A stretch of DNA of 64,000 nt from an uncultured Pirellulales bacterium (GTDB lineage: Bacteria > Planctomycetota > Planctomycetia > Pirellulales > Thermoguttaceae). Position numbers and translations under genes: made by a program. Where the stretch lies: NCBI GenBank assembly GCA_938015445.1, contig CALLPE010000012.1:1-64000 (forward strand), written 5' to 3'. Of this stretch, positions 1 to 64,000 are shown piece after piece; within the stretch, counting starts at the first letter, position 1, and each line of letters begins with the position of its first letter. The notes below the pieces were generated by a model, which ran no database searches, was not told the origin of the DNA, and worked only from the letters and a program-made list of their open reading frames with translations.

Positions 1-2
1 CG

Positions 3-302
3 TGGCACTTTACTGCCAGCGGCAGCGGCTACAGCCCGGGCGACCCGGTCTATCTATCCTTCGAGGTCGGCCCGGGCCTAGCCCGCTCCGACCTGCACTT
101 GTGGCACTACGATGGCTCGCAATGGTCGAGCTATACCGCCAGCGACCTGACTTACACCGGGCAGTATGCCAGTTTCACGGTGACTGGCTTCAGCGGGTAT
201 GCCGTCTCGGCGGTGCCCGAGCCTGGGACGCTCGCCCTGCTGGCCTGCGGCGCGGCTGCCATGCTGTTGGTGGCAGTCCGAAGAAGACGACCGCGTGCTT
301 AG
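3..302 (+). CDS. PEP-CTERM sorting domain protein, 3' end only
   Basis: The reading frame is open from the left edge of the window, so only the last 99 residues are visible. It ends in a typical PEP-CTERM tripartite signal: VPEPGTLALL, a hydrophobic stretch, then the basic tail RRRRPRA just before the TAG stop. In the known system such proteins are exported, recognised by an exosortase and processed at the cell envelope. The upstream part (WHFTASGSGYSPGDPVYLSFEV and following) looks like a beta-rich extracellular domain, but its function cannot be read from this fragment. A second PEP-CTERM protein is encoded at 29339-32332, so the organism probably uses this sorting system. The true start lies outside the window. 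Confidence 0.8.
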   Translation, partial: WHFTASGSGYSPGDPVYLSFEVGPGLARSDLHLWHYDGSQWSSYTASDLTYTGQYASFTVTGFSGYAVSAVPEPGTLALLACGAAAMLLVAVRRRRPRA

Positions 303-329
303 GAAAAAAAGAAAAAGAGGATGCGTCAA

Positions 330-533
330 TTTGGAGGGGGTGGCGGAATTGCTCGGCTGGGTTTGGGCCAGTTGGCTCAACAGGGCGGGGTAGCGCTGGA
401 GGCTTTCCGGGCTGCCGTGCTTGCCCAGGTAGTAACGCCGGCCCCGATAGTGGACGATAGCCCGACCGCTGGGTTTGTGGAGGCGGTAGCGAGGCAGCCG
501 GACGGGTTTGTGCCGGCTGGCGGGGTTGTCCAT
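330..533 (-). pseudogene. Truncated site-specific integrase, N-terminal remnant
   Basis: From ATG at 533 the minus strand encodes about 67 residues resembling the N-terminal arm region of tyrosine integrases common in planctomycetes: RLPRYRLHKPSGRAIVHYRG, then YYLGKHGSPESLQRY, a pattern of pointed DNA-binding beta strands followed by a helix. The similarity stops near position 330. The frame stays open to 78, but beyond that point it is only the antisense of the PEP-CTERM gene. No SAM-like core-binding domain or catalytic Arg/His/Tyr domain follows, so recombinase activity is impossible. The remnant lies about 145 bp from tRNA-Pro, a common integration target, which suggests decay of an old integrated element. 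Family assignment is by motif recognition only. Confidence 0.55.
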
Positions 534-678
534 CGAACCGCTGGCGGGCGTGGCGGGGGTAATGGCCGAAAAAGTGGGTCAAACTGGGGCAAAAGTGACC
601 CACGTTACCTTTTTCCGGGCCGCACGCCGACCGCCGGCGGGTATCGCAAGTCGTCGATTCAGCCGCGTTTACATCAAA

Positions 679-754
<76 letters not shown>

Positions 755-975
755 CGGTTGATATGGTCAACTTTCTCAGCTTACAGTGTACAGCACCAGC
801 TTCAGTCTTTCCAGCCCATGCAAGCCGGTAACATACTAGGCCGACACCGCCCGGTCAATGCGTTCCTTAATGCCGCACTGCCCTGCTGCTCTGCTAATAT
901 TGGTTCTTGTGTCGTTCAACCGGTTCACGGCGTCGACTGAAGCCACTGCTTTGCACGGTAAGCAATCGGCTCGCA

Positions 976-2268
976 TCAGCGATTGTCATCGGGAAGCTCG
1001 GGTTTGAACAGTGGTTTAAGATTTACCGCTTTCAGCGGCAAGGCCGACGAGGGGCACGATCCGGCTGCCAAATGGACCCTGAGCTGTTGCGGCTCGAAGA
1101 TCATCGTTTGGACGGTTAGCGCACCTTGGTTCACCTGGTCGAGCATCTTGGCCACATCCTCCAGGGATAGCTTTTCCATCTGTTTGGCACGACTGAGCGT
1201 GATGTATCGGCGACACAGGAAAAGCGTTGCCAGGTTTTCGGTGCGGAAGTGGTTGGTGCAAATGCAAATTCCCTTTTCATCGCGGCGCGTGGCCACGGTC
1301 TTGGGCGTCATTTCGATCACCGCGGCGTTGCTGCGGTCGCACACAGCCAGGTTCAAGCGGGTAGTGCGCGGAGTGTTTTGCACAAGCTTTTCTGCCTCTT
1401 CTATCGTGCGGCACTCCTCCAGAATCCGGCGGAAGCAGAAGGAGTACGGCACTCCCTTGGGGTCGAACAGCGGCGAGCCGTCGCGGGTCAGCAGGACTTC
1501 ATGAACGGCGATGGCCAAGCCGTGCTCGTTCATGCCCGACAAAACGCCGAACAGCCCCGGAAAACCGACCGCGGCAAATGCGTATTTCCCCTTGGGCCGA
1601 TAAACCGTCACCAGGCTGTATCTATCGAGCACGCCCAGGGTGAAGAAGTCGAGATTCCTCCCGAACAGCGGCTCCTCGGTGGTAGAGCGTTGGGCAGTGA
1701 CCATCAACGATGAGCAACCGAAAACGCCGCGATACATATCGGGCAACACGTTGGCCACCATGCCCAATTGGCGGTCGCCGCCCGATTGTTCGGCGAAAGC
1801 GAGCATTTCGGCGCGGTGGTGCGGGGGGATGTTTTCGGCCAACGCCCGGGCACGCTCGACGACCGCTTCCCATTTGTCCTGCCTGCCCAGCCGCTTGAAG
1901 AACTCCTGCGGATACTGCGCGAGCTGATTGGCCGCTGCCCCGATCAGCTCGCCCTTTTGGCGGCCCATCTGTTCGGGCGTGCCTTCCACACTGAGTACCG
2001 CCACCTGGTTGATGAACCGCAACTCGGCCTTGCCGGAACGTCCCGGGCGGAAGACCGATACCTCGGCCTGTGCTGGCGCTGCCTGGCCGTCGGCGGATAG
2101 GGCAAGGTCATCAGCAACAGCAGCCAGCAGGCAAAAGCTAAACAGCAGGAACAGAGGAAAGCTCAGCGTCACCTTTAGGCCGAGGAAAGCTTTCTGTAAC
2201 CAGCAGCGACTCCGGACGCAACCAACGTATCGAAGTGTTTGCGGGACGATGTGCGAAAAGAGCTTCAT
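976..2268 (-). CDS. Exported C45-family (acyltransferase-like) Ntn hydrolase
   Basis: A 430-residue protein of the C45/AAT family, related to acyl-CoA:6-aminopenicillanate acyltransferase and phospholipase-B-like amidases. These are N-terminal-nucleophile enzymes that cut or form amide bonds after self-processing. The likely nucleophile is Cys185 in FGCSSLMV, followed by the family pattern FGRNLDF (Asn205, Asp207) and SGMNEHGLAIAVHE. A hydrophobic segment at residues 34-51 acts as signal peptide or anchor, so the enzyme is probably periplasmic. The first 30 residues are long for a signal n-region; a GTG at 2172 is a possible shorter start but has no better ribosome site. It is the last gene of the minus-strand terpenoid/ABC block, 306 bp after the permease gene. 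The substrate is unknown. Confidence 0.75.
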   Translation of the reverse strand: MKLFSHIVPQTLRYVGCVRSRCWLQKAFLGLKVTLSFPLFLLFSFCLLAAVADDLALSADGQAAPAQAEVSVFRPGRSGKAELRFINQVAVLSVEGTPEQMGRQKGELIGAAANQLAQYPQEFFKRLGRQDKWEAVVERARALAENIPPHHRAEMLAFAEQSGGDRQLGMVANVLPDMYRGVFGCSSLMVTAQRSTTEEPLFGRNLDFFTLGVLDRYSLVTVYRPKGKYAFAAVGFPGLFGVLSGMNEHGLAIAVHEVLLTRDGSPLFDPKGVPYSFCFRRILEECRTIEEAEKLVQNTPRTTRLNLAVCDRSNAAVIEMTPKTVATRRDEKGICICTNHFRTENLATLFLCRRYITLSRAKQMEKLSLEDVAKMLDQVNQGALTVQTMIFEPQQLRVHLAAGSCPSSALPLKAVNLKPLFKPELPDDNR

Positions 2269-2574
2269 TGCCGGTGTGCTCCGCTATTTGGGCGTAAAGT
2301 TGGGTTTGTCGAGCAGTTGCGATGTCGACGATCAACCGAACAACCGCCCGAGGACCTCTCGGGCGTTCACGTACAGGCGTTCAAGTACAACAGACACTGC
2401 CTCGGAGGAAACGAACTGCCAGCCTTTTCCAAGCGAACGCTACATATATCATAAGGCGTTTCTGCGAGCTACGCACGACGGCTTGTACGGAGGGATTTCG
2501 GCTCTCCACGAGCCACGTAAGCCAACGCAGCTTGTGCTTATATACCACCGCTTGTGCGTATATGCCCTAGATGC
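2269..2574. other. Intergenic, 306 bp, with a 20-bp direct doublet
   Basis: No coding potential was recognised. It contains two adjacent related 20-mers at 2531-2550 and 2551-2570, both starting CTTGTGC and continuing TTATATACC or GTATATGCC. The AT-rich centre of these units could be promoter material for the C45-type gene read to the left, but no clear -35/-10 pair can be assigned. Confidence 0.4.
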
Positions 2575-5500
2575 TCAGTGTTCTTCCCGAAGTGCCGGCG
2601 TCAGCGGAATGCGCAGCATGGCGGCAGCCGCCCACAGTCCGGCGACGAGTCCCACGGCTATCACGCCGGCAAGCAATGCGGCAAGCCAGACAGAAGGAAC
2701 CGCCGCGCGCGTGGTCCATTGCGGCAAAACGGCCACCGCGGCAGCGACCACGCCCATCGCCAAGCCTGCAAGCAGCAGCAAAGCGTTTTCCGCGACGACC
2801 ATCAAGCTCAACCTGCGTCGGGAGAAGCCGACCGCGCGCAATAGGGCGAGTTCACCGCGCCGCTCGATTGCGTTTCGGAGCTGGACAGCGGCCAGCCCCA
2901 GGGTTCCCAACAACAGTCCCAAACCGCCCAGGCTTTGAAAAGTGGAAAGATACGTATTCTGCACCGCCAAGAAGCCGGCCAGCCGATCGGCAGTGGTTTC
3001 TACCGCCAGGCCGTATTCGGCCAAGTAGCGCTGCCAGATGGCAGCCACTTCTGCGGCCTGGTCGGCCCTTGTTTGCACAAGAAACATTCGGTAGCCGACG
3101 ATTTCCGGAAACAGCCGCAGCAAGATGTCTTCGTGAATGAGCAAATCGCCTTGGAAAATGCTGGCGTCCAGCAGGGCCACAATCACCAGCCTGACGGCTC
3201 GTCCGCGGCTATCGCGCAGCTCGATCGACTCTCCCAGCCCTTTCCACAGGTGCAACGAATAATTGGCGGTGTTTTTTTCCAGTATTACGGGAAACTGGGG
3301 TAGGCCGTCACGGTCGACCGGCAACGGCTGGCGCAAGAGCTTCCACGGATTTGGACAGTCGGGGGGTTTGGCGGCCCAAGCAAAACCACCGCGCTGGATC
3401 AGAGTGTCGGGCACTCCCAGAATGCGAGGTTCCGTTGGCCTGTACAGGTTGCGGCAGCTTGCATCGTCGCCGCTCTTGACACGCAGCGCGATCACTGTGG
3501 AGTTTTCGAGCAGGGACAGTTCATCGGGGGCGAAGCCGATTTGCTGCCGGCCTTCCTCAGTGCCGGGATGATAATGGACGGGAATTTCGCTTTCGGCCAC
3601 CAGTGTGAAGCCGCCGCTACCCCCGGAAACCGCAGTTGTCTCCGGCCACTGGTCGATCCGAAACGCGCTGGTGGCAACGATGAGAAACACAGCGGCGGCC
3701 AGCAGTCCGGCGCTGAGCGCGGAGCGCATCGGGTTGCGTGCAGCGTTTCGCAAAGCCATGCGCAGCAGATTGCCGCCGCCGACGCACACTGCCGGACCGG
3801 TAGCCCCGCGTCGCAATCGGCGCCACAGCAACATCAACAAGACCAGCAGGGTCGTTGCGCCAGCAAAGAAGAACGTGCCGGCACGCATACGTTCGTCGAG
3901 CGGCAGAAACCACAAAATCGCCGGTACGGCGCTCAGAAAAAGCACCAATATTAACTCGGTCCAAAGGCCGCCAGGTGTTTGCGGTGGGCTAATGGGTCCG
4001 CAGCAGCTTCTGATGAGCGGTGGAAACAACGGTTTATCCGCGGCGACAGTGGTTGCCGGAGACGGCAAACTCGGCCTGGCGGCCCAGCCAGCCAACTGCC
4101 CAGCCAGCAGTGCCCGGGGGCTTAGCCGAGCAGTGCGTCCCACCGCTGCGACGATTGCCATGGTAGCTACCGCGGTGCCGACGAAGAATCCGGCCGCCAA
4201 ACTGACGCCAGAGACGTGAAGTTTCAGAAACGGCGTACCGATGGCCGGCAGCCACCAGGTGTGCAGTCCGAGGATCATCAGTCCGGCATACCCGATCCCC
4301 CCGGCCGCGCCAAAGGCGTTTCCCAGCGCGGCTATGGCCAGTCCTTCACCGATGCACAGTGTGCGGAGTTTAGCAACGGTCCATCCGAGGGCCAGCAGCA
4401 ACCCCAACTCTCGCGCCCGCCGTTCCAACGATAGTCGAAACAGCAGCGCCATCAGCAGCACGCCGGAAGCGATGATGAACGAGCTGAAGGCCGCAAACAG
4501 CACGCTGAAGGGAGTGGTTCCTTTGGCGGCCGCCAACCCCTGGGCCTTGACCGGCTGGAAGACGAAGCCCATCGCGGCCGGGTCTATGTTCACCGACTGT
4601 GCCAGCACATCTGGCGTTTGATCGGCGGCGACTCGCAGCGAGGTAGTTTGTCCGAAGCGACTGGCCCACAACCGCCGACCGGCGGCCAGCGAGACGAACG
4701 CTTTGGGCGTCAGGCCGTACTGCTGGTAGTAGTCTTCGTCCTCTTGGCGGATGCGGCTGGAGTCGAGCGGAAAGGGCGCTTCCCAGTTGGCCATGCTGCG
4801 TTTGTCGGTCAGTCCGGGAACGGTAGGCGTGAGGTCGGGATCGGCGGCCGGGCCGCTGAGGCTTACGATGGCCGCCAAGCGGAACTCGACGGTGGTTTCC
4901 CGCAACTGGCCGTGGGCGCTTTCAGGCTCGTAGTAGCTGAGGCGGATGGTGTCGCCCGCCTTGGCCTGCAATTGCTCAGCAGTCCACTGGTTCAGCGCGA
5001 TTTCGCCTTCGCCGAGCGGCAGAAGCGGTTTTCCGTCGACCGGAAGGAACGGACCCAGCGGCGGATGAGACGCAAAGTCGATGGCCGTGACGGTCGAGTA
5101 CGGCACGCTCCGGTCGCGGCAGGCGATAGTGTTGGCCAGATACGTCAAAGCAGGCTGAATTGGGTGACTGCCCAGGCTGCGGAGCAATTGCTGCTCGGCT
5201 GCTGGGTCGAGCAACAATCGGTCGGAAGTGATGTTCAGGTAACCGCGCGGCGTACGGGCGACAGTGATCCCGTAATCTTCCAGAGACGGTTTGAGAAGCT
5301 TGCCGGTATTCCAATCGCGCCCAGCGCTGGCTGTGCCGGCAACCAGAATGCAATTGATCCGCCGGGGCTGAAGAAGTTGTCGCTGCAACCACTGGAGCTG
5401 GACGTAGGCGTTCTGCGGCGATCGCTGGGCGGCCTGTAAAGCGAAACGGCCCAACCCTACGGCGGGAATCACCTCGGTTACCGTGGCGCGGACGGTGCGG

Positions 5501-6042
5501 GTAGTGTCGGTCTTTTTTCCCAACGGGCTGTCGCTGGGGATGTTCGCCGGACGCGGCAAATGCAACAGCACCTGATCGCCGGGGCGCACATCCAGCCACT
5601 CGGCCACCGGCTGATTGAGCACGATTTGCCCCGGGCCGAGCGCCTGCCGCGGACCACCGTCGCCCAGCGTCCAGAACCGCTCGTCGCAGCCGATGATGCT
5701 CACCCGATTGATCTGCCGGGCCGTTACGCGGTCGGCTTGCGAAAGACTACCGGAGACGATGACGGCCGGGATGGCTTCGACCTGCTGGCCGGGAAGTGCG
5801 GCGGACAGTGCGGCGGAAAGTTCCTCGGTCAGTGCTTCGCGGAAGAATCGGTCCGCCAGCAACGCTTCGTCGATTCGTCCCAGGCGCTCCAGCGTCAACG
5901 CCCGAAGGCTTCCGCGCATAGAATCGCCCACCAGCAATGCGCCAGTCAACACGGCGGCGGCCACAGCCCCCCCGAAGGCCACGGCGCAATTCATCCGCCA
6001 GTGGAAGGCCAGCGAACGGATGATTAGCGTCGGAATGGACAT
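2575..6042 (-). CDS. FtsX-type ABC transporter permease, large two-module form
   Basis: An 1155-residue inner-membrane protein with an N-terminal transmembrane helix at about 17-40, a long extracytoplasmic MacB-like region, a first FtsX helix cluster around residues 520-650, further helices near 690-740 and 775-795, a second soluble region, and a final FtsX cluster at about 1030-1145. The second module carries the characteristic ELALLRAVGFSRRRL coupling segment after a long helix; the first has RELGLLLALGWTVAKLR in the same role. This duplicated architecture is that of LolC/E, MacB or SalY-type permeases, which extract lipophilic molecules from the outer leaflet by mechanotransmission rather than by channel transport. 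The ATPase gene lies 158 bp upstream on the same strand. Its place in a terpenoid block suggests a lipid cargo; that is inference. Confidence 0.85.
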   Translation of the reverse strand: MSIPTLIIRSLAFHWRMNCAVAFGGAVAAAVLTGALLVGDSMRGSLRALTLERLGRIDEALLADRFFREALTEELSAALSAALPGQQVEAIPAVIVSGSLSQADRVTARQINRVSIIGCDERFWTLGDGGPRQALGPGQIVLNQPVAEWLDVRPGDQVLLHLPRPANIPSDSPLGKKTDTTRTVRATVTEVIPAVGLGRFALQAAQRSPQNAYVQLQWLQRQLLQPRRINCILVAGTASAGRDWNTGKLLKPSLEDYGITVARTPRGYLNITSDRLLLDPAAEQQLLRSLGSHPIQPALTYLANTIACRDRSVPYSTVTAIDFASHPPLGPFLPVDGKPLLPLGEGEIALNQWTAEQLQAKAGDTIRLSYYEPESAHGQLRETTVEFRLAAIVSLSGPAADPDLTPTVPGLTDKRSMANWEAPFPLDSSRIRQEDEDYYQQYGLTPKAFVSLAAGRRLWASRFGQTTSLRVAADQTPDVLAQSVNIDPAAMGFVFQPVKAQGLAAAKGTTPFSVLFAAFSSFIIASGVLLMALLFRLSLERRARELGLLLALGWTVAKLRTLCIGEGLAIAALGNAFGAAGGIGYAGLMILGLHTWWLPAIGTPFLKLHVSGVSLAAGFFVGTAVATMAIVAAVGRTARLSPRALLAGQLAGWAARPSLPSPATTVAADKPLFPPLIRSCCGPISPPQTPGGLWTELILVLFLSAVPAILWFLPLDERMRAGTFFFAGATTLLVLLMLLWRRLRRGATGPAVCVGGGNLLRMALRNAARNPMRSALSAGLLAAAVFLIVATSAFRIDQWPETTAVSGGSGGFTLVAESEIPVHYHPGTEEGRQQIGFAPDELSLLENSTVIALRVKSGDDASCRNLYRPTEPRILGVPDTLIQRGGFAWAAKPPDCPNPWKLLRQPLPVDRDGLPQFPVILEKNTANYSLHLWKGLGESIELRDSRGRAVRLVIVALLDASIFQGDLLIHEDILLRLFPEIVGYRMFLVQTRADQAAEVAAIWQRYLAEYGLAVETTADRLAGFLAVQNTYLSTFQSLGGLGLLLGTLGLAAVQLRNAIERRGELALLRAVGFSRRRLSLMVVAENALLLLAGLAMGVVAAAVAVLPQWTTRAAVPSVWLAALLAGVIAVGLVAGLWAAAAMLRIPLTPALREEH

Positions 6043-6200
6043 CGTTGCAGGTCACAGTCTACAAGAGCTTCTACGGGTCGCCGTCCGACGACAGGGGATA
6101 CGGTTGTCCGTACGATTGTGAGCCGCCATCGTACCGTTCGGCAATCGTCGGTTTTCTGGAATTTGGCGGCGAGTGTTTCCGTCGTGCAGCGCGGCATGTC

Positions 6201-6875
6201 TTACAGCGGTTGCAGCACGCCGTTTTCCAATTGCATTCGTCGTTCCATCATGTCGGCGAGCCGCTGACTGTGCGTGACAACTATGAGCATCATCTGTTGT
6301 TCCCGCTGAAGTTCCAACAGCAGCCGGGCTACCACGTCGGCCGAGGCACGATCGAGATTGCCGGTTGGCTCGTCGGCCAGCAGCAGCGTGGGTTTGTTTA
6401 TCAGCGCTCTGGCGATAGCCGCCCGCTGCCGCTCGCCGCCGGAAAGCTCGGCCGGTCGATGGTCCAAGCGGTGCGCCAGGCCCACCCGCTCCAGCAGCAT
6501 TCGCGCCCGCTGGAGGGCTTCTGCGGTGGTGCGTCCGGCCGCGACCGTGGGCACCAGTACGTTTTCCAGCACGGAGCACTGCGGCAGCAAATAGTGGTCC
6601 TGGAAAACGAAACCGATGTGCCGATTGCGAAAGGCGGCCAGGCTGGGTTCATCCAACAGTGCCGGGTCCTGGTCGTCGAGCGACACGCGGCCCGAGCTGG
6701 GCGGCTCCAAAGTGCCGATGACGGCCAGCAGAGTGCTTTTTCCCGAACCGCTCGGGCCGACGATAGCCAAGTTCTGGCCGCTATGGAGCGTCAGATTCAC
6801 ATCGCGCAGCACTGAAAGCGGCTCGGCGCGTGTAGGGTACTGTTTGCTTACGTGCTCGACCGTCAAACGACTCAT
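6201..6875 (-). CDS. ABC transporter ATP-binding protein, LolD/MacB type
   Basis: A 224-residue nucleotide-binding subunit. Walker A GPSGSGKST lies at residues 39-47, the Q-loop in FVFQDHYLLPQ, the ABC signature LSGGERQR at 144-151, Walker B TLLLADEPTGNLD following, and the switch histidine in VVTHSQRLAD. The sequence pattern, including DEPTGNLD, is that of the LolD/MacB/SalX group, which pairs with FtsX-type permeases. The start at 6875 was chosen because an apparent longer frame, open to 7382, runs antisense through the next gene; the ATG at 6875 begins the conserved MSRLTVEHVSKQY. The permease gene follows 158 bp downstream and the repeat protein ends 53 bp upstream, consistent with one transcript. 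Predicted to drive the adjacent permease at the cytoplasmic face. Confidence 0.92.
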   Translation of the reverse strand: MSRLTVEHVSKQYPTRAEPLSVLRDVNLTLHSGQNLAIVGPSGSGKSTLLAVIGTLEPPSSGRVSLDDQDPALLDEPSLAAFRNRHIGFVFQDHYLLPQCSVLENVLVPTVAAGRTTAEALQRARMLLERVGLAHRLDHRPAELSGGERQRAAIARALINKPTLLLADEPTGNLDRASADVVARLLLELQREQQMMLIVVTHSQRLADMMERRMQLENGVLQPL

Positions 6876-6928
6876 CGATTCGACCTGTGCAGGCAGACCG
6901 CCGCCTTTTCGCGTTGCGGTAATCAAGC

Positions 6929-7900
6929 TTAGCTGGCACCGTGCAGCAAGACCAGCGTGCCCAAGCCGTAGAAGGTGTACTCGCAATCCGCCTGCGCGTC
7001 CCACGAACCGCCACGAAAACCACCAGAGGCGACTTCCAAGCTGGCTACGTAGCGCTGCATGGCCTGGTGGTCGATCAGCGCTACCGAGGCCAAGCTCCCC
7101 AGCGCTACAAGCCCGGTAAAGGTGCTCAACAAGTCGGCCACGGGCACCAGTGCGCTTGCGCGCAATCCGCCTTCGGGCGTTTGCATGGCGGCCAGGTAGC
7201 GGGCGGCAGGCTCCAGCGGCGGCAGCGAAAGTTCTTGTGCCAAGACATCTGACTCCGCCGATGACCACGTTAGCGTTTGAACCACGCGCGTCAGCGCGAC
7301 CGCTGCGGCGGTGGGGTTGACTCCGCTGGAACGCGCGTCGGGAACTTCGACGAACCCTCCGTCGGGCCGCTGCCGGGAACACAACAACGCGGCGAGCAGA
7401 CGCGGTTCGTCGTCGGCAATGCCCAACAACTGCTTGCAGCTTACAACCAGAAATGTGTGATAGGTGCTGGAAGCACGGCTATTGGCGTTTTTTGCGTAGC
7501 CGCCATCGGGTCGCCGCAGCGGGGCGAAAACCGCAACGGCTTGTTCCCGTAGGTCGGCCGACAAGCTTGCAAGCCGCGCATCCACCCCGATCGCTTGCAA
7601 GATCAGAACGCTTGCCGCCGCGGCGACAAATTCCACCGGCAACGCCGGCTGCCGCAGGCGATGTTGCAGGAACGTGGCCGCGCGGGCGGAAACCGCCTCG
7701 TCCAACTCCCCGGTCAGCGCCAAAGCCCCCAATCCGAAAGCTGTGTAATAAGGGTCGCTGCTGCCTTGGCGATTGGGAAAACCGCCGTCGGGCTGTTGAA
7801 GCGCGCGAAGATACGATGCCGCACGGGAGCGAATCTCCTCGGGCAACCCGGCCCGGCCCGACGCCAATCGATCTTTCAGCTCTGTCAGGGCAAACATCAA
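6929..7900 (-). CDS. Prenyltransferase/squalene-oxidase repeat protein (alpha/alpha toroid)
   Basis: A 323-residue protein built of about six alpha/alpha repeats, each with a turn such as LQQPDGGFPN, LRRPDGGYAK, SRQRPDGGFVEV, MQTPEGGLRA and VASGGFRGGS. This is the toroid fold of protein prenyltransferase beta subunits and terpene cyclase halves. The length matches a lone beta subunit. Eukaryotic enzymes bind catalytic zinc through Asp, Cys (DxC) and His; here the matching places read ADLLSTF and DCEYTFYG, so the Asp may remain while Cys and His appear replaced. Zinc-dependent protein prenylation is therefore doubtful. It lies between the GT4 gene (72 bp upstream) and the ATPase (53 bp downstream). 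A role as isoprenoid-binding or cyclising partner fits the neighbourhood but is inference. Confidence 0.8.
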   Translation of the reverse strand: MMFALTELKDRLASGRAGLPEEIRSRAASYLRALQQPDGGFPNRQGSSDPYYTAFGLGALALTGELDEAVSARAATFLQHRLRQPALPVEFVAAAASVLILQAIGVDARLASLSADLREQAVAVFAPLRRPDGGYAKNANSRASSTYHTFLVVSCKQLLGIADDEPRLLAALLCSRQRPDGGFVEVPDARSSGVNPTAAAVALTRVVQTLTWSSAESDVLAQELSLPPLEPAARYLAAMQTPEGGLRASALVPVADLLSTFTGLVALGSLASVALIDHQAMQRYVASLEVASGGFRGGSWDAQADCEYTFYGLGTLVLLHGAS

Positions 7901-7972
7901 ACAGCCGCGCTAAACTCGCTCGTCATTGGCCATTTGGGTGACTTCCGCAAGGCGCCGCAATTGCGCCGGCCA

Positions 7973-9304
7973 TCAGATTTCGCCGGTACGCGGCCCAGGC
8001 GGCCTGATGCGCTGGTAAAGCTCCAGCACCCGTTGGGCTGTCGCAGCAATGTCGTACTTGCGATGAACCGCCTGTTGTGCCCGCAGGCCGCACTCGGCAG
8101 CCAGTTGCCGATTGAGGATCATCCGCTTGAGCGTATCGGCCAGGTCATACACATCGCCCGGTGCAAATAGCAGCCCTCCGCCGGTATCAGCGACCATTTC
8201 TGGAAACGCTCCGTGAGCGGGTAGCACGGCAGGCACGCCGGCTGCCCAGGCTTCCAGCACATACAGCCCTTTGCTTTCGCGGTAGATCGTGGGCACGCAG
8301 AGCACATCTATCGACTGAAGCAGGGCGATCTTGCCGGGTCTGTCCAGCTCGCCGAGGTAACGCAGTCGCTCGGCGATGTTCCATTGGGCAAGTTGCCGGA
8401 GGATGTCCTCCAGGTACGGACGGTCGGCCGGATGCAGATAGCCGGCCGCGCAAACTTCCACCGGCGGCATGGTGGGCAAATTGCATAGCACTCGCAAAGC
8501 CTCGGCCAACAGATGCAAGCCTTTGTCGGGACAAACCCGCGCCAAGTAGCCGATGGTGGCACGCTGCCGCGGCTGTCGTAGTTGTCGCGCGCTTTTCTGT
8601 CCTGGCTTCGGGAAGCCCTCCAGATTAAGTCCTAGCGGAATAACGTCGATTTTGTCGGGCGCGATGTTCAAGTACCCAGCCATCGCGTTGGCATAATAGC
8701 GGTTAGGCGCTATCAGGGCGTCCAGTTCCGCGCACCTTTGCCGGAGCAACCGCTGCGCCTCGGCGGCGAACGGCTGGGGTAGTTTTTCCAGGAAAACGTC
8801 CTCGCCGGAAAGCGTACACACCACCGCCGCACCTAGCCGACGGCGTACTTCTCGGGCCAAGCCCACCAGCAAGGCGTTGTTCAGATGCACCACATCAGGG
8901 CGCAACTCGGCGGCAAGCCAATCGACGAGTCGATCGATTTCACCGCGAAGCGGACCTTCGTCGGCCTGCAAGGTAGCTACCGTCAGCTCGCCCAGTTGTT
9001 GCGGACGGTTGCTGACAGCCAGACGCGAAGCGAAGCGAAGCAGCCGGGGATTGTCCAACAGCCGTTTGATCCACCGGGGCATCTTGGCTGTCGCCGGCCA
9101 GCGATGCTGCAAATAAACGTTCAGTCCGCCCAGGGCTACCTGGGTAAGACTGACGTCCGGTTCATCGGTTCGCAGCGGCGTGTAAACAGGAGCCAGTATC
9201 GCGTCGCAACCTGCGCGCCGCAGGGCAGCGGCCAGTGCGTTGCCGAACAAGCAACTACCGCAATACATGCCTCCGGCGCCGGCCACAAGATGCACAACGC
9301 GCAT
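7973..9304 (-). CDS. Family 4 glycosyltransferase (GT-B fold)
   Basis: A 443-residue GT4-type enzyme. The N-terminal acceptor half begins MRVVHLVAGAGGMYCGSCLF, a glycine-rich loop followed by GNALAAALRRAGCDA, then PVYTPLRTDEP and LGGLNVYLQ, a pattern I associate with a subgroup found in planctomycetes and acidobacteria. The C-terminal donor half has TIGYLARVCPDKGLHLLAEAL and the GT4 nucleotide-sugar motif ESKGLYVLEAWAAGVPAV with the conserved Glu-x7-Glu spacing, then GGGLLFAPGDVYDLA. It should transfer a sugar from an activated donor to a lipid or other acceptor with retention of configuration; neither partner can be read from sequence. No transmembrane segment is evident. The position between an isoprenoid synthase gene and an ABC exporter suggests glycosylation of an isoprenoid lipid, which is inference. 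Confidence 0.87.
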   Translation of the reverse strand: MRVVHLVAGAGGMYCGSCLFGNALAAALRRAGCDAILAPVYTPLRTDEPDVSLTQVALGGLNVYLQHRWPATAKMPRWIKRLLDNPRLLRFASRLAVSNRPQQLGELTVATLQADEGPLRGEIDRLVDWLAAELRPDVVHLNNALLVGLAREVRRRLGAAVVCTLSGEDVFLEKLPQPFAAEAQRLLRQRCAELDALIAPNRYYANAMAGYLNIAPDKIDVIPLGLNLEGFPKPGQKSARQLRQPRQRATIGYLARVCPDKGLHLLAEALRVLCNLPTMPPVEVCAAGYLHPADRPYLEDILRQLAQWNIAERLRYLGELDRPGKIALLQSIDVLCVPTIYRESKGLYVLEAWAAGVPAVLPAHGAFPEMVADTGGGLLFAPGDVYDLADTLKRMILNRQLAAECGLRAQQAVHRKYDIAATAQRVLELYQRIRPPGPRTGEI

Positions 9305-9492
9305 GTCCGTTTGGTGCTCGATTTCCCATGCGCCGGGAGCCGGAGAAGCTCTCCAGCGTTTCTTCCGTTAGGTTTGCCGGCCGAGCGCCCACTGGCCACA
9401 GCCAGCCGCAGTGGGCCGGCAGCGCCAACTGCCTACGCGCTCACCGCTGGCTTATCGCCTTGCCGAGCTGTTCACGGTTGGCTTTTCGCCAC

Positions 9493-11295
9493 TCACTCCT
9501 CGCTTATCGCCAGCGGCCGGCGGTCCAAGATTGCGTCGGCTAGGAACAACATCAGGTTTCGCAGCGGTTCTTGGGCCACCTGCTGCGCCGTCTGGCAAGC
9601 GCGGTTGTGATGCTCGGCGATCAACTCGCGTGCCTGTTGGAAGACGCCGGCAGACGCATACAGTTGTGCCGCCCGCATTACGCGTCCATCGCCCTGCGGC
9701 GCGCCGACCAAACGCTCCAATTCCGCCCGCTCGCTTTCTGCCATATTTTCCAGCGCCAGCGCCCACAGCACCGTGGGGCGTCCACTGAGCAGATCGCTTC
9801 CGCTGGTACGCTTGTTGGCATGATCGAGCTGCCAGTCGTCCAGATCATTGATCAGTTGGTAGGCGACGCCGAGGTGTCGGGCAAAGCGGGATAGCGGCTC
9901 GCGCAGGTGGTGCGTCGGGCCGGCCAGGCGCGCCCCGGCCATCATTGCCGCCTGGAAGGCCGGCGCGGTCTTCAAGGCGTATATTTTCAGAGCTTCCAAG
10001 GGGGTGATGCGTTTACCACGCGCGCGCCGCCAAAGCAATTCGGCGCCCTGACCTTCGGCCAATCGAGCATGAGCGGAGGCGAACTCGGCCAGCACGTCGC
10101 CTATCGTTTCCGCGCCGAGCTGCTCGCGCTGAGCGGCCACCAACCGGTAGCCCAACCCTAAAAGATAATCGCCCACGTTTATCGCCACTGCCGCGCCGTA
10201 GCGCTGGTGCAGCGTAGGTCGTCCGTAGCGGTAGTGGTCGTCGTCTTCCACGTCGTCATGGACAAGCGAGGCCTTGTGGAATATCTCGATGGCCAGGGCC
10301 ACGCGCTTGACGGCCTCGGGCAACTGGGCCGCCGCCGATGCCCCTTCGGCCGATGTACACTGGCCGCCGGTCAGCGCATCGTACACGGCCAAGGTAATGA
10401 AAGGCCGGGAGTGTTTCCCGCCGGCAGTGAGGAAGTCGTAAGCGATGGCCTCGGTGGCCGCCAGCGGGTCGAGGGCCTCCACTCCTTGGCCGTCGGTCTC
10501 GGCCAGCGCCGGACCGCCGCGCAGTCGTGGCACAAGCTGTTCCAACTGGGCCGGCTCGAACATTTTGGCCGCGGTGCGCATCAAATGCAGGTAGGTGCGG
10601 GTTCGCAGCGCGCCGGGCCGATACGGAGTGTGAATCATCTGCGCGATGCAATCCACGTCGGCCGCGGTGTCGCGGCAGCCGCTGCGGACCAGCGGGACGG
10701 CCATGGAAGGGATGCCCGCCAGCAAGACCTTATCCAGCGTCCGCTCCAAAGCGTCCAGACAAGCCACACCCAGCACGGCGTCCACCTGCCCGCTGAGAAT
10801 GATGCGCATTACCGCGGGCGAGCCTTCGGCGATCATCACCTTGTAGCCCAACTGCTGGGCTCGATGGCGCAACTTGCTCAAACAGCACGCGCCGCAATCT
10901 CTGCACAGCAATCCTTGTTCGTTGTAGAACGCCGCGCACACATCAGCGCTTCGCAAGCAGTGCGGCAGCAGCAGCAAGCGGCGCGAGAAGGGTACAGCCG
11001 CCACCTGCTCGCGCCAGAAGGCCGAGGCCAACGCCACCATCGTCCAACCGAGGTAACACTGCGGCAGATTCTCCGCAGCCAAAATCGTCCGTGCGTGCGC
11101 CTGAAGCTCGTGACGCACCATCGGCCGAGTCTTGTCCAGTCGTGCGGCCAGTTGCTCGGCGCGATGGCCAATACGCTCCCGCAATTCCCGCGTCTCCGGA
11201 GCAGCCTTGATGCCCTGGCCACTGGCCTTGGCATAGGCCGGCTCGGGGGCCACAGCCGTTTGCGGGGTCCTGTCTTGCGAGGCAGGAGTGGCCAA
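9493..11295 (-). CDS. DUF116-polyprenyl diphosphate synthase fusion
   Basis: A 600-residue two-domain protein. Residues about 75-225 match DUF116: a cysteine cluster CRDCGACC at 131-138, then KVMIAEGSPAVMRIIL, VLGVACLDALER and LVRSGCRDTAADVD. Residues about 275-590 form a trans-isoprenyl diphosphate synthase: GGKHSRP at 292-298, first Asp-rich motif HDDVED at 346-351 with the following GRPTLH, KTAPAFQAA, and second motif LINDLDDW at 481-488. The synthase half should elongate allylic diphosphates with IPP; chain length cannot be judged safely. DUF116 is of unknown function and its Cys cluster may bind metal. Stand-alone synthases are about 300 residues, so the fusion is real extra length. The cyclase gene ends 306 bp upstream and the GT4 gene follows 188 bp downstream. 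Confidence 0.87.
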   Translation of the reverse strand: MATPASQDRTPQTAVAPEPAYAKASGQGIKAAPETRELRERIGHRAEQLAARLDKTRPMVRHELQAHARTILAAENLPQCYLGWTMVALASAFWREQVAAVPFSRRLLLLPHCLRSADVCAAFYNEQGLLCRDCGACCLSKLRHRAQQLGYKVMIAEGSPAVMRIILSGQVDAVLGVACLDALERTLDKVLLAGIPSMAVPLVRSGCRDTAADVDCIAQMIHTPYRPGALRTRTYLHLMRTAAKMFEPAQLEQLVPRLRGGPALAETDGQGVEALDPLAATEAIAYDFLTAGGKHSRPFITLAVYDALTGGQCTSAEGASAAAQLPEAVKRVALAIEIFHKASLVHDDVEDDDHYRYGRPTLHQRYGAAVAINVGDYLLGLGYRLVAAQREQLGAETIGDVLAEFASAHARLAEGQGAELLWRRARGKRITPLEALKIYALKTAPAFQAAMMAGARLAGPTHHLREPLSRFARHLGVAYQLINDLDDWQLDHANKRTSGSDLLSGRPTVLWALALENMAESERAELERLVGAPQGDGRVMRAAQLYASAGVFQQARELIAEHHNRACQTAQQVAQEPLRNLMLFLADAILDRRPLAISEE

Positions 11296-11601
11296 AGCAG
11301 CAGCCTCTACAGTTGGGTGTCGCCTCTGTCGTTCGCCGATAACCTTGCCCCTTTAGCGCCCAAAGCGCAGCAATCGCGCCCGACTGCGCACACGTACCCG
11401 CGCCTAAAACGCAGCAGCAGCATGGGGCCGCCGTCAACCGGAAGGATAATGCCCAATTTCAGCTTGCTTTATTATAGTCGCCGGGGCAAGAAATGCACCG
11501 TTGCGTGGCTGCACGCCGAGGGGCCTCGGGCAGTTTCAGCCGGATTCGCTGCCGACTGTCCCGGACGCCGCCGACTGCCGCGACTTGCTCCACACCGCCA
11601 C
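11296..11601. other. Intergenic, 306 bp
   Basis: Gap between the cyclase stop and the synthase start on the minus strand. It is GC-rich; the stretch near 11470-11601 resembles the low-complexity coding sequence of the cyclase 3' end in composition and may be former coding DNA. No RNA gene, terminator or promoter was recognised. Confidence 0.35.
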
Positions 11602-13662
11602 CTAGCCCAACGTCCCGGACGACCCCGACGCGCGCGGCAACCCCGAGCGCGCCGACGAATCCGACGACGATACGCCTCCAGCCGCAGCCGCCTGCACGCG
11701 CACAGCATGGCCCAACGCAGCGACGGCGAACACCAACGGATAAAGTTCCTCGTGATACCACAGTTTGGCGAAGTACAGACCAATTGGCGAGGGGCGGAGA
11801 TGTTTCCCTTGTTTTACCGCCGCGATCAGCCAGTTGATTCCCGAACAGATGGCCTGCTGCAATTCCGGCCGCTGGTGATCGCTCAGCAATGCCTCCACGG
11901 CGATGGCAGTCTCTTCTACGCTGGAGTGTCCGCCGTCAGCGCCTACCGTTCCCCAACCGCCATCCGGCCGGCAGTTGGCGGCTAGGAAGGCCAGTCCGCG
12001 CCGGGCTTGCGGGCAATCGAGCAAACCCAAATCGCGGTAGCACAGCAGCACGCGGCCCGTGCCGTACACCGGGTTCTCCTCGGCCGGATGGTATTGATTG
12101 CCGAACCACAGGGGAATCCAACTGCCGTCGGGACGCTGCGTGTTGGCCAGGTATTGCAACCCGTGTTCCATCGCCCGAGCGATTCGCTCCGTAGAGAACG
12201 AGCCAACCAGACTGCGCGATCTACGGCTGTTTGAAGCCTCAAGCGACGATTGTCTGGAGGGAGATTCCTGCCGGGAGTTTCCTGGCCAGTTGCCGCTGAG
12301 GATGATTTCTTTGCCGGCGCGTTGGGGCGAAGCCTCGCCCTGCGGCGAATCGTCGGTCGCTGGGGCATCGGTGCCCGCCGACTCGCAGACCCAAACCGGC
12401 CGATGTCCCTGCCATGCCCGCAAAGCCCGCAAAGCGTGCGCGGTAAGATCGGGCGCACTGCGGTCGAACGGCAGCGTCGCCCAGCCACGGCAGAAGGTGG
12501 GCCAGCCGCCGTCGGCGTTTTGCAGGTCCAGCAGCCAGCGCACCCCGGCAGCAGCGGCTTCGTCGATGCGGGCCACAGCCTCTGGCCTCGCCGCACTGCG
12601 CAGCACGCGCAAAGCCAGCAAAGCGCCGGAGGTGTCGTCGGCGTCGGGCACGGCGCCGGACAGGTCTGTCCAACCCCAGCCGCCCGGCGCCGCTTGGGTG
12701 AACGGGTGGCGCTGCGTGTGCTGGCAATTCAACAACCAATCCAGGCATCCCAGAGCCCCGACCTCGCCTGTGGCAGCCGCCAAGGCATTTATCGCCAAAG
12801 TGGTATTCCAAGCGGCCAGGTTGGTGTCGATCGGCCAGGAACCGTCGCTACGGGCCGATTGCAGCAGAAAATCCACTCCGCGGCGCACCACCGGATGTCC
12901 CGCCCGACCGGTAGCCGCCAAACTCATTACCACAAAGCTGGTCAGGGGCACCGCTTCCAGGAAGCCGCCGCTGGCAGGTTGCATCTGCTCAAGCCGCCGC
13001 AGGCTACCGCCCACCGCCAGCCGCCGCAGGCAGCGCAACAGCAGGTTTCGGGGCGGATCGCTGAAGAACTTGGCCTGGCCGATCGCCACCAGCGCCGGCA
13101 CGGCATAGCTTACAACAGGCAGACGAAGCAATCGCAACAGGCTGTGCGGAAGGCATGCCAACTCGAAAGGCAACGCCCCGACCAGCGACCAATCCACCAC
13201 ACCCGCCAGCGCGCAATTGGTCAATATCGGTTCGGCGAACGTCTTGTCTTTTCCGTAACGATTGCGCAGGGCTTCGATTCCGCCGGCGGAGTCGATGTAC
13301 TGACTGGCCCTCTGCAATACCGAGGCGTGCTCTTCGGCCGCGCCTGCCAGCAGCAGTGCCGCACGCACCAGCATCGTGGTGGCGATGTTCGACCGGCTGT
13401 CCTCGGTGTCGCCGAAACCGCCATCGGCCTGCTGAGTGCGCACTAGCCAGCGCACGCCGGCGGCCACGATGTCGCGCATCGCTTGGCGTCGCAAGGGCAA
13501 CGGTTCTTCGCCGGCCGCCAAGCTCAAGGCGCTGATGGCCGTCGCAGCCGCCAGGGGCGAGCTGGCCAAACGGCCCACCCAATGTCCTGCCGGCACCCGA
13601 TTTGCAAGCAAGTCCTGCCTAGCAGTGCGGTACGCGGCGAGCAACTCGTTGACGTCTATCAT
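11602..13662 (-). CDS. Class II terpene (squalene-hopene type) cyclase
   Basis: A 686-residue protein with two alpha/alpha barrel halves as in squalene-hopene cyclase (family length about 630-720). The catalytic acid motif DADDT is at 340-344, matching the DXDDT of class II cyclases whose middle Asp protonates the terminal alkene. QW-type repeats include QADGGFGDTEDS, SDGSWPIDTNLAAWNT, NADGGWPTF, RPDGSWIPLWFGNQ and RPDGGWGTVG. Other family blocks are RYGKDKTFAEPILTNCALAG, LPFELACLP, LPVVSYAVPALVAIGQ and KLWYHEELYPLVFAVAALG. A polar, apparently disordered insert of about 60 residues (429-490) interrupts the second half, and the C-terminus has a Ser/Gly tail. It is the first gene of the block. 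Substrate may be squalene or a linear polyprenyl compound; no squalene synthase lies nearby. Confidence 0.88.
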   Translation of the reverse strand: MIDVNELLAAYRTARQDLLANRVPAGHWVGRLASSPLAAATAISALSLAAGEEPLPLRRQAMRDIVAAGVRWLVRTQQADGGFGDTEDSRSNIATTMLVRAALLLAGAAEEHASVLQRASQYIDSAGGIEALRNRYGKDKTFAEPILTNCALAGVVDWSLVGALPFELACLPHSLLRLLRLPVVSYAVPALVAIGQAKFFSDPPRNLLLRCLRRLAVGGSLRRLEQMQPASGGFLEAVPLTSFVVMSLAATGRAGHPVVRRGVDFLLQSARSDGSWPIDTNLAAWNTTLAINALAAATGEVGALGCLDWLLNCQHTQRHPFTQAAPGGWGWTDLSGAVPDADDTSGALLALRVLRSAARPEAVARIDEAAAAGVRWLLDLQNADGGWPTFCRGWATLPFDRSAPDLTAHALRALRAWQGHRPVWVCESAGTDAPATDDSPQGEASPQRAGKEIILSGNWPGNSRQESPSRQSSLEASNSRRSRSLVGSFSTERIARAMEHGLQYLANTQRPDGSWIPLWFGNQYHPAEENPVYGTGRVLLCYRDLGLLDCPQARRGLAFLAANCRPDGGWGTVGADGGHSSVEETAIAVEALLSDHQRPELQQAICSGINWLIAAVKQGKHLRPSPIGLYFAKLWYHEELYPLVFAVAALGHAVRVQAAAAGGVSSSDSSARSGLPRASGSSGTLG

Positions 13663-14325
13663 CTAAGGCTGTATCTGGCCGCAGTCTGAGGTCGATCCGC
13701 GAAGCATGACTCAAAACTCATAATATCAAACTCCACATCTTCGCCTTTGTGTCTGGGTGTCTGGGTAGTGAACCAACTTCCCCGCGTGCCTCGAACGAGC
13801 CGACCTTCGCTTGCGCTGTGTATTGCGGAAAGGGATTTGTGGAACCGTTTGGATTTACTTTTTGTTCCAGCCTTTAGCCTACTGTACGGGCCGCAGGCAA
13901 GGGTTGCAAGCTGCGCGCCACCTGACTGTATGGCAAAATCCTTTGGCCGGGAGTTGGGAAATGTGTATTACGTCGTTACTGGCCTGTTGGGTGCAAAGAC
14001 TCCTGGCTCGTCCTGGAATAATGCTTTACACCGGTGGACAAGCCAGCCGTGCCACCGCTCGCCCCGCTCCGCTATTCCGCCTGAAATGCAAGCAGGTTTG
14101 CACGTCCTGTGCTTGTTATATGCCACTGGGCGACGACATTACTGCGGGGAACCTAAAGCAGCCGCAAGTCTCGCCCGGCGGATTCTTTTCCACAGTCAAA
14201 GATGTTAACATGCACATTGGCGGACCGCGTGATACGGCATCATGTTGCGGTTAAAGGGCGTCATCGAAACGGGACCAATCGGTTTGATTGTTGATCATAT
14301 CTCGCCTTGTTGCAGGAGTGCAGCC
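13663..14325. other. Intergenic, 663 bp
   Basis: Divergent region between the cyclase (leftward) and the exported hypothetical gene (rightward), so it should hold promoters for both. Open frames here have no recognisable protein character. A short direct repeat GTGTCTGG occurs twice near 13750-13766. No RNA fold or promoter pair could be assigned by eye. Confidence 0.4.
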
Positions 14326-14856
14326 ATGTTCTGCCGTGCAACGTTGGCTGTGTTAGCCATGTGGGCGGTTGGCGTAATGATAGCAGAAAGCGCCGAGCCG
14401 CCGAAGTTCGACATCCGCGCCCGCCGCAGCGACGACAAGATCATTGTGAGCACCCAAGACGGGAAAACGCTGTTGACGGTGAGTTCTCCCTTCGGCATCA
14501 GCAAGGCCACCATCAAGTGCACCGACCAGCGCTGGCCGGAAACGCTGGTACTGCGATTACGGTTATCCGGGCTAGAATCGCTGGTGGTGGGCAACCCCAA
14601 AACCCGACTGGCGGCATCGGTTTCCAGCCAAGGCGACGGGACGGTACGATTGCGGCTGATGTCCGACGGCCCCGAAAAGCCCCTCGACCCCAGCAGCAAA
14701 TACTGGATGGAGATCCGCGCCTGCGACGCCGACGGCAAGCCTGCCCAACCGCCGCTGGGCAAAGACGGCTACTTCGAAATGACTATTCCCAAGGCGCTGC
14801 TTGACGACGAATCGAGAATACTGGAGTTGGAGTGGATCGACTTCTACCGGGGCTAA
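14326..14856 (+). CDS. Exported hypothetical protein
   Basis: A 176-residue protein beginning MFCRATLAVLAMWAVGVMIA, a clear signal peptide probably cleaved after ESAEP. The ATG at 14326 was preferred over one 84 bp upstream because AGGAG lies 7 bases before it and the hydrophobic segment then becomes N-terminal. The mature part is predicted to be beta-rich (FDIRARRSDDKIIVST, LVLRLRLSGLESLVVG, VRLRLMSDG) and ends EWIDFYRG. I recognise the style of small planctomycete exported proteins but no named domain. It stands alone: queC is convergent downstream and the terpene cyclase divergent upstream. Function unknown. Confidence 0.7.
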   Translation: MFCRATLAVLAMWAVGVMIAESAEPPKFDIRARRSDDKIIVSTQDGKTLLTVSSPFGISKATIKCTDQRWPETLVLRLRLSGLESLVVGNPKTRLAASVSSQGDGTVRLRLMSDGPEKPLDPSSKYWMEIRACDADGKPAQPPLGKDGYFEMTIPKALLDDESRILELEWIDFYRG

Positions 14857-14962
14857 GCACGCTGCCGGAAAGGCCACAAAGTGGCACTAACTTCCCACTG
14901 GGCAAGAGTATCTGCGCGCTGATTGTCCAGCTTGCCCCTTGAATTGCAATATCTCATCCGCC

Positions 14963-15035
14963 TTGTTAATCCGCTTTGTTGATGGTTGTCTTGTTAACGG
15001 TCGTCTTGTTGATGGTCGTCTTGTTGCTACGTTCA
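14963..15035. repeat. 15-bp degenerate tandem repeat
   Basis: Units TTGTTGATGGTTGTC (14976-14990), TTGTTAACGGTCGTC (14991-15005), TTGTTGATGGTCGTC (15006-15020) and a diverged TTGTTGCTACGTTCA (15021-15035) follow in register; a shorter relative starts at 14963. The array abuts and just overlaps the stop codon of queC on the opposite strand. Confidence 0.8.
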
Positions 15036-15743
15036 CCTGCATGGTTCATACGGCAAAGGGTCGGTCAGTCCGGCTTCTGCGAAACCCTTCAGCCGCAGAA
15101 GGCACGAATCGCACCGGCCGCAGCTTAGTCCCGCCGGACTGGGATCGTAGCAACTGTGTGTCAGCGAGTAATCGACGCCCAGGTCCATTCCGCGCCGAAT
15201 GATCTGGGCCTTGCTCAGACCGCTAAGCGGCGCGCGGATGCGAAAGCGAGTTTGGCCTTCCACGGCGGCCTTGGTCGCCAAGTTGGCCAATTGCTCAAAG
15301 GCGGCAATGAACTCCGGGCGGCAATCGGGGTAGCCGCTGTAATCGACCACATTGGCACCGATAAAGATGTCGGCCGCCCCCACCACTTCAGCACAAGCCA
15401 GCGCCAGCGACAGCAGCACGGTGTTTCTGGCCGGCACGTAAGTGACCGGAATGCCGCGACCGATTTCTGCCACCGGGCGGCCCTTGGGAACTTCGTCGGC
15501 AGTCGTAAGTGCGCTGCCGCCAAATAGGTCCAGCTCCACGCGCACCACCCAGTGCCGGCAAACGCCCAGCCAGGCGGCCATGCGCCGGGCGGCCTCGATC
15601 TCGAAGCGGTGTCGTTGCCCGTAATCGACCGTCAGGCCGTGCACCGCGAATCCTTCGTCTCGGGCGATCGCCGCCGCAGTGGCCGAGTCTAGCCCACCCG
15701 AAAGAAGCACAACCGCCGGTTTTTGTTCGTCGGTCTTCATCAT
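15033..15743 (-). CDS. queC: 7-cyano-7-deazaguanine synthase
   Basis: A 236-residue QueC, which converts 7-carboxy-7-deazaguanine to preQ0 using ATP and ammonia in queuosine biosynthesis. The PP-loop [11 protein letters not shown] is near the N-terminus, followed by the family blocks [39 protein letters not shown] and [16 protein letters not shown]. The C-terminal zinc ligands are seen in [21 protein letters not shown]. Length is normal for the family. The gene is divergent from queF, 256 bp away, so the two queuosine genes probably share a regulatory region. The two codons M-M at the start make 15743 or 15740 equally possible. Confidence 0.96.
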
Positions 15744-15999
15744 GCAGTACCGTCAATTAATCAGCCCTAGCCCGAAGCGTCAGTCGTCGATTTACAGCAC
15801 GGTCGAGCCTTTCCCGGCAAATGGCCATACGCACAGCGTCCGGCGACCGCTTTCGGCAGGGCAGCCTGTCTTTTCGCAACAGGTGTCATCACTTATTATT
15901 GCTGCCAGGCGGGTTATTGCTGCCGGGCGGGCAGCCAAAGAGCCGCCATAGCGCTTCGGGATACCCCGACCGGAAGATTCCGCACCGGAGGATCGGACC
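15744..15999. promoter_or_regulatory. Shared queC/queF divergent upstream region
   Basis: The 256 bp between divergent queC and queF must carry both promoters. A short direct repeat TTATTGCTGCC occurs twice near 15894-15920, and GGAGGA at 15987-15992 is a good ribosome site for queF. I looked for a preQ1 riboswitch core and did not find a convincing one, so no riboswitch is called. Confidence 0.4.
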
Positions 16000-16371
16000 A
16001 TGAGCGACGATTTTCGCGCCGTTTTGGAAACGTTCGATAACCAGTACGCGGATCGGGAATACACCATCGAGATCGTCTGTCCGGAGTTCACCTCCGTCTG
16101 TCCGCGAACCGGGCAACCCGACTTCGGCAAGCTGACCATCACCTACGTGCCCGCCCAGAAGTGCCTGGAACTGAAAAGCCTGAAACTGTACTTACAGCAG
16201 TTTCGCAATGTGGGCATTTTCTACGAGCACGCGACCAACCGCATACTGGACGACCTGGTGGCAGTGGTGCAACCGCGGCGGATGCGACTGACGGCCGCTT
16301 TCAATGCCCGCGGAGGAATCACCACCAGCGTGACCGCCGTTTTCGAGCGCTCGGCCGAGCGGGGCCGGTGA
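16000..16371 (+). CDS. queF: NADPH-dependent 7-cyano-7-deazaguanine reductase (QueF type I)
   Basis: A 123-residue unimodular QueF, which reduces the nitrile preQ0 to the amine preQ1. The active-site segment [14 protein letters not shown] holds the nucleophilic Cys that forms a thioimide with the substrate and the catalytic Asp. [14 protein letters not shown] is the NADPH-binding QueF motif, and [11 protein letters not shown] closes the domain. Length matches the single-domain Bacillus-type enzyme rather than the duplicated E. coli type. The ATG at 16000 is preceded by GGAGGA. Together with the divergent queC this gives two steps of the queuosine path; queD, queE, tgt and queA are not in the window. 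Confidence 0.96.
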
Positions 16372-16451
16372 GCCGCATCTAGCTGCACTCCGGGGCAGTG
16401 CCCACGGCCGAGCAGCGAACTTTCGCCGCGTCATTCACCCCATGCCACCAG

Positions 16452-17561
16452 CTAGTCCAGATCGACCTCTTCCAGCCAGAGGCGGATTTCGTTGTCGTAT
16501 TCGCTGGCCAGATCGCCTTTGACCAATTGCCGATGGAAGGCCGCGGCGCCATCCTGCACCAAATCGGCCGTTTCAGCATCCGGAAAGCGGCGCATGGGGT
16601 CCGGAGCGATCAGCCCGCGGCAAAAGTTCATCAGCAGCTCGTTGACCACCACATCCTGTGGCAGGATGCGCGGCAACCGCTGGGCGATGAACCTTTTGGC
16701 CTCCAACAGGTCCCGGTAGCCCGTCAGTTCGCTGAACGGCGAAACGCCGGCCAGCATCTCGATCAGCACGTAGCCCAGGCTGGCCAGGTCCGATCGCGGC
16801 GTACACTCGGCACCTTCCAGGACTTCCGGGGCAGCATAGGTGGGCGTGCAAGTACGTACCCGCGGAGTGTTGGCCATCTCGAATGCCGAGCCAAGGTCCA
16901 CCAATTTGGCGTTGCCAGTGCGCTTGAGCATGATGTTCGAGGGCTTCAGGTCGCCGTGGACGATTCCCTCGCGGTGCAATGCGGCCAGCGCCGCTAGACA
17001 GTCGCGCACGATAGCTATCGCTATGCCCGGCTTCAGCCGCGGTTGCACCGGCCCGGCCGTGACAATCACCTGGTTGATATACTGCCATCGTTTCGGGCTG
17101 ACGCGCGCTTGGAGCCGCTCCAACATCCTTTGGGTCAACAGCCGCGACAGGTCGTAGCCATCGACCCACTCCATTTCCATCAGCCGGATTCGGCTGCGTT
17201 CAACCCAATTGTGTACGTCCAACAGGTTGTCTTGTTGGATTTGGGCCACATGGGCGGCTACCTGCGCCATCCGGCCCATGGCTTCGTCGTAGGCTCGGTC
17301 GTCGGGATAGCGTTCGGGCGAGAAGACCTTGATCGCCACCGGAAGGGTAAAACCGTCCGTGCCGCGGCGCTCGCTGAGATACACAATTCCTTGTCCGCCG
17401 GAACCCAGCACCCGGATCAACCGGTGATGCTCGGTCCAGCTCAACCGCTGTTCGCGGACTATTTCGTTGTAACGATTCAGCAACTCCTCTGGGCAGCGGG
17501 AGGCGCTATGACCGCCCCATGTCCGCGTGCCGCAACTGTCGATAAATACAGTGCTCGACAT
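16452..17561 (-). CDS. Hanks-type serine/threonine protein kinase
   Basis: A 369-residue cytoplasmic kinase consisting almost only of a catalytic domain (about residues 44-330). Visible motifs are the glycine loop GSGGQG (53-58), VAIKVF with Lys78, the catalytic loop HGDLKPSN (202-209), DLG in place of DFG (222-224), the activation-segment end YAAPEVLEG and the subdomain IX pattern SDLASLGYVLIEMLAG. The HRD Arg is replaced by Gly, giving a non-RD type kinase. A stretch of about 40 extra residues between the alpha-C region and the catalytic loop carries basic residues (RLQARVSPKRWQ). No transmembrane helix, PASTA or other sensor domain is visible. It converges with queF, 80 bp apart. Substrate unknown. 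Confidence 0.9.
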   Translation of the reverse strand: MSSTVFIDSCGTRTWGGHSASRCPEELLNRYNEIVREQRLSWTEHHRLIRVLGSGGQGIVYLSERRGTDGFTLPVAIKVFSPERYPDDRAYDEAMGRMAQVAAHVAQIQQDNLLDVHNWVERSRIRLMEMEWVDGYDLSRLLTQRMLERLQARVSPKRWQYINQVIVTAGPVQPRLKPGIAIAIVRDCLAALAALHREGIVHGDLKPSNIMLKRTGNAKLVDLGSAFEMANTPRVRTCTPTYAAPEVLEGAECTPRSDLASLGYVLIEMLAGVSPFSELTGYRDLLEAKRFIAQRLPRILPQDVVVNELLMNFCRGLIAPDPMRRFPDAETADLVQDGAAAFHRQLVKGDLASEYDNEIRLWLEEVDLD

Positions 17562-18463
17562 ACTAGGGGTCTCTCATCGGGGCAGGTCTGTCGCAGAGAA
17601 ATATAATAGTCACCACACCGTCGATTTGTAAGCCCGGTTCATCAACACCTAATTTCGTCGGTTGTTCGCGATTAGTAGGTTCTCTGTCGCATGGTCTTAC
17701 AAAGTTCAGCGGCCCCGCCCAAATCGCTGCTTGCAAAGTCGATATATGCAATGTAGATGTAATAACTAATCTTTAGTGAACATTTCTGTTCCGCCATCCG
17801 CATGTGACTGGCTTGATACATGGTTAGATTTGACGTGTTAATACCCAGAGCGACTGGTTTTGTGGTTGCTGGGTGCATATACGAGTGGATAGGCACACCT
17901 CGGCTTAGCCCGACACGTCGGACCCGCCCGTTTTCTGTGCCCTGGCTCGGAAGCGTCAGCGACGTCCCGCTTGCCTTGCCTGGGCGGTTACGCAGCGAGT
18001 GAATGTTGCAAAAGATCAATCGCAAAACGCTTGTCTTCCCTGCCGCGATTCCGTAATCTGTAATCTGAATTGATTGAAACCACCCCGCAGTTAAGACGTG
18101 CCGGTAAACGTCGGCACCGGTTTCATCAGGCCGAGCGCCGCGGTGGGCGCCAGGGTGGCACCGTCGCGGGCGCAACTGCGGCGGATGGGAGGACATGCTG
18201 GGTTCCCCATGGTTCCGACCGTGTACGTCCCGGCGCCCCAACGAGGCTGTGGTAGCGCGTGACCAGCCGGTAAGTCGTGCCTAAAGTGCATTCGCCCCGA
18301 CGCTCACCTTCGGCTTCATGCCTAACAACACTGCAACAGCCCGGACTTTGCATACCAAGACTGCAAGAATCCGGGTGAGAAAACTCTCAAGATTTCTGTA
18401 GAATTTGAAAGATTTTGTACCATCCAAAAAACTCCGCAACATCTGACTTAAGGAGAACGAGCT
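17562..18463. other. Intergenic, 902 bp, with a GC-rich potentially structured island
   Basis: The open frames here look unlike proteins. The stretch 17580-17880 is AT-rich by local standards and may hold promoters. From about 18090 to 18300 the DNA turns very GC-rich and contains close hairpins, such as GTGCCG...CGGCAC near 18098-18117 and GCGCC...GGCGC near 18135-18150. This could be the leader of the gene at 18464 or a separate structured RNA. It does not match RNase P RNA, tmRNA or SRP RNA signatures that I know. Confidence 0.35.
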
Positions 18464-20038
18464 ATGACGTCGTTCGGCCAGTCGCACGGGTGTGCATGTT
18501 GCCAGCTTAATCGGCGATTGTTCTTGGCTCGGGGCTGTGCGGCCTGCGCAGGCGCGGCCGGCCTGCTCGGGGCTGGCAGCCGAAGCTACACAGCCGAGGA
18601 CGCCAGCAAAACCCGCGTGCGCATCGTCTTCGCCCTTCACGCGGTCAAACAACCAGTGCCGGATTGGCCGAACATCGGCTACGACTTCGCCCCGGTGATG
18701 AAGCGCATCGAGGAAGAGCTGTCGCGGCGGTGTCCGGATTTCGAGTTTCTTACCGCCATGGCCGCCGGGCCTGAGCAGGCAAAGAAGATCGTCGAAGACG
18801 ACAAGTCGGCAGCGATCGACGGCTACCTGGTCTACCAAATGAATTGCTGGAACCGCGTTGTGCAAACCATTGCCGAAACCGGCAAGCCCGTTTTATACGC
18901 CGATTATCAATACGCCGGCAGCGGCGGTTTCTTGGTTTATACGGCCAGTTTCCTGCGGAAGAATACGCCCAACGTGGGCTTCGTCGCTTCTTCGAAGATC
19001 GAAGACCTGGCCGCGGCGGTGCAGTGTTTCGAGCTGGTCAAAAAGGGCGGCAGCGTGGCCGATTTCGTGGCCGCCACCGCCAAGTTGCGGCAACAGCGCA
19101 CACCCAAGCCGGGCGACCTAACCGCAAAACCAGACGAGGTCAAACTGCTGTCGATCGACGAGTGCCGCAAACGAATGAAAGAGAGCAAGATTCTGGCCGT
19201 CGGCGGCGGCTGGCCAGGTATCATCCCGGCGATCCAGGAACAGATGGGCATCACAGTCGTCAACGTCCCCTTCGCCGAGCTGAACGACGCCTGGAAAGCG
19301 GCCGACAAAGACCAAGCTGGCCAGATCGCCGAGCGTTGGGCTAAAGCTGCCGCCGCCGTGGTGGACATCGCTCCCGGCGTCCTCCAAGATAGCGCGGCGA
19401 TGTATCTGGCGCAAAAAGCGGTTTTGCAAAAGCACGGGGCTAACGCAATAACGATCAACTGCTTGGGCGGTTTCTACGGCAAGCACATTCACGCTTACCC
19501 GTGCTTGGGCTTCTTCGAGTTGCTCAACGAAGGGTTGATCGGAGCATGCGAGTGCGACCTGCGCTCCACGGCCACCATGGTAGCCATGAGCGCCTTGACG
19601 CAAGGCCGACCCGGCTACATCTCCGACCCGGTGATCGACACCGCCCAGCGGCACATCATTTATGCCCACTGCGTGGCTTCGAATCGGGTGTTCGGGCCGC
19701 AAGGGGCCGCCAACCCGTTTACTATCATGACGCACTCCGAAGACCGACAAGGGGCCTCGGTCCGCTCCACCATGCCGGCCGGCTACATGACCACCACCGT
19801 CGAGTTCGCCCCTGAGCGGAAGGAAATCCTCTTCCATCGGGCCAAGGCGGTGGGCAATTCGACCGAGGATCGGGCCTGCCGAACCAAACTGGTGGCCGAA
19901 CCGGTCGGCGACATCGAAAAGCTGTTAACCGAATGGGACCGTTGGGGTTGGCACCGGGTAACTTACTACGGCGATCTGAAGGAGCCGGTGTATGCCCTGG
20001 CTGAGGCTCTAGGGTGGAAAGTTACCGAAGAAGCGTGA
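18464..20038 (+). CDS. Tat-exported sugar isomerase-like protein (L-fucose/L-arabinose isomerase fold)
   Basis: A 524-residue protein with a twin-arginine signal NRRLFLARGCAACAGAAGLL followed by a cleavage region near GAGSRSYTA. The mature part resembles the fucose/arabinose isomerase superfamily: an N-terminal Rossmann-like domain (VRIVFALHAV, AAIDGYLVYQMNCW, YTASFLRK) and a C-terminal part with NCLGGFYGKHIHAYPCLGFFELLNEG, ACECDLRSTATMVAM and VASNRVFGPQG. Cytoplasmic isomerases of this fold use Mn2+ bound by acidic and His residues; whether this exported protein is catalytic cannot be told. AGGAG precedes the ATG. It is a lone gene after the 902-bp gap. Tat export suggests that it folds, perhaps with metal, before translocation. 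Confidence 0.78.
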   Translation: MTSFGQSHGCACCQLNRRLFLARGCAACAGAAGLLGAGSRSYTAEDASKTRVRIVFALHAVKQPVPDWPNIGYDFAPVMKRIEEELSRRCPDFEFLTAMAAGPEQAKKIVEDDKSAAIDGYLVYQMNCWNRVVQTIAETGKPVLYADYQYAGSGGFLVYTASFLRKNTPNVGFVASSKIEDLAAAVQCFELVKKGGSVADFVAATAKLRQQRTPKPGDLTAKPDEVKLLSIDECRKRMKESKILAVGGGWPGIIPAIQEQMGITVVNVPFAELNDAWKAADKDQAGQIAERWAKAAAAVVDIAPGVLQDSAAMYLAQKAVLQKHGANAITINCLGGFYGKHIHAYPCLGFFELLNEGLIGACECDLRSTATMVAMSALTQGRPGYISDPVIDTAQRHIIYAHCVASNRVFGPQGAANPFTIMTHSEDRQGASVRSTMPAGYMTTTVEFAPERKEILFHRAKAVGNSTEDRACRTKLVAEPVGDIEKLLTEWDRWGWHRVTYYGDLKEPVYALAEALGWKVTEEA

Positions 20039-20337
20039 TTCGACCCTAGCACTTCGCCAGGGTAGGCTGCCACGGCTGGCTTGCCCAGACGGGCATCTCA
20101 GTGCCCAATAGTGTACCGTAGCCCGAATCACAAGAGCACCGGCGCGCAAGCCTTCCGTGCCATCCATCGCAACCACACGCAAAGGCACGGCTGGCAGAAC
20201 GCGCGGCTCCGGCACGAAGGCACTTTATGCCGGCCTTGAAGGGCCGCGCGATTTCGGCCTAGAATAACTAACTGGCTGCATCTATAGTGCGGCGTGGCAG
20301 CAAGTGTTGTGGCCGGTAGGTTCTCTTCGGGCGCAAT

Positions 20338-21321
20338 ATGGCCGAGGACTATTACAAGATTCTTGGCGTGCCGCGGAATGCTTCGCAAGCCGAAATCCAA
20401 AAGGCTTATCGCGAGCTGGCTCGAAAGTATCATCCTGATCTCAACCCCGACGACAAAGACGCCAAGAAAAAATTCCAACGTCTCCAGGAGGCGTTCGACG
20501 TACTGAACGACCCGGAAAAGCGGGAAATGTACGACCGCTACGGCAGCTCTTTCCAGACGCACGGGCCGGGGGCGAGCCACGGAACGCACACCTGGCGCTT
20601 CTGGACCAGCGGCGACACGGGCGATTACCCCGGCGGCTTCCGCGAGGAGGACATCGACTTCGCACAATTTTTCGGCGACCGCTACGGCGATGAACCGTTG
20701 GGCGGGCTGGGCGACATATTCACCCAATTTGCCCGGGCTGCCCAAAAGGCACGCAAACAGCCCAGCGCCGCCCGGCGCGGCGCAGACATCCACTCCGAAA
20801 TCCAGATCCCTTTCACCACCGCTATAACCGGCGGCCCTGTCCAGTTCAGCCTCACGCGGCAGTCGGGCAAGACCGAAACCATCGAAGTGAAAATCCCGCC
20901 CGGGATCGAGGACGGCAAAAAAATCCGCATTCGCGGGCAGGGCGAGCCGGGACCGCGCGGCGGCACGTCGGGCGACATCCTGCTTACCGTCCGTGTCGCC
21001 CCCCACCCGTTCTTCCAGCGCTCGGGCAACAACCTGATCGTCAAGGTGCCGGTCACGCTGGGCGAAGCCGTTGCTGGCGCAAAGGTCGATGTGCCCACGC
21101 CACGCGGTACAGTTGCGCTGCGGATACCACCGGGCACGTCCAGCGGCAAACGACTCCGCGTTAAAGGCTTCGGCGTGCAGCCAAAAGACGGACCGCCGGG
21201 CGACTTGCTGGCCGAAGTGCAAATCATCCTGCCCGAAGGGCTTAGCGAAGCAGATCGCGAAACGCTTCGCCAGTTCGACCAGCGCTATCTGAACAATCCA
21301 CGCGCGGCACTGCGGTGGTAG
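20338..21321 (+). CDS. cbpA: CbpA-type DnaJ co-chaperone
   Basis: A 327-residue J-domain protein. The J domain is at residues 1-70, with [19 protein letters not shown], the essential HPD in [10 protein letters not shown] and the [20 protein letters not shown] end. A glycine- and histidine-poor linker follows, then the two peptide-binding beta domains ([82 protein letters not shown]). The four CxxCxGxG zinc repeats of DnaJ are absent, which makes it class B/CbpA-like. It stimulates DnaK ATPase activity and presents clients. Start ATG at 20338. rnpA follows after 134 bp in the same direction. Confidence 0.93.
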
Positions 21322-21455
21322 CCCGCCGGGGCATAATCGCTGGTATATCCGATGTGGGCGATCTGGTGTGGCGGACGCGTAGGCCGTTTAGCGACCGGTC
21401 GCGCGTTTAGGCCGCTGCCGCACTGTTATCCGTATTGCAGGCCGTATTGCAGCCC

Positions 21456-21809
21456 ATGAGCGACTATCGTTTCCCAAAACGCTATCGCATGCGCACCATG
21501 GCCGATTTCCGCCGCGTGTTTCAGAACCACTGTGCAGCACGTGAAGGTCCGCTTACGGTGCTGGTCGCACCGAACGGTTTGGACCATCCGCGGCTGGGAG
21601 TGTCTGTCTCCAAGAAGTTGGGTAAAGCCGTCGCCCGCAACCGCTGGAAACGATTGATCCGCGAAGCGTTCCGGCTTTCGCGCCAGCGGCTGCCCCCAGG
21701 CGTCGACCTGATGGTGCTGGCCCGCGAAAATCCGCCGCCCATGCTGTCAGAGCTGCTCAAGCTGCTGCCACGACTGGCTCACCGAGCGGCGCGCCGGCTT
21801 AACCGCTAG
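21456..21809 (+). CDS. rnpA: Ribonuclease P protein component
   Basis: A 117-residue basic protein that binds RNase P RNA and helps 5' processing of pre-tRNA. The signature RNRWKRLIREAFR follows LGVSVSKKLGKAVA, and the N-terminal YRFPKRYRMRTMADFRRVFQ forms the usual substrate-leader cleft. I chose the ATG at 21456, giving MSDYRFPK, over the TTG at 21435 because it matches the usual family N-terminus; neither has a strong ribosome site. In most bacteria rpmH (ribosomal protein L34) lies just upstream; here the 134 bp between the cbpA-like gene and rnpA contain no L34-like frame, so the gene has been separated from its usual partner. Confidence 0.93.
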   Translation: MSDYRFPKRYRMRTMADFRRVFQNHCAAREGPLTVLVAPNGLDHPRLGVSVSKKLGKAVARNRWKRLIREAFRLSRQRLPPGVDLMVLARENPPPMLSELLKLLPRLAHRAARRLNR

Positions 21810-21917
21810 CTGCGCAGCGGCCCTGGCGATAGGCGAGGCGTGCCACACACGACAATTAGATGCCGAATCCAGCCACCGCGGACACTGCCCAAGCGGCAAC
21901 ATATACTTCAGCGCCGC

Positions 21918-24900
21918 TTACCGTTCCCCTTCGGCCACTCCCCGGGAATACTCGCGCACCAGCTCGGCCCATTCGGCCGGGGGCGCCGCTCGGCCGGGAT
22001 CGAGCTTCGGCGAAGTTTTCTGCGGCGTCTGCCCGCCGCGCAATTCCGTCCCCCGCGGCCGCAGCCCCAGGCTGCGCAAGGCATCGTCAAGCTGACGCTT
22101 GGCAGCTTTGCCTTCCGGGCTGCGCGAAGCCTCGCCTGCCCGGCGATACAACTGCTCCCAGCGCTCGATGAACTTCCGGGCCTCCTCGGGAGTCCAACCC
22201 AGCCGATCAAGCAAATCGGGCTTTTCCTTGGCGAGCTGGTCCTTCAGGTGTTCCAGAGCCAGGATGGTCTGTTTTCGCGCGTATTCTAGGTTGGGGTCGT
22301 CGCCGCCCGGCTCACTGTCAGTCGGAGGCGGCGCAACCGCCTCGTTTTCGCCCGCCTTGCCGCCGGTGACAGGGGGGCCCTGTCCGCTGCGGCCAGGCGA
22401 GTCCGATTGACCCTTCGGCTGTGCTGTCTGCGGGCGGTCGCTGCTGGGCTGTTGGCTGCCGGGTGCGTCGCGGGAAGTTGGTTTGCCGCCGGGGCGGTCG
22501 CTGGGTTCCGGTTTGCCTTTCTCCGAATCGCTGGCTTGGCCTTCGCGTCGGACGGCCTGTTTGCCGGTACTCTTGTCAGTCTCGACATCCTCCCCCGCCC
22601 GCGTCCCGGTTTCGCCCTGACCAGGCTGTTTGGATTTCTCGCCGCCGCTTTGGGCATCGGTGCTGCTGCCGGATGTGCCCAACCCTGGACTATCCGACCG
22701 CTCGCCGCCGCCTTGACTCCGCCCGCCCGAACGATCCCCATCCGAATCGCTCTCCTGCCGCCCGTCGGACTGCCGGCCGCTAACGCTGGGGGATTGGGGT
22801 TTTTCCTTGGGTTCCGGCTTTCCCGACGGTCCATCGGCAGGCTGGCGCTCGCGCTGGCGATTGTCGGCTTGCGCTTCCGGGGAACCCTGCTGCGTGCCCG
22901 GCTCGGCCTGCCCGGCAGGCTTCTCCTGCTCGGTCGTCGGTTTGCCGCCGGACTGCTGAGCATCGGGTTTCGCTTCGGGCTGTTTGCCAGGCTCGGCAGG
23001 CTGATGTTCTTCTGCGCCGGCCGGCTGCTTCTGGCCCGGTTGGCCGACTGGCGGTTTCTGGCTCTCAGCAGGCACGCTGCCCGGCTCGGCCGCTTCAGGC
23101 CGACTGGGGGCCTGGCCGCCGTTTTCGCCGAACTGTTGCGACTGAGGCTTTTCGCCCGGCCGGGGCTGCTGGCCCGACTGTGACTTCTCGCCTGGTTGGG
23201 GCTTCTCGCCTGGCTGGGGCTTCTCCCCTGGTTGGGGTTTGTCACTTGGTTGGGGTTTGTCGGTTGGCTGCGCTGTCTCGCCTGGTTGGGGTTTGTCGGT
23301 TGACTGCGCTGTCTCGCCTGGTTGGGGCTTTTCGCCCGGCTGGGGCAAAGTTCCCGGCTGGTGTTCCGGCCCATCCGGTTTCTGGCCCGATGGTTTACTC
23401 CCCGGCTCGCTGCTGGGCGGCTGCGGGTCGGCCTTCGGCTGGCCAGACTTTTGTTGATTCTGCGCGCCGGGCTGCTTCTGCGGCTGGGCGGATGGCTCCT
23501 GAGCGGATTGCTGCTCGGAATTGTCCTGCCCGGCCGGCTGTCTCCCAGCGCCTGGTTGCTTCTGTCCGCTCGATTGCTCCTGGACGCCGGGCTGTTGTTG
23601 CCCGCCGGGTTGTTTGTTTTCTGCCGGCTGCTTTTCCCCGCCACTTTGGTTGTTGGGCTGTTGGTCGCGCGGCAGTTGTTCGGGTTTCTGGGCCAACTGC
23701 CGCTCGTCCGGCTTCGTCCCCGGCTGTTGGGGACCGGTTGCCGGCTCAGCACCTTGTTTTCCCGCGCCATCCTGATTGCCCATCTCGCCCTGTTTGTCTT
23801 GCTTAGCCAGCTCCTCTTGGCGATGACGGTTTATTTCTTCTATCGCATCACCTGGGTTGGCTTGTGGATCGATCGGCTCGCGCCGGGCAGAAGGTTTTTC
23901 GTCCCTGGGCCAATCCTTGCCGTTTTCCGCCGCCGGCTGCTGCCCCTGTTGCCGGTCGTCATGCGGCGATTGTTCTTGCGGCTGTTCCGGCTGAGGCTCT
24001 TCTGCGGCTTGACCCGGCTGCGATGGTTGCGTCTTCTGCCCGTCGGCCGGCTGCTGTTCCTGCCCTGCGGTTGGCTGCTTTTCCGCATCGCCGGGTTGCT
24101 GCGGCTGCGGTTGCGGTTGTTGATCGCCCAGGTCGTCTTGTTTATCGCCCATCTCGCCCGATCGGCCCTGCTGGCCGTCTGGCCGCCGCTGTTGGGACGG
24201 CTGCTGTTGTTGGCCGGGCTTTGTTTCGGCCTGCTGCCGCTCAGACTCGACCGGGGCGATGATGATCCAGCGTCTCTCGGTGGTCGAAACGTTCGGCGCC
24301 GACTTTCCGCCGACTTCCTTGTTGTCCTCGGCCTGGGCCCAGTATGCCACGCGGTCGCCGGCTTTGAGCTTCAGCTTCTGCGGCTCGAAGACCAACTGCC
24401 CCTGAAAATCGCCCTCGTGCGCCGGTTCGGAGCTAGGCTTCTCCAGCAACGGCGCAAGCGGCAATTCGGCCTGGCCGCGCAGGGCACGAACCGCCACACG
24501 CCGCAGACCGAAATCCGGGTCGCGCGCCGCGACCTTGATCGTCACACGTCCGTCCAGCGGCACGACGACCTCTGGCTGGGTCGGTTCGAGCAGCTCCACT
24601 TCTGGCGACAGGTCCGGCACGACTTCGATGGCATGACGGCTTGGCCAACGGTTGGAGTTGCGATTCCGGTCGATAAAACGCACTTGATAGGCCTCGAACT
24701 CCGGGCGTAGCGGATCGTCCTTGCTCAGCCGCAGCGTGAACCGGCCGCTGGCCTGCGTGCCCTTGACTTGCATGGGCAGACCGTGCCGCCCGTCGCAACC
24801 CAGGTCGATCTCCGCGCGAAGTATCTCCTGATTGGCCGTGGCGTGGACAGTTACCTCGGTGCCTTCGATGGCCCTAATGTCGCCCTGCCGATACACGGTT

Positions 24901-25883
24901 CGATCGGCCAACTTGGTATAGGGCGGATAACGATAGTCGATCGCCTCGACAACGATGGCCGGGGGGATCTGTACCACGACCTGATAATCTCTGGTCGTGC
25001 AGTCCCCGGCGGTGATCCGATACGAATAGTTCTGCTGCAATCCTAGGCTGCCCGGAGGCAATGTAGCGGTGTATGAGTCGCCCTGATCGGCCCGCTTCAT
25101 GGGGACGGTCTGGTCGACGACCTGGCCATCTGCCGTGGAAAAGACCAGTAGCACCTGCTCATCTTGGCGATTGCCGCGCACAACCGCCGAGATGGACAGG
25201 AACTCGCCGTGGAAGCGCACCGCGTCGCCCGGCTCGACTTCGCTGATCGTCACCCGGGTAGGTGCTTGGATGTCGGCCCAGGGCAACAGCACTCGAGCGG
25301 CGGAGACCAGCGGGCTTTTCGGGGAGATGATCAGATACAGGCAGAAGGCTGCCAGCACGCCGGCCAGCAGGTAACCAAGCCGAAATACCCGCGGCCAATC
25401 GACCACCGCTTCGACCTGCACCTGCGCCACCTCGGCGGCGGCGCGCTGTTGCAACGCTTGAAAGACAAGCGGCGCGACTTCTTCGGGCCGCCTGCGAAGC
25501 AACAAGAAGTTGATCAGCGTGTTCTTGATCGTCGGACGGCTGCGCTCAATAGTTTGGGCGGCATAGATGGGGTTTATCGGATAGCGGATAGCTGGCCAAA
25601 CGCGCCGCCAACAATAGTAGCCTCCCGTTCCGACCAGAAGGGCAAACAGCGCCAACCGTCCCGGCGCGCCAAGTCCCCCCCGCACAACCCAGTGGTCCAG
25701 CACGGCGACGGCGAGCATGTAAGCCAGCAGACCGACACAAAGCGTCAGCAGTCCGCCGAGCAGGTCCACCCATTTGACCTGTCGGCGCGCCTGGGCGACA
25801 CGCTGTTCGACGAGCAATTCTGGTTGACCAGCCCCGGTCAGCAATGCTCTAGTATTGTCGCCGAGGGCGCTTCCGCTGGCCAT
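21918..25883 (-). CDS. Very large membrane protein with Gln/Pro/Gly-rich repetitive tail (DUF4175-like)
   Basis: A 1321-residue protein. Residues 1-200 carry hydrophobic helices at about 40-60, 76-92 and 168-186, with the segment YPINPIYAAQTIERSRPTIKNTLIN between them. Residues 200-540 look like extracytoplasmic beta-sandwich domains (VTISEVEPGDAVRFHGEFL, YRYPPYTKLADRTVYRQGD, VAARDPDFGLRRVAVRAL, VAYWAQAEDNKE). Residues about 555-1225 are extreme low complexity of Q, P, G, E, K, S and D, with hexapeptides such as PQPGEK. The last 90 residues form a folded segment ending in helices (EYARKQTILALEHLKDQL, GWTPEEARKFIERWEQLYRR). I recall DUF4175-like proteins of this plan in planctomycetes; the function is not known. 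The gene converges with rnpA. Confidence 0.8.
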   Translation of the reverse strand: MASGSALGDNTRALLTGAGQPELLVEQRVAQARRQVKWVDLLGGLLTLCVGLLAYMLAVAVLDHWVVRGGLGAPGRLALFALLVGTGGYYCWRRVWPAIRYPINPIYAAQTIERSRPTIKNTLINFLLLRRRPEEVAPLVFQALQQRAAAEVAQVQVEAVVDWPRVFRLGYLLAGVLAAFCLYLIISPKSPLVSAARVLLPWADIQAPTRVTISEVEPGDAVRFHGEFLSISAVVRGNRQDEQVLLVFSTADGQVVDQTVPMKRADQGDSYTATLPPGSLGLQQNYSYRITAGDCTTRDYQVVVQIPPAIVVEAIDYRYPPYTKLADRTVYRQGDIRAIEGTEVTVHATANQEILRAEIDLGCDGRHGLPMQVKGTQASGRFTLRLSKDDPLRPEFEAYQVRFIDRNRNSNRWPSRHAIEVVPDLSPEVELLEPTQPEVVVPLDGRVTIKVAARDPDFGLRRVAVRALRGQAELPLAPLLEKPSSEPAHEGDFQGQLVFEPQKLKLKAGDRVAYWAQAEDNKEVGGKSAPNVSTTERRWIIIAPVESERQQAETKPGQQQQPSQQRRPDGQQGRSGEMGDKQDDLGDQQPQPQPQQPGDAEKQPTAGQEQQPADGQKTQPSQPGQAAEEPQPEQPQEQSPHDDRQQGQQPAAENGKDWPRDEKPSARREPIDPQANPGDAIEEINRHRQEELAKQDKQGEMGNQDGAGKQGAEPATGPQQPGTKPDERQLAQKPEQLPRDQQPNNQSGGEKQPAENKQPGGQQQPGVQEQSSGQKQPGAGRQPAGQDNSEQQSAQEPSAQPQKQPGAQNQQKSGQPKADPQPPSSEPGSKPSGQKPDGPEHQPGTLPQPGEKPQPGETAQSTDKPQPGETAQPTDKPQPSDKPQPGEKPQPGEKPQPGEKSQSGQQPRPGEKPQSQQFGENGGQAPSRPEAAEPGSVPAESQKPPVGQPGQKQPAGAEEHQPAEPGKQPEAKPDAQQSGGKPTTEQEKPAGQAEPGTQQGSPEAQADNRQRERQPADGPSGKPEPKEKPQSPSVSGRQSDGRQESDSDGDRSGGRSQGGGERSDSPGLGTSGSSTDAQSGGEKSKQPGQGETGTRAGEDVETDKSTGKQAVRREGQASDSEKGKPEPSDRPGGKPTSRDAPGSQQPSSDRPQTAQPKGQSDSPGRSGQGPPVTGGKAGENEAVAPPPTDSEPGGDDPNLEYARKQTILALEHLKDQLAKEKPDLLDRLGWTPEEARKFIERWEQLYRRAGEASRSPEGKAAKRQLDDALRSLGLRPRGTELRGGQTPQKTSPKLDPGRAAPPAEWAELVREYSRGVAEGER
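23150..23360. repeat. 18-bp coding tandem repeat (hexapeptide PQPGEK)
   Basis: Inside the large membrane protein gene, 18-bp units such as GGCTTCTCGCCTGGTTGG repeat in frame and vary to GGTTTGTCGGTTGGCTGC. On the minus strand they encode PQPGEK, PQPGET, QPTDK and QPSDK hexapeptides. The DNA similarity between adjacent units is high, which points to recent slippage or unequal exchange. Confidence 0.8.
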
Positions 25884-26410
25884 GTGCTGTTCTCCGAAGA
25901 CGTTTATCTGTAACGCTTTGCGCCATGCACAATCGCGGCCGAACAGGCCGGCAATGGCATCAGCCGGATTATTCTGACTGGTCTACTTGTAACCGCAAAC
26001 GGGTTTCTGCTGTGATCACTGCGCTATGGTTCGGCAGGAGCGCACACTGCCAGCGTGCCGCGTACCTGCCACGTCTACCTACAATTATAGACGCAGAGGG
26101 CGGTTTTTTGATTCCCGCGCGTGAGCGATTTCGTGTTTTTCGTCCCTTTCGACTCATCGCAAGTTACTTCACTGGCTGCCCAATCTCCCAATACTGCCCA
26201 GTATCGTCGGCGGGCATCGCACCATGCCGGGCAGGCTTTCGCTCGGCGCGAGAAAATCGGTTACAATGATAAAAGCCGATGCGGCGTCCACTGGGCCAGC
26301 GGTCAACCGGCAATTGCGTGCGACCGGCGCGCTGCCACCGGAGTGCTTCCCGGCAGCACAACTCGCAGGGGCATTAAAGCTGGCCTAGCGCGATGATTGG
26401 AGGATTCTCG
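25884..26410. other. Intergenic, 527 bp
   Basis: Divergent region between the large membrane protein gene and the HEAT-repeat gene. Translated frames show no protein character. GGAGG at 26400-26404 is the ribosome site of the rightward gene. No RNA gene or repeat was recognised. Confidence 0.4.
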
Positions 26411-27892
26411 GTGCGCGTAAGTTTTGCGAGCATCTGCTTTGGGGTCGGCATGGCGGCGTGGCTGTGTATGGCCGTGGTGCCGCAGCCGGCGCTAGCCCAA
26501 CCTCCGCCGTCTAAGCTGGCCCCAATTCTCAAGGATATGACTCAGCAGGGGCCACAATTCTCGGCCCAAGAGCTGCACGAAATGGGCCTGGAAGGCCTGC
26601 GCATGCTGCTGGACTGGTTCTTCCCTGAGACCGCCAAGCCGGTGACACGCGAGCCACCCAGCCAGATGGTCTTGGAGCTGGTTTCGCAACTGGCCGACGA
26701 CAGTTTCCGACTGCGCGAAGAGGCGGCCGAGAAGCTCTATCAGCTCGGCAGCGCCGCTCACACAGCCTTGCTGAAGGCCGCCGAGAGTAACGACGCTGAA
26801 GTGCGCTGGCGGGCCACGCGGATTCTGCGCCGCTGGCAGATGGAGCGCGAGCAGGACATGGCGCGCTACGGGCCGGCACTGGCCGTGTATCTATCGGGAA
26901 TAAAAGACAAGCAGCGATTGGAGGAACTGGCGGTCCGCGTGCGATCGGTGTTGGAGCATTCCAATGGGCCGCCATCAGGCGGTCGGGCGACGCTTGTCTC
27001 CCCGTTTTTCGCCGTGCTGGCAGATCCGGAGAACGCGCCTCTGGCCGCGCGACTGAAGCCGCTTTTAGACCACCCAAACCCGCAAGTGCCAGTTTACGTG
27101 CTCAACATGTTGGCCAACTACGCCGGCCGGTACAAAGATTGCCCTCCGCTGTTGCTGGATGCCCTGGATGCTAGCCGCACGGAACTTATTTTGGCCGCCA
27201 TTGGAGCGGCGGGTCATGTTCCCTTGGGCGGCACGGAGGAAGAAGTCAAGCGGCGGCTGACGCGGATATTCCACGGCGAGGACGAAACGCTCAAGTTCCA
27301 GGTCTCGCGCGTGCTATGGTCGCGTTTCGACGACCGCCAAGCGCTGGAGCACTTGTTAGCGCAGGTCAAGAAAAGCAGCAACGAGGATATGTCCCGGCGG
27401 TACGAGGCCATCGGCATGTTGCGCGACTCGCGCAGCCGCAACAAACTGCTGGACGCGGAAACGGTCAAAAAGTTCGTGGAACTGATGGACCCGAAGGACC
27501 AGAACTTGCGGCTGATGGTCGCCGAGACCCTGGCTTGGTACGGCGGGGAAGAAGTGGTGCGCGCGTTGATCGCGATGATGGGCGACACATATCAGCCCGT
27601 CGCCCAACTGGCCCAGCGCAAACTGCTGGAACAGCCCGACAAGGAAATGGTTCGGCGACTGCTGGCGTCCGCTTTGGAGGAAGCAAAGAAAACCGAAGCC
27701 AAGCTGGCGGCCGAAGGCAACCCTAACCCCGTGGCTATCGCCCGCCAACAAGCGCTGCAAAAACACATCGAGGGGTTACTGAAGCTGCTGGGAAAGCCCC
27801 AAGGCGATTCGGTCAAATCCGCCCAGCCGAGCGCGGCGTCGCGGCTGCGGGTCGTGCACCCGGAGGGAACGGGTCGTGACCCGGTCGAGTAG
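26411..27892 (+). CDS. Secreted HEAT-repeat protein
   Basis: A 493-residue protein. I chose the GTG at 26411 because GGAGG sits 6 bases upstream of it; an in-frame ATG at 26393 would overlap that site. The signal peptide is VRVSFASICFGVGMAAWLCM and continues to a likely cleavage at ALAQ. HEAT or armadillo-like helix pairs follow, for example LADDSFRLREEAAEKLYQLG, ESNDAEVRWRATRILRRW, ALDASRTELILAAIGAAG, DPKDQNLRLMVAETLAWYGG and GDTYQPVAQLAQRKLLEQ. Such scaffolds mediate protein contacts. The C-terminus is polar and probably disordered. Many planctomycete exported proteins share this design; no specific partner can be named. The gene stands alone. Confidence 0.8.
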   Translation: MRVSFASICFGVGMAAWLCMAVVPQPALAQPPPSKLAPILKDMTQQGPQFSAQELHEMGLEGLRMLLDWFFPETAKPVTREPPSQMVLELVSQLADDSFRLREEAAEKLYQLGSAAHTALLKAAESNDAEVRWRATRILRRWQMEREQDMARYGPALAVYLSGIKDKQRLEELAVRVRSVLEHSNGPPSGGRATLVSPFFAVLADPENAPLAARLKPLLDHPNPQVPVYVLNMLANYAGRYKDCPPLLLDALDASRTELILAAIGAAGHVPLGGTEEEVKRRLTRIFHGEDETLKFQVSRVLWSRFDDRQALEHLLAQVKKSSNEDMSRRYEAIGMLRDSRSRNKLLDAETVKKFVELMDPKDQNLRLMVAETLAWYGGEEVVRALIAMMGDTYQPVAQLAQRKLLEQPDKEMVRRLLASALEEAKKTEAKLAAEGNPNPVAIARQQALQKHIEGLLKLLGKPQGDSVKSAQPSAASRLRVVHPEGTGRDPVE

Positions 27893-28213
27893 AACATCCC
27901 TCCCACTGAAGTACGACGCCAGAGTAGTTCCCAGCTTCATGCCTGGGCGGGCGGTTTTCCGCCTGTAGCAATTGCACCGCTGGAAAGGGGGTGTCCGCAC
28001 GTGTTGTGTAATCGTTGCGCGCGGCGCTCGAACCGGCATATTCACATTATGAGGTAGATTTCGGCAGGAGTTCATGGCGAGGTTTCCGGCAACCGCTAAA
28101 CGACTGCGCCGAGCCGGCGCACGCCAATCTGCCCACCGCAACTGCAAGGCGATTGTGCGAGAAAATTGTCTCAGGCTCATGATGAGCAGCACATCATTGG
28201 CGAGCACGACATC
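27893..28213. other. Intergenic, 321 bp
   Basis: Between the HEAT-repeat gene and cheB. An in-frame ATG at 28166 would lengthen cheB by 16 polar residues that are not part of the receiver domain. I see no RNA gene, repeat or terminator. Confidence 0.4.
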
Positions 28214-29323
28214 ATGGCGAGTAAGACGATTCGAGTGCTGGTAGTTGACGACTCGGCCGTTTTCCGGCAGATCATCAGCGACATCATCAACGCCGAAGAG
28301 GACATGAAGGTGGTCGCCACGGCGGCCGATGGCCTTCAGGCGCTGGAGATGCTCGAGCGGGTGTATCCGGACGTGATAACGCTCGACGTGCAAATGCCGC
28401 GGATGGACGGCCTGGCCACGCTGGACGCGATACTGTCGCGTCGGGCCGTGCCGGTGCTCATGGTCAGCTCGCTGACCAAGCTGGGGGCGAACATTACCTT
28501 CGACGCCTTGGAACGCGGCGCTTTGGACTACGTGGCCAAACCCAGCTACGGCGCCGACGCCCGCGCCGGACTGCGCGACGAGCTGGTGCGCAAGCTGCGT
28601 GCGGTGGCGGGACTAGACGTGCGGCGAATCCTAGACATCCGGGCCGAACGCAAACGCCGCCGCGCGGAACGTCCCGCCGAGCCGCCCCCGAAAACAATCT
28701 CTGAAACAGAGTGCACCGAACTGGCCGACAAATGCATCGCCTTGGGTATTTCCACTGGCGGCCCGCCGGCGCTGACGGTGTTATTCGAGAAATTGCGGCC
28801 TCCCATGCCACCGATGGTGGTCGTGCAACACATGCCCCCCAACTTCACTAAGCCCCTGGCGTGGCGGCTGGATTCCATCTCGGCGCTTTGCATCCGGGAA
28901 GCCGAAGGTGGCGAGGTTCTCAAGCCCAACCACGTGCTGATCGCGCCGGGCGGCAAACATTTGAAGCTGCTGCGAGCCGGTAACTCGGCGCGAACCGTGC
29001 TGGACGACGGCCCGCCAGTCAGCGGACACAAACCATCGGTCGATGTACTGATGACCTCTGCCGCCGCGATCTTCGGCCCGCGATGTTTAGGGGTCATCAT
29101 GACCGGCATGGGACGCGATGGGGCCGACGGATGCCGAGCGATCCGCCAGGCCGGAGGCTATGTGTTGGGGCAGGACGAAGCCACTTCGGACGTTTATGGC
29201 ATGAACAAAGTCGCCTTTGTGGAAGGAAATGTGGACCGGCAGTTCGCCCTCCCCAGCGGCGCAGCGGTAATCACCCAATACGTCCGACAGTGGCTCCGCC
29301 AACCCGTGGCCGCTCAGTGCTGA
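28214..29323 (+). CDS. cheB: Chemotaxis-type protein-glutamate methylesterase CheB
   Basis: A 369-residue response regulator. Residues 1-120 form the receiver domain: VLVVDDSAVFRQ with the acidic pair, VITLDVQMPRMDG with the phosphorylated Asp, VLMVSSLT and the Lys in DYVAKPS. A basic linker (RAERKRRRAERP) leads to the CheB catalytic domain, with the Ser of GISTGGPPAL, the His of VVVQHMPP and the Asp of MTGMGRDGADG as the catalytic triad. It removes methyl groups from (or deamidates) receptor glutamates. The ATG at 28214 starts directly before the receiver domain and was preferred to 28166. No cheA, cheR, cheW or receptor gene adjoins it, so it is stand-alone here. A flgM gene is present at 57.8 kb. 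Confidence 0.95.
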   Translation: MASKTIRVLVVDDSAVFRQIISDIINAEEDMKVVATAADGLQALEMLERVYPDVITLDVQMPRMDGLATLDAILSRRAVPVLMVSSLTKLGANITFDALERGALDYVAKPSYGADARAGLRDELVRKLRAVAGLDVRRILDIRAERKRRRAERPAEPPPKTISETECTELADKCIALGISTGGPPALTVLFEKLRPPMPPMVVVQHMPPNFTKPLAWRLDSISALCIREAEGGEVLKPNHVLIAPGGKHLKLLRAGNSARTVLDDGPPVSGHKPSVDVLMTSAAAIFGPRCLGVIMTGMGRDGADGCRAIRQAGGYVLGQDEATSDVYGMNKVAFVEGNVDRQFALPSGAAVITQYVRQWLRQPVAAQC

Positions 29324-29338
29324 TCGTCGGTGCGGCAT

Positions 29339-32332
29339 TTACCACTTCGGCCGCCGTCGCCACATTCGACCGACCAATAGCGCCGCTCCTGCCAAAGCCA
29401 GCAGCGAGATAGCCGCAGGCTCGGGCACCAAAGCGATTTGGTTTGCGCCTTGGAAGTTGTAGTCGATCCAATAGCCATCGGGCAGGTGGCGCACTTCGGC
29501 GAACTGCTCGCCAACTAATGTGCCATAGGTGGCAAACACGTAAGCTGGTCCAGTTGGCGTGCCGCTAACGCGGAACTCCACCGCCGCCGTACTGATGTCC
29601 AGCGTCGATTCGACCAGCAGATGATCGACCGGCTGGGGCAGTGCGGGATCGAGCTCGATTAGCAGCGTACCTGCCAACTGCACATCGCCCCGGATAGAAA
29701 ACTTGCCGATCGACATTCCCGGCGAGAGCATCCCGCCCGGCTGAACCATCACATCACTATCGGTGCGGCCAAATCCGCCGAGCGTTGCTCCGGGCCTGAC
29801 GGTGTAGGTTCCTGCGCCGGAGTGCACGCCGTTAAGCAACAAAGTGCCCTGCTTTACCGTGGTCGGGCCGGCATAGGCGAGCCTACCGGAGAGCGTCAGC
29901 ACGCCGTCGTTTGCTTTGGTCAGTCCGCCGCTGCCAGATATGGCGCCGGCAAACTCTCCGCTGCCGACGGTCAATAGCCCTGCCCCCAACAGGACATCTC
30001 CGCCTATCGGTCCTCCGCCGGCAAGCGTAGCAATTGTTTGCTGATAGCCTCCTAAGTCCAACGCTGCGCCGGCCGTGTTGGACAACAGCACCGTGGTGTC
30101 CGTAGGCAGGGCTTGGTTTGCGTCCAATTTTAGGACGCCCTCTTTGATGAGCGTCGGCCCCTTGTAGGTGTTCGAGCCCGACAAAAGCAGTGTTTTCCCA
30201 TGTCCGAGTTTCGTCAGCGATCCATCGCCCGAGAGCGAACCGGCAAACATGCCGCCACAGACGGAAAGCCCGGCACCGCCCAGCAGCACGTTGCCACCGG
30301 CCGGGCCGCCGCCTTGCAGTGAGTCGATAGTCTGCCCGTAGCCGTCCAGATCAAGCACAACGGCGGGCGAGTTGGCCAGCACTACGCTGGTACCCGACGG
30401 CAAGGCCCCCACCGCACCGGTCCGCAATGTGCCGCCGTCGATGCGCGTCGAGCCGGTGTAGTAGTTGTAGCCGCTGAGCGTCAGCTCGCCGAGGCCGACT
30501 TTTCGCAGCGAGCCACCCAAGCCGTATATCGAACCGGCGTACGAGCCGCCGGCCACGGTAAGTTCAGCGCTACCCAGCAACACGTTGCCGCCGCTGGGGC
30601 CGCCGCCGGCGAGAGACATGATCGTTTGCGAGTACCCGTTCAAATCCAGTGCCACACCCGCCGCATTTGCCAGGCTGACAGCCGAGACGCCTGGCAAAGC
30701 GCCCACTGCCCCGAGCCGCAGCGTGCCGCCGTCAATAAGCGTCGCACCGCTGTAGGTGTTGGCGCCAGAGAGCACCAACGTGCCGGAACCGACCTTGCGC
30801 AGCGAGCCACCTGCGCCGGATATCACCCCGGCGAATGAACCGCTGCCGACGGTAAGCTGTGCGCTGCCTAGCGCTACATTGCCCCCGCTGGAACCGCCGC
30901 CATTGAGCGAAGCGATGGTTTGCCAATAGCCGTCCAGGTCCAGCACCGCACCGGCAGCGTTTTCTAGCGTAAGGCTAGTCCCCGACGGCAACGCCCCTGG
31001 TGCGCCAAGCCGCAGCGTCCCGCCTTCGATCAGCGTGGAACCTGTGTACGTGTTGGCCCCCGACAGCACCAACGTGCCGGCGCCAACTTTGCGCAGCGAA
31101 CCACTTGCGCCGGAGATCACTCCAGCATAAGAACCGCCGCCCACAGTAAGCTGTGCGCTGCCTAGCGCCACATTTCCCCCGCTGGAGCCGCCGCCATTGA
31201 GTGAGGCGAGGCTGTGCGAGTATCCGTTCAAGTCGAGCATTGCTCCCGATACATTGGCCAACGTGACGTTGGTATTGGCAGGCAGTGCGCCGCTGGCGCC
31301 GAGCCGGAGCGTGCCAGATTGAATGGTTGTTGCCCCTTGATAGTTGTTTGCGCCCGAAGAAAGCACCACCGTGCCGGAACCGGTCTTGGTCACGCCGCCT
31401 GTACCGGTAATCTGACCGGTGAAGTTGACCGTGCTCGTGCCGGCGGCGGTCAAGTTGGCGCTCAAGTCCAGGATGAGCGTCCCGGTGAAGCTCGACGAGC
31501 CTGTAGCGTGACTTCCGCCGATAGTGGCGTTTACGTTTCGGCTCGGATAACTGCGCACGCGCAGATTCTTGTCCACGGATATGCCGGATACATCGGCCAG
31601 CAGACGTGCGTTGGCCCCGTCGGTCGTCCATTGGTCGCCGCCGATGTTGACCGTGGCGGTGCTTTGCCCCAGAGCGCCGCTGTGGCGCAACAGAAGGGTG
31701 CCTTGCCGCAGGTAGAACGGGCCGGTGGTCGAGCTGGACACGTCGATACGCACTGCGCCGGTGTCTTCGGCGGTGGGGTTGACCGAGCTGATCGTCGGGC
31801 CGTACGAGCCGATGAATCCGCTGCTGGGAGATGCCAGCACCAGCGTCGCACCGCTGGCGGTGTGGATGTTCTGGCTGGCGCCGAGCAACTCGATTTGCGG
31901 GTAGATGGTGATCACGCCCGCTCCGCCGGTGGCATAACAATACATGGCGTTGTAAGAAAAGTGCGTAACGGAATTGAACCTCAGCGGGTCTTCCACATAC
32001 ACCGTCCACCCTGTGTAGTTGAAAACCAACTGCCCCAGGCCGTTGGACATACTGGCGTTCTGGATGGGCATGCCCATGTTCGTCGGATCGTTGAAAATGG
32101 CCCGTTCGTCGGGATCGTCGGGATAGCGTGCGGAGGGGCCAAGCCAATTGGTGGTGGCGCTCCAGTTGCCATTGCCCTGAGCAGCCGGCCTGTTCCAAGT
32201 GAAATCGTCAGTCTGCGAGTTGGCGACCTGTATCGTCGCCGCCAGCAAAAGACATGCTCCGGCCAACGAGATTAAATGCCGCATTGCTTTGCCGATGTTC
32301 GCACACAATTCATCACTGCGCCGCGTTTTCAT
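29339..32332 (-). CDS. Beta-helix (PATR-type) repeat protein with PEP-CTERM anchor
   Basis: A 997-residue exported protein. I start it at ATG 32332, which has GGGGGAG upstream; the hydrophobic signal (MRHLISLAGACLLLAATIQV) lies 16 residues further in, and a start at 32284 is possible. The middle holds about five repeats of roughly 98 residues, each with autotransporter-associated strand motifs such as TLVLSGANTYTGSTLIEGGT, LRLGAPGALPSGTSLTL, LDLDGYWQTIASLNGGG and LTVGSGSFAGVISG. They should form a long beta helix. The C-terminus is LVPEPAAISLLALAGAALLV with MWRRRP, a PEP-CTERM signal instead of an outer-membrane barrel. The protein is probably cell-surface or matrix material. The stop lies 15 bp from the end of cheB, in convergent orientation. 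Confidence 0.87.
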   Translation of the reverse strand: MKTRRSDELCANIGKAMRHLISLAGACLLLAATIQVANSQTDDFTWNRPAAQGNGNWSATTNWLGPSARYPDDPDERAIFNDPTNMGMPIQNASMSNGLGQLVFNYTGWTVYVEDPLRFNSVTHFSYNAMYCYATGGAGVITIYPQIELLGASQNIHTASGATLVLASPSSGFIGSYGPTISSVNPTAEDTGAVRIDVSSSTTGPFYLRQGTLLLRHSGALGQSTATVNIGGDQWTTDGANARLLADVSGISVDKNLRVRSYPSRNVNATIGGSHATGSSSFTGTLILDLSANLTAAGTSTVNFTGQITGTGGVTKTGSGTVVLSSGANNYQGATTIQSGTLRLGASGALPANTNVTLANVSGAMLDLNGYSHSLASLNGGGSSGGNVALGSAQLTVGGGSYAGVISGASGSLRKVGAGTLVLSGANTYTGSTLIEGGTLRLGAPGALPSGTSLTLENAAGAVLDLDGYWQTIASLNGGGSSGGNVALGSAQLTVGSGSFAGVISGAGGSLRKVGSGTLVLSGANTYSGATLIDGGTLRLGAVGALPGVSAVSLANAAGVALDLNGYSQTIMSLAGGGPSGGNVLLGSAELTVAGGSYAGSIYGLGGSLRKVGLGELTLSGYNYYTGSTRIDGGTLRTGAVGALPSGTSVVLANSPAVVLDLDGYGQTIDSLQGGGPAGGNVLLGGAGLSVCGGMFAGSLSGDGSLTKLGHGKTLLLSGSNTYKGPTLIKEGVLKLDANQALPTDTTVLLSNTAGAALDLGGYQQTIATLAGGGPIGGDVLLGAGLLTVGSGEFAGAISGSGGLTKANDGVLTLSGRLAYAGPTTVKQGTLLLNGVHSGAGTYTVRPGATLGGFGRTDSDVMVQPGGMLSPGMSIGKFSIRGDVQLAGTLLIELDPALPQPVDHLLVESTLDISTAAVEFRVSGTPTGPAYVFATYGTLVGEQFAEVRHLPDGYWIDYNFQGANQIALVPEPAAISLLALAGAALLVGRMWRRRPKW

Positions 32333-32874
32333 GGCAGCTCCCCCTGTAACGACACCCCCAGCAGCCGATTTCAAAGCATATCTGCATGCGTCCGCGCATC
32401 GGTGTGTCCAGCGTTGCGTGCAGCCTTTAGCTAGCCTCCGGCAAAAAGTCATTGGCCGAAAGTTCGCTGGCTGTCCTCACCGAGCAAGAAATCGAAAAAG
32501 GTCGTTCGCTCGCCCCGGCACGATGCGCCGGACCAAGCGGACGACCTTTTCCCGTAACCCGCTGCCTACTACCTTACTGTAAGACCGACCGCGACGTATC
32601 GTATCCGTGCGCTTTCGGGCTGGCGCCTTCGCCACTCACCCTACGCGCCCGGCAATCCACCAGCGGCCGCAGATAGTCATTTATCGTGACCACCGAATAT
32701 ATATACACAAACTTGTGTATAATTGCAAACATCTTGCCTTTCAATTCCGTTGCGGAATGCAGTGCCCATCGCCATACTGGCTATTATGGTTCTTGTTGGC
32801 AGCCACGCCTGACCAACTAGTCCGCCAGGCAACCTCTTGATATCCTCACGAACCCCAAATGCAGGACTAATCAA
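32333..32874. other. Intergenic, 542 bp
   Basis: Divergent upstream region of the beta-helix gene and the TIGR03067 gene. It holds the palindrome listed at 32703-32720 in an AT-rich stretch (32690-32760) that is a plausible promoter zone. No coding potential was recognised. Confidence 0.4.
32703..32720. promoter_or_regulatory. Perfect 18-bp palindrome, possible operator
   Basis: ATACACAA and TTGTGTAT form perfect 8-bp arms around a 2-bp centre, embedded in an ATATATA-rich stretch between two divergent genes, about 155 bp before the TIGR03067 gene. Shape and place fit a dimeric repressor site or promoter element; the binding protein is unknown. Confidence 0.35.
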
Positions 32875-33342
32875 ATGCAGTGCACACTTCCAGCGTTTGC
32901 CGCGTGGGCACTGACGACAGCCGTGTTGACGGCCCCCTGCGGCTTGCTGGCTGCCGAAGCCCACGAAGCACAGGAGCGAACACGCTTATCGGGCGTGTGG
33001 CTCGGTTACACCGTAATGGGCCGGGGCGAAAAGCCAGACGAAGGCCCCGTGAAAATACAACTGACCATCAGCCCTCAAACCATCCAGGGCAAACAATTCG
33101 ATGGCAAGGAGCTAATAGACCACGGCGAGGGTACTTATTCGCTTGATTTGACTAAGAACCCGCCGGTCCTCGACGCCACCAAGGTCCGCGGCCGAGGCAA
33201 CAAGGATACCTGGCTGGGCATTTACCGGTTGGAGGGCGACACGCTGAAGTGGTGCGTCCGCAAGAACACCCGACCAGACGACTTCGAGACGAAAGATAAG
33301 GCTTTTTTGCTGATTCTTAAACGCCAAACCGGGCCAAATTAG
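32875..33342 (+). CDS. TIGR03067-family exported protein
   Basis: A 155-residue protein with an N-terminal signal MQCTLPAFAAWALTTAVLTA, probably cleaved near LLAAEA. The mature part shows the layout I associate with TIGR03067, a small lipocalin-like beta-barrel family abundant in planctomycetes: an opening LSGVWLGYTVMGRGEK, LTISPQTIQGKQFDGKEL, GTYSLDLTKNPPVLDAT, and the closing YRLEGDTLKWCVRKNTRP with FLLILKRQ. Function is unknown for the family; a ligand-binding or inhibitor role has been guessed only from the fold. The ATG at 32875 follows the 542-bp gap and has no strong ribosome site. The downstream 294 bp contain nothing recognisable. Confidence 0.78.
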   Translation: MQCTLPAFAAWALTTAVLTAPCGLLAAEAHEAQERTRLSGVWLGYTVMGRGEKPDEGPVKIQLTISPQTIQGKQFDGKELIDHGEGTYSLDLTKNPPVLDATKVRGRGNKDTWLGIYRLEGDTLKWCVRKNTRPDDFETKDKAFLLILKRQTGPN

Positions 33343-33636
33343 ACCGATTGTTGGGGGCCGCAGGCGGCTGAGACTTTGCCAAGCCGCTTGTATCGACAAC
33401 AGCGTGCGGCTAGTATAAAAGAGCGGTTGGGAAAAACGCCGCGGTAAGGGGTCGAGGCTCCTGACGCTTTGTGCAATTTACTTCGCTTTGTGCAATTTAC
33501 TACGCACGGACCACTGGACTTCGGCGCGCTACGACGCCGCGGTCTGCGCAGTTCGATCGCACGGGGATAAACTTGGGCGGCCGTTGCCGCAGCTCGCCTT
33601 GATCTGCCGTCTGCCGCCTGCCCGAACATTTTTGCC

Positions 33637-34398
33637 ATGGGAATCAGGCTCGTATCGATAGCCGGCGTGTTGTTGTGGACAAGCCAAGCGCTGGGCCAGG
33701 CTACGACTGTGCAGTTGCCCACGTTTTCCTACTTTAGCGTGGCGACGACCGTCTCTGTGCCCGACCGCGGCAGTGCGCTGCTGGGCGGAGTGAATCGAGC
33801 ATACGAAGGCCGAAGCGATTTTGGCGTGCCGTTGCTGGGCGGGTTGCCGCACGTGGGGCGCGGATTTCACAACGCATCGGTCGGTAGGCAAGTCGGCGCA
33901 GGGGCTATCCGCCTGAGCACGCAAGTACACGACTTCGGGGCCATGGAACAGTCGCTCTCGGCTCATTCGGGTGTGGGCGCTCGGGTGGCAGCCACTAGAG
34001 AACTCGCGCCGGTTGGCGGTCCGCTAGCCGCTATTATGGGAACTAACGTTCCTGCCAGCAGAACTGATGCTCATCCCCCAACTCAGCCCATAACCAGCAG
34101 TCCCATGTCCGCCGGAATTGTCAGCTCTGCTGCCCGACCTGCCGGAAGCGTGGCGGAGGCTCGGGCACAGCTACAGGCGGAACAAGCAGCCACAGCCGAA
34201 GAAGCTCGGCGGCTTTTTCAGCGTGCGCTAACAGCCGAGTCGCAAGGCAACATCCGCGCAGCAAAGGTGTACTACCAGATGGCTGCCCGCCGCGCAAGCG
34301 GAACGCTAGGGGAAGAAATATCTCACCGATTGGCAGCATTGGCCGAGGTCCCGTCGGGCCCAGTCGGGCAACAGTCCAGCACGGCGACGGCCCGATAA
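33637..34398 (+). CDS. Exported hypothetical protein with a secretin-end-like motif
   Basis: A 253-residue protein with a signal peptide MGIRLVSIAGVLLWTSQALG. The segment at about 29-80, ATTVSVPDRGSALLGGVNRA and then FGVPLLGGLPHVGRGFHNAS, resembles the last strands of type II/III secretin barrels (VPVLGxIPxLGxLF), but no secretin domain precedes it. A Pro/Ser-rich linker follows and then a helical C-terminal part (RAQLQAEQAATAEEARRLFQ, GNIRAAKVYYQMAARRASG) that looks TPR-like. I have the impression of a planctomycete-restricted family but cannot name it. The gene is isolated, with 294 bp before it and 474 bp after it. Confidence 0.65.
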   Translation: MGIRLVSIAGVLLWTSQALGQATTVQLPTFSYFSVATTVSVPDRGSALLGGVNRAYEGRSDFGVPLLGGLPHVGRGFHNASVGRQVGAGAIRLSTQVHDFGAMEQSLSAHSGVGARVAATRELAPVGGPLAAIMGTNVPASRTDAHPPTQPITSSPMSAGIVSSAARPAGSVAEARAQLQAEQAATAEEARRLFQRALTAESQGNIRAAKVYYQMAARRASGTLGEEISHRLAALAEVPSGPVGQQSSTATAR

Positions 34399-34872
34399 CC
34401 GAGGTCTTTTTACCTTGCGGCCAGCGGTCAAGCGGCTGAAAGTTTTTTGCAGCGATTCACCACACCGGCGCATTTGCTGCACGTGGGACGAAAATCGAAA
34501 TAAGCTCGGCGACCGCCAGTCGAATGTTCCCCGGTTCATTTGCTGCATATTCGCCGAAAATCGCACGTTACTTCTAGGGAAGCGAGGTGTTTTCTTTGTA
34601 AGATGGCCTGGAGCCGTCGCGAAAATAGCGTGGAGCCGTCGCGAGAATGGCCTGGAGCCGTCGCGGCCGGGCCGACCCCATTCGCGTTTTTGGCCGCGCC
34701 TTACCAGTCGGCATTATTGCGCCGAGCGACACAGTTCCACGCGGCCAGTCGCGGCAGGCGGGAGCGACGGCTACACTTTTACGGCCGCTAGTTCAGGCAA
34801 GATATTTTTATGGCTGCCAGTGCAGGCAGAAAATACTGCCATCGGTTAAACAGTTGAACTAAGGATATGCCC
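34399..34872. other. Intergenic, 474 bp, repeat-bearing
   Basis: No convincing gene. It holds two related segments at 34471-34497 and 34537-34563 (both CATTTGCTGC, 10 variable bases with a conserved end, then AAAATCG), 66 bp apart, and the 22-bp array listed separately. AAGGA at 34861-34865 is the ribosome site of the LRR gene. Confidence 0.5.
34609..34674. repeat. 22-bp tandem repeat, three units
   Basis: Three head-to-tail units at 34609-34630, 34631-34652 and 34653-34674 share TGGAGCCGTCGCG; the first two continue AAAATAGCG and AGAATGGCC, while the third diverges after GG. The match is nearly exact, so the expansion looks recent. Confidence 0.85.
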
Positions 34873-35799
34873 ATGAAAACACTCGCATATTGTTTGCTTG
34901 GCATGGAATTGCTGCTGGGTGGAGCGTCGCTGTGCGGCGGTTGCGGCGGCTGGGAACAACGCCAGTCGCAGCCGGCCGTTAAACCAGCAAACACCGAAAG
35001 CCCGCCACCGGCCGAGGCCACAGTAAACGCCCCGGCCCAGACCGACCAGCCAAAAGCTCCCCATCCGCCAGCCACCCCGAGCAATTCTTCTCACTCGCAG
35101 CCGCCCCAGCCGGCGGCCAAAGCCAGTCCGGAACAGGAAGCAGCCGTTGCTGCGCTGGAAAAACTCGACGTCACAGTGGAGCGGGACCGGCAAGGTCATG
35201 TATATCGGGTGTTGAGCGGAAAGGCGCAACTGTCGGACGCCGACTTACCGCGGCTTTCCGCCTTTCCGGCCTTGGAAATACTGGAGCTTTCCGGCCCGGG
35301 AATCACCGACGCCGGCCTAGCACACCTGCGGAAGCTTGCCGCGCTGAAGAAGTTGTATTTGCACGATTGCCCGGTCACCGACAAAGGGCTGGAAAACCTT
35401 GCCTCGCTGCAACAGCTCAATGTGCTCTCGTTGCAAAGAACCAAGATCGAAGGGCCGGGGCTGGCCAATTTGAAAAGACTGCACAACCTGGAAGTGATAA
35501 ACCTCAGCGAAACAGAGGCTGGCGACGGCGCGCTGGCCATCCTGGGCTCCATACCAACCCTCAACACCATCATTTTGGAAAAAACCAAAATCACCGACGA
35601 CGGCTTAGCGCACCTGAAGCCGCTTAAGGCATTACGGGTTCTGAGCCTTAACGATTGCAAAATCTCTAGCAAGTCGTTTATTCACTTGCACGAGCACTAC
35701 GACCTGCGTATGCTCTATGCTTATGGATGCGAAGTGGCAGATGAGGACGTGGAAGAACTGAAGAACGAAGTAGCCGGCCTGGCCGTATACTATGATTGA
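34873..35799 (+). CDS. Leucine-rich repeat lipoprotein-like exported protein
   Basis: A 308-residue protein with a short N-terminal hydrophobic segment (LAYCLLGMELLLGGASLCGG) that ends in a Cys-rich lipobox-like stretch, so it may be lipid-anchored. A Pro/Ala-rich linker of about 65 residues follows, then leucine-rich repeats of about 24 residues: LEILELSGPGITDAGLAHLR, LKKLYLHDCPVTDKGLENLA, LNVLSLQRTKIEGPGLANLK, LEVINLSETEAGDGALAIL, LNTIILEKTKITDDGLAHLK and LRVLSLNDCKISSKSFIHL. This TDxGLxxL pattern is common in planctomycete LRR proteins and builds a protein-binding horseshoe. ATG 34873 sits 7 bases after AAGGA, while an ATG at 34867 sits only 1 base after it. Partner unknown. Confidence 0.82.
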   Translation: MKTLAYCLLGMELLLGGASLCGGCGGWEQRQSQPAVKPANTESPPPAEATVNAPAQTDQPKAPHPPATPSNSSHSQPPQPAAKASPEQEAAVAALEKLDVTVERDRQGHVYRVLSGKAQLSDADLPRLSAFPALEILELSGPGITDAGLAHLRKLAALKKLYLHDCPVTDKGLENLASLQQLNVLSLQRTKIEGPGLANLKRLHNLEVINLSETEAGDGALAILGSIPTLNTIILEKTKITDDGLAHLKPLKALRVLSLNDCKISSKSFIHLHEHYDLRMLYAYGCEVADEDVEELKNEVAGLAVYYD

Positions 35800-35975
35800 T
35801 AGCTAGTTTCCGCCGTGCGGAAGAAGTCGGCCTGCGTAAGAAAAACCGCCGCTGGCTACAACGCTGCCGCTGCGGCACTTTAGGCCCTGCCCGCTTGTAT
35901 AAGCTTTCCTAGCTTGTTTTCCTTAGATATCCCTTGTTGTTTAACCCTTTGTAGTTTGGTCGAGGAGAACTCTGT

Positions 35976-36581
35976 ATGACAAGGCTCGCCCGTGTTGTCC
36001 TGCTGTTTGCTGGTATCTGCCTGGTGTTTGCCATTTGCGCGGCGGTGGCCGTCGCTGGTGAAGACAAGCCGAAGCGTACGCCGGACGTGGTTTACGTTCC
36101 CACCCCGCACGATGTAGTGGAAAGGATGCTGGAAATCGCCAAAGTAACCAAGGACGACGTGGTGTACGACCTGGGGTGCGGCGACGGGCGCATCGTGTGC
36201 ATAGCAGCCAAGAAGTACGGCTGCAAGGCGAAGGGATTCGACATTGATCCGCGCCGTGTAGCCGAAGCCCGCGAAAACGTCAAAAAGTACGGCGTCGAGG
36301 ACCTGGTAACCATCGAAGAAAAGGACATCTTCACCCTCGATCTGAGCGAGGCCACGGTGGTCACCCTCTATCTGTTGCCCAGCCTCAACGTAAAACTGAT
36401 TCCGCAACTGGAAAAGCTTAAACCCGGCTCGCGCATCGTTTCGCACGACTTCGACATGCGCGGCGTCACGCCTGACAAAGTCGAAAAGTACACCTCTAAG
36501 GAAGACAATATCTCGCACTACATCTACTTCTGGACGACCCCGCTGAAGAAGGAAAAAAGCGAGAAAAACTCCGAACAGTAG
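35976..36581 (+). CDS. Signal-peptide-bearing class I SAM-dependent methyltransferase
   Basis: A 201-residue protein. Residues 1-28 form a signal peptide (VVLLFAGICLVFAICAAVAV, then AGED). The body is a class I methyltransferase: VPTPHDVVERML, motif I VVYDLGCGDGRI (63-73), KAKGFDIDPRRVAEAREN for motif II with the acidic residue binding the SAM ribose, LVTIEEKDIFTLDLS, ATVVTLYLLPSLN and LKPGSRIVSHDFDMRG. The fold resembles histone-methylase/DOT1-like or protein-lysine methyltransferases. SAM is normally cytoplasmic, so export of such an enzyme is puzzling; the hydrophobic segment might instead be an uncleaved anchor with the domain outside or inside. GAGGAGA precedes the ATG. The gene is isolated. 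Substrate unknown. Confidence 0.82.
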   Translation: MTRLARVVLLFAGICLVFAICAAVAVAGEDKPKRTPDVVYVPTPHDVVERMLEIAKVTKDDVVYDLGCGDGRIVCIAAKKYGCKAKGFDIDPRRVAEARENVKKYGVEDLVTIEEKDIFTLDLSEATVVTLYLLPSLNVKLIPQLEKLKPGSRIVSHDFDMRGVTPDKVEKYTSKEDNISHYIYFWTTPLKKEKSEKNSEQ

Positions 36582-36626
36582 CCTTCCCAACGCCAGCTTG
36601 CGCGAACTTGCTCGACCCTCACTTGC

Positions 36627-36666
36627 GGCATGCCCAACGCGCCACAAGCGCCAGTTGGGGCATGGC
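36627..36666. other. Inverted repeat downstream of the methyltransferase gene
   Basis: GGCATGCCCAAC and GTTGGGGCATGGC can form a stem of about 10-11 pairs with one bulge, around a loop containing GCGCCACAAGCGCC. It lies 45 bp after the methyltransferase stop. There is no T-run after it, so it is not a classical intrinsic terminator, but it could stabilise or end the transcript. Confidence 0.4.
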
Positions 36667-36744
36667 TGAAATTCGCGCTATGCCTGCAAAAGCGTCCGGC
36701 CAGACCGCAACCCAGGCCCAATAGTCTCCTGGGCTTGCTGCTTG

Positions 36745-36951
36745 ACAGGATTGCAAGCCGACACGATTGCAGCGTGATAGGATCGCACTGTGATCGATTT
36801 GCACTTTGATGGAATTGCAGCCCGATAGGCTTCCTCGCTGACAGGACTTCACCCCGACAGGACTTCACCCCGATGGGATTTCAGTCCGATGGGATTTCAG
36901 TCCGACGGGATTGTAGTCTAACAAAATTGCAGTCCGACAGGTTTGGGCCAG
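36745..36951. repeat. 16-bp degenerate tandem array, about 13 units
   Basis: Thirteen units in strict 16-bp register: starts at 36745, 36761, 36777, 36793, 36809, 36825, 36841, 36857, 36873, 36889, 36905, 36921 and a partial at 36937. The consensus is close to ATGGGATTTCAGTCCG. Units 7 and 8 (ACAGGACTTCACCCCG) are identical, as are 9 and 10 (ATGGGATTTCAGTCCG); the outer units are more diverged. It fills most of the 427-bp gap between the methyltransferase gene and nadC. Confidence 0.9.
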
Positions 36952-37008
36952 AGGCGGCGCCAGCGACAGGCGGGCAGTTATCCGCGCTGGTGGCTGCTGC
37001 CGGCCGCC

Positions 37009-37989
37009 CTACAGCCAGTCGAGCGATATATTCAGCGCCGGAGCGGAGTGCGTAATCGCCCCAACGCTGATCCGCTCGACCCCTGTTTCGGCTATTGCGC
37101 GGACGTTGCCCAGCTCGATGCCGCCGGAGGCTTCTAACTGCACCGCCGGGGCAACCGCGTCGCGAATGGCCACGGCCTGACGCAACTCCTCGATGGTCAT
37201 ATTGTCGAGCAACACCACGTCGGGGCTTGCCGGCAGCACCTCGGCCAACTGCGCCAAGCTGTCCACTTCAACCTCGATGATTGTTTCGTGGTCAGGGGGC
37301 TTAGCCGCATTTTGGGGCGTATCCGTGTTTTTAGCCGTGTCCCCGTTTTGCGCCGTGTCCAGTTGGGCCGACAGATACTGCCGGGCGGCCTGAACTGCTG
37401 CGAACAGCGAACCCGCGCAACCCTGGCCCACGCGCGACCACAGCGCCAAATGGTTGTCCTTGATTAGCACGGCATCGAACAGACCCGTGCGATGATTCAA
37501 ACCACCCCCGCAGCGGACAGCGTATTTTTCCAGCGCACGCCAGCCCGGCGTGGTTTTCCGCGTGTCGTAGATCCGCGCCCGCGTGCCGCCGACGGCCTCG
37601 ACGAACCTTCGGGTCAGCGTGGCTATGCCCGATAATCGCCCCAATACATTCAGTATTAAGCGCTCGGCGGCCAGTATCGTCCGTGCCGAACCTTCGATCA
37701 GCGCGATTTTCTCCCCTGCGCCCACCAACTGACCGTCTGCGACACGCGTCGTGAGCCGCACGCTCGGGTCGAGCGTCTGGAACGTCAGTTCTACGGCAGG
37801 CAGACCAGCCACCACGCCGGGCGCGCGGGCGACTATGGCCGCCCGGCCCACCGTCCCGGCAGGCACCACTGCCGCACTGGTCAAGTCGCCCCGGCTGCCG
37901 AGGTCCTCTTCCAAGGCCAACCTCAGCAACCGCCGCCACGACTCAGCCACACGCTCGTCCCAACTATGCTGATAGAACTCCTTGGTCAT
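37009..37989 (-). CDS. nadC: Nicotinate-nucleotide pyrophosphorylase (quinolinate phosphoribosyltransferase)
   Basis: A 326-residue NadC, which makes nicotinate mononucleotide from quinolinate and PRPP in de novo NAD synthesis. The start at 37989 (MTKEFYQHSW) was chosen because the longer frame to 38556 runs antisense to the ComEA-like gene. Family blocks are EEDLGSRGDLTS, AERLILNVLGRLSGIAT, IYDTRKTTPGWRALEKYAVR, GGGLNHRTGLFDAVLIKDNH, IIEVEVDSL, VLLDNM and LEASGGI with ISVGAITHS. Between LSAQLDT and the IIEVEV strand there is an unusual 20-residue polar insert (AQNGDTAKNTDTPQNAAKPP) encoded by imperfect 18-bp repeats. The family is usually 280-300 residues, which the insert explains. The gene is divergent from the ComEA-like gene. 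Confidence 0.95.
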   Translation of the reverse strand: MTKEFYQHSWDERVAESWRRLLRLALEEDLGSRGDLTSAAVVPAGTVGRAAIVARAPGVVAGLPAVELTFQTLDPSVRLTTRVADGQLVGAGEKIALIEGSARTILAAERLILNVLGRLSGIATLTRRFVEAVGGTRARIYDTRKTTPGWRALEKYAVRCGGGLNHRTGLFDAVLIKDNHLALWSRVGQGCAGSLFAAVQAARQYLSAQLDTAQNGDTAKNTDTPQNAAKPPDHETIIEVEVDSLAQLAEVLPASPDVVLLDNMTIEELRQAVAIRDAVAPAVQLEASGGIELGNVRAIAETGVERISVGAITHSAPALNISLDWL

Positions 37990-38109
37990 ACGTGCCACTC
38001 GGATTGTTGCTGCGTACCACGGGCGCGTTGCGCAGAAATTGTGCCAACTGCCTCGCCGGCGGCCACCAGTCGTCTTGCTGGTCGGCCCAGCTTGGATGCA
38101 CGATAATAT

Positions 38110-38562
38110 ATGATTATGATTGAACAATTGCCTTCGGCGAAGGATTCCCGGCAACAGAACTGTTGGCCGTACTGGCTGCTGCGGCGGACCGACCAGGTTA
38201 CCGTAGCGATATTGATCTTGGCGGCCCTGGGAGCGACGATTGCTTGGTGGATTTATCGCGGCGGTCTGCGCGGTGGGGTAATCGAACTGGAACGGCTCGA
38301 ACCGCAAACGGCCTGTTTTGAAGTGGACATCAACTCTGCCGATTGGCCCGAACTGGCCCAACTGCCCGGTATCGGACCAGTACTGGCAAAGCGCATCGTT
38401 CAGCAGCGGCAGCTCGGCGGGCCTTATCTGGATTACGACGACCTGTCGCGGCGTGTTTCGGGCATCGGACCGAAGACACTGGCGCAGATTCGCCCTTACT
38501 TGCGGCCAATCGGCCCGCAGCCAAAGCCGGACGACCGCCCCGAAGCAGCAACCCATCGGTAA
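38110..38562 (+). CDS. ComEA-like helix-hairpin-helix membrane protein
   Basis: A 150-residue protein with one transmembrane helix at about 29-48 (VTVAILILAALGATIAWWIY) and a C-terminal double helix-hairpin-helix: FEVDINSADWPELAQLPGIG, then GPVLAKRIVQQRQL, followed by YLDYDDLSRRVSGIGPKTL. This is the ComEA/T2SS-associated pattern (INxAxxxEL..LPGIGxxxAxxI), which binds double-stranded DNA. ComEA proteins hold DNA at the membrane during natural transformation, but related small proteins occur without competence. No comEC or pilus gene adjoins. uvrB starts 81 bp downstream in the same direction. Confidence 0.85.
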   Translation: MIMIEQLPSAKDSRQQNCWPYWLLRRTDQVTVAILILAALGATIAWWIYRGGLRGGVIELERLEPQTACFEVDINSADWPELAQLPGIGPVLAKRIVQQRQLGGPYLDYDDLSRRVSGIGPKTLAQIRPYLRPIGPQPKPDDRPEAATHR

Positions 38563-38643
38563 ATGGAGCAGCAGCCATTGGCGAGACGATCCGGATACTG
38601 CCTATAGACTCTCGGTAAAGCTTGCCGCGCGCGGGGTGCCTCC

Positions 38644-40725
38644 GTGTTCCAACTGGTAAGCCCTTTTCAGCCTGCCGGCGACCAGCCCCAGGCCATCCAG
38701 GCCCTGGTGGAAGGATTGCGCGCCGGGTTGAAGCATCAGGTACTGATGGGCGTGACCGGCTCGGGCAAAACCTTCACCATGGCCAATGTGATCCAGGCCG
38801 TGCAACGCCCCACGCTGGTCATGTCGCACAACAAGACTCTGGCCGCACAGCTTTACGCCGAGTTCAAAGAGTTCTTCCCTTACAATGCGGTGCGGTATTT
38901 CGTCAGTTACTACGACTATTACCAGCCCGAGGCCTACATCCCCCAGCGCGACATCTACATCGAAAAAGACGCCTCGATCAACCAGGAGATCGACCGCTTG
39001 CGCCTGGCCGCCACCAGCGCTCTGGTGAGCCGGCGCGACGTGATAATCGTGGCCAGCGTGTCGTGCATCTACGGGCTGGGTTCGCCAGAGGACTACCGGA
39101 CGATGATGGTCGGTCTGTCGGTCGGGCAAACCGCCGACCGCGACGAGGTACTCAGCCGCTTGGTAGATATCCAGTACGAACGCCACGACGTGGAGTTGCA
39201 ACGCGGCCGGTTCCGCGTCCGCGGCGATTGCGTGGAAGTATGGCCCGCCTACGAAGAGTTCGCCTTCCGCATCGAGTTCTGGGGCGACGAGGTGGAGCAG
39301 CTTTCGCTGATTCATCCGCTGACCGGACAAGTAATCGGGCGCCAAGAGCAACTGTTCATCTATCCGGCCAAGCACTACGTGCTGCCGGAAGACCGTATCG
39401 CTCGTGCAGTGGCCGAAATCAAAGAAGAACTCAACCAGCGGCTCGAGGAATTGCGCTCGCAGGGCAAGCTGCTGGAGGCCCAGCGGCTGGCCGCCCGTAC
39501 CCGCTTCGACCTGGAAATGCTCCAACAGGTAGGCTATTGTCCGGGCATCGAGAACTATAGCCGGCCACTGAGCGGTCGTCCGCCGGGCACGCCGCCCGAC
39601 ACCCTGTTCAGCTTCTTTCCCGACGACTTCCTGCTGTTTGTCGATGAATCGCACGTTACCGTACCGCAAATCCGCGGCATGTACGCCGGCGACCACAACC
39701 GCAAGCTCACCCTGGTGGAGCACGGTTTCCGCCTGCCCAGCGCGCTGGACAACCGGCCGCTGCGCTTCGACGAATGGGAACAGAAGATCAATCAGGTGAT
39801 CTACGTGTCGGCTACCCCGGGACCATACGAACTGGAAAAAAGCGGCGGCCGAGTAATCGAGCAGGTGATTCGTCCTACTGGACTGCTCGACCCGGAAATC
39901 GAAGTCGCTCCCGCCCGCACCCAGGTGCCACACCTGATCGAGCAGATTCACCAGCGTGTGGCGGCCGGCCAACGGGTGTTGGTAACCACGCTCACCAAAC
40001 GGTTGGCCGAAGACCTGGCCGCGTATCTGGTCGAGCAGAACATCCGCTGCAAATGGTTGCACAGCGAACTGGACGCCTTCGAGCGTGTGGAGCTGCTCCG
40101 CGACCTACGCGCCGGCAACTTCGACGTACTGGTAGGAGTGAACTTGCTGCGCGAGGGACTCGATCTGCCCGAGGTTTCTTTAGTGGCCATCCTCGACGCC
40201 GACAAGGAAGGTTTCCTCCGCAGCGAAACCTCGCTAATGCAGACCATCGGACGATCGGCCCGAAACGTCGACGCCAAAGTCATCCTTTACGCCGACAAGG
40301 TGACCGATTCCATGCGGCGGGCAATCGAAGAAACCCAGCGCCGCCGCCGCATGCAACAGCAGTACAACCTCCAACACGGCATCACCCCCGAGACGATTCG
40401 GAAAGAAATCCGCGCTGGCATCGAAGCCGAAGCGGCAGCCCACGCCCGAGCCAACGCCATGGTAGGCCGCGCCGACGAAACACAGTACATCACCGAGGAG
40501 TATCTAACAGAACTGGAAGCCGAGATGTACGCCGCGGCCGAAGCGCTCGAGTTCGAGCGCGCCGCAGCCCTGCGCGACCGCATCCAGCAAATGCGCCAGC
40601 AACTCGGCAAGAGCTTCCAAGAGGCGGTAATCGTCCAGGCCACACGTGCCCAGCGCGGCAGACACCGAAGGCAAAAACCCAGATTCAAAATCCCTAAAGC
40701 CAAAAAACCAAAAAAACCACAATAA
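38644..40725 (+). CDS. uvrB: Excinuclease ABC subunit B
   Basis: A 693-residue UvrB, the damage-verifying helicase-like subunit of nucleotide excision repair. Walker A is [14 protein letters not shown]; the beta-hairpin that inserts between DNA strands is [15 protein letters not shown]-like ([20 protein letters not shown]); the DExx box is in [18 protein letters not shown]; helicase motifs V/VI are [20 protein letters not shown] and [10 protein letters not shown]. The C-terminal UVR domain that contacts UvrC is [21 protein letters not shown] basic tail ([20 protein letters not shown]) extends beyond the UVR motif and gives about 20 residues more than usual. The start is GTG at 38644. uvrA and uvrC are not in the window. 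Confidence 0.97.
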
Positions 40726-40900
40726 AGCGGCCGCATGGAGCAGCAACGGGTAGGCTGGGCGCAGTTCGCACCCACCGGCAGGCTGCCGGCCGGAAGGCCG
40801 GAAACGTGTAAAGACCGCAAACTGGCCGCAGAAGTTTTTTGGACGCGCGAAAGTTTTTCGATAACACGCAACGGACCACACGCAAGCAATCGAGATGTGA

Positions 40901-41458
40901 ATGACTCAGCATTCCAATCTCAGCGACGTATCTGCCACCCGATTGGCCGATGGCTCGTCGGTATCCAAGGACTGCGACCTGTTGGAAGCCTGCGGCACCA
41001 TCGACGAGCTTAACGCGGCCCTGGGCCTGGCTCGCGCGTTGGCACCCCCGAATGAAATCGGTGACGACATCTGCCAAATCCAACACGACTTGTTCATGGC
41101 CGGAGCAGATTTGGCCTGTGGCGCCCTGGCCACACCAAATTTGCGGATCGGGCCGCAACAGCTCGAAAAACTAGAAGCGGCCATCGCCCGCTGGAACCAA
41201 CGCCTCCCTGCGTTGCAACACTTTGTCGTCCCTGCCGGGACGCCCGCAGCAGCAGCGCTGAATCTTGCCCGAACTGTCTGCCGCCGCGCCGAGCGCCGGG
41301 TAGTTACCATTCTGCGCAACTCCGGCCAGGCACGCTGGCAACCGTTGCTCGCATATCTAAACCGGTTGAGTTACTTCCTTTTTTTGCTGTACCGGGCGGC
41401 CAATGTTGCGGCCGGACAACAGGAACATCTTTGGCCGCCGCGCCCGATTCGCCAGTAG
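40901..41458 (+). CDS. PduO-type cob(I)alamin adenosyltransferase with altered N-terminus
   Basis: A 185-residue helical-bundle protein of the PduO/MMAB family, which makes adenosylcobalamin from ATP and cob(I)alamin. Family blocks are present: GSSVSKDCDLLEACGTIDEL, NAALGLARAL, QHDLFMAGADLA, HFVVPAGTPAAAALNLART, the ATP-contacting CRRAERRVV and LLAYLNRLSYFLFLLYRAAN. The N-terminal ATP loop of the family, usually TRTGDxGxTxL, is replaced by SNLSDVSATRLAD, lacking the Gly-Asp-x-Gly core. It may therefore be inactive, or bind ATP or cobalamin differently, or serve as a chaperone-like carrier. Start ATG 40901; no ribosome site is obvious. It is an isolated gene, 175 bp after uvrB. Confidence 0.82.
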   Translation: MTQHSNLSDVSATRLADGSSVSKDCDLLEACGTIDELNAALGLARALAPPNEIGDDICQIQHDLFMAGADLACGALATPNLRIGPQQLEKLEAAIARWNQRLPALQHFVVPAGTPAAAALNLARTVCRRAERRVVTILRNSGQARWQPLLAYLNRLSYFLFLLYRAANVAAGQQEHLWPPRPIRQ

Positions 41459-41743
41459 CCCCAACTGGCACATGCCATTACGGCAATCGACCTCGCCGCT
41501 GGACCCGGCTATGTTGTACGCACTGGCTCGCGTGGCGGCCAGTGGCTCGCATGGCTGCACCAGCGCTCAGAATGCGCTATCTTAAGAATCTTAAGACAAT
41601 CGCGGTTGAAATACTTGCGCTCCAGCAGCCGAAAAACGGCCGATGCGACCTCGTGAATTGTGGACAATCGCTTGCGCTGCGCTTTATACTTTCTGAGCCT
41701 TTGCAACACCTGTTGGCCATTTGCAAGCCCAGGGAGAATCCCT

Positions 41744-44371
41744 ATGATCGACGCTGCCGTGATCCACATCGCCGTTGATACTGGATTGCCAGATACTGGA
41801 TTCCCCAAGCTGCTTTCGCTGTCACCGGCAGCAAGACATGCCGTTCCGGCTGCTCTGCTGATTGCCGTCGTGTTGGCTGCTGCTGCTGCTGCTTTCGCCG
41901 CCGATGCGCCGCAGACGCCAGGCGAAGCTCCGCAGGTGACAGTCGTACCACATCCCCCTGTGGACGCTCAGCCCAAGCATTACGTGGGCAACCGTCCGCC
42001 GCTTCTGCCCAGTCCGCTGCTGAAGTTGCCTATCGGGGCAGTCAAACCCGAAGGTTGGCTGCGCCGTCAATTGGAACTCCAAGCCGATGGGTTCATCGGC
42101 CACCTGAAAGAGCTTAGCGATTTTTTACGCGAGGATGGCAACGCCTGGCTTAGTCCTACCGGCGAAGGCCACAGCGGCTGGGAAGAAGTCCCCTACTGGC
42201 TCAAAGGCTACTGTGCCACGGCATACGTGCTGGGAAACGAGAAAATGATAGCCGAAGCCCGCAAATGGCTCGACGCCACCATCGCCTCGCAACGGGAGGA
42301 CGGGTACTTCGGCCCCCGCTCCAATCTCACCCACGCCGGCGACGCCAAACGCCGCAAGCCCGACCTGTGGCCCAACATGATAATGCTCAATGCATTGCAG
42401 TCGTACTACGAATACTCGGGCGATAAGCGCGTGCTGGAGCTGATGACCCGCTACTTTCGCTGGCAACTGCAACTGCCGGCTGAGGACTTCCTGCCGCCAT
42501 ATTGGCAGCAGCAGCGCGCCGGCGACAACCTGCTGAGCGTCTACTGGCTTTACAATCGGACTGGCCAACCCTGGCTGCTGGAATTGGCGCAGAAAATCCA
42601 TCGCCATACCGCCCCGTGGGAAAAAGGCGTGGCCAATTGGCACGGCGTGAACATCTGCCAGTGTTTCCGCGAACCGGCCACGTTCTACATGCAATCGAAA
42701 GATCACAAACATCTGCAAGCCACGATCAACAACTATAACACGGTGATGGAGCTGTATGGTCAAGTGCCCGGCGGAATGTTCGCTGCCGACGAGAACTGTC
42801 GGCCCGGCTATTCCGACCCCCGTCAGTGCGCCGAGACCTGCTCGATGGTGGAAATGATGCTCTCCCACGAGATATTGTTGCGCATCACCGGCGAGGTGCT
42901 GTGGGCCGACCGCTGCGAGGAAGTGGCCTTCAACAGTTTGCCGGCTTCGATGACCGCCGATCTGAAGTCGTTGCGCTACCTGACCGCACCCAACCACATC
43001 CTCTCCGACCGCCACAACAAAGCCCCCGGCGTGCAAAACCACGGGCCGATGATGCTTTTCGACCCGCGTTCGCACCGCTGCTGCCAGCACAACGTGGGCC
43101 ACGGTTGGCCCTATTTCACCGAAAGTCTGTGGCACGCCACCCCCGACGGCGGCTTGGCCGCCACGCTGTATGCCCCCTGCCAGGTGACGGCCAAGGTGGC
43201 CGCCGGCCAGGAGGTAACAATCGTGCAAACGACCACATATCCCTTCGATGAGCATATCCAGTTGAAAATCTCCCTGAACAAGCCTTGCCGCTTTCCTCTG
43301 TATCTGCGTATTCCCGGCTGGTGTACCGATCCCCAAGTGACCATCTCCGGCAACCGCATCCCCATACCTAAAAACGCCACTGGATTCTTACGTCTGGACC
43401 ACCAGTGGCATGAGGGCGACACCATCCTCGTTACATTCCCGATGGAGATCACCGTCAAGACTTGGGAAAAGAACCGCCGCAGCGTGTCGGTGGGGCGTGG
43501 CCCCTTGTGGTACTCGCTGCGAATCGAGGAGCGCTACGTGCGCGTGGGCGGCGACGACCGCTGGCCGGTGTGGGAAATCCACCCCGCCAGCCCATGGAAC
43601 TATGGACTGGCAATGGAGGAAGACGCCAAGCAAGCTGGCCAGCCCGACGCCGCTGCGGGAACGACCGACGTTGCCAAGTTATTCACTGTCGAGAAAAAAC
43701 CCTGGCCGGCCGACGATCAACCTTTCGCCGTTCCCGCTGCCCCGATCCAGTTGAAGACCAAAGCCCGCAAAATACCAGCCTGGCAGGCAGATGCTTTGGG
43801 GTTGGTGGGCCTGCTTCAAGATAGCCCGGCCTTATCGGAGGAACCTTTGGAGGAAATCACGCTTATTCCCATGGGCTGCGCGCGCTTGCGGATTAGTTCC
43901 TTTCCCACTGTAAGCACCAGTCCTACGGCGAATAAATGGATAGCTCCGCCGCCCCGCGACAAAGCCACGGCCTCGCACTGCTTCCACAACGACACTGTGA
44001 CGGCGCTTAACGATGGGTTGCTCCCGAAAAACTCGGCCGATAACAGTATTCCCCGCTTCACATGGTGGGACCATCGAGGGACGAGCGAATGGGTGGAATA
44101 CGAGTTCACACAGCCGCGCAAGGTTTCACAAGTCGAAGTGTACTGGTTCGATGACACCGGTCGCGGCCATTGCCGCGTGCCCAAGGCCTGGCGCGTGCAA
44201 TGGCACGACGGGCGACAATGGCGCGATGTGTTACCCACCGGCCCATACCAGGTGGAAAAAGATAAGTGGAACACTACTACCTTCGAGCCAGTGACCACCA
44301 GCCGCATCCGCCTGGTAGTGGAACTGCAACCTCAGTTTTCCGCCGGAATCCTGGAATGGCGCGTAAAATAG
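41744..44371 (+). CDS. Exported GH127-type glycosidase (beta-L-arabinofuranosidase-like, DUF1680)
   Basis: An 875-residue exported protein. I start at ATG 41744, preceded by AGGGAGA; earlier in-frame codons lack a ribosome site. The signal segment is PAALLIAVVLAAAAAAFAAD. The (alpha/alpha)6 catalytic domain starts LLKLPIGAVKPEGWLRRQLE. In GH127 HypBA1 a zinc site of one Glu and three Cys includes the nucleophilic Cys; here QCAETC (Glu364, Cys366) and HRCCQHN (Cys446, Cys447) keep that pattern. A beta-sandwich follows (LYLRIPGWCTDPQVTISG), and a discoidin-like C-terminal domain (HRGTSEWVEYEFTQPRKVSQ, VEVYWFDDTGRGHCRVPKAW). It probably removes beta-linked arabinofuranose or a related sugar from plant or algal polymers. 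The PQQ-propeller gene follows. Confidence 0.9.
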   Translation: MIDAAVIHIAVDTGLPDTGFPKLLSLSPAARHAVPAALLIAVVLAAAAAAFAADAPQTPGEAPQVTVVPHPPVDAQPKHYVGNRPPLLPSPLLKLPIGAVKPEGWLRRQLELQADGFIGHLKELSDFLREDGNAWLSPTGEGHSGWEEVPYWLKGYCATAYVLGNEKMIAEARKWLDATIASQREDGYFGPRSNLTHAGDAKRRKPDLWPNMIMLNALQSYYEYSGDKRVLELMTRYFRWQLQLPAEDFLPPYWQQQRAGDNLLSVYWLYNRTGQPWLLELAQKIHRHTAPWEKGVANWHGVNICQCFREPATFYMQSKDHKHLQATINNYNTVMELYGQVPGGMFAADENCRPGYSDPRQCAETCSMVEMMLSHEILLRITGEVLWADRCEEVAFNSLPASMTADLKSLRYLTAPNHILSDRHNKAPGVQNHGPMMLFDPRSHRCCQHNVGHGWPYFTESLWHATPDGGLAATLYAPCQVTAKVAAGQEVTIVQTTTYPFDEHIQLKISLNKPCRFPLYLRIPGWCTDPQVTISGNRIPIPKNATGFLRLDHQWHEGDTILVTFPMEITVKTWEKNRRSVSVGRGPLWYSLRIEERYVRVGGDDRWPVWEIHPASPWNYGLAMEEDAKQAGQPDAAAGTTDVAKLFTVEKKPWPADDQPFAVPAAPIQLKTKARKIPAWQADALGLVGLLQDSPALSEEPLEEITLIPMGCARLRISSFPTVSTSPTANKWIAPPPRDKATASHCFHNDTVTALNDGLLPKNSADNSIPRFTWWDHRGTSEWVEYEFTQPRKVSQVEVYWFDDTGRGHCRVPKAWRVQWHDGRQWRDVLPTGPYQVEKDKWNTTTFEPVTTSRIRLVVELQPQFSAGILEWRVK

Positions 44372-44589
44372 TGGTTGGCGTTGCTGTGGGGCTGTCATGC
44401 AATCCGTGATCGTTGATACGCGCTCGACGCGTTCCCGCCGCCGAAAACAAGCGCGTTTGGTTGTGGGTAGCCATCCTATATCTTCCGGGTAGTCACGCAG
44501 GAGCCATACATAAACATATAAGAGCCATATATACAGAGGCACATAAGAAGCAGTGGTGTACGGGACGAAGACATCGAGGAGACGTAGCT

Positions 44590-45921
44590 ATGACACGTGT
44601 ACTTATGTGTTCGTTGGTGTGGTTGGTCGTATCGTGCGGGGTTGCCCTCGCCGACGATTGGCCGCAATGGCTTGGCCCCCAGCGCGATAGCGTATACCGC
44701 GAGGACGGCATTGTGGAACGTTTTCCCGCAGGCGGGTTGAAGATCAAATGGCGCACTCCGCTCGGATGGGGATACTCTGGACCGGCGGTAGCCGCCGGGC
44801 GCGTGTATGTGATGGATTATCAACTGACCGCCGGGAAGATCGCCAACAACCCTGGCGCTGTAGACCGCTTGGAGGGCAAGGAACGAGTGCTGTGCCTCAG
44901 CGCCGGTACTGGGGAAATTTTGTGGAAGCACGAGTACGACCGCCCCTATGCCATTTCCTTCGGCGGCGGGCCGCGCACCACTGTCACCGTGGACGGCGAT
45001 CGGGTGTTCGCTCTGGGGGCGGAAGGGAATCTTTGGTGCCTCGAAGCCGCTACCGGAAAAGTGCTGTGGAGCAAGGATTTCGTCAAAGACTACGGAGCCA
45101 AAACGCCAATGTGGGGAGTAACTGCACATCCGCTGGTCGATGGCGAAGTGCTTTATTGCCTGGTCGGTGGCCCCAAGGGTGTGGCAGTTGCCCTAGACAA
45201 ACGCACTGGAAAGGAATTGTGGTGGGCATTGGAGGCGAAAGACCCAGGGTACTGTCCGCCGACGCTGATCGCCACCAGCACTGGCAAACAACTGTTGATA
45301 TGGCATCCCCAAGCGCTCAACAGCGTCGATCCGGCGACGGGAAAGTCGTACTGGTCGGTTCCACTTGCGCCGGCTTATGGAATGTCGATTGCCGCGCCGC
45401 GCATTTCTGGACCGTTTTTATTCGCCACCGGTATCGGCACGCAAGCAGTGCTGCTTAAGCTGCACGAGGACAAACCCGCTGTCTCAGAAGTGTGGCGCGG
45501 ACAAGCCAAGACAGCCGTGTATTGCGCCACCGCCACTCCGTTCATCGATGGAGACGTGATTTACGGCTGCGACGAAGGCGGAGCTCTGGTGGCCGCGCGA
45601 TTGGCCACCGGGGAACGCCTCTGGCAAACCACCGAACCAACGTTGGGGAAACAAGGTCGCGGCCGGTACGGCACTGCGTTCATCGTCAAGCATAAAGAGC
45701 GCTTTTTCCTGTTCAGCGAAACCGGCGACCTGATACTGGCCAAACTCTCGCCCAAAGGATACCAGGAAATATCACGTTTCCATGTGCTGGAACCGACCAA
45801 CACGTGCTTCGGGCGCCCGGTGGTGTGGAGCCATCCGGCCTTCGCTGCGCGATCGTGTTTCGCCCGCAACGATAAGGAAATCGTGTGCGTCGATTTGGCC
45901 GCGGACTCAGTGGCGGAGTGA
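44590..45921 (+). CDS. Exported PQQ-like beta-propeller protein
   Basis: A 443-residue protein with the signal MTRVLMCSLVWLVVSCGVAL, cleaved before DDWPQWLGPQRD, a mature N-terminus very common in planctomycete propeller proteins. The rest is a PQQ-type propeller with repeats such as GPAVAAGRVYVMDYQ, VLCLSAGTGEILWKHEYD, GNLWCLEAATGKVLWSKDF, VAVALDKRTGKELWWALEA, NSVDPATGKSYWSVPL and ALVAARLATGERLWQT. The GxxxALDxxTGxxxW pattern is as in quinoprotein dehydrogenases and BamB. The heme-binding site and the catalytic acidic cluster of true alcohol dehydrogenases are not apparent, so enzymatic activity is uncertain. ATG 44590 has GAGGAG upstream; the frame is open from 44413. It lies 218 bp after the glycosidase gene. 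Confidence 0.85.
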   Translation: MTRVLMCSLVWLVVSCGVALADDWPQWLGPQRDSVYREDGIVERFPAGGLKIKWRTPLGWGYSGPAVAAGRVYVMDYQLTAGKIANNPGAVDRLEGKERVLCLSAGTGEILWKHEYDRPYAISFGGGPRTTVTVDGDRVFALGAEGNLWCLEAATGKVLWSKDFVKDYGAKTPMWGVTAHPLVDGEVLYCLVGGPKGVAVALDKRTGKELWWALEAKDPGYCPPTLIATSTGKQLLIWHPQALNSVDPATGKSYWSVPLAPAYGMSIAAPRISGPFLFATGIGTQAVLLKLHEDKPAVSEVWRGQAKTAVYCATATPFIDGDVIYGCDEGGALVAARLATGERLWQTTEPTLGKQGRGRYGTAFIVKHKERFFLFSETGDLILAKLSPKGYQEISRFHVLEPTNTCFGRPVVWSHPAFAARSCFARNDKEIVCVDLAADSVAE

Positions 45922-46133
45922 ATTGCCTGGCCAGCCCGCAAGCATTGTCGAACTGAGTACCCCACGGCTGGGCACTGGCCGCAAAGCGGCAGAAAAGGAC
46001 GACTGCACGTGGCAGTCTCTCGAGCTGGGAGGTTGGCAATCGCCGATCCGGGACGTCATACTGCGCACCCAGACCGAGTTTGCTGCCTCCAGCGCCAGGC
46101 TTCATCTAGAGCCAGCCGTGCGCTGAAACACGC

Positions 46134-46310
46134 CTACTGTTCGCTGCTTTTGAGTTTGGCCAGTTCAGCTTCTGCGGCTGCCAGTTGGTCTTCGAGGTTT
46201 TTCAGTTCCCGTAAGTCGTCCGGCTGTTTTTTCTCGGCCGAAAGCCGTTGCCGCAGTTGCTGGATGCGCTGGTTGAGCACCTGGATTCGTTTTTTGCTTT
46301 TCTTGTCCAT
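46134..46310 (-). CDS. Small coiled-coil protein, 58 residues
   Basis: From ATG 46310 the minus strand encodes a 58-residue charged helix: MDKKSKKRIQVLNQRIQQLR, a short break KKQPDDLREL, then KNLEDQLAAAEAELAKLKSS. Leucines fall in heptad-like positions in both halves, so a two-stranded or hairpin coiled coil is likely. The frame is open to 46460, but the added residues have no coiled-coil character. I have the impression of a short conserved planctomycete protein but cannot name a family. It is isolated, 212 bp beyond the convergent propeller gene. Function unknown. Confidence 0.6.
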   Translation of the reverse strand: MDKKSKKRIQVLNQRIQQLRQRLSAEKKQPDDLRELKNLEDQLAAAEAELAKLKSSEQ

Positions 46311-47330
46311 GTTCTGCTGCCTTGCTGGCTCGGCGAAAATCGGCGAAAGAAGGTCACGATTCGTGCTCCAAACATCAGTATAGACTGAACATCTGCGGCA
46401 GAAAACGAATCCTGCCGCCAGACATCCGTGGCAGCCAGCGTTGCCGGTGGGAAACGCCATGAGCCACCGCTGGCAGCCCCAGCAACAGCCCCGTCAGGTC
46501 ATCGATAAGCTTCGCCTGGCAATACAGATGTGGCGTTCGTCGTGGTTTTGATTATCGAGGCGACGCTTGGTAGCGCCCGGCCAAGTGACGTTGGCACGGT
46601 GAATCGGCCCGGCGGAGTCGCTTCGCACGGTGAACTGGTCGTGTCACACAGCCCCATCACCGCAGTTCTACCCCGCGTGTAGTCCGCCAACGCCCAACGT
46701 CGTGCTGAATGCACTAGAAAAATGCTTTATGCACCGGGGCAAATGTTTGCAAGCCGGTGGCGTCGAAGGACCAGAAGCCGAACCGCCTGCGGGCGGCGCC
46801 GGCGCGGACGCTTGACGATGGCCGTCGCGGCTGTTATTGTAAAGTGCTCACATCTCCGGCAGCGCGGCTCACTGTGAGGGCGGCTATCGCCGGCCCGTAG
46901 GGACGCACAGGCGCAACCGGCCGGTGGGCAATTGTGCAACCCTTGGCAGCCGATACGGTCGGCAGTCGACTCGCCGCAGGCGAGGCTGGTTGCTTCCTCC
47001 GACATCGATGATTTTGCGGCAGCGGATTCCCACAATACCAGCGCCAGGTAGAACACGCGCGGGGCTAGACAGCGGACCGGAGGCAGCGTGGGCTAGACTT
47101 TGCAAGGTGAGCGTATGCGCACAGCGCGCGATTATCCAAGTATGATCGTAGTGGGCGGTGGTGGCCCAAAGTTGTCGGCTGTGGTTAGCTGGGGCGCTGG
47201 CCAACCCACACCAGTCGCCTTGCAAATTATAGCGAGAAATCGGCGTATTACGTTGTAATAAGCAGTCCTAGTTTATTTCCTGTTGTTTGGTCCAGTAAGT
47301 TTGTCATTTGGTCAGTAGGAGAAGTTATCT
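46311..47330. other. Intergenic, 1020 bp
   Basis: The longest featureless stretch in this half of the window. Open frames here look non-coding: they are rich in Arg, Cys and Ser and lack family blocks. AGGAGAAG at 47317-47324 serves the GTG start of pckG, and an AT-rich stretch at about 47220-47310 is the likely promoter zone. No RNA gene was recognised. Confidence 0.4.
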
Positions 47331-49223
47331 GTGCAAGACGACCCGACGACTGTATTGCGTAACAAGCTCGACGGCGAGAACTACCAGCGACTGATAGCCA
47401 TCGACAACGAGCGGTTGCACCGTTTCGTGGCCGACGCCATAGTGCTTTGCGAGCCAGAAACTGTGCTGGTGCTGGACGATTCGCCGGAAGCTGTGGAAAT
47501 GTCGCGGCGCCGGGCCGTGCAGTCAGGCGAAGAGCTGCCGCTGAAAACGGAAGGGCATACCGTCCACTTCGACGGCATGGACGATCAGGGCAGAGATCGC
47601 GAGGTAACCAAGTACCTCGTGCCCGAAGGCGACAGCCTCTCCAAGGCACTCAACCAAGTGGAGCGCCGGCAAGGGCTGGCAGAAGTCCGCGGGCTGCTGA
47701 AAGGTTCGATGCGCGGGCGGACGATGATCGTCCGCTTCATGTCGCTGGGGCCGACCGACTCGGCCTTCAGCATCCCTTGCGTAGAATGCACCGATTCGTG
47801 GTATGTTTCCCACAGTTTGAATCTGCTGTACCGGTTGGGTTACGAGCAGTTCAAACACCTCGGTCCCAAGGCGCACTTCTTCGCCACGTTGCACTCTGCC
47901 GGGAAGATGGACGAAAGGATGATTAGCGTCGAGTCGGACAAGAAGCGCATCTACATCGACTACACTACCGACACTGTCTACAGTGTCAACACCCAATACG
48001 CTGGCAACACCGTGGGGCTGAAGAAGTTGGCCCTGCGGTTGACGATCCGCAAGGCCGACCGCGAGGGCTGGCTGGCCGAGCACATGTTCCTCATGGGCGT
48101 CCACGGCCCTGGAGGCCGAAAGACCTATTTCGCCGGAGCATTCCCCAGTGCTTGCGGGAAGACTTCCACGGCCATGCTCCCTGGGGAAACCATCCTCGGC
48201 GACGACATCGCCTACTTCCGCGCTGTGGATGGGCAGTGCCGGGCCGCCAATGCCGAGTCGGGTATTTTCGGCATCATCCAGAATGTCAATGCCCAGGACG
48301 ATCCGGCCATTTGGGATGTGCTGACAAAGCCGGGCGAGGTCATCTTCTCTAACGTACTGGTTAACGACGGTGTTCCATATTGGTTGGGAATGGGGAAAGA
48401 AATCCCGTCAGAAGGAGTGAACTTTTCTGGCCAGTGGTTCAAGGGAAAGACCGACGCCAAAGGCAACGAGATTCCACCCGCGCATAAAAATGCCCGTTAC
48501 GCCGTGGCTCTGCACGCCTTGATGAACTGCGACTCCGAGTTGGAGAATCCCGAAGGAGTCGTGTTGGGTGGAATCATGTACGGCGGCCGCGACGCTCACG
48601 GGTACGTGCCTGTACAACAAAGTTTCGACTGGGCGCACGGCATCGTTGCTTACGGGGCGGCGTTGGAGACGGAAACCACCTTCGCCATCCTCGGTGAGGA
48701 AGGTGTTCCCGAAATCAATCTGATGAGCATCCAGGACTTCGTCTCCATTCCCTTAGGCAAGTACATCCGCAACAACCTGGAGTTCGGCAAACGGGTGACC
48801 AGCCCGCCGCTCATCTTCGGGGTAAATTACTTTTTGCGCGACCGTCAGGGCAAGTTCCTCAATGCCGTGCGCGACAAGCACGTGTGGGTAAAGTGGATGG
48901 AACTGCGCGTGCATGGCGACGCCGGGGCGATCCGCACTCCCACCGGAATGATTCCCCGTTACGAGGACCTCAAACCCCTGTTCAAGCAACTGTTGGGCAA
49001 AGAGTATCCTTACGAGTCGTATGCCGAGCAGTTCACTATCCGCGTGCCGGAAAACCTGGCTAAGGTAGAGCGCGTAGAGAAGTTCTACCGCACCGAAGTC
49101 GCCGACGCGCCGGCCGAGCTGTTCGCCGTCTTGGACGCCCAGCGGCAGCGTTTGCTGCGGGCCAGAGAGAAGTTCGGCGACTATATAACGCCCCAGTCCT
49201 TCGTCAAGGAACCCGTGGCGTAA
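47331..49223 (+). CDS. pckG: Phosphoenolpyruvate carboxykinase (GTP)
   Basis: A 630-residue GTP-dependent PEPCK, which converts oxaloacetate and GTP to PEP, GDP and CO2 in gluconeogenesis or anaplerosis. Seen are the substrate loop SMRGRTMIVRFMSLGP, the P-loop FPSACGKTSTAML near residue 272, the Mn2+/Mg2+ segment GDDIAYFR, the guanine-binding NYFLRDRQGKFLNAVRDKHV, RYAVALHALMNCD and the mobile-lid region GGIMYGGRDAHGYVPVQQSF. It has the sequence pattern of the GTP enzyme rather than the ATP enzyme. Length is slightly above the usual 600-620. The start is GTG at 47331 with AGGAGAAG before it. The gene is isolated. Confidence 0.97.
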   Translation: MQDDPTTVLRNKLDGENYQRLIAIDNERLHRFVADAIVLCEPETVLVLDDSPEAVEMSRRRAVQSGEELPLKTEGHTVHFDGMDDQGRDREVTKYLVPEGDSLSKALNQVERRQGLAEVRGLLKGSMRGRTMIVRFMSLGPTDSAFSIPCVECTDSWYVSHSLNLLYRLGYEQFKHLGPKAHFFATLHSAGKMDERMISVESDKKRIYIDYTTDTVYSVNTQYAGNTVGLKKLALRLTIRKADREGWLAEHMFLMGVHGPGGRKTYFAGAFPSACGKTSTAMLPGETILGDDIAYFRAVDGQCRAANAESGIFGIIQNVNAQDDPAIWDVLTKPGEVIFSNVLVNDGVPYWLGMGKEIPSEGVNFSGQWFKGKTDAKGNEIPPAHKNARYAVALHALMNCDSELENPEGVVLGGIMYGGRDAHGYVPVQQSFDWAHGIVAYGAALETETTFAILGEEGVPEINLMSIQDFVSIPLGKYIRNNLEFGKRVTSPPLIFGVNYFLRDRQGKFLNAVRDKHVWVKWMELRVHGDAGAIRTPTGMIPRYEDLKPLFKQLLGKEYPYESYAEQFTIRVPENLAKVERVEKFYRTEVADAPAELFAVLDAQRQRLLRAREKFGDYITPQSFVKEPVA

Positions 49224-49230
49224 GGCGGCT

Positions 49231-49268
49231 GGTGCAACTCCGCCGGTAAGGTGCAACTCCGCCGGTAA
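49231..49268. repeat. Exact 19-bp tandem duplication after pckG
   Basis: GGTGCAACTCCGCCGGTAA occurs twice head to tail (49231-49249 and 49250-49268), starting 8 bp after the pckG stop. The copies are identical. Confidence 0.85.
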
Positions 49269-49397
49269 CATCTACCGACCTACGCTCAGCGGCCCCGGAC
49301 CAGCAGATGACGCGCGACAATGAAGCCGCGATAAGCGCGCAACCGCGGTGCAGCCGCACCCTTCAGGTGTAGCGGCAGGGGCCATACATTGGCTGGG

Positions 49398-52300
49398 CTA
49401 GTCGCTTTCGGCGGCGAAGATTTTTTGGAATCGCTGCCGGATTTGCCGGGTGGCGCTTTCAAAATCTTCCAGCAACAAGGTAACGTCTGCATAGCGCAGC
49501 AGATGGGCCAGTTTGGCCAATTCGATCGGGTCTTGCGGCAAGCGGTCGCGGGCAGGCGAGTTAAGCAAGCAAAGCCTAGTTTCGATTATCCGCAGCAGCC
49601 GGTAAGCGTAATAGAGGTAATCGTAATCGTCGGCCGTCAGATGGCCAGCTCGGTACAGTTCGGCCAGGCCGGCCAATGTATTGGGGGTTCGCAGGGCGGG
49701 ATTATCGGCCCCGTATTTTAGCTGGAGCATTTGCACCAAAAACTCGATGTCCACGATTCCGCCGGGACCGCGCTTCAGGTCGCCTGCGGCGGCGGCCTGT
49801 TCCAGCCGGTGGCGCATGTGGCGGATTTGCTCCAGATGCTCCGGCTGCCATGGCGAACAGAACATCGCTCGCTCTACCACCTCAGTTGCCTGACGCGCTA
49901 TGCCTGGCGAGCCAAAGACCACACGGGCTTTGCACAATGCCTGGCGTTCCCAAAGCTGGGCCTCCGCCTGGCGGAAGTACCGTTCGAACTCGGTCAGCGA
50001 GGTAGCCAATACGCCGCTGCGGCCGGTGGGGCGCAGACGGGCGTCGATCTCGTAGAGCTTTCCTGCCGGTCCCACCCGCCCACAAGCCCTGATGATCCGC
50101 TGCCCCAATTCGCTGAAGAAATGCCGGTTGGAGGTGCTGTGAGCTTTAACGTCGAATTGCGGGGGTAAGGTGTGGCCGTCGGCTTCGTAAAGGAAGACCA
50201 CGTCCAGGTCGCTATGATAGTTCAGTTCTCTGCCTCCCAGTTTGCCCATTGCCAGGATCACAAACTCGCACGGCTCACCAGCGCGAGGTCCATCGGCCAC
50301 GGTCGGGCAGCCGAACTTCGTTAGCAGATTCCGATATTCCCGGGCGGCGATCTGCTCCAGAGCGGTTTCGGCCACGTCGCTCAGCGCAGCGACGACCTGT
50401 TCCAAGTCCTCTTTTCCCAGCAGGTCGCGCACCCCGATCCGCAAATGCTGGTCATTTTTGAAACTGTGCAGAATCGGGTCCAGGTCTTCTGCGCCCCGGC
50501 ACAAGTCGGCCAGCGTGGCTTGCAACCACCGCCGGGAAGGCAGTTTGTCCAGGACCAGGCTGTCCATCAGGCTGTCGATCATCCCGGGGTTGCTGACTAG
50601 CATTCCTGACAAATACGGGCTGTAGGCGCATATTTCCACGTACAAGTGCAAGCTGGGCGGATTGAAACTGAACAGCTCCCACAACACACCCTTGCCGCCC
50701 AGCGAGTCGCTCACCTGGCACAGGTTGACCAGCGTGGCGTCGGGGTCAGCGGTATTGGCGATGGCCTGCAACAGGCGAGGGGCGATCGCCGCCAGGAAGT
50801 GCCGGCACCGTCGGGTAGAAAGAAACCGCAGTTTCTCTTCGGCCAGAGCCATCAGGTTCTGATAAGCCTGCTGGATGTCGCGGAAGCGATATTTGCTCAG
50901 CACGGTGGCGATCTGTTCCGGCGAAGGCTCGGGATCGAGCACCAGGTCCACTTCAGGCTCTGTTTGGACTTCGTCGCTGAAGGCATGATGCAGCAAATGG
51001 TCCAGGATGCGGCGGTTCAGCTCGGTGCGATGGCAGTAGTCGGCCATGAATCGCTGACGGGCTGCCTGCCGATCGGCCTGGCTATAGCCCAGCCGCAAAG
51101 CCAGTTTGGCCAGTTCGTCGGGGTCTTCTGGCAAGGTATGAGTTTGCAAGTCGAACATGATTTGCAGCCGATGTTCGACCTTCCGCAGAAAGCTGTAATT
51201 GCTTTCCAGTATCGCCCGCTCCTGGTCGGTCAGGCAGCCAGCCTGTCCCAGTCGAGCAATGGCTTCCAAGGTGTTGCCGGTGCGCAATTGCGGCAGCTCC
51301 GCGCCATTGAGCAGTTGGAGGAACTGGATAGCAAACTCGACGTCGCGGATGCCTCCGCGGCCGGTCTTCACGTTGCGCCGATCGCCCCCGGAACGGTGTG
51401 CCTGTTGCTCGATCCGTCGCTTCAGGGCCTTGATGCCGGCGATGTCGGCGGTGCTGAGGTACCGCGGGTAGATCCACGGTGTAAGCCGGCGCAAAAACTC
51501 TTCGCCCAGCCGCAAGTCGCCGGCCACCGGTCGGGCTTTGATGTACGCCTGCCGTTCCCAGGTACGGCCCCGCAGGTCGTAGTAGGCCAACGCGCTAGCG
51601 ACGCTGGCGACCATCGGGCCGCGGCTTCCTTCCGGCCGCAAGCGGAGATCGACCCGATAGGCTGCCCCAAGCTCGGTAATTTCGGTCAACAGGCGGACCA
51701 GTTCCCGCGCCAGGAGCTGAAAGAACTCGGCGTTGCCGGTGGGACGCTGGCCGTCGGTGCGACCCTCGCCGTCGTAGAACATCACTAGGTCGATGTCGCT
51801 GGAGTAGTTTAGTTCCAGGCCACCTAGTTTACCCAATCCCAATACGACCAGCCGGGCCACTTGGCCGTCGGCGGCGCGCGGCACGCCGCGCTGCTCGACC
51901 AGTTTGCGGTAGGCTGCCTGCAACGCGGCCTCGACGATGGCGTCGGCCAGATAGCTGATCTGCGCAGCGACTGTGGCCAGGCTTTGCTCGCGGATGATGT
52001 CGCCGTAAGCGATGCGCAGCGTTTCGCGGCGCTTGAAGCGACGCAGGGCACGCAGCACCATCGGTCTGTGCTCCAGCGCGAGCACCTCGGCAGTCAGCTC
52101 GTCGACCAGCGCTTGCCGGGAAACCGGCTGTCCTTCGGTCAGCCGCAACAGATCGAAACCTTCAGGATCGACTATTAACAACTCGCTCAGGTACTGACTG
52201 GTGGAGAAGATTTGCAGCAGCACCGGCAGGGCTTCCGGATCGCGCTCGAACAGCGTCCCGATGGCCAGCGGATTCCGCGCGGCGGCCACGAAACGGTCCA

Positions 52301-52517
52301 GATTGTTCAGCGCCATGTCGGCGTCGGCGCACTGTGGCAGTCGGGCAGATAGCTGATCGAACATCACCGCTAGCAGGTCCAGCGGCACACCGGCATCGGC
52401 GATTCCACGAAGGCTGGCGTGTCCCCGACGCAAGTCGCGCACGCCCAGCCCGCGCAGCCAATCGCCCGCTGCCTCAGCACTTTCCAGATAATGCTGCACC
52501 ACGCTGGGTTCGATCAT
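49398..52517 (-). CDS. glnE: Bifunctional glutamine synthetase adenylyltransferase/deadenylase
   Basis: A 1039-residue GlnE, which attaches AMP to or removes it from a glutamine synthetase tyrosine according to nitrogen state. The two nucleotidyltransferase halves are clear: VVLGLGKLGGLELNYSSDID with LVMFYDGEG in the N-terminal (deadenylase) half and VILAMGKLGGRELNYHSDLD with VVFLYEADG in the C-terminal (adenylylase) half, each keeping G-x-LGGxELxxxSDxD. Each is followed by a helical bundle and the blocks VDLRLRPEGSRGP or IDARLRPTGRSGV and KTGRGGIRDVEFAIQFLQLL or KRGPGGIVDIEFLVQMLQL. ATG 52517 (MIEPSVVQHYLES) was chosen over an upstream start at 52655 whose extension lacks family similarity. 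No glnA or glnB lies beside it. Confidence 0.96.
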   Translation of the reverse strand: MIEPSVVQHYLESAEAAGDWLRGLGVRDLRRGHASLRGIADAGVPLDLLAVMFDQLSARLPQCADADMALNNLDRFVAAARNPLAIGTLFERDPEALPVLLQIFSTSQYLSELLIVDPEGFDLLRLTEGQPVSRQALVDELTAEVLALEHRPMVLRALRRFKRRETLRIAYGDIIREQSLATVAAQISYLADAIVEAALQAAYRKLVEQRGVPRAADGQVARLVVLGLGKLGGLELNYSSDIDLVMFYDGEGRTDGQRPTGNAEFFQLLARELVRLLTEITELGAAYRVDLRLRPEGSRGPMVASVASALAYYDLRGRTWERQAYIKARPVAGDLRLGEEFLRRLTPWIYPRYLSTADIAGIKALKRRIEQQAHRSGGDRRNVKTGRGGIRDVEFAIQFLQLLNGAELPQLRTGNTLEAIARLGQAGCLTDQERAILESNYSFLRKVEHRLQIMFDLQTHTLPEDPDELAKLALRLGYSQADRQAARQRFMADYCHRTELNRRILDHLLHHAFSDEVQTEPEVDLVLDPEPSPEQIATVLSKYRFRDIQQAYQNLMALAEEKLRFLSTRRCRHFLAAIAPRLLQAIANTADPDATLVNLCQVSDSLGGKGVLWELFSFNPPSLHLYVEICAYSPYLSGMLVSNPGMIDSLMDSLVLDKLPSRRWLQATLADLCRGAEDLDPILHSFKNDQHLRIGVRDLLGKEDLEQVVAALSDVAETALEQIAAREYRNLLTKFGCPTVADGPRAGEPCEFVILAMGKLGGRELNYHSDLDVVFLYEADGHTLPPQFDVKAHSTSNRHFFSELGQRIIRACGRVGPAGKLYEIDARLRPTGRSGVLATSLTEFERYFRQAEAQLWERQALCKARVVFGSPGIARQATEVVERAMFCSPWQPEHLEQIRHMRHRLEQAAAAGDLKRGPGGIVDIEFLVQMLQLKYGADNPALRTPNTLAGLAELYRAGHLTADDYDYLYYAYRLLRIIETRLCLLNSPARDRLPQDPIELAKLAHLLRYADVTLLLEDFESATRQIRQRFQKIFAAESD

Positions 52518-53284
52518 GGGGCATGCTGGATTTGCTAATCGGGGGTGTAAACACTCGTCGACAAGGACGGCATTCGAAGCAGAATCTGCTTGCCAAGCCA
52601 GCCGCGACCGGGCGACCGGGGGTATTGGTCTTGCCAAAAGTATCAAGCACAACAACTACACAAGTGTAGCGGCTACTGCGCAGGGCACCACACCCCGCTG
52701 CACGGCCCAGCACAGACGGCTACCCGACATGTTGCAGCCCGCTTCGCAGCGTACCATATGACGCCACAGGGTGTAGAACGGACTATTACACGACCAAGGT
52801 ATAGCTGACCACATCAACGGTTCGTGGCGCCACACGGTGCAGAAGGGACTAATACACGCAACGTCCGCGTCGAGCCCACAACAACACATGGCGCCACACG
52901 GTGTAGAACGGATCATTACACGGTTTAGCACGACCTTTGAGTTCGCCGGCGCTAGTTGGTATCGAAAGTAGAAGCGGGAAAAATGCGTCTTGAAAGAAGT
53001 TAACGCGGAAAACGCATTTTCTTTCACATTTTACCAGCAGGTGCGCGTTGGCGCTGTCTTGCCAGGTGCTATCCGACTGCAAGTTGTGTTCCTCGTGCAT
53101 TCTCGGCAAACCCGCTTCTTTCCCACCCGAGTTCATCCCCGCGGTGCGACCAGCGCTCTGCTGGTACGTGCTTCAACTGGCCCATCCACTCTGATAGATT
53201 GCAAGTTGCAAGCGGCAAGACAGTTACAATACGGCTTGATGTGCTGTGCAGGACAGCATTCGCTCGGGTGATTTGGAGGCCAGC
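52518..53284. other. Intergenic, 767 bp, with CRISPR-spaced repeats
   Basis: Divergent region between glnE and the radical SAM gene. The centre carries three related repeats (listed separately). The part at 52960-53040 is AT-richer and could hold the promoter for the rightward gene. GGAGG at 53274-53278 serves the GTG at 53285. No gene was recognised. Confidence 0.5.
52758..52922. repeat. Three imperfect 34-35 bp repeats at 65-67 bp spacing
   Basis: Copies at about 52758-52792, 52825-52858 and 52889-52922 share TGGCGCCACACGGTG then AGAACGGACTATTACACG with a few substitutions each. The two intervening stretches of about 30-32 bp are unrelated to each other. A weaker relative may start near 52683. 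Each unit contains GTGTA and TACAC arms able to pair. The geometry is CRISPR-like, but the copies are diverged and no cas gene is present in the window. Confidence 0.6.
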
Positions 53285-55135
53285 GTGTCGCGAAAACGAG
53301 ACTTGGTACTGTTGGTACAGCTACCCATCCCTCCAATGGGGCTAGATTCCCCGCGCGGCAATATACCGCTTGCAGCCGGTTATCTGAAGGCATACGCACA
53401 AAGCCGCTTGCCGTGCGGCGCGGAAATCGACATCCTGCCGCAAGCCGTCACCGACACTTACGGCGATGCGGCGCTGGTGGCAGAGATACTCGGCCGGCGT
53501 CCCAGCATCATTGGCTTCTCTTGCTATTTGTGGAACGTCGAGCGGACCCTGTGGATAGCACGGCAGCTCAAACAGCAGCAGCCGTGTGTGACCGTCGTGC
53601 TAGGCGGGCCGGAAATAACACCGGACAACGCCTGGGTGATGCGCTATGCACCGGCCGATTACGCGGTCGTTGGCGAGGGCGAAGCAAGTTTCGCCCGACT
53701 GCTATGGGCTCTGATCGCCAAGGAGTTCAACGCGCCGGCAATACCGGGAGTAGTTGTACTGCGCGACTCGCTCGGGTTTCCAATTGTCAGCCATTGCCCC
53801 AAACCGGAGCTGATTGAGTCTTTGGACGAAGTGCCCTCGCCGTACCTTGCCGGCGTGTTGAAGCCCGATGGCGAGGGCACGGTCTACTTGGAGACCGTGC
53901 GGGGCTGCCATTTTCGGTGCCGGTACTGCTACTATCCGAAGAGTTTTCCCCGCTTGCGCAAGTTTTCGCCTTCCAAGGTGCTGCTGGTGTTGCACTACGC
54001 CGCTAGCATCGGCGCGAAAGAAGTAGTGCTGATTGATCCCTCGCTCAACGGCCGGAACGACTTCGACCAGTTGCTCGGCCTGCTGGCCCAGGGCAACAGC
54101 GGCAAACAGTTCGCTTACTCGGCGGAATTGCGGGCAGAACTGCTCCGGCCGGGACAAGCCGAAAAGTTGGCCGCCGCCGGCGTGGCCGAAGTGGAAATCG
54201 GCCTCCAGACTGTCGATCCGCTGGCCCAGCGATTGAGCAACCGCCGCACCGATTTACACAAGTTCGCCGAAGGCGCCAAAGCATTGGCGGATGCCGGCAT
54301 CCGCCGCCGGGTAGACCTTATCATCGGTTTGCCCGGCGACACGGTCGATTCGGTGCGCCGCAGCATCGAGTTCCTGGCCAACAACAAGCTTTACGACGAG
54401 GTGCAGGTATTCAACCTCCTGGTGCTGCCCGGCACGGCTTTCCGCCGCCACGCAAAGTTGCTCGGCCTGGATTACCAAGAGCGGCCTCCGTACGCTGTGC
54501 TGCGCACGCCGACGCTTCACTTGGGACAGATTGAAATGCTTTTGGAAGAGGCCGAGGCGGCTTTCGGCACATTGTTTGATCCGCTGCCGGAACCGACCGA
54601 ATTGCTCCAGGCCGCAGAGCAAGCCTTTAGCACGCCAGCGGCCCAGCGGGCGGCACACGCGGCCGAAACGGGCCACGGTCGGTTCTCCGGCGACAGTCCG
54701 GTGCGGATCATTCGGGTTTCGCTGGACGACGCATTCAAGGAACAAATACCCTCGCTTCTTCCGCCGCCGCAAAGCTGGGCTAACAGCCTGGTACTGTGGA
54801 TGAGATCGTCCGACTTCGACGCCGCACGAAACACCGCGGCGGCAGTGATCGGGCACGTACTCGAACAAGCACCGCACACCGCTTTGCAGGTGTTGCTCGA
54901 ACCACAAGGCGACTACCGCTGCGTGTCGTCTTTGGCACTGGCGACGCTGCTGGGAAATTGTTTTCAGACGACCAACTACCTGGACCACTATTACAGCGTC
55001 CAGCCCCGACGCATAGGCAGTGCGAAGCGCCTGATTGTGATCGCCCCCGAAGCAGCCAGAAACGACCGCCGCTGGCGACACCGAGTCACCAATTTTGCCG
55101 AGATAGTGTTCCGCGGCGATGGCCGCGCAGGCTGA
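53285..55135 (+). CDS. B12-binding-domain radical SAM protein
   Basis: A 616-residue protein. The N-terminal part (1-150) is the Rossmann-like cobalamin-binding domain type: IPLAAGYLKAYAQ, IIGFSCYLWNVERTLWIARQ, VVLGGPEITPDN and YAVVGEGEASFARLL. The radical SAM core begins VYLETVRGCHFRCRYCYYPK, with Cys208, Cys212 and Cys215 binding the 4Fe-4S cluster, and continues VVLIDPSLNGRNDF, VEIGLQTVDP and VDLIIGLPGDTVDSV. No DxHxxG cobalamin motif is visible in the N-terminal domain. A C-terminal region of about 180 residues has no recognised family. I chose GTG 53285, which has GGAGG at 53274-53278, over the GTG at 53246. The substrate is unknown; such proteins act on tetrapyrroles, lipids, peptides or RNA. 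Confidence 0.88.
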   Translation: MSRKRDLVLLVQLPIPPMGLDSPRGNIPLAAGYLKAYAQSRLPCGAEIDILPQAVTDTYGDAALVAEILGRRPSIIGFSCYLWNVERTLWIARQLKQQQPCVTVVLGGPEITPDNAWVMRYAPADYAVVGEGEASFARLLWALIAKEFNAPAIPGVVVLRDSLGFPIVSHCPKPELIESLDEVPSPYLAGVLKPDGEGTVYLETVRGCHFRCRYCYYPKSFPRLRKFSPSKVLLVLHYAASIGAKEVVLIDPSLNGRNDFDQLLGLLAQGNSGKQFAYSAELRAELLRPGQAEKLAAAGVAEVEIGLQTVDPLAQRLSNRRTDLHKFAEGAKALADAGIRRRVDLIIGLPGDTVDSVRRSIEFLANNKLYDEVQVFNLLVLPGTAFRRHAKLLGLDYQERPPYAVLRTPTLHLGQIEMLLEEAEAAFGTLFDPLPEPTELLQAAEQAFSTPAAQRAAHAAETGHGRFSGDSPVRIIRVSLDDAFKEQIPSLLPPPQSWANSLVLWMRSSDFDAARNTAAAVIGHVLEQAPHTALQVLLEPQGDYRCVSSLALATLLGNCFQTTNYLDHYYSVQPRRIGSAKRLIVIAPEAARNDRRWRHRVTNFAEIVFRGDGRAG

Positions 55136-55212
55136 CCCGCGCACTGCTACAGCCGTAGCGCTACGCTGCTGCGCTTTTCAATCTGGCGTGGGCCGGAAGC
55201 GGCGCTCGGCGC

Positions 55213-56508
55213 TCAGACGAACTTGGTGATTCCGGGCATAGCTACCGGTGGCGTGGGCAGCGGCCCCCACTGGTACTGGGGCGGCGACAGGTCTTCCTTG
55301 GAATTCATCGCCTGTTCCCAAGTGATCATCTGCCCGGTGTAGGTCACCATCCGGCCCAGGATGGCCAACATGGTACTCAGCGCCATGTAACGCCCGTTGT
55401 TTATCGGTTTGCCTTTGCGGATGCTGGCAAACAGCTCGTCGTGCTCGGTCTGATATATGTTGTTTTCCGGGCCGTCGTAGGTCCAGTTCACTTCGCCGGC
55501 AATACGCAGTCCTTTGCGGCCTTCGCTGATGAATGCCCGCCCCCTGCTTCCCACGGCCGCGGCGCTGATGTCGTTCTTGCAGCCGGGCATTTGTCGGGTG
55601 TTGCTAAACAGTTTGGTGCCGTCCTCGTATTCGTACACCACCGAATGATGGTCGTAGATGTTGCCGTACTCCGGACCGGTGCGCACCTGTCGGCCGCCCA
55701 TGCCGATTGCCCGTGCCGGATACTGATCTTTCATCATCCACGCGCATACGTCGAGGAAATGCACGTGCTGCTCGACATTGAAATCGCCCGACAGCCATGT
55801 GAAGTAATACCAGTTGCGGCATTGCCAGTGCATATCGGTCCAATCTGGCTCGCGTTTCTTCACCCAGATGCCACCCCGGTAATCATTGGCCTGCAAAGTG
55901 TGGATTTGTCCGATCGCGCCGTCTTGGATGCGCTTGATCGTTTCCTGAAAGCCGTAGGAGTATCGCAAGCACAGCCCGGAGACGACCGACAAGCCCTTCT
56001 GCTCGGCCAACTGGCAGCTTGCCAGCACCGAGCGCACACCGGGAGCATCGACCGCTACTGGCTTTTCGGCGAAGACATGTTTGCCGGCCTCGATGGCGGC
56101 CTTCAGATGAGCTGGGCGGAAGTGCGGCGGCTCGCACAACAGCACCACATCCACCCCGCAGCCGATAAGCTGCCTCCCGGCGTCGAAGCCCGAAAACTGA
56201 CGCTCCGGCGGGACGTCGATCTTCTCGGCCAGCTCGGGCCGCTTCTGGAGGCTGCTTAAACAGATTTTCATTCTGTCGTCGAACAGGTCGGCCAGCGCCA
56301 CCAACTTGACGTTTTTATCTGCCGAAAGGGCTTGTGCGGCAGCGCCAGTACCGCGTCCGCCGCAGCCGATCAGCCCTACCCGCAACAGGTCGCTGCCGGC
56401 CAGATGCACTCCGAAAGCCGGCGTCGAGGCAGCCAGTCCGCCCGCCGCTGCCAAGACCGTCGAGCGCCGCAAAAACTCCCGCCGCGAAACAGTTGACCGT
56501 GTGCTCAT
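55213..56508 (-). CDS. Tat-exported Gfo/Idh/MocA-family oxidoreductase
   Basis: A 431-residue protein with a twin-arginine signal SRREFLRRSTVLAAAGGLAA. The mature part has a Rossmann fold (RVGLIGCGGRGTGAAAQAL), the family block HVFAEKPVAVDAPGVRSVL with the EKP lysine, and the C-terminal substrate-binding sheet (NWYYFTWLSGDFNVEQHVHF, then LDVCAWMM). Members use NAD(P) to oxidise or interconvert sugars or cyclitols. Planctomycetes carry many exported copies; cofactor loading before Tat export is plausible. The last residues before the stop (GPLPTPPVAMPGITKFV) are a usual ending in this subgroup. Convergent with the radical SAM gene, 77 bp apart. Substrate unknown. Confidence 0.9.
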   Translation of the reverse strand: MSTRSTVSRREFLRRSTVLAAAGGLAASTPAFGVHLAGSDLLRVGLIGCGGRGTGAAAQALSADKNVKLVALADLFDDRMKICLSSLQKRPELAEKIDVPPERQFSGFDAGRQLIGCGVDVVLLCEPPHFRPAHLKAAIEAGKHVFAEKPVAVDAPGVRSVLASCQLAEQKGLSVVSGLCLRYSYGFQETIKRIQDGAIGQIHTLQANDYRGGIWVKKREPDWTDMHWQCRNWYYFTWLSGDFNVEQHVHFLDVCAWMMKDQYPARAIGMGGRQVRTGPEYGNIYDHHSVVYEYEDGTKLFSNTRQMPGCKNDISAAAVGSRGRAFISEGRKGLRIAGEVNWTYDGPENNIYQTEHDELFASIRKGKPINNGRYMALSTMLAILGRMVTYTGQMITWEQAMNSKEDLSPPQYQWGPLPTPPVAMPGITKFV

Positions 56509-56700
56509 GAGAAGTTACCTCCCACCTAGCCAAGTTGTCTCGACCGCACCGAGAACATCAAGGCTCTAGAATAGCAAGCGTGCGCGTGGCCGGGCAAGCG
56601 CGGCGGACGGAAAGAGCTGCTTATCCACAGGGAGCCGGGCTTGTTTAGGCGCGCGTGCGCAAGTTATAGCTTTCACTAACAAGTTCTTGCGCACAGGTCC

Positions 56701-56940
56701 AAGGTCTGAAGCACAGGCCAAAGGCCTTGCCCGTAAGTGTGGATTCCGGCTTGGACCTGCGACTTCCGGCTTGCACGTGTGAGTTCTGGCTTGCGCGTAT
56801 GAATTCTGGCCAACACCTGGTGGTTCTGGGTGGCAGGTATCATTTGTGGCCCGCTCGTGTGGGCTGCGCGTTGCACGTCCGAGTTCTGCGTTTCAATCGC
56901 AAGCTGTGGCTGTTACGCGCAAGCGAAGGGTTGAACCACC
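56701..56940. repeat. 20-bp degenerate tandem array, about 12 units
   Basis: Related 20-mers follow in strict register. The core of each unit starts at 56721, 56741, 56761, 56781, 56801, 56821, 56841, 56861, 56881, 56901 and 56921, with a weak one at 56701. The best conserved core is AGTTCTGGCTTGCACGTGTG (consensus); examples are GATTCCGGCT, ACTTCCGGCT, AGTTCTGGCT, AATTCTGGCC and AGTTCTGCGT. Divergence is high at both ends and lowest in the middle. Confidence 0.85.
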
Positions 56941-57106
56941 GATGCCTGCCGGGACAAACCAATCCGCTGCCGGTGCGCAGGCACTAGGTGCAAACGGGGT
57001 AAGGCGAGGCAAAACGCTCTGGGTTGCGCATTTACTCCAGTCGCTCTATCCTGCGCCGTATAACGACCAAAGCCAGCACGAACCACCGACAGTGTAAATC
57101 CGTATA

Positions 57107-57209
57107 GATGTTAAACCGGGGTGGTATGGCTGTCGTTTTACCTCATTCCTGGCACGCAGCCGCCAGCCGTTCCGATGTTAAACCGGGGTGGTATGGCTGT
57201 CGTTTTACC
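57107..57209. CRISPR. Two identical 36-bp repeats with one 31-bp spacer (CRISPR-like)
   Basis: The 36-mers at 57107-57142 and 57174-57209 are identical, begin GATGTTAAACC and end GTCGTTTTACC, and are separated by 31 bp of unrelated sequence. The ends (GTTAAAC and GTTTTAC) are a near inverted repeat, as in many CRISPR repeats. Two repeats are the minimum possible array, and no cas gene or clear leader was seen, so a simple duplication is the main alternative. Confidence 0.35.
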
Positions 57210-57226
57210 CGGCTGGTATATCCGGC

Positions 57227-57272
57227 TCCGCTGTTTGTAAAAATGCAAATCCGCTGTTCGTAAAGATGGAAA
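57227..57272. repeat. 23-bp tandem duplication
   Basis: TCCGCTGTTTGTAAAAATGC followed by AAA (57227-57249) is repeated as TCCGCTGTTCGTAAAGATGG followed by AAA (57250-57272), with three substitutions. Confidence 0.8.
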
Positions 57273-57769
57273 AAAGAACGTTGTAAGTACGGAAAGCGAC
57301 GTCGCACGCAATTCGGCATCGGGCGAGCCTTGGGTAACGCGGAAGCCGATTCGAGCGAATCGAGAAGATCGAAGGATTTGTCGGATTCGGGCTGGACGGC
57401 GTGACTAGGCTTTGCATAATAGATGGTTGCTGGATTCCGTGCGTGCAGGAGCCGAGTGCAGGGGTGGAAGGCAAGCCGCTATGCACGGATAAACTAGGCG
57501 TACATATCGGCATTGCGTGTTGCAGTTTCAACAGCCACTGTCGCCCTATCGGTTCACCGTTGCCCGGCTGCTACATGGAGCAGCCAACCGGTTCGTCACA
57601 GTTGATAAAGGCGTCGAAGCGTCGCGCTTCGCTATTATCCGGGCGTTTGCAGGGCGGTTGATGTACCGACCGGGCCATGACCGATAACTGCAATGCTAGC
57701 GGCGGAGCCGACGCGACTTGAGGTATACTTGCACGGATGGGATTCGGCCTCGCTTTGGGGAGCGCAGCA

Positions 57770-58048
57770 ATGCACATTCACGGTCCAGCTCATCTACACG
57801 GCCCGCAACCAATCTCAGGGCCGCACGCTTCTAGACCAGCAGGCGCAGCCAAGCCACCGCAACCGTCGGCTATCGTCGACGAGTTGCAGATATCCGACGT
57901 AGCTCGTCTGGTGGCAGAAACCCATCAACTGCCCGATATCCGCCACGAGCGCGTGCAGGCGATCCGAGAACAAATTGCCGCCGGCACGTACGAAACGCCG
58001 GAGAAACTGGAAATCGCCATCTCGCGATTGCTGGACGAACTGGCCTGA
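57770..58048 (+). CDS. flgM: Anti-sigma-28 factor FlgM
   Basis: A 92-residue FlgM-like protein, which holds the flagellar sigma factor FliA inactive until the hook-basal body is finished. The N-terminus MHIHGPAHLHGPQPISGPHA matches the His/Gly/Pro pattern I recall from planctomycete FlgM proteins. The C-terminal sigma-binding half reads LPDIRHERVQAIREQIAAGT and YETPEKLEIAISRLLDEL, as in the FlgM family (RxxxIxxxIxxGxY). ATG 57770 has GGGGAG at 57757-57762; an in-frame ATG at 57737 was rejected for lack of a site. No other flagellar gene is adjacent. With cheB at 28.2 kb it suggests a motile life stage. Confidence 0.9.
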   Translation: MHIHGPAHLHGPQPISGPHASRPAGAAKPPQPSAIVDELQISDVARLVAETHQLPDIRHERVQAIREQIAAGTYETPEKLEIAISRLLDELA

Positions 58049-58360
58049 GGCCATTCGGCCCGCTGCAATTTGGCCGTTGCCGTTGCCATGCCAATTGCTT
58101 TCTCCCGGCCATCTAGAGCGACGGGGAACGCTCGTTGCGCCTGGTCCGACTGTCCAGCTCTGGTCCGGAGTTGAAGCGGTTCCCTTTCTTATCGGGACCT
58201 GGGCAAAAAGGCTGCGCTGAGGTGTCGGCACTTGCCCGGCTGAACGGGTAAACGAAGCCAGACAGTTGTCATGGGACCTGCACGGTCAACTTCTCCGCGT
58301 ATTGCTCGCCCCTTATCTGTCGAGACCCTCCAGTCTAAACTTTAATTGGAGGGGTGAGCG
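58049..58360. other. Intergenic, 312 bp
   Basis: Between flgM and hypF. It must carry the hyp promoter. GGAGGGG at 58348-58354 is the ribosome site of hypF. No RNA gene or repeat was recognised. Confidence 0.4.
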
Positions 58361-60724
58361 ATGAATGCCACGCCGGTTGATGCACATGCTGTGCGGCGGC
58401 TGGCGATCACCGTGCGCGGGGTCGTTCAGGGGGTGGGATTCCGTCCGTTCGTGTACAACGCCGCGGTGGCCCACGGGCTGAGCGGTTGGGTGCTCAACGA
58501 CGCCGACACGGTGCGCATCGAAGTGCAAGGCCCGGCCAAACAACTGGAGGCCTTCTTGGATTGCCTGCGCCGCCGACACCCACCTCAAGCCCACATCGCC
58601 GCCTTGGACATACAGCAGTTGCCCAGCAACGGCCGGCAAGGGGAAGGTTTCGTCATCCGCACCAGCGCCGTGACCGCCAGCCCGCAACCCACCATCCCGG
58701 CCGACTTGGCCACGTGCGAGCAGTGTCAGGCGGAAATCCGCGACGTGTCGCAGCGGCGGCATGGGTATGCCTTTACCAACTGCACCAATTGCGGTCCGCG
58801 GTGGTCGATCGTCGAGCAATTGCCTTACGACCGTGCCCGGACGACTATGGCGCGTTTCGCCATGTGCGCGCAATGCGCCGCCGAGTACCGCGACCCGGCT
58901 GACCGCCGCTTTCATGCCGAGCCGATCGCTTGCCCGGCCTGCGGGCCGACATTGCGGCTGCTGGACTCATCGGGCAAGCAGGTGGCCGGCGGTGCCGCGG
59001 CGCTGGACAGGGCAATCGAAGCCCTGCTGGCCGGTCGGATCGTGGCGCTGAAAGGGCTGGGCGGCTTCCAATTGCTGGTGGATGCCACCCGGCCCGAGGC
59101 GGTTGCCCGGCTCCGCCAGCGCAAGGCCCGGCCCGATAAGCCCTTTGCCGTCATGCTTCCGTCGCTCGAAGCGGTGCAGCGGCGTTGCCGGGTGTCGTGC
59201 GCGGCGGCGGAGGCTCTGTCGTCGCCGGCGGCACCGATTGTGCTGTTGCGCCGGCGCAGCGACCCAGCGGCAGTGCTGGATATAGCCGCCGAAGTCGCCC
59301 CGAGCAACCCGTATCTGGGAGTAATGCTCCCGTACACCCCGCTTCATCATCTGTTGATGGACCGCTTCCAGCGCCCGCTGGTGTGTACCAGCGGCAATCT
59401 TTCCGAAGAACCGATGGCCATCGGCACTCCCGAGGCGATCGAGCGGCTTGGTCCTATCGCCGACATGTTGCTGACGCACAACCGGCCTATCGCTCGGCCG
59501 GTGGACGACTCGGTAGTCCGACCGGCGGCATCGGGTATACAGGTGCTACGGCGGGCGCGCGGTTACGCGCCACTGCCAGTGACGCTCGGACAAGTTGCGC
59601 CGCCGCTGCTGGCCCTTGGCGGGCATCTGAAGAACACGGTGGCCGTCAGCCTTGGCCGGCAAGTGGTGCTCAGCCAACACATCGGAGACTTGGATAATCT
59701 GCCCGCGGTCAAGGTGTTTCAGCGGGCCGTTGACGACCTGATGGGGTTCTTCCGCATCGAGCCGCAGGCCATCGTCTGCGACATGCATCCCGATTATGCT
59801 TCCACGCATCATGCCGAAACACTAGCCGCCCGCTGGGACGTTCCCCTGCTGCGCGTTCAGCATCACCACGCACATGCTGCTTCGTGCATCGTCGAACACG
59901 GTTTGCAAGGCCGGGTGCTGGCCTTTACGTGGGACGGCGCCGGGTACGGTACGGATGGCACCTCGTGGGGAAGCGAGGCGCTGATTTGTCAGGGGCCAAC
60001 TTTCCGTCGGGTGGCGCACTTGCGGAGTTTTCCCTTACCGGGCGGCGACCGGGCAGCACGCCAGCCCCGTCGTGCAGCGCTGGGACTGCTGTTCGAGATA
60101 TTCCACACCCGGGCAGCACAATACGCCCAACACTGGTTCTCGCCCGCCGAATTGAGTACGCTGCTTTCAATGCTCGAACAAGGCAAGCATTGCCCAAGAA
60201 CCACCAGCGTAGGACGACTGTTCGACGCGGTAGCGTGTATCTGCGGATTGGGCGAGCAATCCAGTTTTGAAGGCCAAGCCGCCATGGCGCTGGAGTTTGC
60301 CGTTTACCCGGGCGAAGACGAACCGTACTCGCTGCCGTTGTCTGAAGACTGGCCGATGATCGGCGACTGGGAACCTATGATCCGCGCCATCCTGGCCGAC
60401 CGCGCCGCCGGCGAACCGGCAGGGCGCATCAGTGCCCGGTTCCACAGCGCGCTGGCCGAATGGGCAGCCGCAGTCGCTCGATCGGTTCAGTGCAGCCAAG
60501 TGGTGCTCAGCGGCGGATGTTTTCAGAATGCAATCCTGGATGACTGGGTGCGACGGCGACTTACCGTGAGCGGACTGAAGGTCTATAGCCACCAGACCAT
60601 TCCCCCCAACGATGGCGGCCTTGCGCTGGGGCAAATCGCGGTGGCCGCTTGGCAGTTGCACGACGATACAATGCACTTTCCACCCAGCACCGCATACGGC
60701 GAGAAGTTTGATCCTGTAACTTGA
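58361..60724 (+). CDS. hypF: Carbamoyltransferase HypF (hydrogenase maturation)
   Basis: A 787-residue HypF, which turns carbamoyl phosphate into the carbamoyl group that becomes the CN ligands of the [NiFe] hydrogenase active site. The domains are in order: acylphosphatase (VRGVVQGVGFRPFVYNAA), two Cys4 zinc fingers (CEQCQ...NCTNC and CAQCA...CPAC), a YrdC-like domain (IVALKGLGGFQLLVDATRPE, KARPDKPFAVMLPS, LVCTSGNLSEEPM), and a Kae1-like domain with LRVQHHHAHAASCIVEHG, FTWDGAGYGTDGTSWGSEAL and VVLSGGCFQNAIL. GGAGGGG precedes the ATG. It is the first gene of a hypF-hypC-hypD run; hypC begins 70 bp later. Length is near the usual 750-780. Confidence 0.97.
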   Translation: MNATPVDAHAVRRLAITVRGVVQGVGFRPFVYNAAVAHGLSGWVLNDADTVRIEVQGPAKQLEAFLDCLRRRHPPQAHIAALDIQQLPSNGRQGEGFVIRTSAVTASPQPTIPADLATCEQCQAEIRDVSQRRHGYAFTNCTNCGPRWSIVEQLPYDRARTTMARFAMCAQCAAEYRDPADRRFHAEPIACPACGPTLRLLDSSGKQVAGGAAALDRAIEALLAGRIVALKGLGGFQLLVDATRPEAVARLRQRKARPDKPFAVMLPSLEAVQRRCRVSCAAAEALSSPAAPIVLLRRRSDPAAVLDIAAEVAPSNPYLGVMLPYTPLHHLLMDRFQRPLVCTSGNLSEEPMAIGTPEAIERLGPIADMLLTHNRPIARPVDDSVVRPAASGIQVLRRARGYAPLPVTLGQVAPPLLALGGHLKNTVAVSLGRQVVLSQHIGDLDNLPAVKVFQRAVDDLMGFFRIEPQAIVCDMHPDYASTHHAETLAARWDVPLLRVQHHHAHAASCIVEHGLQGRVLAFTWDGAGYGTDGTSWGSEALICQGPTFRRVAHLRSFPLPGGDRAARQPRRAALGLLFEIFHTRAAQYAQHWFSPAELSTLLSMLEQGKHCPRTTSVGRLFDAVACICGLGEQSSFEGQAAMALEFAVYPGEDEPYSLPLSEDWPMIGDWEPMIRAILADRAAGEPAGRISARFHSALAEWAAAVARSVQCSQVVLSGGCFQNAILDDWVRRRLTVSGLKVYSHQTIPPNDGGLALGQIAVAAWQLHDDTMHFPPSTAYGEKFDPVT

Positions 60725-60794
60725 ATTGATGTACCGATTCATCGGTTGGCCAAGCCCAACGGCTGCCGAACAATAAAGCGGAGTAACAGACCCG

Positions 60795-61121
60795 ATGTGC
60801 TTAGGTGTGCCGGGAAAATTGGTGTCGATCGACGAGCAAGACGGACTGCCGATGGGCAAGGTCGATTTCGGTGGCATCTGCAAAGACGTATGCCTGGTGT
60901 ACACGCCGGAGGCCCAGGTCGGACAATACGTGCTGGTACACGTGGGATTCGCGCTCAGCGTTATCGACGAGCAGGAAGCCGAAGAAATCTTCTCCCTTTT
61001 GCAGGAGCTTGAGGAGGCCGCCCAGGCGGAACCCGCCCCCGGCCCCCAGCCGCATCACAGCCAGGGCTGGCCGGGTGAGCCGGCAGCGCAAAGAAGCGAG
61101 CCTTCCGAGCCGGCGCCGTGA
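60795..61121 (+). CDS. hypC: Hydrogenase assembly chaperone HypC, with C-terminal extension
   Basis: A 108-residue HypC. It begins MCLGVPGKLVSID, with Cys2 that carries the Fe(CN)2CO unit together with HypD, and keeps the small OB-like beta barrel (VDFGGICKDVCLVY, VGQYVLVHVGFALSVIDEQE). HypC proteins normally end at about 75-90 residues after the EAEE helix; here a Pro/Ala/Glu/Ser-rich tail of about 30 residues (AEPAPGPQPHHSQGWPGEP and on) follows, probably disordered. The gene lies between hypF and hypD, in the same direction, with gaps of 70 and 103 bp. Confidence 0.95.
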   Translation: MCLGVPGKLVSIDEQDGLPMGKVDFGGICKDVCLVYTPEAQVGQYVLVHVGFALSVIDEQEAEEIFSLLQELEEAAQAEPAPGPQPHHSQGWPGEPAAQRSEPSEPAP

Positions 61122-61224
61122 ACAGGCCGCAGTTGCGCGCCGGTCGGCAAAGCAAGCCGCAACGCCGCGTTAATCCGTAGAGGAACAAATCAACCCAGCA
61201 GCACGAGGATGACCGCCGCCGGAT

Positions 61225-62340
61225 ATGAAATACGTCGATGAATACCGCGATCCGCGCGTAGCCCAGCGACTGGTCGAGCAGTTGCACGCTACGGTCAGCC
61301 GGCCGTGGCAGATTATGGAAGTGTGCGGTGGCCAGACGCACGCCATCCTGCGCTTTGGCATCGACCAGATGTTGCCGCCGCGGTTGACGCTAATCCACGG
61401 TCCGGGCTGTCCGGTGTGTGTCACGGCGGTAGAAACGATCGATAAAGCAGTGGCGCTGGCCTCGCGGCCGGAAGTGATCTTTTGCTCGTTCGGCGACATG
61501 CTTCGCGTGCCTGGCTCGGTGAAAGACCTTTCTACGGTGAAGTCGCAAGGCGGAGACGTGCGCGTGGTCTATTCGCCTCTGGACGCTGTCGCGCTGGCCC
61601 GCAAGCACCCCGAGCGCGAAGTGGTCTTTTTCGCCATCGGGTTCGAGACCACTGCGCCGGCCAACGCAATGGCTGTTCTGGCCGCCCAACGGTTGCAGCT
61701 CAAGAACTTCTCACTGCTGGTGGCCCATGTGCTTGTCCCGCCGGCGATGCGCGCAGTGCTGGACTGTGCCGACAATCGTGTGCAAGGTTTTCTGGCGGCC
61801 GGACACGTATGTACCGTCACAGGCATCGGCGATTACGAGCCGATCGCTGCCGAGTATCGGGTGCCGATCGTGGTCACAGGTTTCGAGCCGGTAGACATCC
61901 TCGAGGGCATCCTGATGTGCGTGCGGCAATTGGAGCAGGGCGCTCACCGGGTGGAAATCCAGTACAGCCGCACCGTCCGTCCCGAAGGCAATCCCGTGGC
62001 ACTGCGGCAAATCTACGAAGTGTTCGAGCCAGTTACGCGCAAGTGGCGGGGCATCGGCGAGATCCCCCAAAGCGGGCTGACGCTGCGCGCCAAGTACGCG
62101 CTGTACGACGCCGAGCGCCGGTTCGACCTGCAACAGCTCGCGGCCGCCGAATCGCCGGAGTGCCTCGCCGGGGCCGTGCTACAAGGTCGGAAACGTCCTT
62201 GGGAGTGCCCGGCCTTCGCCACACGTTGTACGCCCGAGCATCCACTAGGAGCGCCGATGGTCTCGGGCGAAGGCGCCTGCGCCGCCTACTACCGTTTCCG
62301 CCGCCAGGCAGCACAGCATCGTTCAATCTCTGGCCGATGA
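61225..62340 (+). CDS. hypD: Hydrogenase maturation factor HypD
   Basis: A 371-residue HypD, the 4Fe-4S protein that holds iron while CN and CO ligands are attached. Conserved blocks are [91 protein letters not shown] and the C-terminal cluster-binding [20 protein letters not shown] with [20 protein letters not shown]. The start at 61225 gives [16 protein letters not shown], the usual N-terminus. It is the third gene of the hyp run. hypE, hypA, hypB and hydrogenase subunits are not nearby: a Fur-family gene on the opposite strand follows after 75 bp. Confidence 0.96.
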
Positions 62341-62415
62341 GGGCCAGGGCGCCGTATCGGCATACTTTGCCGGTAGTGCGCTTCCGCGGCGGAACAGCGC
62401 AGAGCAGCGGTCCGC

Positions 62416-62871
62416 TTACTTCGGCTGTCGGCAGGAGGCGCAGATGCCCACCACCAGCATCCTGTGCCCTGATAGTTCAAACTGATGTTCGGCTGCCACC
62501 GCTGCGCAAACGCGGTTCAATTCCTCGCTATGGAATTCCACCAGCCGATTGCACTGCTGGCAGTAAAGATGGTCATGCTGAGGATAGCCGTACTCGTGCT
62601 CGTAGATGCTGCGTCCGCCCAACGACATTTTTCGCAGCAGCCCGGCCTCGACCAGCTCGGCCAATGTGCGATATACCGTGGGCCGCGAAAGTTTCCGCTG
62701 CGCTAACAAGGGGCGCAAATGGTCTAACAATTCGTCGGCGTCGAAGTGATCGTGATGGCTGAAGACCTGCTGCACGATCAATTGGCGCTGGCGGGTCATG
62801 CGTTTTCCGCGCTGCTGGAGCGCCTCGGCGAAGCGTGCCGATGCCGATAGTTTCACTTCCACTTTACTCAA
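62416..62871 (-). CDS. Fur-family metal-dependent transcriptional repressor
   Basis: A 151-residue Fur-family protein. The winged helix is at about 20-90 (MTRQRQLIVQQVFSHHDHFD, LSRPTVYRTLAELVEAGLLR), and the dimerisation/metal region follows (HEYGYPQHDHLYCQQCNRLV, EFHSEELNRV). Two CxxC pairs, CQQC and CASC, should hold the structural zinc; HDHLYC carries the usual regulatory His residues. Whether it is Fur, Zur or PerR cannot be decided from sequence alone. It converges with hypD (75 bp) and is divergent from the esterase gene. N-terminal residues 1-15 are family-variable. Confidence 0.93.
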   Translation of the reverse strand: MSKVEVKLSASARFAEALQQRGKRMTRQRQLIVQQVFSHHDHFDADELLDHLRPLLAQRKLSRPTVYRTLAELVEAGLLRKMSLGGRSIYEHEYGYPQHDHLYCQQCNRLVEFHSEELNRVCAAVAAEHQFELSGHRMLVVGICASCRQPK

Positions 62872-63184
62872 CGCAACACCTCACCCCATTCACGGCGCTC
62901 CCCAAGCCGACAGCTACACCGCGTGCACTCTTGCCCACGTGCCACCTGTTGGGCCGACCTTTGTGGCTTCGCACCTCCAAGCACCACCGTAACATCTAAA
63001 CACAAAGATAGGTTTTTCGCACAGCAGCTTCAATCTACCCGTAACACCGTCGCCGTTGCAAGCTTCCGTTTTGCGGCAGGTTCCTTGGGTGTTCGGGAAG
63101 CTTGCTTCCGTTGTAGGAAGGTGCCATAGTAACAGTGCTGCTATTGGCGTCATCGGTTAGGCCCTTGCTGATGTGGAGGGACAA
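62872..63184. other. Intergenic, 313 bp
   Basis: Divergent upstream region of the Fur-family gene and the esterase-like gene. An AT-richer part at about 62990-63060 may hold promoters. GGAGGG at 63175-63180 is the ribosome site of the rightward gene. No palindrome resembling a Fur box was convincing. Confidence 0.4.
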
Positions 63185-64000
63185 ATGAAGCGTGCAGCGA
63201 TTATGGTCTTAGGCGTGGTGGCTGGTGCGGTTGTAATCGCTTCGCTAGCCGATGTATGGGCGGCCGAACAACTCCGCGTGCTGCCGGAAGGAAAACTGCC
63301 CAACGACAAACGTCTGGAGCCGCTGAAGAACCTCAACGGGTATTTTCCGTTCAAGCCGTGCAATACGCCGGCGGAATGGCAGGCGCGGGCGGAACGCCTT
63401 CGCAGGCAACTACTAGTAGCTCTAGGGCTTTGGCCCATGCCCACCAAAACGCCCCACAAGGCGGTAGTTCACGGCTTGGTCGATCGCGGGCAGTACACCG
63501 TCGAAAAAGTGTATCTGGAGAGTTTTCCGGGCCACTTTGTCACCGGGAACCTCTATCGTCCCAAGGGACGCACCGGGCGCTTGCCTGCCGTGCTTTGCCC
63601 CCACGGACATTGGCGCGACGGACGCTTTTACGAATCCACGCCGCAGGAAATCGAAAAAGAAATCGCCGCCGGAGCGGAAAAGCATCGCGTGGGCGGACGC
63701 TACCCGCTCCAAGCTCGCTGCGTTCAGTTGGCCCGCATGGGATGCGTGGTTTTCCACTACGATATGGTGGGCTACGCCGATAGCGTGCAACTGCCCCATC
63801 GCCCCGGCGTCCGCGAAAAGATGAACACGCCCGAAGGCTGGGGCTACTTCAGTCCTCAGGCCGAACTGCGCTTGCAGCACACCATGGGGCTACAGACCTA
63901 CAATTCGATCCGGGCGTTGGACTGGCTCAGTCAACTGCCAGATGTCGATCCCCAGCGCATCGGCGTTACTGGGGCAAGCGGCGGCGGGACGCAGACGTTT
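63185..64000 (+). CDS. Exported acetyl-xylan-esterase-like alpha/beta hydrolase, 5' part
   Basis: The frame is open to the right edge; 272 residues are visible. A signal peptide MKRAAIMVLGVVAGAVVIAS, probably cleaved near VWAAE, is followed by LKNLNGYFPFKPCNTPAEWQ, a start typical of large planctomycete acetyl-esterase/DLH-type proteins. The alpha/beta hydrolase core shows FVTGNLYRPKGRTGRLPAVL with CPHGHW, VVFHYDMVGYADS, YNSIRALDWLSQLPDVDPQR and the nucleophile elbow GVTGASGGGTQ, with Ser as expected nucleophile. The catalytic Asp and His would lie beyond the window. ATG 63185 has GGAGGG before it. It probably removes acetyl groups from polysaccharides and fits the GH127-type gene at 42 kb. 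Confidence 0.82.
   Translation, partial: MKRAAIMVLGVVAGAVVIASLADVWAAEQLRVLPEGKLPNDKRLEPLKNLNGYFPFKPCNTPAEWQARAERLRRQLLVALGLWPMPTKTPHKAVVHGLVDRGQYTVEKVYLESFPGHFVTGNLYRPKGRTGRLPAVLCPHGHWRDGRFYESTPQEIEKEIAAGAEKHRVGGRYPLQARCVQLARMGCVVFHYDMVGYADSVQLPHRPGVREKMNTPEGWGYFSPQAELRLQHTMGLQTYNSIRALDWLSQLPDVDPQRIGVTGASGGGTQTF

What the first reader, a model, noticed from the sequence alone, without database searches (positions are those of the whole stretch)
36745..36951. Thirteen-unit 16-bp intergenic array
A strict 16-bp register is kept over about 207 bp although units differ, with identical neighbours in the middle (units 7-8 and 9-10). 16 bp is not a multiple of 3, so coding selection is excluded. It could be a protein-binding array, a nucleoid or segregation site, or a slippage product.
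Basis: seen in the sequence. Interest (0 to 1): 0.55.

Follow-up and report, generated by a model that had tools for sequence, protein, structure and literature searches.

The report
Old, decayed tandem-repeat array (minisatellite)
A short stretch of DNA between two bacterial genes is a worn tandem repeat, one of many unrelated ones in a genome that seems to hold more of them than its sampled relatives, and nothing found suggests that this one is a binding site.

Summary
The array is real: 13 head-to-tail 16-bp units at 36745-36952. Lag-16 identity is 130 of 191; the best of 100 shuffled windows reached 90. It fills half of a 427-bp convergent gap between a methyltransferase-like gene and nadC. 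No second array of this motif was found in the held genome and no counterpart in 39 relatives.

It is not unique in kind. A sample of 806 kb of the same 4.48-Mb genome holds 43 degenerate arrays (0 in each of five Markov nulls), with varied periods and sequences; those called coding have only periods of 3n, noncoding ones any. Noncoding TRF arrays: 56 in 182 kb here, 9 in 270 kb of 26 relatives, 0 in 31 kb of E. coli. Some near-perfect arrays sit at contig ends. Units look like diverged duplicates: neighbours are most alike and changes transition-rich. Column conservation does not exceed a neutral duplication model.

Best explanation: a slippage-born minisatellite decaying by point mutation, without detected function. 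The open question is why this planctomycete genome holds so many.

The parts
36745..36952 (.). degenerate tandem array, 13 units of 16 bp, consensus ACAGGATTGCAGTCCG (units 0.50-0.88 identical to it)
36841..36904 (.). units 7-10: two pairs of identical neighbours, read as the most recent duplications (inferred)
36729..36744 (.). possible further, strongly decayed unit at the upstream edge (8 of 16 consensus matches)
35976..36581 (+). methyltransferase-domain protein (Methyltransf_31/25), left neighbour, points towards the array
37009..37989 (-). nadC, quinolinate phosphoribosyltransferase, right neighbour, points towards the array

Best explanation
The array is a minisatellite born locally by tandem duplication (replication slippage or unequal exchange) of a 16-bp stretch in weakly constrained DNA between two convergent genes. 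It grew by repeated duplication of one or a few units, most recently in units 7-10, and has since decayed by point mutation, with weak units at the edges. It has no selected sequence function that could be detected. It is one member of a genome-wide set of independently born arrays. Shown: head-to-tail units, adjacent units most alike, transition-rich differences, no excess of shared words with other arrays, a range from perfect to decayed arrays, and an excess over the sampled relatives. Inferred: the slippage step itself, its timing, and the absence of function.
For: Adjacent units are 0.677 identical against 0.595 for all pairs (permutation p 0.0019). Differences between neighbours are 36 transitions to 26 transversions. 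Over the 31 noncoding arrays of the sample, 40.5% of in-register mismatches are transitions, against 31.8-33.6% out of register. There are 43 arrays in 806 kb of this genome and 0 in each of five Markov nulls. Noncoding TRF arrays number 56 per 181.7 kb here against 9 per 270.3 kb in 26 relatives. Periods mod 3 are 8/10/13 in noncoding arrays and 10 of 10 are 3n in coding ones. Arrays share no more 9-mers with one another than array-free intergenic DNA does (128 of 465 pairs against 136.6, sd 11). Gene orientation around intergenic arrays is close to the share of intergenic bases. Of 61 contig ends examined (of 126), 7 carry an array in the last 300 bp against 32 of 2000 random stretches; 4 of the 7 run to the very end and are 0.96-1.0 self-identical, and the C8 end and C32 start show the same 14-bp unit. 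Column-conservation variance is not above a neutral duplication model (P 0.79 and 0.81).
Against: Identity does not fall clearly with distance beyond the nearest neighbour (r -0.16, p 0.12), and adjacent identity sits near the upper end of the neutral simulations (P 0.07 and 0.14). Position 1 is A in 13 of 13 units. There is no indel inside the array in spite of heavy divergence; detection by a fixed period favours such arrays. No same-genus genome was listed, so copy-number change was not observed. The plus-strand fold is slightly better than shuffles (z -1.94, 8 of 200 as good).
Confidence: 0.82

Rival explanations
1. A protein-binding array (regulator, nucleoid or partition protein) in which the 16-bp unit is a degenerate operator with dyad GGATTGCAGTCC.
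For: The consensus has an imperfect 12-bp dyad (5 of 6 pairs); position 1 is invariant and positions 4, 7, 8, 10, 11 and 16 are each kept in 11 or 12 of 13 units.
Against: About 7% of random circular 16-mers have such a dyad, and the units keep it no better than random mutation of the consensus does (37 pairs against 39.5 expected). Column heterogeneity is not above neutral. No second array of this motif found in the 4.48 Mb held. The gap is convergent, with no promoter-like site.
Confidence: 0.08
2. A transcribed RNA element, or a transcription-end buffer for the two convergent genes.
For: Convergent position; the plus-strand fold is somewhat better than shuffles (8 of 200 as good).
Against: The other strand is unremarkable (z -1.19); no terminator-like site in 36500-37100; no Rfam match on the array at E up to 1, the one weak match (Ms1, 14.3 bits, gathering score 162) lying inside nadC; intergenic arrays are not concentrated in convergent gaps (3 of 27, this one included).
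Confidence: 0.06
3. A copy of a dispersed or mobile repeat family.
For: Some bacteria have dispersed satellite families, e.g. Fam_1_14_23 of Chloroflexus aurantiacus (PMC6749651, section 6 read).
Against: The motif forms an array at this locus only, as far as found, and arrays share no excess of words.
Confidence: 0.02

Closest known systems
Degenerate minisatellites / intergenic VNTR loci of bacteria (definition recalled, not from a call)
   Same: Head-to-tail units of tens of bases, locus-specific sequence, intergenic, neighbours most alike, differences by point mutation
   Different: Copy-number variation not shown here; more diverged than usual typing loci (recalled)
Satellites with short repeats (10-30 nt) in the prokaryote survey PMC6749651 (section 6 and passages read)
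   Same: Locally arisen short-period repeats; gene-borne ones of length 3n; Rhodopirellula baltica, a planctomycete, listed at 4.06 per Mb
   Different: Bacteria in its Table 1 reach at most 23 per Mb. The present sample gives 63 TRF arrays in 806 kb, 78 per Mb, but by my own criteria; the paper's methods were not read, so the two figures are not comparable
Pervasive tandem repeats of Borg elements (PMC9879509; abstract and passages read)
   Same: Genome-specific abundance, independent origin, intergenic units mostly not of 3n, coding units of 3n, arrays ending contigs
   Different: Borg repeats are perfect and A-rich and lie on archaeal extrachromosomal elements; these are mostly degenerate and lie in a bacterial genome assembly; base composition of the arrays was not tested here

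Membership tests
minisatellite (tandem repeat, unit of tens of bases) | head-to-tail units of constant length beyond chance | tested here: met
   130 of 191 lag-16 matches; best of 100 shuffles 90
minisatellite (tandem repeat, unit of tens of bases) | units related by duplication (neighbours most alike) | tested here: met
   adjacent 0.677 against all-pair 0.595, p 0.0019; the distance trend alone is not significant, p 0.12
minisatellite (tandem repeat, unit of tens of bases) | copy-number variation among strains (VNTR) | not testable with these tools
   no same-genus genome among the 39 relatives listed
protein-binding (operator or partition) array | motif columns conserved beyond neutral duplication | tested here: not met
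   variance of column information P 0.79 and 0.81 in two neutral simulations
protein-binding (operator or partition) array | dyad symmetry kept in the units | tested here: not met
   37 pairs observed, 39.5 expected from random change, P 0.79
protein-binding (operator or partition) array | binding by a host protein | not testable with these tools
   bench test needed
dispersed satellite family | same unit arrayed at several loci | tested here: not met
   only this locus has neighbouring units of the motif at the sensitivity used
Borg-type tandem repeats | perfect units | tested here: not met
   units 0.50-0.88 identical to the consensus; a few near-perfect arrays exist at contig ends

The most novel reading that the evidence does not exclude
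This planctomycete genome has a heritable, lineage-specific bias to make tandem duplications of about 13-30 bp, several times (about nine by TRF, about six by autocorrelation) more often per noncoding base than its sampled relatives. The bias continually seeds its intergenic DNA, and in-frame its proteins, with new repeats that then decay: a chromosomal counterpart of the Borg repeats, caused by some feature of its replication or repair.
Probability: 0.5. Interest if true: 0.5.

Novelty: new member of a known kind. Interest (0 to 1): 0.33.

Why it matters
Alone, the array is an ordinary worn minisatellite. As one of many, it shows a bacterial genome in which short tandem duplication looks unusually frequent compared with 26 sampled relatives. 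That gives a comparison in which the unknown cause of high repeat birth (polymerase, repair or life style) could be looked for, and it warns against reading single arrays in such genomes as regulatory sites.

Tried and rejected
Search for the motif elsewhere: three lone matches with two mismatches. One was read and has no array around it; all three lie in stretches scanned, which found no array at them. DNA search of the 291-bp region in 40 genomes, the own one included: the best match outside the own locus is 20 bases, E 0.0136; the list was cut at its weak end. Rfam, promoter and terminator scans: nothing on the array. Loss of mismatch repair as the cause: MutS and MutL are both present in the genome above the curated cut-off, so this simple cause was dropped; no other repair or replication gene was looked for. 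Enrichment in divergent gaps: 11 of 27 intergenic arrays, where such gaps make up 33% of the intergenic bases; not pursued. Shared words between arrays: a first control, reversing sequences, suggested a slight excess (128 pairs against mean 106, range 94-121); the better control, array-free intergenic DNA of the same genome, removed it (136.6, sd 11). The methyltransferase gene lies beside nadC in 0 of 109 nadC loci of other genomes, while the helix-hairpin-helix gene on nadC's other side is found in 25 of 109, so the gap has no counterpart to align there; flanks were 3 kb at most and often cut short, and the loci include other phyla.

Limits. The sample was 40 stretches plus the window (806 kb of 4485 kb), mostly contig starts. 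Five stretches were placed around weak hits (C3, C11, C24, C26, C27); they hold 5 of the 43 arrays. Gene calls are my own simple codon-score predictor, and an in-frame array is easier for it to call coding than one of another period, so the 3n rule in coding arrays is partly circular. Relatives were sampled unevenly (9 to 200 kb each), the fragmented ones from contigs known from earlier hits. By the autocorrelation count the excess is smaller than by TRF: 31 noncoding arrays in 181.7 kb here (171 per Mb) against 8 in 270.3 kb (30 per Mb), 19 arrays of all kinds in 1434 kb of relatives. One relative, G004, reaches 3 in 15.4 kb by that count, as dense as this genome, but its three arrays, like those of G005 and G010, have a 7-bp sub-period, which none of the 43 here has by the test. 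Of the 7 contig ends with arrays, two (C2, C21 starts) look like copies of one element and one lies short of the end.

Full report
OBSERVATION. At lag 16, 130 of 191 positions match, against a best of 90 in 100 Markov shuffles of the 64-kb window over all lags 10-40. It fills about half of the 427-bp gap between two convergent genes: a methyltransferase-domain protein (35976-36581, +) and nadC (37009-37989, -). My gene caller put no gene on it.

WHERE IT IS. The window is part of a 4.48-Mb, 63-contig genome, 88% complete. The five best named NadC matches are Pirellulales, Planctomycetaceae and Planctomycetota metagenome bins at 53-56% identity (80 of 299 loci were kept, and very near records may be left out there), so the organism is a planctomycete, probably of Pirellulales (inferred). 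No same-genus genome was listed among the 39 relatives.

IS THE MOTIF SHARED? Not as far as found. A DNA search of the region in 39 relatives finds nothing better than a 20-base match, E 0.0136. The gap has no counterpart in the loci held: the methyltransferase gene is beside nadC in 0 of 109 nadC loci, while the gene on nadC's other side is found in 25 of 109.

THE KEY RESULT. The genome holds many arrays of the same build. In 806 kb (window plus 40 stretches) an autocorrelation scan finds 43 arrays, and five Markov nulls of the same sequence give 0 each. Split at half coverage by predicted genes, 31 are noncoding and 10 are at least 70% coding, leaving 2 between; noncoding periods fall 8/10/13 on remainders 0/1/2 of three, and all 10 coding ones are multiples of three. 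The gene caller favours in-frame arrays, so that last contrast is partly circular. Those printed have periods from 14 to 30, with differing sequences. The noncoding arrays share no more 9-mers than array-free intergenic DNA. Among 27 clearly intergenic arrays, 11 lie in divergent, 11 in same-direction and 3 in convergent gaps, and 2 at contig starts, close to the share of bases in each class.

RELATIVES. With TRF (score 60 or more, period 10-45, at least 2.5 copies), this genome has 56 noncoding arrays in 181.7 kb of noncoding DNA. Twenty-six relatives (all 24 same-family genomes listed and two of the same order) have 9 in 270.3 kb, and E. coli K-12 0 in 30.7 kb. The most array-rich relative with more than 10 kb of noncoding DNA, G011, has 3 in 13.2 kb (228 per Mb against 308 here), so single relatives may approach it. 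By autocorrelation the figures are 31 here against 8 in the relatives, about six-fold per base. Five of those 8 (three in G004, one each in G005 and G010) are another kind, built on changing 7-bp units; none of the 43 arrays here has a 7-bp sub-period, though 5 of 43 have one of 4, 8 or 9. Among 128 smaller loci fetched earlier, 12 hold 14 arrays, coding or not, so other planctomycetes have some too.

HOW THE ARRAYS AROSE. Neighbouring units are more alike than units at large (0.677 against 0.595, p 0.0019), though identity does not fall significantly with distance overall (p 0.12); differences between neighbours are transition-rich, 36 to 26. Across the 31 noncoding arrays, 40.5% of in-register mismatches are transitions against 31.8-33.6% out of register. 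This is what point mutation on copies of one ancestor gives. Noncoding TRF arrays range from 65-70% to 95-100% internal match. Arrays are over-represented at contig ends: 7 of the 61 ends examined (of 126) against 32 of 2000 random 300-bp stretches. Of the 7, four run to the very end and are 0.96-1.0 self-identical, two look like copies of one element, and one lies short of the end. One near-perfect 14-bp array is present at both the end of contig 8 and the start of contig 32, as expected if the youngest arrays break the assembly. A range from new to worn is thus present.

IS THIS ARRAY SELECTED? No sign of it. The variance of column conservation is ordinary for a neutral tandem-duplication model with the same mean identity (P 0.79 and 0.81), with adjacent identity at the high side of that model (P 0.07 and 0.14). 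The consensus has an imperfect dyad, GGATTGCAGTCC, as about 7% of random 16-mers would, and the units do not keep it. RNA folding is weakly better than shuffles on one strand (z -1.94) and not on the other (z -1.19). No Rfam match, promoter-like or terminator-like site lies on it.

WHY THIS GENOME? Unknown. MutS and MutL are present, and loss of mismatch repair would in any case not be expected to drive 16-bp unit changes (recalled). The nearest published parallel found is the Borg elements: pervasive, independent, genome-specific repeats with 3n units in genes and mostly other lengths between genes, but perfect and A-rich (PMC9879509, abstract and passages). A survey of prokaryote satellites lists a planctomycete at 4 per Mb and bacteria up to 23 per Mb by its own criteria, not read (PMC6749651, section 6 and passages). 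Six literature searches showed no title on such arrays in planctomycetes. Three listings were cut to 10-12 of 34-40 papers and one to 15 of 129; the pair Pirellulales and tandem repeat gave no paper. The library holds open-licence papers only.

VERDICT. A real but ordinary worn minisatellite. The unexpected part is the company it keeps.

Noticed in passing
56714-56899: Second degenerate intergenic array, 20-bp period, in a 1.2-kb divergent gap between an oxidoreductase-like ORF (55213-56508, -) and an ORF at 57737-58048 (+) that looks FlgM-like (both names recalled from the translation, no family search made); it shares only an 8-9-base word with the 16-bp array.
   Followed up: partly
57107-57142 and 57174-57209: Exact 36-bp direct repeat pair with a 31-bp spacer, found nowhere else in the genome at up to 3 mismatches; a two-unit duplication or a lone CRISPR-like pair; cas genes were not looked for.
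   Followed up: partly
23089-23400: 18/36-bp array inside a predicted coding frame, so probably an in-frame protein repeat.
   Followed up: no
33464-33505, 34606-34665, 49231-49268, 57227-57272: Further short tandem duplications of 19, 22, 19 and 23 bp, of which that at 49231 is exact.
   Followed up: no
L248 end and L087 start: The ends of contigs C8 and C32 carry the same near-perfect 14-bp array, so the two contigs may be neighbours separated only by an unassembled repeat.
   Followed up: no
L057 and L075, bases 1-90: The starts of contigs C2 and C21 show the same first 90 bases: a repeated element at an assembly break.
   Followed up: no
L200:193-346; L202:9590-9759 and 18452-18610; L270:6179-6407; L276:2766-2905; L050:654-893: Relatives G004, G005, G010 and G020 carry arrays with a 7-bp register in which the heptamer itself changes along the array (blocks of different heptamers in a row) while the register mostly holds; a different kind from the arrays of this genome.
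   Followed up: partly
L122:4261-4920: A named Planctomycetaceae bin (Gsp477_bin66) has two 21-bp arrays beginning about 0.8 kb beyond nadC, with units unlike the one here; coding status not tested.
   Followed up: no
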